From Candidatus Fermentibacterota bacterium (GTDB taxonomy: Bacteria > JAFGKV01): a stretch of DNA of 13,882 bases. The DNA lies in the NCBI GenBank assembly GCA_030620115.1, contig JAUXFG010000100.1, positions 1-13,882 on the forward strand, written 5' to 3'. The notes under the pieces were generated by a model. That model was not told the origin of the DNA, made no database searches, and saw nothing but the letters and a program-made list of their open reading frames with translations. Made by a program: the position numbers and the translations under genes. The stretch's first letter is position 1, and each line of letters starts with the position of its first letter. This document shows, one piece after another, positions 1 to 13,882 of the stretch.

Positions 1-342
1 AACCGCATGTTCCATTTTACAGGCAGTATCTTCGGCTTCTTCCTTTTCAATACATAGTATCTTTACAAAAAAATCAGTTAGAACAGTATGACGCTTAATA
101 ATTTCCCGGCCTGTTTTTTCACCTTGTGACGTCAGTGTGATAATATCATAAGGCGCATAATTTATCATGTTTTTGTCCGCCAGAGCATGGAGTGCCCCGG
201 TGACAGAAGAACTCCCGACCTTCAATCGTTGCGCGATTTCCTTGGACCGGGCTACTTTCTTCTCGCGAGCAATATGAAAGATTGCTTCGAGATAATCTTC
301 CTGACTCGCGCTCAGCGTCTTCTCACTCTGCATACGGCCCAT
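1..342 (-). CDS. DtxR/MntR-family metal-dependent transcriptional repressor, C-terminus cut by window edge
   Basis: Read from the reverse complement, the frame is open from ATG at 342 to the left edge (114 codons); a second in-frame ATG at 333 is an equally possible start, and neither has a strong ribosome binding site. The N-terminal part (residues about 14-70, beginning SQEDYLEAIF and including KEIAQRLKVGSSSVT) is the winged helix-turn-helix of the DtxR/MntR family. It is followed by the first part of the dimerisation domain (REIIKRH, then CKMEH at the edge). Family members bind Fe2+ or Mn2+ and repress metal uptake or homeostasis genes. The visible ligand candidates are mixed: Asp and Glu in EDYLE match the MntR pattern, while Cys-x-x-Glu-His matches DtxR Cys102/Glu105/His106. 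Metal specificity is therefore unresolved. It has no obvious link to the Pho genes about 940 bases away. Family assignment is firm; the exact subtype is not. Confidence 0.88.
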   Translation of the reverse strand, partial: MGRMQSEKTLSASQEDYLEAIFHIAREKKVARSKEIAQRLKVGSSSVTGALHALADKNMINYAPYDIITLTSQGEKTGREIIKRHTVLTDFFVKILCIEKEEAEDTACKMEHAV

Positions 343-441
343 CCAATGCTCTGATCGAGAATTTCGTCCGAAGCTTTGCGTTCGCTACCATAGTTGGTCA
401 AATCTCCAGACTCTGACCCATCATTTTTCGTTACACCGTGA

Positions 442-470
442 AAAGTACGGCATGCCGAACTTTCTGTCAA
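442..470 (-). promoter_or_regulatory. Predicted sigma70-like promoter of the DtxR/MntR-type gene
   Basis: On the minus strand a perfect -35 hexamer TTGACA (470-465) is followed after 17 bp by TACTTT (447-442), a 3-of-6 match to TATAAT. It points toward the repressor gene, with a predicted leader of about 90 nt. The -35 and spacing are good and the -10 is weak. No expression evidence is available. Confidence 0.4.
445..460. promoter_or_regulatory. Palindromic candidate operator inside the promoter spacer
   Basis: A 10-bp perfect palindrome CGGCATGCCG (448-457), extendable to 16 bp with one A:A mismatch, lies almost entirely between the predicted -35 and -10. That position would suit an autorepressor, and DtxR-family proteins bind palindromes. 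The sequence is not the classical DtxR or MntR consensus, so the binding protein is inferred only from position. Confidence 0.35.
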
Positions 471-526
471 CACTGAAACGAACCAACCGCTCAGAATAGC
501 AGAAATGATGAGGATTTATGGGAGCC

Positions 527-680
527 GTTCACGGGTTCAGCGTTCACCGTTCAGGGTTGCCTGAAGTCAGCTTGGGTTATGTGTAAGCGTTCACGGGTTC
601 AGAGTTTCCCGCTGGAAGCGGGACCTTTCAGATCCCACGAATCAGCGGTTCGATTCCCGGTGAACCCTGAACCTATGAAC
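527..680. repeat. Cluster of GTTCACGGGTTCAG repeats with hairpin
   Basis: GTTCACGGGTTCAG occurs exactly at 527-540 and 589-602. Degenerate forms lie between them, and inverted relatives (TGAACCCTGAACC and similar) lie at about 660-680, so the segment can fold back on itself. A short hairpin TCCCGCT-GGA-AGCGGGA sits at 607-623. There is no convincing coding frame. This is an intergenic repeat module of unknown function. Confidence 0.6.
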
Positions 681-722
681 CTTTCAACCCGTAAACGGAT
701 ACGCCTTGGGATCGTGCACTTG

Positions 723-822
723 TGATTCTCTGGACGATCCAGTCCCTCAGAATGATGCATAGAACATGGCATTCTGCGCCCTACCCCTGTCATTCTGAGC
801 GACTACAAGAAGCGAAGAATCT
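723..822. repeat. Composite inverted repeat, TGTCATTCTGAGCG family, copy 1
   Basis: A plus-oriented copy (788-822) starts TGTCATTCTGAGCG and ends AAGCGAAGAATCT. A degenerate copy in the opposite orientation lies at 723-756, with about 31 bases between them. The arrangement recurs at 6625-6716. Similar GTCATTCTGAGCG...GAAGAATCT sequences are, from memory, widespread intergenic repeats in diverse bacteria. No coding capacity or transposase is seen. Confidence 0.65.
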
Positions 823-897
823 CTCCTGCCGCCTCTTCTCTCATCTGAACGCCGCACGCTGTCTTCTTCAGATCACAGATCCTGATCCCGCCATTCA

Positions 898-1112
898 GAC
901 ATCCAGCATCGGGAGATCCAACTGTTCATCTCGACCCATTTCCGCAATCCGGTAATCCAGAAATTCGAGATCCGGCAGTGCCCTGTCAGCTCTTCTGGCA
1001 ATCCCGACATCCAGCATAACGAAATCCAATGATGCCCTAACCATCTCTCCCGCAATCCTGCAGTCCATGATCTTGAGATCCAGCAATTCCTCATGACCCA
1101 TTTCCTCAATCC
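898..1112. repeat. Four-copy degenerate 54-bp tandem repeat
   Basis: Four head-to-tail units lie at 898-951, 952-1005, 1006-1059 and 1060-1112 (54, 54, 54 and 53 bp). Each has the plus-strand pattern ATCCAG...GAxATCC...GCAATCC. On the minus strand one frame reads as diverged 18-residue units of the type RIAxxxxxxLDxxxLDx, ended by a stop just after the fourth unit. No start or ribosome binding site makes it a convincing gene, so I annotate it as a DNA repeat. Confidence 0.6.
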
Positions 1113-1122
1113 ATGCATCCTG

Positions 1123-1288
1123 GCCCGCACTTCTCATCGGCTTTCGTCGCGAAGCGGTGTAGTTGGCTGTGGCTGTCCCGCGGCCGACGCGGGATCGAGG
1201 AGTCCGAAGGAGCATAACGCAGTCCCGCGTCGGACGCGGGATGCCATATCGGCGGTTGCAGTCGAAAGCTGGTGAGAAGTTCGGGCTA
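1123..1288. repeat. MITE-like element with TTAGCCCGCACTTCTCACCG-type ends, copy A
   Basis: The left end (1123-1140, GCCCGCACTTCTCATCGG) and the right end (1271-1288, GGTGAGAAGTTCGGGCTA) are imperfect inverted repeats. Inside are two strong hairpins, TCCCGCG/CGCGGGA at 1176-1194 and TCCCGCGT/ACGCGGGA at 1223-1241. Between them is a 25-bp block (1195-1219) shared with copy B at 23 of 25 positions. There is no open frame for a transposase, so any mobility would be in trans. The right end overlaps the phoU stop codon. No flanking target duplication was identified. Confidence 0.7.
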
Positions 1289-1957
1289 AGGGGCCAGGAA
1301 ATCCTCGGTTTGGTGGCGGACGATGTCGCCTTCGGCCATATAGATGACATCCTCGGCGATGTTCGTCGCGAGGTCAGCGATTCGTTCGAGATGACGACTG
1401 ATGCTCAGCGTATGAAGCAAGACGTCAGATCCCTCTGGTTGCTGGCGAAACATCTCTTCTGCTTCTTTGAACATCTGCCGATTCATCTCATCAACCTCGT
1501 CATCAGAAATGCATACCTTCCTTGCTAAGGAGGGATCGATGTTCACCAGGGCATCGAGACTGTCCTTGAGCATCTGCTGCACAAGCCGAGCCATGCCCTG
1601 GAAATCGAAGAACGGTGCGGTTCGACCCCGCGTGGCCAGGAACAAAGCGCGTTCAGCGATATTCACGGCCAGATCCCCGATTCGTTCGAGATCGTTGTTG
1701 ATCTTCAATACCGCGACAATAAATCGAAGATCAATGGCCACGGGCTGATGGAGGGCCAGGATTTTCAGGCACTCCTCTTCGATATCGACCTCCATCTGGT
1801 CGATATTCTCATCTGCTTGAATCACATGCCGAGCCAAATCGGCATCCCGGTTCTGAATCGAATCAACCGCCCGCTGAACGCTTTCCTCAACAACCGCGCT
1901 CAATGCCAGAATCTGACGCTTGAGTCGCCCAAGTTCCCGCTCCAAATGCTTTCCCAT
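1286..1957 (-). CDS. phoU: PhoU, phosphate-signalling regulator
   Basis: This 223-residue protein has the two-repeat PhoU architecture: two three-helix bundles, each with the metal-binding ExxxD signature, at ERIGD (91-95, followed by LAVNIAE) and ERIAD (191-195, followed by LATNIAEDVIYMAEG). Length is typical. PhoU is a cytoplasmic peripheral protein that links the Pst transporter to PhoR and keeps the Pho response off when phosphate is plentiful. The ATG at 1957 is preceded by a good ribosome binding site (GGAGGG, about 7 bases upstream). It is the last gene of the cluster and lies 87 bp after pstB; that gap contains no obvious promoter. Its TAG stop is formed by the terminal repeat of element A, so the last codons border the repeat directly. 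Identification is firm. Confidence 0.96.
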   Translation of the reverse strand: MGKHLERELGRLKRQILALSAVVEESVQRAVDSIQNRDADLARHVIQADENIDQMEVDIEEECLKILALHQPVAIDLRFIVAVLKINNDLERIGDLAVNIAERALFLATRGRTAPFFDFQGMARLVQQMLKDSLDALVNIDPSLARKVCISDDEVDEMNRQMFKEAEEMFRQQPEGSDVLLHTLSISRHLERIADLATNIAEDVIYMAEGDIVRHQTEDFLAP

Positions 1958-2044
1958 GATTCAACCCTCCGTATCGTGCTCGGAAGTGAAGCTGTCAGTT
2001 CTCGGTTGTCTGTCCTCTCTCCTGCATCCTCATTCCCTGGCTAC

Positions 2045-2866
2045 TCATCCGAATCTCCCCGTGATGTAATCCTCGGTCTGTTTCTTCGTGGGCTTGGTGA
2101 ACAAGGCATTCGTTTTCCCAAATTCCACGAGCACCCCCTCGTAGAAGAAGGCGGTCAAATCGCTGATCCGAGCAGCCTGCTGCATGTTGTGGGTGACAAT
2201 GACGATGGTGTACCTGCCCCGCAGCTCACCAATAAGATCCTCGATCCTTGCGGTAGACTGGGGGTCCAGTGCGGAGGTCGGTTCGTCCATGAGCAAGACC
2301 TCCGGGTCTACGGCCAATGCGCGAGCGATGCAGAGTCGTTGTTGCTGCCCGCCCGAAAGGCCAAGCGCATTCTGCCCCAGCCGATCCTTGACCTCATCCC
2401 ATATCGCTGCTCGATGCAGGCTGTGCTCCACGATCTGGGCCAGTTTCCCTTTGTTCTTGATGCCCTGGAGCCGTGGCCCGTAGGCCACATTGTCGAACAC
2501 CGATTTAGGAAAGGGATTGGGCTTCTGGAACACCATGCCAACCCGTTGGCGCAGAGCCACTGCATCCACGTCACGACCGTAAATATCCGTTTCGTCGAAG
2601 AACAGGTTTCCTTGGGCAAAGCAGCCGGGGATTAAATCGTTCATCCGGTTGATGGCCCGCAAGAAAGTACTCTTGCCGCACCCACTTGGACCAATGATTG
2701 CAGTAACCAGTCCAACCGGGATATCGAAGGTGACCTCCTTGACCGCCTCATTTGTTCGATAAAAAACCGAGAACTCGCGGGCTGAAACATGTGCTTCTGT
2801 GGGTTCCTGGAAAGAGCTCGGCCTTGTTGGTGGGCGTACGGTCGAGAGCAATGTTCTAGCCTGCAT
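2045..2866 (-). CDS. pstB: PstB, phosphate ABC transporter ATP-binding protein
   Basis: The 273 residues carry all motifs of a functional PstB: Walker [10 protein letters not shown] (59-67), Q-loop Gln114, signature LSGGQQQR (170-177), Walker B VLLMDEP (190-196, catalytic Glu195), H-loop His226 and the family C-terminus [13 protein letters not shown]. It hydrolyses ATP on the cytoplasmic face of PstCA to drive phosphate import. The family core starts near residue 28 (SAREFSVFY), so about 26 residues are an unusual N-terminal extension. The only in-frame ATG is at 2866, inside the terminal repeat of element B (MQA are encoded by the repeat end), with a GGTGAGAA stretch just upstream. A TTG at codon 6 is an alternative; codon 27 is GTT, which is not a usual start. 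Function is firm; the start is less so. Confidence 0.96.
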
Positions 2867-3040
2867 TTCTCACCGGCTCTCGTCGCGAAGCGGGGAAGTT
2901 GGCTTTGGCTGCGAGGCTTGCGACCGAGGACAACGCAGTCGTATCCCCTGCGATACGTCGAGGAGTCCGAAGAAGCGTAACGAAGCAGGCACTGCCAAAT
3001 ACGACGCTGGAGCAGATAGTCGGTGAGAAGTGCGGGCTAA
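2857..3040. repeat. MITE-like element with TTAGCCCGCACTTCTCACCG-type ends, copy B
   Basis: The left end (2857-2876) and right end (3021-3040, reverse complement TTAGCCCGCACTTCTCACCG) are inverted repeats, and the 184 bp between genes are essentially all element. It shares with copy A the block following the left end (TCGTCGCGAAGCGG then AGTTGGCT) and the 25-bp block at 2958-2982. Its internal hairpin is different (CGTATC/GATACG, 2940-2957). It separates pstA from pstB, genes that are usually tightly packed, and its left end holds the pstB start codon. Confidence 0.72.
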
Positions 3041-3046
3041 CCATCC

Positions 3047-4393
3047 TCATCCTCTCAGCTTCTTGGAAATCCTCGCCCGCAGAACGATTGCCGTGATATT
3101 AAGAAGAAGAACCAGCAAGACCAGGGTAAGCACCATGCCATACTGTATATGTCGGATCTCATCCACTGCCTCGTGCTCTGTGGCCAGGTTGTAGATGTTC
3201 CACGACAACGCAGGGGTGGGCTGGGAGATGGTCTCCCAAAACTTGAGGGGCTGCCCCACGCTCACGGCAGCGGTGAAGATGATGGGAGCAGTCTCGCCCG
3301 CAGCCCGCCCCATGCTGATGACAATACTCGTCAGAATGCCGGGAAGCGCCGCGGGGAGAATGACGGTCACCACGGTCCACCATTTCCCTGCCCCCAAGCT
3401 GAGGGCCGCCTCTCTATAGGTGTGGGGCACGGCCCTGATCGCCTCTTCAGAAGCGCGGATCACTGTGGGCAAGACAAGAAGAGCCAGGGTCAGTGATCCA
3501 GCCAACACGCTCTTTGATTCGGATATGCTGAGCGTGTTCAGGAAAAACGCCAACCCGAAAAGGCCAAACACGATGCTGGGAACCCCGGCAAGGGAGCTTA
3601 TGCAGGTGCGAAGGAGCTGAATGCCTGAGCTGTCGCCTGCATACTCAACCAGATAGATGGCCGCAATGATTCCCATGGGAATCGCGAAGATCATTGCCAT
3701 TATTGTCAGGTAGAGCGTGCCCAACACCTCAGGCCCAATGCCCCCGAAAAAGTGCGCATCAAGGGACCTGTCGAACAGGAATCGCCAATAGAAAGTGGTC
3801 CGTGGAAGGAACATTTGCTCCATGTTCTCTTCCACGTAGGCAAATAGCGGCTGAAGCGAGGTGCCGCGAAATTTCTGCTCCCGCGGGACAAGGATTTTCC
3901 TCCCCATTTGAGCTCTGTCCGAATAGTCATACTCCTCGATATAGAGAAGACGCCCTAGTTTGACCTTCGCCTGATCCCATCTGGTTTCCCCGTACTGATC
4001 GCGAATGAGAATGGGTCTCTTCTTCCCAGGGAGAGGGCCTAACAACTCGACGACAAGATCCTCGACTTCTCGCATCGATTTCCGACGCTGAATCCTATCT
4101 CCGAAACTGAGCCTTTGGGGTTCTTCCTTGAATGCTGCTATCATATCGTACACCGGGGCCCGGGCGGCTCTGACCTGATCCAATTCAGCTTCGATCATAT
4201 CCCTATCACCGCGATGGAATTTCTCCATCATCAGGCGCCGATGCTCGATGGTCCCCTGGAAGACTGCCGCTCCCATCCCCCGCCCGAATATGGGGGCAAG
4301 GATGACCAGGAGGGATGCAGCCATAAACCCGATTGAAAGGAAACCAAGCCCACTAAACGAGCGATCCAAGAGCTTGCGAGTTCTAAGCCGCAC
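3047..4393 (-). CDS. pstA: PstA, phosphate ABC transporter permease with large N-terminal extracytoplasmic insertion
   Basis: This inner-membrane permease pairs with PstC to form the phosphate channel. Residues about 217-448 are the conserved PstA core (GGIGPEVLGTLYLT, several membrane helices, and the EAA loop REAALSLGAGKWWTVV near 327-342 followed by RAAGETAPIIF). At 448 residues it is about 150 longer than E. coli PstA. The excess is a charged soluble segment (about 45-215) between the first membrane helix (about 15-36) and the rest. Longer PstA proteins with an N-terminal domain (Pfam DUF3333) are known, and this may be one. The start is GTG at 4393, one base after the pstC stop, with AGGGG upstream, which suggests translational coupling. 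Stop is TGA at 3049-3047; element B begins 7 bases further on. Confidence 0.95.
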   Translation of the reverse strand: MRLRTRKLLDRSFSGLGFLSIGFMAASLLVILAPIFGRGMGAAVFQGTIEHRRLMMEKFHRGDRDMIEAELDQVRAARAPVYDMIAAFKEEPQRLSFGDRIQRRKSMREVEDLVVELLGPLPGKKRPILIRDQYGETRWDQAKVKLGRLLYIEEYDYSDRAQMGRKILVPREQKFRGTSLQPLFAYVEENMEQMFLPRTTFYWRFLFDRSLDAHFFGGIGPEVLGTLYLTIMAMIFAIPMGIIAAIYLVEYAGDSSGIQLLRTCISSLAGVPSIVFGLFGLAFFLNTLSISESKSVLAGSLTLALLVLPTVIRASEEAIRAVPHTYREAALSLGAGKWWTVVTVILPAALPGILTSIVISMGRAAGETAPIIFTAAVSVGQPLKFWETISQPTPALSWNIYNLATEHEAVDEIRHIQYGMVLTLVLLVLLLNITAIVLRARISKKLRG

Positions 4394-4394
4394 C

Positions 4395-5582
4395 TCACGT
4401 CCCCTGGGTTTTTCTCATGGCTCGTCTTCTCACCGTCTCGCTTGCCAGATTGCTGAAGAAGGAAATGAGAAGCAGGCAAGCAGCCATGGCGAAGAGCACA
4501 TGATACCGAGCCGATCCAGTGACATGATCAGCCTCGCCCATGTCTCCGGCTATGGTGGCCGTCAATGTCCGTATCGGCTCGAGATAGTTGTACCATGGAT
4601 GAGGAATCTGCGCAGCGTTTCCCGAGGCCATCCATACCACCATGGTCTCCCCTATGGCGCGCATGACTCCGAGAATCACCGCAGCCAGAATCCCACTGCT
4701 CGCCGCGGGGAGCACCACCTTCATCATTGTCTCGGCCCTTGTCGCGCCTAATGCATAGCTCCCCTCGCGGAGCTCTCGGCCCACTGCCTGAAGAGCATCC
4801 TCTGAAACGCTGACTACTGTCGGCAGTGCCATAATGCCGAGGATAAGAGATACATTGAGCGCATTGGTGCCGCTGGAGATCTCCAGACCCGTCAATCTTC
4901 TCCCAAGCAAGGCGAGGGCAAGAAGCCCAAGGCCCACAAGGAGCGCTGTCGTACTGATCCTGATCAATCCCCGATGCGTGCCCGCCAAACGCTGCGAGAA
5001 TAGATCTCCCAGCACCGTCGCGCCAAGAAAGAGAAGTGGAAGGCCCACTACATATACGACAATCGAAAGTATCTGCCCCCCCTGCTCCTGAAGCATAGGC
5101 GCAAGGACAACAAGCGCAAAGAATCCATACGCAACTGAGGGAATGGCGGCCAGTATCTCGATGACCGGCTTCGCCATTTGACGCAGATGAAATGGGAGTA
5201 CGTCGCTGAGGCAGATGGACGCGGCAATGCCCAATGGGACTGAGACCATCACCGCGCCCAGAGTGACGAGCCCACTGCCGGCAAAAATTGCAAGGGCTCC
5301 AAACTCGGACGGTTCCCCGGATGGGTACCATCGAGAGCTCGAAAAGAACTCCGTGAGCCCACGGAGCTGGAAAAAGGGCAGGGCGTCTCTGAAGATGAAG
5401 TAGAAGATGAAAAGGATGGCGACTGCGGATAGGGATGTGATGGTGAGCAAGAATCCATGTCCTATAATGGAGGCCCGCCGCTTATGGCGGCCGGCACTCT
5501 TGGAAAGGAGCAGACTTGCTTTGCGACCGCCGGATGTGCGGCTCCAAATTCCCGCTCTATCCTCCTGCTCCAACAGTCTCAT
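4395..5582 (-). CDS. pstC: PstC, phosphate ABC transporter permease
   Basis: The partner permease of PstA has 395 residues (E. coli PstC is about 319). Visible features are a first helix at about 42-65, the family stretch IEILAAIPSVAYGFFALVVLAP (from 141), the segment MALPTVVSVSEDAL (251-264), and the EAA loop EGSYALGATRAETMMKVV (273-290) followed by MRAIGETMVVWMA. Two departures are seen. There is a basic cytoplasmic N-terminus of about 40 residues. There is also an insertion of about 70 residues (about 165-235) with two extra hydrophobic stretches between conserved core helices. The ATG at 5582 has GGGGAG about 11 bases upstream. The gene sits 47 bp after pstS and is contiguous with pstA, consistent with one transcript. 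Confidence 0.95.
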   Translation of the reverse strand: MRLLEQEDRAGIWSRTSGGRKASLLLSKSAGRHKRRASIIGHGFLLTITSLSAVAILFIFYFIFRDALPFFQLRGLTEFFSSSRWYPSGEPSEFGALAIFAGSGLVTLGAVMVSVPLGIAASICLSDVLPFHLRQMAKPVIEILAAIPSVAYGFFALVVLAPMLQEQGGQILSIVVYVVGLPLLFLGATVLGDLFSQRLAGTHRGLIRISTTALLVGLGLLALALLGRRLTGLEISSGTNALNVSLILGIMALPTVVSVSEDALQAVGRELREGSYALGATRAETMMKVVLPAASSGILAAVILGVMRAIGETMVVWMASGNAAQIPHPWYNYLEPIRTLTATIAGDMGEADHVTGSARYHVLFAMAACLLLISFFSNLASETVRRRAMRKTQGT

Positions 5583-5629
5583 GAAGCTGTTCCGCTCCCC
5601 ATCACCTATCGTCTATCACCCATTCCCCG

Positions 5630-6451
5630 CTAATACGACGTCACCGGCACGAACCCGATGGCCTCAATAATCTCCTGGCCATTGGGGCTAAGATGCAGCG
5701 TCACCAACGCGTGCAGATGACCGCCAAGCTCTGGATAGCCATTCGTGAACATGAACAGTGGACGTGAAATGGGATAGGTGCCGCTGGAAACGGTCAACAT
5801 GGTTGGCTCGATACCGTTGATCTTCAGAGGCTTGACCGTATGATCGATAAACCCGAGCCCCACGTATCCAATAGCCGCTGGTGTGGTCTGAACCCGCTGC
5901 CGAGCGCCACCATTGGAGCCGACATATTCAACGCTTGCCGCCATCTTCTGCTTGTTCATCACCAGCTTCGCGAAGGTCTCGTAGGTGCCGCTGTTGGTGT
6001 CTCGGCTGATTGCTATGATCTTCTTGTTCGGCCCGCCCAACTCCTTCCAATTCGTAACAGTGCCCAGGTAGATATCACGAACCTGCTCCACCGATAGACC
6101 CGAGATCGGATTGCTGGGATGGACCAAAACCGCGATACCGTCCATGGCCACGACATGGGCAACGGGGAAAACGCCGGCTTCCACCGCCGCGTTGAACTCC
6201 TTGTCCTTCATGAATCGTGACATATCGGCAATATCACATGTCCCGTTGATCAGGCTCTTTGCGCCGTTGCCACTCCCCGACTCACTAACCGTGATATTCA
6301 CCCCTGGATTCTGCTCCATGTAGTACTCTGAAAATGCCTTGGCAATGGGCCCCACTGTGGTGGAACCATCAATGGCGATCCTCTCGTCAGCAACTGCACT
6401 ACCGATAAGCACAAAAGAAAGCCCGATAATACTAAGTAGTTTCCAGTTCAT
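5630..6451 (-). CDS. pstS: PstS, periplasmic phosphate-binding protein
   Basis: The 273-residue precursor has a signal peptide at about 1-21 (hydrophobic LLSIIGLSFVLIGSAVA, cleavage probably after SAVA). The mature part is a PstS-type two-lobed binding protein. Family motifs for phosphate contacts are DGSTTVGP (28-35), SGSGNGAKSL (58-67), DIADMSR (73-79) and SRDTNSGTYE (149-158). It captures phosphate in the periplasm and delivers it to PstCA. The ATG at 6451 has AAGGAAGGAAA just upstream. It is the first transporter gene, and its 426-bp leader contains two repeat elements. No lipobox is visible, so the protein is probably soluble. Confidence 0.96.
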   Translation of the reverse strand: MNWKLLSIIGLSFVLIGSAVADERIAIDGSTTVGPIAKAFSEYYMEQNPGVNITVSESGSGNGAKSLINGTCDIADMSRFMKDKEFNAAVEAGVFPVAHVVAMDGIAVLVHPSNPISGLSVEQVRDIYLGTVTNWKELGGPNKKIIAISRDTNSGTYETFAKLVMNKQKMAASVEYVGSNGGARQRVQTTPAAIGYVGLGFIDHTVKPLKINGIEPTMLTVSSGTYPISRPLFMFTNGYPELGGHLHALVTLHLSPNGQEIIEAIGFVPVTSY

Positions 6452-6496
6452 GTGCGTTTCCTTCCTTTTCCTTGTGTCTTTGGTCCCTGATCTGGT

Positions 6497-6592
6497 AGCT
6501 TCTCAATAAGCCCGTGCATCCGACCTCCTCCCCCTTTGCTAAAGGGGGATTGAGGGGGATTTCTCCGATGCTGCACTGACTTATTGAGAGCT
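6497..6592. repeat. Short inverted-repeat element with CCCCCTTT hairpin core
   Basis: The ends AGCTTCTCAATAAG (left) and CTTATTGAGAGCT (right) are inverted repeats about 96 bp apart. The similarity continues inward, GTGCATC against GATGCTGCAC. At the centre is a perfect hairpin TCCCCCTTT-GCT-AAAGGGGGA (6529-6549) followed by TTGAGGGGGAT. Hairpins of this TCCCCCTTT/AAAGGGGGA type are common intergenic repeats. It lies in the pstS leader with no T-tract, so I do not call it a terminator. Confidence 0.6.
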
Positions 6593-6624
6593 TTCCTGAT
6601 CTGCCATCCCCTCCCCAGATTGTC

Positions 6625-6716
6625 AGATTCTTCAGTCACTCCGCTCCCTCAGAATGACACACACTCCCATCCTTCTGCCTCAAACCACTGTCATTCTGAG
6701 CGCAAGCGAAGAATCT
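6625..6716. repeat. Composite inverted repeat, TGTCATTCTGAGCG family, copy 2
   Basis: A minus-oriented copy (6625-6659) and a plus-oriented copy (6689-6716) are separated by 29 bases. This is the same layout as at 723-822. The flanking sequence beyond the plus copy is also similar at both loci: CTCCTG, then TCATCTGAACGC or TCATCTAAACGC. The whole unit can form a long stem-loop in the RNA. Confidence 0.65.
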
Positions 6717-6877
6717 CTCCTGGCTTCTCGTTCCGTCATCTAAACGCTGCGCGCTAGACGCTGTACGCTCTCTTCTCCCATTACCACATTTCGCAATCCC
6801 CCTTCTTCCATTCGACGTTGGGCGTTGAATGTTCGATGTTCGCAATCCCGCATTTCGAAATTCCTCCCAATTCCTCT

Positions 6878-7942
6878 CTAAAACTTGAACTTGAAATCTA
6901 TCTGTAGACGATTATAGTCTTCCTCTTCCTCGCCTTCGGCGATATTCTTGGTATTGAGGAAATAGGTCGCGCAGAGATCGGCCTTCTCCATGAGACAATA
7001 CCCGGCGCCCAGAATAAGGCCCTTTGCATCGGTTCCCCCGCCTCCGAAGTCGGAATCCGTGAACTCGGGATAGACTGCGTTGGTTTCCAGGCTCTCATAG
7101 AGAATTTTGAGGTCCCACGAGCCGGGCGCCTTCCTCTTACCTGCCGTGAATCCGGCGAGCATGCCCGTGTCTTCGGTGTCGGCAGCGCTATTGACGACAT
7201 AGTTCCCCAGGACGGTTACGGGAACGTTCCCGAACTTGAACCCGAGCTCAGCCAGGCCCTCTAATTCGTCATAGTCCTGACCCAAGTTATCCTCGGCCTC
7301 GGTATAGGAGTAGATGCCGGCGCCCACGGTGAGCGTGGCGGCGCCAATCTCCAAGGTAGCCCCACCTTGACCACCGAAAAGCAAAACATCCGAATCGGTC
7401 TTGATCTCACTCACCCAGAAACCACCGGAGTTGAGAAAGATTCCTGTTTCCCCCATGGATGACTTGTACTTGATAGCAAGACCTTCAGGCGTGAGATCGC
7501 CATCCCAGATGAGCCCGGCTTTTCCAGGACGATGGTATGGGTTCTTCATCTTTCCACCCACGATGTGGAGGCCTTTCATCCGGTCCGGGTGGAGATCGAA
7601 ACAGGCGAGATCGAGCTGGACGCCCTTGCTGCTGAATCCGCTCCCTAAGGTCTGGTTTGTGGAAACGGGATCATCCGATCCGGTGGCGAGTCTCAGATCA
7701 AAGTCTATGCTTTCTGTCACATTGGCATGAAGCAGAACGCGGGCACGTATGCGTTGACGCTGACGAGTGTAGGTGTCCCCTCCGTCATCAACGCTGGCAT
7801 CATCGGAGATCATCTCATGCCGGTAGCGGAAATCACCGCTCAGCGTGAGGCTATCCCATGTTCCGGCCTTGCAGGCATCGGGAATGGCCATCGTTGAAAT
7901 GAAAAACGCCGTAATCAACAAACAACCGACTGTTTTGTTCAT
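6878..7942 (-). CDS. Putative outer-membrane porin, probably Pho-regulated
   Basis: The start is ATG at 7942 (354 residues) because GGAG lies 6 bases upstream and a signal peptide begins there (MNKTVGCLLITAFF...ACKA, about 26 residues). An upstream in-frame start at 7984 would add 14 residues and spoil the signal. The mature protein is rich in alternating polar and hydrophobic strands, has acidic loops and ends FKFKF with a terminal Phe, the usual beta-barrel assembly signal. The passage NPYHRPGKAGLIWDGDLTPE matches my memory of the Pfam putative-porin family (Porin_5), not classic OmpF/PhoE. It would form a diffusion channel. Its place between phoR and pstS, behind a Pho-box-like array, suggests phosphate uptake across the outer membrane; substrate is inferred from context only. 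Confidence 0.85.
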   Translation of the reverse strand: MNKTVGCLLITAFFISTMAIPDACKAGTWDSLTLSGDFRYRHEMISDDASVDDGGDTYTRQRQRIRARVLLHANVTESIDFDLRLATGSDDPVSTNQTLGSGFSSKGVQLDLACFDLHPDRMKGLHIVGGKMKNPYHRPGKAGLIWDGDLTPEGLAIKYKSSMGETGIFLNSGGFWVSEIKTDSDVLLFGGQGGATLEIGAATLTVGAGIYSYTEAEDNLGQDYDELEGLAELGFKFGNVPVTVLGNYVVNSAADTEDTGMLAGFTAGKRKAPGSWDLKILYESLETNAVYPEFTDSDFGGGGTDAKGLILGAGYCLMEKADLCATYFLNTKNIAEGEEEEDYNRLQIDFKFKF

Positions 7943-8125
7943 ACAATACTCCATCGAATTTGGTTGGTACACAGCCTGAAACACTGAGCAACACTGAATG
8001 CGACCAACTTCTCGCCTTTTGACCCCCTTTCCGTTCCCGATTGTCGGTGGACCGCAAACGCGATCAGATCCAGCGCAAACACCATCTATGCGTTATGCAT
8101 CTGTCCCCAAAGGACTTCGACGGGA

Positions 8126-8179
8126 ATGATACAAGGAGATCGTTAGAGGAAGATGAGCAGATTGTTAGAAGATTGTGAG
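8126..8179 (-). promoter_or_regulatory. Pho-box-like array of four 11-bp direct repeats with possible -10, upstream of the porin
   Basis: On the minus strand four contiguous 11-bp units (8179-8169, 8168-8158, 8157-8147, 8146-8136) fit CT[AC]A[CT]NNTC[TC]N with one exception at unit position 7 or so. Positions 1, 2, 4, 8 and 9 are identical in all four. PhoB and PhoP bind direct repeats with an 11-bp period (CTGTCAT-type in E. coli, TTAACA-type in Bacillus). Eight bases past the last unit's 7-mer is TATCAT (8131-8126), a plausible -10. The leader to the porin ATG would be about 175 nt. The cognate PhoB is encoded in the same window. Confidence 0.55.
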
Positions 8180-8182
8180 CAA

Positions 8183-8204
8183 CCAATACGATCTTGCGTA
8201 TTGG
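8183..8204. promoter_or_regulatory. Perfect 8-bp inverted repeat next to the Pho-box-like array
   Basis: CCAATACG (8183-8190) and CGTATTGG (8197-8204) flank a 6-base loop. It lies three bases from the direct-repeat array on its upstream side. It could be an operator for a second regulator or an RNA hairpin past phoR. There is no T-tract, so it is not a standard terminator. Confidence 0.4.
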
Positions 8205-8360
8205 CGTCTTTGACGGCACGACGGCGCAGGATAGGAAAATGCAACCTTGCAGAGAAATCCCAGAGCAATGTGACGCCACTCAGGAATGGGGGAGATCAGC
8301 CTCTCGGAACGTACAAGCCCATCACAAAGGACGATTATCCGAGAGCATCCTCTTTTGCGC

Positions 8361-8392
8361 TGTAGCCTCAGCCCGCCGAAGGCGGATCTACA
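8361..8392 (-). other. Hairpin overlapping the phoR stop codon
   Basis: In the transcript, TGTAG pairs with CTACA outside a CCGCC-TTC-GGCGG stem. The phoR TAG stop is within the left arm. There is no U-run after the stem, so intrinsic termination is unlikely. It could instead protect the 3' end or mark a repeat. The rest of 7985-8387 holds no gene. Confidence 0.35.
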
Positions 8393-10160
8393 ATCTGGGA
8401 AGATGGATGGAAAAGACGCTGCCCTGTCCTGGGATACTCTCCACAGCAGCTGAACCTCCGTGTGCTTGGGCTATGTGCTTCACGATGGATAGGCCAAGCC
8501 CAGTGCCGCCAAGCTTCCTGCTCCTGGCTTTGTCGACCCGATAAAAACGCTCGAAGATGCGGGAGAGATGCTCTTCCTCAATGCCAGAGCCCTTGTCGCG
8601 GACGTGTATCACCACCTCGTCTTCAGACTGAGAAGCTTCAATGGTCACCGGGCTTCCGGGATCGCTGTACTTGATGGCATTGTCCATGAGGTTGGCCACC
8701 GCCTCCTCCAAGAGAGCACCGTTCGCGCGTACGTTGATCCTATCGCTGCATATGAGCTGGATCTCTATCTGTCTCTCAGATGCAATGACCTCACATATCT
8801 GGAGCGCACCGAGAAGGATTGACTCAAGCTGAGTCTCCTCCAGCTCGACTGTGCCGGCCTCAGCCTCTTGTTCGATCCTGGAAAGACTCAAGAGATCATC
8901 TATGATGGTTCCAAGCCGGTCAGCATGCCTAGAGATGATTTCCAGGAAACGCTTCGTATCCTCAGGTGTGTGGGATCTCCCATCAAGTAGCGTCTCAATG
9001 AAGCCCTCGATGGAGGTAACAGGTGTTCTCAGCTCATGCGAGACATTGGCCACGAATTCCCTACGCACACCCTCCAATCGTCGAAGCTTCGTGATATCAT
9101 TCAAGACTACCAGAGCTCCGAACTCCTTCCCCTGGGAATCGGTCAGAATGGAACCGTAGGCTTGCACGAATCGCTCGCCGAGACTCCGAAGTGTGACCTC
9201 TCCTTCGACCGGCTCCGAACTGGAGAGTGCCTTCTCAATGAAGCGTTCGAGGTCAGCATTCCTGATCACCTCCAAGAGATGTTGACCCTGTGCTCGGTCT
9301 CGATTCGTGCCAAGAAGCCGTGCAGCAGCCTCGTTCATGCTGATGATCCGCTGCTCATTATCCACAGCGAGTACTCCCTCCACCATGCTGGAAAGCACGG
9401 CTTCGAGCTCATTTCGTTGTTGCACGGCCTTCTGAATTCGATCGTTCAGCTCAGCGGCCATCTGATTCATGGTCTCCGCCAGAGCGGCCATCTCCTCTGT
9501 GCCGTACACGGGGAGTCTGCTATCTAGATCCCCACGCGCAAACCGCTCAGCTCCCCGCTTCATCTCCTCAAGAGGTCTACTGATTCTCCTGGACACCCAG
9601 ATCCCCGCCACCACAGCCAGTAAAGCTACGACCATACTGCCAAGCAAGAGATCGTCATAGAGTGTGCGTAGAGTCTCTCGAATAGAGGTCACCGGCCTCG
9701 AAGTTCTTAGCACACAGATGACCTTCCCGTCTGAGCGCACCGGAAGGGCGACGTACATGTGGGTTTTCTGGAGCGTATGACTGAACCGAACAGATCGACC
9801 AATCGCCCCAGCCAGTGCTGCCCGCACTTCCGGCCGGTCTCTATGATCGTCCATGGTCTCAGGAGCCTCCTCCGAATCTCCGATGACGCGCCCACTGGGA
9901 AGTATGATGGTAAGGCGTGTTCCGGCCCGGCTCCCAAGCTGTTTGGAGAGCGAATCAAGACGCGCAGGATTCCCATCGTCCAAAAGGTCCGACATCTGCG
10001 GCGTGAGTAGATGCGCCTGGGCCTCGAGGTCCAAGGCAACGTGATCCAGGTGGAATTGGCGCAGAGCCGTGGATGCATACCACGTCAGTGCTGCCAACGA
10101 CACGATGGTGATAATAACAAGGGGCGGAAAAATCCGCCAGAAGAGCCGTTTTCTCATCAC
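8388..10160 (-). CDS. phoR: PhoR, phosphate-regulon sensor histidine kinase
   Basis: The 590-residue membrane kinase has membrane helices at about 10-30 and 171-190 flanking a sensor region (about 31-170). A HAMP domain follows (about 191-245; RRISRPLEEM), then a PAS domain (about 250-355; MVEGVLAVDNEQRIISMNEAA). The HisKA domain has the phospho-accepting His375 in FVANVSHELRTP, and the HATPase_c domain has an N-box with Asn494 (NLMDNAIKY), G1 DKGSGI (522-527), F-box ERFYRVDK and G2 GGTGLGL (551-557). All catalytic motifs are intact. The large extracytoplasmic part is longer than in E. coli PhoR and resembles the Bacillus layout. The GTG at 10160 is 3 bases after the phoB stop with GAGGG 7 bases upstream; the next codon is ATG (10157), an alternative start. 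It phosphorylates PhoB and, by family analogy, is restrained by Pst/PhoU. Confidence 0.93.
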   Translation of the reverse strand: MMRKRLFWRIFPPLVIITIVSLAALTWYASTALRQFHLDHVALDLEAQAHLLTPQMSDLLDDGNPARLDSLSKQLGSRAGTRLTIILPSGRVIGDSEEAPETMDDHRDRPEVRAALAGAIGRSVRFSHTLQKTHMYVALPVRSDGKVICVLRTSRPVTSIRETLRTLYDDLLLGSMVVALLAVVAGIWVSRRISRPLEEMKRGAERFARGDLDSRLPVYGTEEMAALAETMNQMAAELNDRIQKAVQQRNELEAVLSSMVEGVLAVDNEQRIISMNEAAARLLGTNRDRAQGQHLLEVIRNADLERFIEKALSSSEPVEGEVTLRSLGERFVQAYGSILTDSQGKEFGALVVLNDITKLRRLEGVRREFVANVSHELRTPVTSIEGFIETLLDGRSHTPEDTKRFLEIISRHADRLGTIIDDLLSLSRIEQEAEAGTVELEETQLESILLGALQICEVIASERQIEIQLICSDRINVRANGALLEEAVANLMDNAIKYSDPGSPVTIEASQSEDEVVIHVRDKGSGIEEEHLSRIFERFYRVDKARSRKLGGTGLGLSIVKHIAQAHGGSAAVESIPGQGSVFSIHLPRL

Positions 10161-10163
10161 TGG

Positions 10164-10850
10164 TCATCCCTCGAGCTTGTAGCCTACGCCGCGCACCGTC
10201 TTGATGAATTTCCCCGCCGAGCCAAGCTTCTTTCTAAGGCCCACGATCTGAACGTCTATGGAGCGATCAGTGACAGGATAGTTGTCCCCATGTACCCCGT
10301 CAACAATCTGGTACCGCGTGAATACCCACCCGGGGTGTCTGGCTAAGAGATGAAGCAATTTGAACTCAGTTGACGTGAGAGGGATCGGTTGGTCATCCAC
10401 AGTAACCTCGTGCCGCCCGGGTCGAATCATGATATTGTGGATCGAAATATCGGCCATCTCATTCACTGATTCTTTGGTCTTTCGCCGGAGCACCGTCTTG
10501 ATCCTGGCCATGAGGATCCGAGGACTGAATGGTTTGGTTATATAGTCATCCGCCCCCAACTCGAGACCGGCAACGATATCCGCCTCCTCCCCCTTGGCCG
10601 TCAGGATGATGATAGGGATACTCCGTGTACTCGCATAAGCCTTCAGTTCCCTGCACACGTCCAAACCGTCAATGCCCGGCAACATGAGATCGAGGATGAC
10701 AAGGTCAGGATGCTCCCTCTTTGCGGTCGAGAGGCCCGCCTCTCCTGTTTGGACGGCAAGGACACCATAGCCTTCCCCGGAAAGGTTGTACCTCACCAGT
10801 TCGAGGATGTCCTCTTCATCTTCCACCACAAGAATGGTTTGTCTCGCCAT
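10164..10850 (-). CDS. phoB: PhoB, phosphate-regulon response regulator
   Basis: This 228-residue OmpR/PhoB-type regulator has a receiver domain (about 4-118) with acidic pocket Glu10/Asp11, phospho-acceptor Asp54 (VILDLMLPG), Thr84 and Lys106 (TKPF). A linker leads to a winged-helix DNA-binding domain (about 130-228) with LTSTEFKLLHLLARHPGWVF, the recognition region DRSIDVQIVGLRKKL and the terminal TVRGVGYKL. When phosphorylated by PhoR it would activate Pho promoters by binding 11-bp-spaced direct repeats. The ATG at 10850 has GAGG 8 bases upstream. phoB and phoR are separated by 3 bases, so they are almost certainly one transcript. I call it PhoB from domain type and location beside pst; it could also be named PhoP. 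Confidence 0.93.
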   Translation of the reverse strand: MARQTILVVEDEEDILELVRYNLSGEGYGVLAVQTGEAGLSTAKREHPDLVILDLMLPGIDGLDVCRELKAYASTRSIPIIILTAKGEEADIVAGLELGADDYITKPFSPRILMARIKTVLRRKTKESVNEMADISIHNIMIRPGRHEVTVDDQPIPLTSTEFKLLHLLARHPGWVFTRYQIVDGVHGDNYPVTDRSIDVQIVGLRKKLGSAGKFIKTVRGVGYKLEG

Positions 10851-10881
10851 GCTCTTTTCCTCGCATTGAGATTCACACGGC

Positions 10882-10919
10882 TATTTCGCGAGTTCAGTTC
10901 CATATTGTCAAGCGACAAT
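10882..10919 (-). promoter_or_regulatory. Candidate phoB promoter with overlapping inverted repeat
   Basis: A perfect minus-strand -35 TTGACA (10911-10906) is followed after 18 bp by GAAATA (10887-10882), a poor -10, so it may be activator dependent. The -35 overlaps an inverted repeat ATTGTC-AAGC-GACAAT (10904-10919) that could be an operator. The predicted leader is about 25-30 nt. Confidence 0.35.
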
Positions 10920-10963
10920 CGGAGAGCTGATACTCAACATGCCATGACCCGGACTTCTCTCCT

Positions 10964-11094
10964 CGCGTGTCGAGTGTCGAGTGTCGCGTTGCTCAATCCC
11001 AAGCAGTAGAGCAAGACCCGCGTACGCGGGAGGAGCCGTACCCGGAATCGCTACAGCTCAGACTCATGGTATCCTCCCCGACACCCGACACGCG
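10964..11094. repeat. Inverted repeat of GTGTCGAGTGTCG type
   Basis: CGCGTGTCGAGTGTCG (10964-10979) pairs with CGACACCCGACACGCG (11079-11094) at 15 of 16 positions, separated by 99 bases. Tandem GTGTCGA iterations extend the left arm. The perfect palindrome CCCGCGTACGCGGG lies between the arms. This is probably a non-autonomous intergenic repeat. Confidence 0.5.
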
Positions 11095-11309
11095 ACACCC
11101 AGTCTTCACATCCCATCAGGTGTCACTTTCAGACTTTTCATAGAACTCTTGACAGTTCCTCCTTACTCGACGATCGGTCATCGTTGTATCCAGTATGGAG
11201 ATGGATGTGCCGGAGATGTACATTACCCGATTGATGAGAGTTCGACCATTTCTCGAGATCATGGCCACGCCCGCGGACTCCAGTGGATCTTAACCCAGGG
11301 AGACCGGAG

Positions 11310-12635
11310 ATGAATAGACAAGATCACAAATCAGACATTGCCTCCAAGATCGATTTTCATGTCCAGGCCCTCGTTGATCTTCATCGATTCAGTGGGGCGA
11401 TCCTCGTGGGATGCGACGGCAAGGTGCTCCTGCGCAAAGGCTATGGCCTTGCGAATCGCCATCGCGATATCCCCAACACATCACGGACCGAGTTCCTTGT
11501 GGGCTCCATTACCAAGCAGTTCACTGCCGTGGCGATACTCCTGTTGCAAGAGACAGGGAGGCTACATCTTCATGAGCCGATCGGTTCATACCTGCCTGAC
11601 TGCCCCCTCGCATGGAAACAGGTAACCATTCACCATCTCCTCAATCACACCTCGGGAATTCCGAACTACACGAATCATCTCCACTGGCGCACACTCGCCA
11701 AATCACACATGACCGTCGACAACATTGTCGATCTCTTCAAAGACAAACCTATGGACTTCCATCCTGGAGAACAACAGAGCTATAGCAATTCAGGATATAT
11801 CTTGTTGGGATACATCATTGAGCAAATCACTGGGAGGACCTACGAGACGTTCGTTGCGGAGAATATCTTGAAACCGCTTGGGATGAAAAACAGCGGCTAT
11901 CATTATCACGCCGAAGAGCCAAAGGATCACGCAGTCGGCTATGTTCTCCTGCATGACGAGCTGGTGAACGCTGAGTTCCTTGACATGAGTACTATTCGCG
12001 CTGCCGGCGGGCTCCAATCAACAGTGGAGGATCTCTGGCTCTGGGATCAAGCGCTCCACAGCGAGAAGATCATCTCAAACAAGAACCTTGAAGCGATGTT
12101 CATGTTCACGCCGTTCTTGGCGAACTATGGATATGGCGTCGGAATCGCTCAGCAGTTCGGCCGCAGATTGATAGGACATGGTGGAGGAGTCGAAGGCTTC
12201 AGCTCGTACCTCGGTCACTACCCCGATGAGAAACTCTGCATCATCGTCCTGAGCAACCTTGAGGAAATAAACACCGCAGGCCTCGCCAAGGATCTGGCTG
12301 CCATAGTCTTCGCCGAAGACTACAAAACGCCGCGCCGGCCCACTGTGTCAGGCATTGATCCTGACATCCTTTCGGCCTGCGAGGGACAATACCAGCTTGC
12401 ACCGGGGATTATTCTCACAATCCAACATCAAGGTGAAACACTCCTGGTCCAAGCCAGCGGCGGAAGCAAGGCCATATTCCACCATGAATCAGAAAATGCC
12501 TTCTTCCGCAAACCCGCCGATGACAAGATAGTCTTCCATAAGAACAACAAGGGACAAATAACCCACTTGACCCTGCGATACGGGGGTTTGGAAGAGTCCG
12601 CGCGGAAAATCAAAGGAGCCCACACTTGCCCCTGA
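11310..12635 (+). CDS. Serine hydrolase of the beta-lactamase / penicillin-binding (class C) family
   Basis: The 441-residue protein has the three active-site motifs of the family (Pfam Beta-lactamase): Ser66-Ile-Thr-Lys69 (nucleophile and base), Tyr158-Ser-Asn160 and His290-Gly-Gly. Residues about 10-350 form that domain. The remaining 90 residues (from about CEGQYQLAPG) look like the small beta-rich C-terminal domain often found in such hydrolases. Members include class C beta-lactamases, D-alanyl peptidases and esterases, so the substrate cannot be named. The ATG at 11310 is chosen because GGGAG lies 7 bases upstream; an in-frame GTG at 11283 lacks this. No signal peptide is visible from either start, which is unusual for a cell-wall enzyme and favours a cytoplasmic esterase or peptidase role. 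It is transcribed away from phoB. Confidence 0.88.
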   Translation: MNRQDHKSDIASKIDFHVQALVDLHRFSGAILVGCDGKVLLRKGYGLANRHRDIPNTSRTEFLVGSITKQFTAVAILLLQETGRLHLHEPIGSYLPDCPLAWKQVTIHHLLNHTSGIPNYTNHLHWRTLAKSHMTVDNIVDLFKDKPMDFHPGEQQSYSNSGYILLGYIIEQITGRTYETFVAENILKPLGMKNSGYHYHAEEPKDHAVGYVLLHDELVNAEFLDMSTIRAAGGLQSTVEDLWLWDQALHSEKIISNKNLEAMFMFTPFLANYGYGVGIAQQFGRRLIGHGGGVEGFSSYLGHYPDEKLCIIVLSNLEEINTAGLAKDLAAIVFAEDYKTPRRPTVSGIDPDILSACEGQYQLAPGIILTIQHQGETLLVQASGGSKAIFHHESENAFFRKPADDKIVFHKNNKGQITHLTLRYGGLEESARKIKGAHTCP

Positions 12636-12748
12636 CTTTTTACCAATCCCGCTTCCCTCGGGACTGCAACGTCCGGCAGAAACCGGGATGGCCTCGCCGC
12701 ATCAAATGGACCAGATCAGTAACAAGAATCAGTGGCGAAGCTCAGTGG

Positions 12749-12788
12749 CGCAGGCGTCCCTGCCTGCGATCTTACCCTGCCTGCGATC
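12749..12788. repeat. CGCAGGC/GCCTGCG hairpin and 14-bp direct repeat
   Basis: CGCAGGC (12749-12755) and GCCTGCG (12762-12768) flank GTCCCT. CCCTGCCTGCGATC occurs twice, at 12758-12771 and 12775-12788. It lies about 115 bases past the serine hydrolase stop and has no T-tract. It could act as a weak terminator or be a short dispersed repeat. The rest of 12636-12821 shows nothing recognisable. Confidence 0.45.
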
Positions 12789-12821
12789 GCCAAATGAGCC
12801 CGTCCCTTCCCTCCGGGATCG

Positions 12822-12850
12822 TTGCACAGCAACGCCGGCTCTGCTATCTT
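12822..12850 (+). promoter_or_regulatory. Predicted promoter of the LamG lipoprotein gene
   Basis: TTGCAC (12822-12827), 17 bp, then an extended -10 TGC-TATCTT (12843-12850). The start point would be near 12857, about 8 bases before the ribosome binding site AAAGGAGG (12865-12872). A small hairpin CGTTGC-ACA-GCAACG (12820-12834) overlaps the -35 and could be a regulator site. Confidence 0.42.
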
Positions 12851-12879
12851 AGAGTGACCTACAGAAAGGAGGATTTCTC

Positions 12880-13704
12880 ATGTTATGCTCAAATCGAGAT
12901 GCCATTCGTTTTGTCCTAGCAAGGCTGCCAGTTCTGGCAATGCTTGTGCTTCCTCTCCTTGTGGTATCATGTGGCCAGAAGGCAGAGCAACCAACATCAC
13001 CCGTGTCCAGCCTCATCGGTCACTGGAGCTTGGACTCGACACACATCTCCGGAGTCACCGTCCTGGATCAGGCCGGCTCACTGAATGGGACCATCCGGGG
13101 AAAGGTCGAGGCCTTTGAGAGCCAAGATGTGCAAGGCCTCGAGTTTGATGGCGAGACTGGCAATATCCTTCTCACTGACGACATTTCCAGTGGCGGCCTG
13201 CCTGTCAAGAACCTGACGGCTGAGGCGTGGGTGCTCCCTTTTCGTGGTTCAGAATGGGGCGGCATAATCGGCGCCGTGCAAGATAACGGAGGCTTCGAGA
13301 AAGGGTGGATCCTCGGCTACAGTGATGATAGGCCAAGCTTTGCCATCTCGAGCAAAGGAGCCGATGATGGTGATGGTTGTCTGACTTATCTCACGTCCGA
13401 GACCCCATTGGAGATGGGCCACTGGTACCATCTCGTGGGAACGTATGATGGCTCGGTGATGAAGCTCTATGTGAATGGAAAGTTGGCAGCGGAGTCAAAA
13501 GAGCAATCCGGCCCAGTACTCTACCCTGAGAAAGCCTTCTATGTTATAGGAGCCTATCTTGACGACGATGAATCTTTCCCACTGGACGGCAGGCTCGTGG
13601 AAATCCGCGTCTATGCTGATGCACTCACTCCCGCAGAGATCGCTGATCATTATGCGACGCGGGAATCACTAACCCAACTCCCGGTGGTGCTCAGAGAAGA
13701 GTAG
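12880..13704 (+). CDS. Lipoprotein with a LamG/concanavalin A-like domain
   Basis: The 274-residue precursor has a lipoprotein signal peptide: a hydrophobic stretch at about 11-29 (LARLPVLAMLVLPLLVV) and a lipobox VVSC with Cys31, followed by Gly and a flexible Gln/Pro/Ser-rich linker. Residues about 45-262 form one LamG-type jelly-roll (Pfam LamG_3): LIGHWSLDST near the start, LTAEAWVLPF, GHWYHLVGTYDGSVMKLYVNG and FPLDGRLVEIRVYADALTPAEI at the end. Such domains bind carbohydrate or protein ligands, or serve as structural modules at the cell surface. No catalytic domain is attached, so a binding role is inferred. A strong AAAGGAGG lies 7 bases before ATG. The gene follows the serine hydrolase but appears to have its own promoter. 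Fold assignment is good; function is unknown. Confidence 0.87.
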   Translation: MLCSNRDAIRFVLARLPVLAMLVLPLLVVSCGQKAEQPTSPVSSLIGHWSLDSTHISGVTVLDQAGSLNGTIRGKVEAFESQDVQGLEFDGETGNILLTDDISSGGLPVKNLTAEAWVLPFRGSEWGGIIGAVQDNGGFEKGWILGYSDDRPSFAISSKGADDGDGCLTYLTSETPLEMGHWYHLVGTYDGSVMKLYVNGKLAAESKEQSGPVLYPEKAFYVIGAYLDDDESFPLDGRLVEIRVYADALTPAEIADHYATRESLTQLPVVLREE

Positions 13705-13725
13705 CATTCCAGAGGCAGGGCAGAG

Positions 13726-13882
13726 CTATAGATAGGCTATCGCCCTGGCGATGGCTTCCTGTGCATAGGTATGGACACCCTCCGCATAGCGAACCTCTAT
13801 TCTCTCATCGCCAACTGATAGGTAAATCTCGATCATCTTACACACAAGATGGAGGGCGGAGTCAGCCCTTGACCTGTGACAC
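13726..13882 (-). CDS. C-terminal end of an unrecognised gene, cut by the right edge
   Basis: One minus-strand frame is open from the right edge to TAG at 13728-13726, giving 51 residues ending IARAIAYL. The other two minus frames stop early. The piece reads MIEIYLSVGDERIEVRYAEGVHTYAQEAIARAI, with a composition typical of real protein (charged beta-like part, then an Ala-rich helix). It converges on the lipoprotein gene with a 21-bp gap. I do not recognise the family. It could also be a short protein starting at the internal ATG. Confidence 0.45.
   Translation of the reverse strand, partial: CHRSRADSALHLVCKMIEIYLSVGDERIEVRYAEGVHTYAQEAIARAIAYL

Follow-up and report, generated by a model that had tools for sequence, protein, structure and literature searches.

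Pho boxes in described systems and a probable Pho box at the porin locus

The closest described counterparts of the array analysed here are the Pho boxes in the pstS and phoA promoters of E. coli, which are built from 11-bp direct repeats with a TMAY core. The PhoP box of Bacillus is TTAACA. The Pho boxes of E. coli sit 10 bp upstream of a -10 element of the form TAN3T (PMC1906773). Across 50 E. coli PhoB sites mapped by ChIP-seq, the first base was G in 83 of 100 half-sites, and the next positions were T (88%), C or A (99%), A (100%) and C or T (91%) (PMC10294691). The Pho-box consensus varies among species (reviewed in PMC4415409). The cyanobacterial SphR box, CTTAACCT, combines an 8-bp repeat with a 3-bp linker, which gives a period of 11 bp (PMC1906773), and the Streptomyces PhoP box, GTTCACC, also consists of 11-bp direct repeats (PMC4415409). 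The CreB tag, TTCACnnnnnnTTCAC, shares the 11-bp period and a related core but is bound by a different regulator (PMC3660660).

The window, by which we mean the whole stretch of 13,882 nucleotides that was analysed, is part of a genome of 4.1 Mb (G000), in which genome-wide tests were run as pattern searches. The genes of the locus lie on the minus strand and would be transcribed leftward in the order phoB, phoR, the array, a Porin_5 gene, pstS, pstC, pstA, pstB and phoU. They encode a PhoB-like response regulator (10164..10850), a PhoR/PnpS-like histidine kinase (8388..10160), a porin of the Pfam family Porin_5 (6878..7942), the phosphate-binding protein PstS (5630..6451), the permeases PstC (4395..5582) and PstA (3047..4393), the ATPase PstB (2045..2866) and PhoU (1286..1957). 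PstS, PstC, PstA, PstB, PhoU and the kinase passed their NCBIfam cut-offs, the kinase with a score of 405.9 against a cut-off of 400 for the PnpS model NF046044. The best-matching NCBIfam family for the regulator was the PhoB equivalog TIGR02154, at 251.9 bits and thus below the cut-off of 296.2. The regulator, the putative binder of the array, has the recognition helix TDRSIDVQIVGLRKKL and a glycine at the position of Arg201 in E. coli PhoB.

The array lies between phoBR and the porin-pstSCAB-phoU cluster, on the minus strand from 8179 to 8136. Its four direct repeats of 11 bp are CTCACAATCTT (8169..8179, core CTCAC), CTAACAATCTG (8158..8168, core CTAAC), CTCATCTTCCT (8147..8157, core CTCAT) and CTAACGATCTC (8136..8146, core CTAAC), of which the last overlaps the expected -35 position. 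They are followed by CTTG and then by a putative -10 element, TATCAT (8131-8126). The preliminary description had reported these four contiguous 11-mers with a TATCAT downstream, and positions C1, T2, A4, T8 and C9 as invariant; both observations hold in the window. The best four-unit array at this period in the phoR-porin gap had a column identity of 0.667, which none of 500 dinucleotide shuffles reached (the highest value among them was 0.515); other periods that were tried gave 0.35-0.44. Scans of the same gap found neither a classical sigma-70 pair of -35 and -10 elements nor a terminator. Immediately upstream of the array and past phoR, there is a perfect 8-bp inverted repeat at 8183-8204, CCAATACG-ATCTTG-CGTATTGG, which is not a standard terminator since no T-run follows it. 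Neither the window nor contig C258 of the same genome had a match in Rfam, and no array was found upstream of phoBR itself within the window.

Comparison with the described boxes places the array close to them. At least two direct repeats at an 11-bp period are expected of a Pho box, and the window has four, all with the conserved TMAY half-site core. The element TATCAT (8131-8126) conforms to TAN3T and to the 10-bp spacing described for such an element, and the array stands before phosphate-starvation genes, porin-pstSCAB-phoU, where it is conserved. It differs from the E. coli type, CTGTCAT, in which G precedes TCAT, in that all four window units have C at this place. The window type in general has C or T there, and A is as frequent as C at position 5 of CTGTCAT, unlike in E. 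coli. Because the consensus varies among species, the missing G excludes an E. coli-type sequence but not membership of the Pho boxes. The core of the SphR box, TTAAC, fits YTMAY as the window units do, although its flanking CT bases are not conserved in the window type, and phylum and regulator differ. The Streptomyces core TTCAC also fits YTMAY, while the flanking bases differ and the regulator is actinobacterial. The Bacillus box contains TTAAC, which again fits, whereas the window units start with C. An earlier proposal that the consensus is unlike both the E. coli and the Bacillus types is therefore not supported, since in the E. coli register the TMAY core is shared, only the preceding base differs (G in E. 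coli, C or T in the window type), and YTMAY fits the cyanobacterial and Streptomyces boxes. The site itself is an ordinary kind of predicted Pho box.

Conservation, period and promoter spacing

The phylum comparison comprised three genomes, that of the window and two relatives, G001 and G002. The gene order is phoB-phoR-porin-pstSCAB-phoU in G001 and porin-pstSCAB-phoU in G002, and in both an array precedes the orthologous porin, namely TTCATGAACTC TTCATAAATCC CTCACATCTTT CTCAC... in G001 and TTCACACAATC CTAACGTTCCG CTCACAGTTTC TACAC... in G002. T8 and C9 vary in these relatives, and the core common to all three arrays, the only part that generalises, is [CT]T[AC]A[CT], or YTMAY. By column identity only, the arrays of G001 and G002 taken singly are not significant (25/500 and 81/500 shuffles), and tests of consensus, period and spacing were therefore used. 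The pattern of four YTMAY cores spaced by 11 bp has a single perfect match in the genome of the window, at the array, and a single one in G001, at its porin, and the porin array of G002 matches with one mismatch; the reversed control pattern gave 0-1 matches per genome. The pattern CTNACNATCTNCTNACNATCT also has one exact match in the genome of the window, at the array, and three YTMAY cores at 11-bp steps followed by TAnnnT at the PhoB spacing have a single exact match there, at 8126-8168. Outside the phylum, in G026, the composite pattern of cores and TAnnnT has seven matches with up to one mismatch, six of which fall within one 6-kb cluster containing phoB, phoR, a kinase, porin and pstS.

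A profile built from four porins yielded 80 named loci, of which the 66 with pho or pst genes nearby and sufficient upstream DNA were evaluated. A locus passed if three BTMAY cores scoring at least 14 of 15 were found at 11-bp steps no more than 500 bp upstream of the porin. This was the case for 46 of the 66 loci, which span many phyla, compared with a mean of 1 (maximum 3) in shuffled sequences, 4 on the opposite strand and 0-6 at periods of 6-10 and 12-17 bp. The 11-bp motif predicted to be conserved before orthologous porins is thus present both in the phylum and well beyond it. The preliminary description had proposed such a comparison and had named a lack of conservation as refuting its reading; that outcome was not observed. 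These arrays were selected by core match, which by itself conserves the inner positions and allows C, G or T as the first base; in those from outside the Gammaproteobacteria, the first base is C in 58%, T in 40% and G in 2%, and the next positions are T (100%), A or C (93%), A (99%) and C or T (96%). The version of the Pho box with C or T in place of G is, as far as such predicted sites indicate, recurrent in many little-studied bacterial phyla.

The distance to the -10 element agrees with that of the known promoters. In the window, CTAACGATCTCCTTG is followed by TATCAT, which starts 15 nt past the start of the last core, and the counterpart in G001, CTCACTCTGCTCAGG followed by CATATT, has the same distance. 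The E. coli promoters of pstS (GTCACCTGTTTGTCC followed by TATTTT) and phoA (GTCACGGCCGAGACT followed by TATAGT), both of which were confirmed by perfect matches to E. coli genomes, also have an offset of 15. Among the 46 arrays, TAnnnT is found at offset 15 in 21 and at each other offset from 8 to 25 in 0-3.

The array is thus very probably a PhoB-dependent operator composed of two adjacent Pho boxes, that is, four 11-bp half-sites, predicted to drive the porin gene and, by read-through, pstSCAB-phoU. A PhoB site is well supported, because the array is conserved and unique, is restricted to the 11-bp period and has the -10 offset of the pstS and phoA promoters of E. coli. The preliminary description had suggested a PhoB site that could drive the porin, and in agreement with this the array and its distance to the -10 element are conserved before orthologous porins, next to phoBR and pst genes, in the phylum and in many others. 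Under phosphate limitation, PhoR (8388-10160) would phosphorylate PhoB (10164-10850), and PhoB-P would bind the four TMAY cores head to tail. The bound PhoB-P may then substitute for a -35 element and bring RNA polymerase to the -10 element at 8131-8126. The porin gene would thereby be transcribed, probably with pstSCAB-phoU by read-through, and induction by low phosphate would be expected. Points that count against this reading are the score of the regulator below the TIGR02154 cut-off, the lack of an array upstream of phoBR in the window and a CreB relative with a similar 11-bp tag in the same genome.

Reach of the predicted operator and alternative regulators

The proposal that transcription from the array also reads through into pstSCAB-phoU is retained as a prediction, favoured by the conserved gene order; in the 426-nt gap between porin and pstS, neither a second array nor a terminator-like site was found. 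With neither in the gap, read-through is the most likely arrangement in the window, although the length of the gap makes it less certain than the operator itself. The PhoB site could instead control the porin only, with pstSCAB-phoU transcribed from a promoter of its own. Among the 38 loci with pstS after the porin, 25 have a second array (score at least 14) in the porin-pstS gap, which indicates that separate promoters for porin and pst are common, and the gap in the window is long enough to be compatible with this. However, besides the empty gap in the window, no array scoring at least 14 is present in the porin-pstS gaps of the two phylum relatives (72 and 250 nt), and we consider control of the porin alone rather improbable here. 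A second array is likewise missing from several loci whose gaps measure 30-70 nt. Clusters with two arrays, of which one precedes the porin and the other pstS, are kept in many phyla (related loci L053-L127).

Binding of the array by another OmpR-family regulator is very improbable, and the likeliest candidate is CreB, encoded on contig C182. The CreB found there scores above its NCBIfam cut-off (312.6 versus 273), CreB tags are 11-bp direct repeats as well, and the same contig carries a TTCAT/TTCAC array at a distance of about 3.5 kb from creB. However, the window units have the cores CTCAC, CTAAC, CTCAT and CTAAC and none has the TTCAC of the tag. Arrays of the window type adjoin phoBR and pst both here and in dozens of genomes, and the -10 spacing is that of E. 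coli PhoB promoters. CreB is therefore unlikely to be the main regulator, since the array differs from the CreB tag and adjoins phoBR and pst in so many genomes. The array on contig C182 (7036-7073, plus strand; L033) reads TTCATGAATTT TTCACATGTTT TTCATACACAT ATCAC, precedes genes for unknown membrane proteins and is probably a CreB tag. Finally, a chance repeat or functionless low-complexity remnant, which the lone arrays of G001 and G002 might suggest by column identity, is refuted by genome-wide uniqueness and by conservation across phyla with one period and one -10 offset, and its probability is negligible.

PhoB residue 201 and further arrays

In E. coli PhoB, Arg201 is reported to form a specific hydrogen bond with guanine, with contacts in both half-sites (PMC3973317, citing the PhoB-DNA crystal structure). 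Gammaproteobacteria with G-type arrays have paired PhoBs with Arg201, whereas in PhoBs outside the Arg201 clade this position is occupied by Gly, Ser, Ala or Asn and the arrays are of the Y type. Two gammaproteobacterial genomes, L076 and L090, combine Ala201 with Y-type arrays, and some genomes with Arg201 have no clear array. In the PhoB tree, which does not include the L076 protein, the Arg201 proteins group together (support 0.997), and the L090 protein falls in the non-Arg clade. The association between residue 201 and operator type has a Fisher p = 2e-7, but as all Arg201 PhoBs belong to a single clade, this value does not count as independent evidence. Few evolutionary events thus underlie the association, which could also be due to other differences between the clades. 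M. tuberculosis RegX3, an actinobacterial relative, has Arg at the aligned place, yet T is the corresponding base of the actinobacterial box, and this speaks against a simple rule based on one residue.

It is conceivable, though we would not call it probable, that there are two PhoB clades with different codes, GTMAY for Arg201 and YTMAY for Gly, Ser, Ala or Asn201, that residue 201 sets the first base and that one substitution switched the code. The GTMAY clade corresponds to the Gammaproteobacteria, and the YTMAY clade includes Eisenbacteria/Fermentibacteria-like bacteria, Krumholzibacteriota, Zixibacteria, Planctomycetota, Acidobacteria and others. The correspondence between the change from G to Y and the PhoB clade is a new observation, but a modest one that phylogeny confounds, and it leads to the testable idea that one PhoB residue, 201, may set the operator code. 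For phosphate regulons in uncultured phyla, YTMAY at 11-bp steps with TAnnnT 15 nt past the start of the last core provides a search pattern that is useful where searches with CTGTCAT would fail.

Other arrays were observed in the three genomes. Contig C258 of the window's genome carries a six-unit array of the TTAAC type at 11-bp steps (13475-13538, minus strand; L044), which is longer than the porin array. There is no obvious long reading frame in about 1.2 kb downstream of it, and no conservation of the downstream DNA was found in the phylum; the array possibly serves a small RNA or a short gene under phosphate control. Each of the two relatives has an array (L045:6813-6850, minus strand, and L047:2380-2417, plus strand) before a three-gene operon that encodes a PAP2 phosphatase, a GT4 glycosyltransferase weakly similar to glycolipid synthases and one further protein. 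Such an operon suggests lipid remodelling under phosphate control. In the genome of the window, no close orthologue of the GT4 protein was found. Two Campylobacter phage records, MG065686.1 and MG065691.1, contain a match that is 100% identical over 346 amino acids to the E. coli-type PstS query, possibly as a result of assembly contamination.
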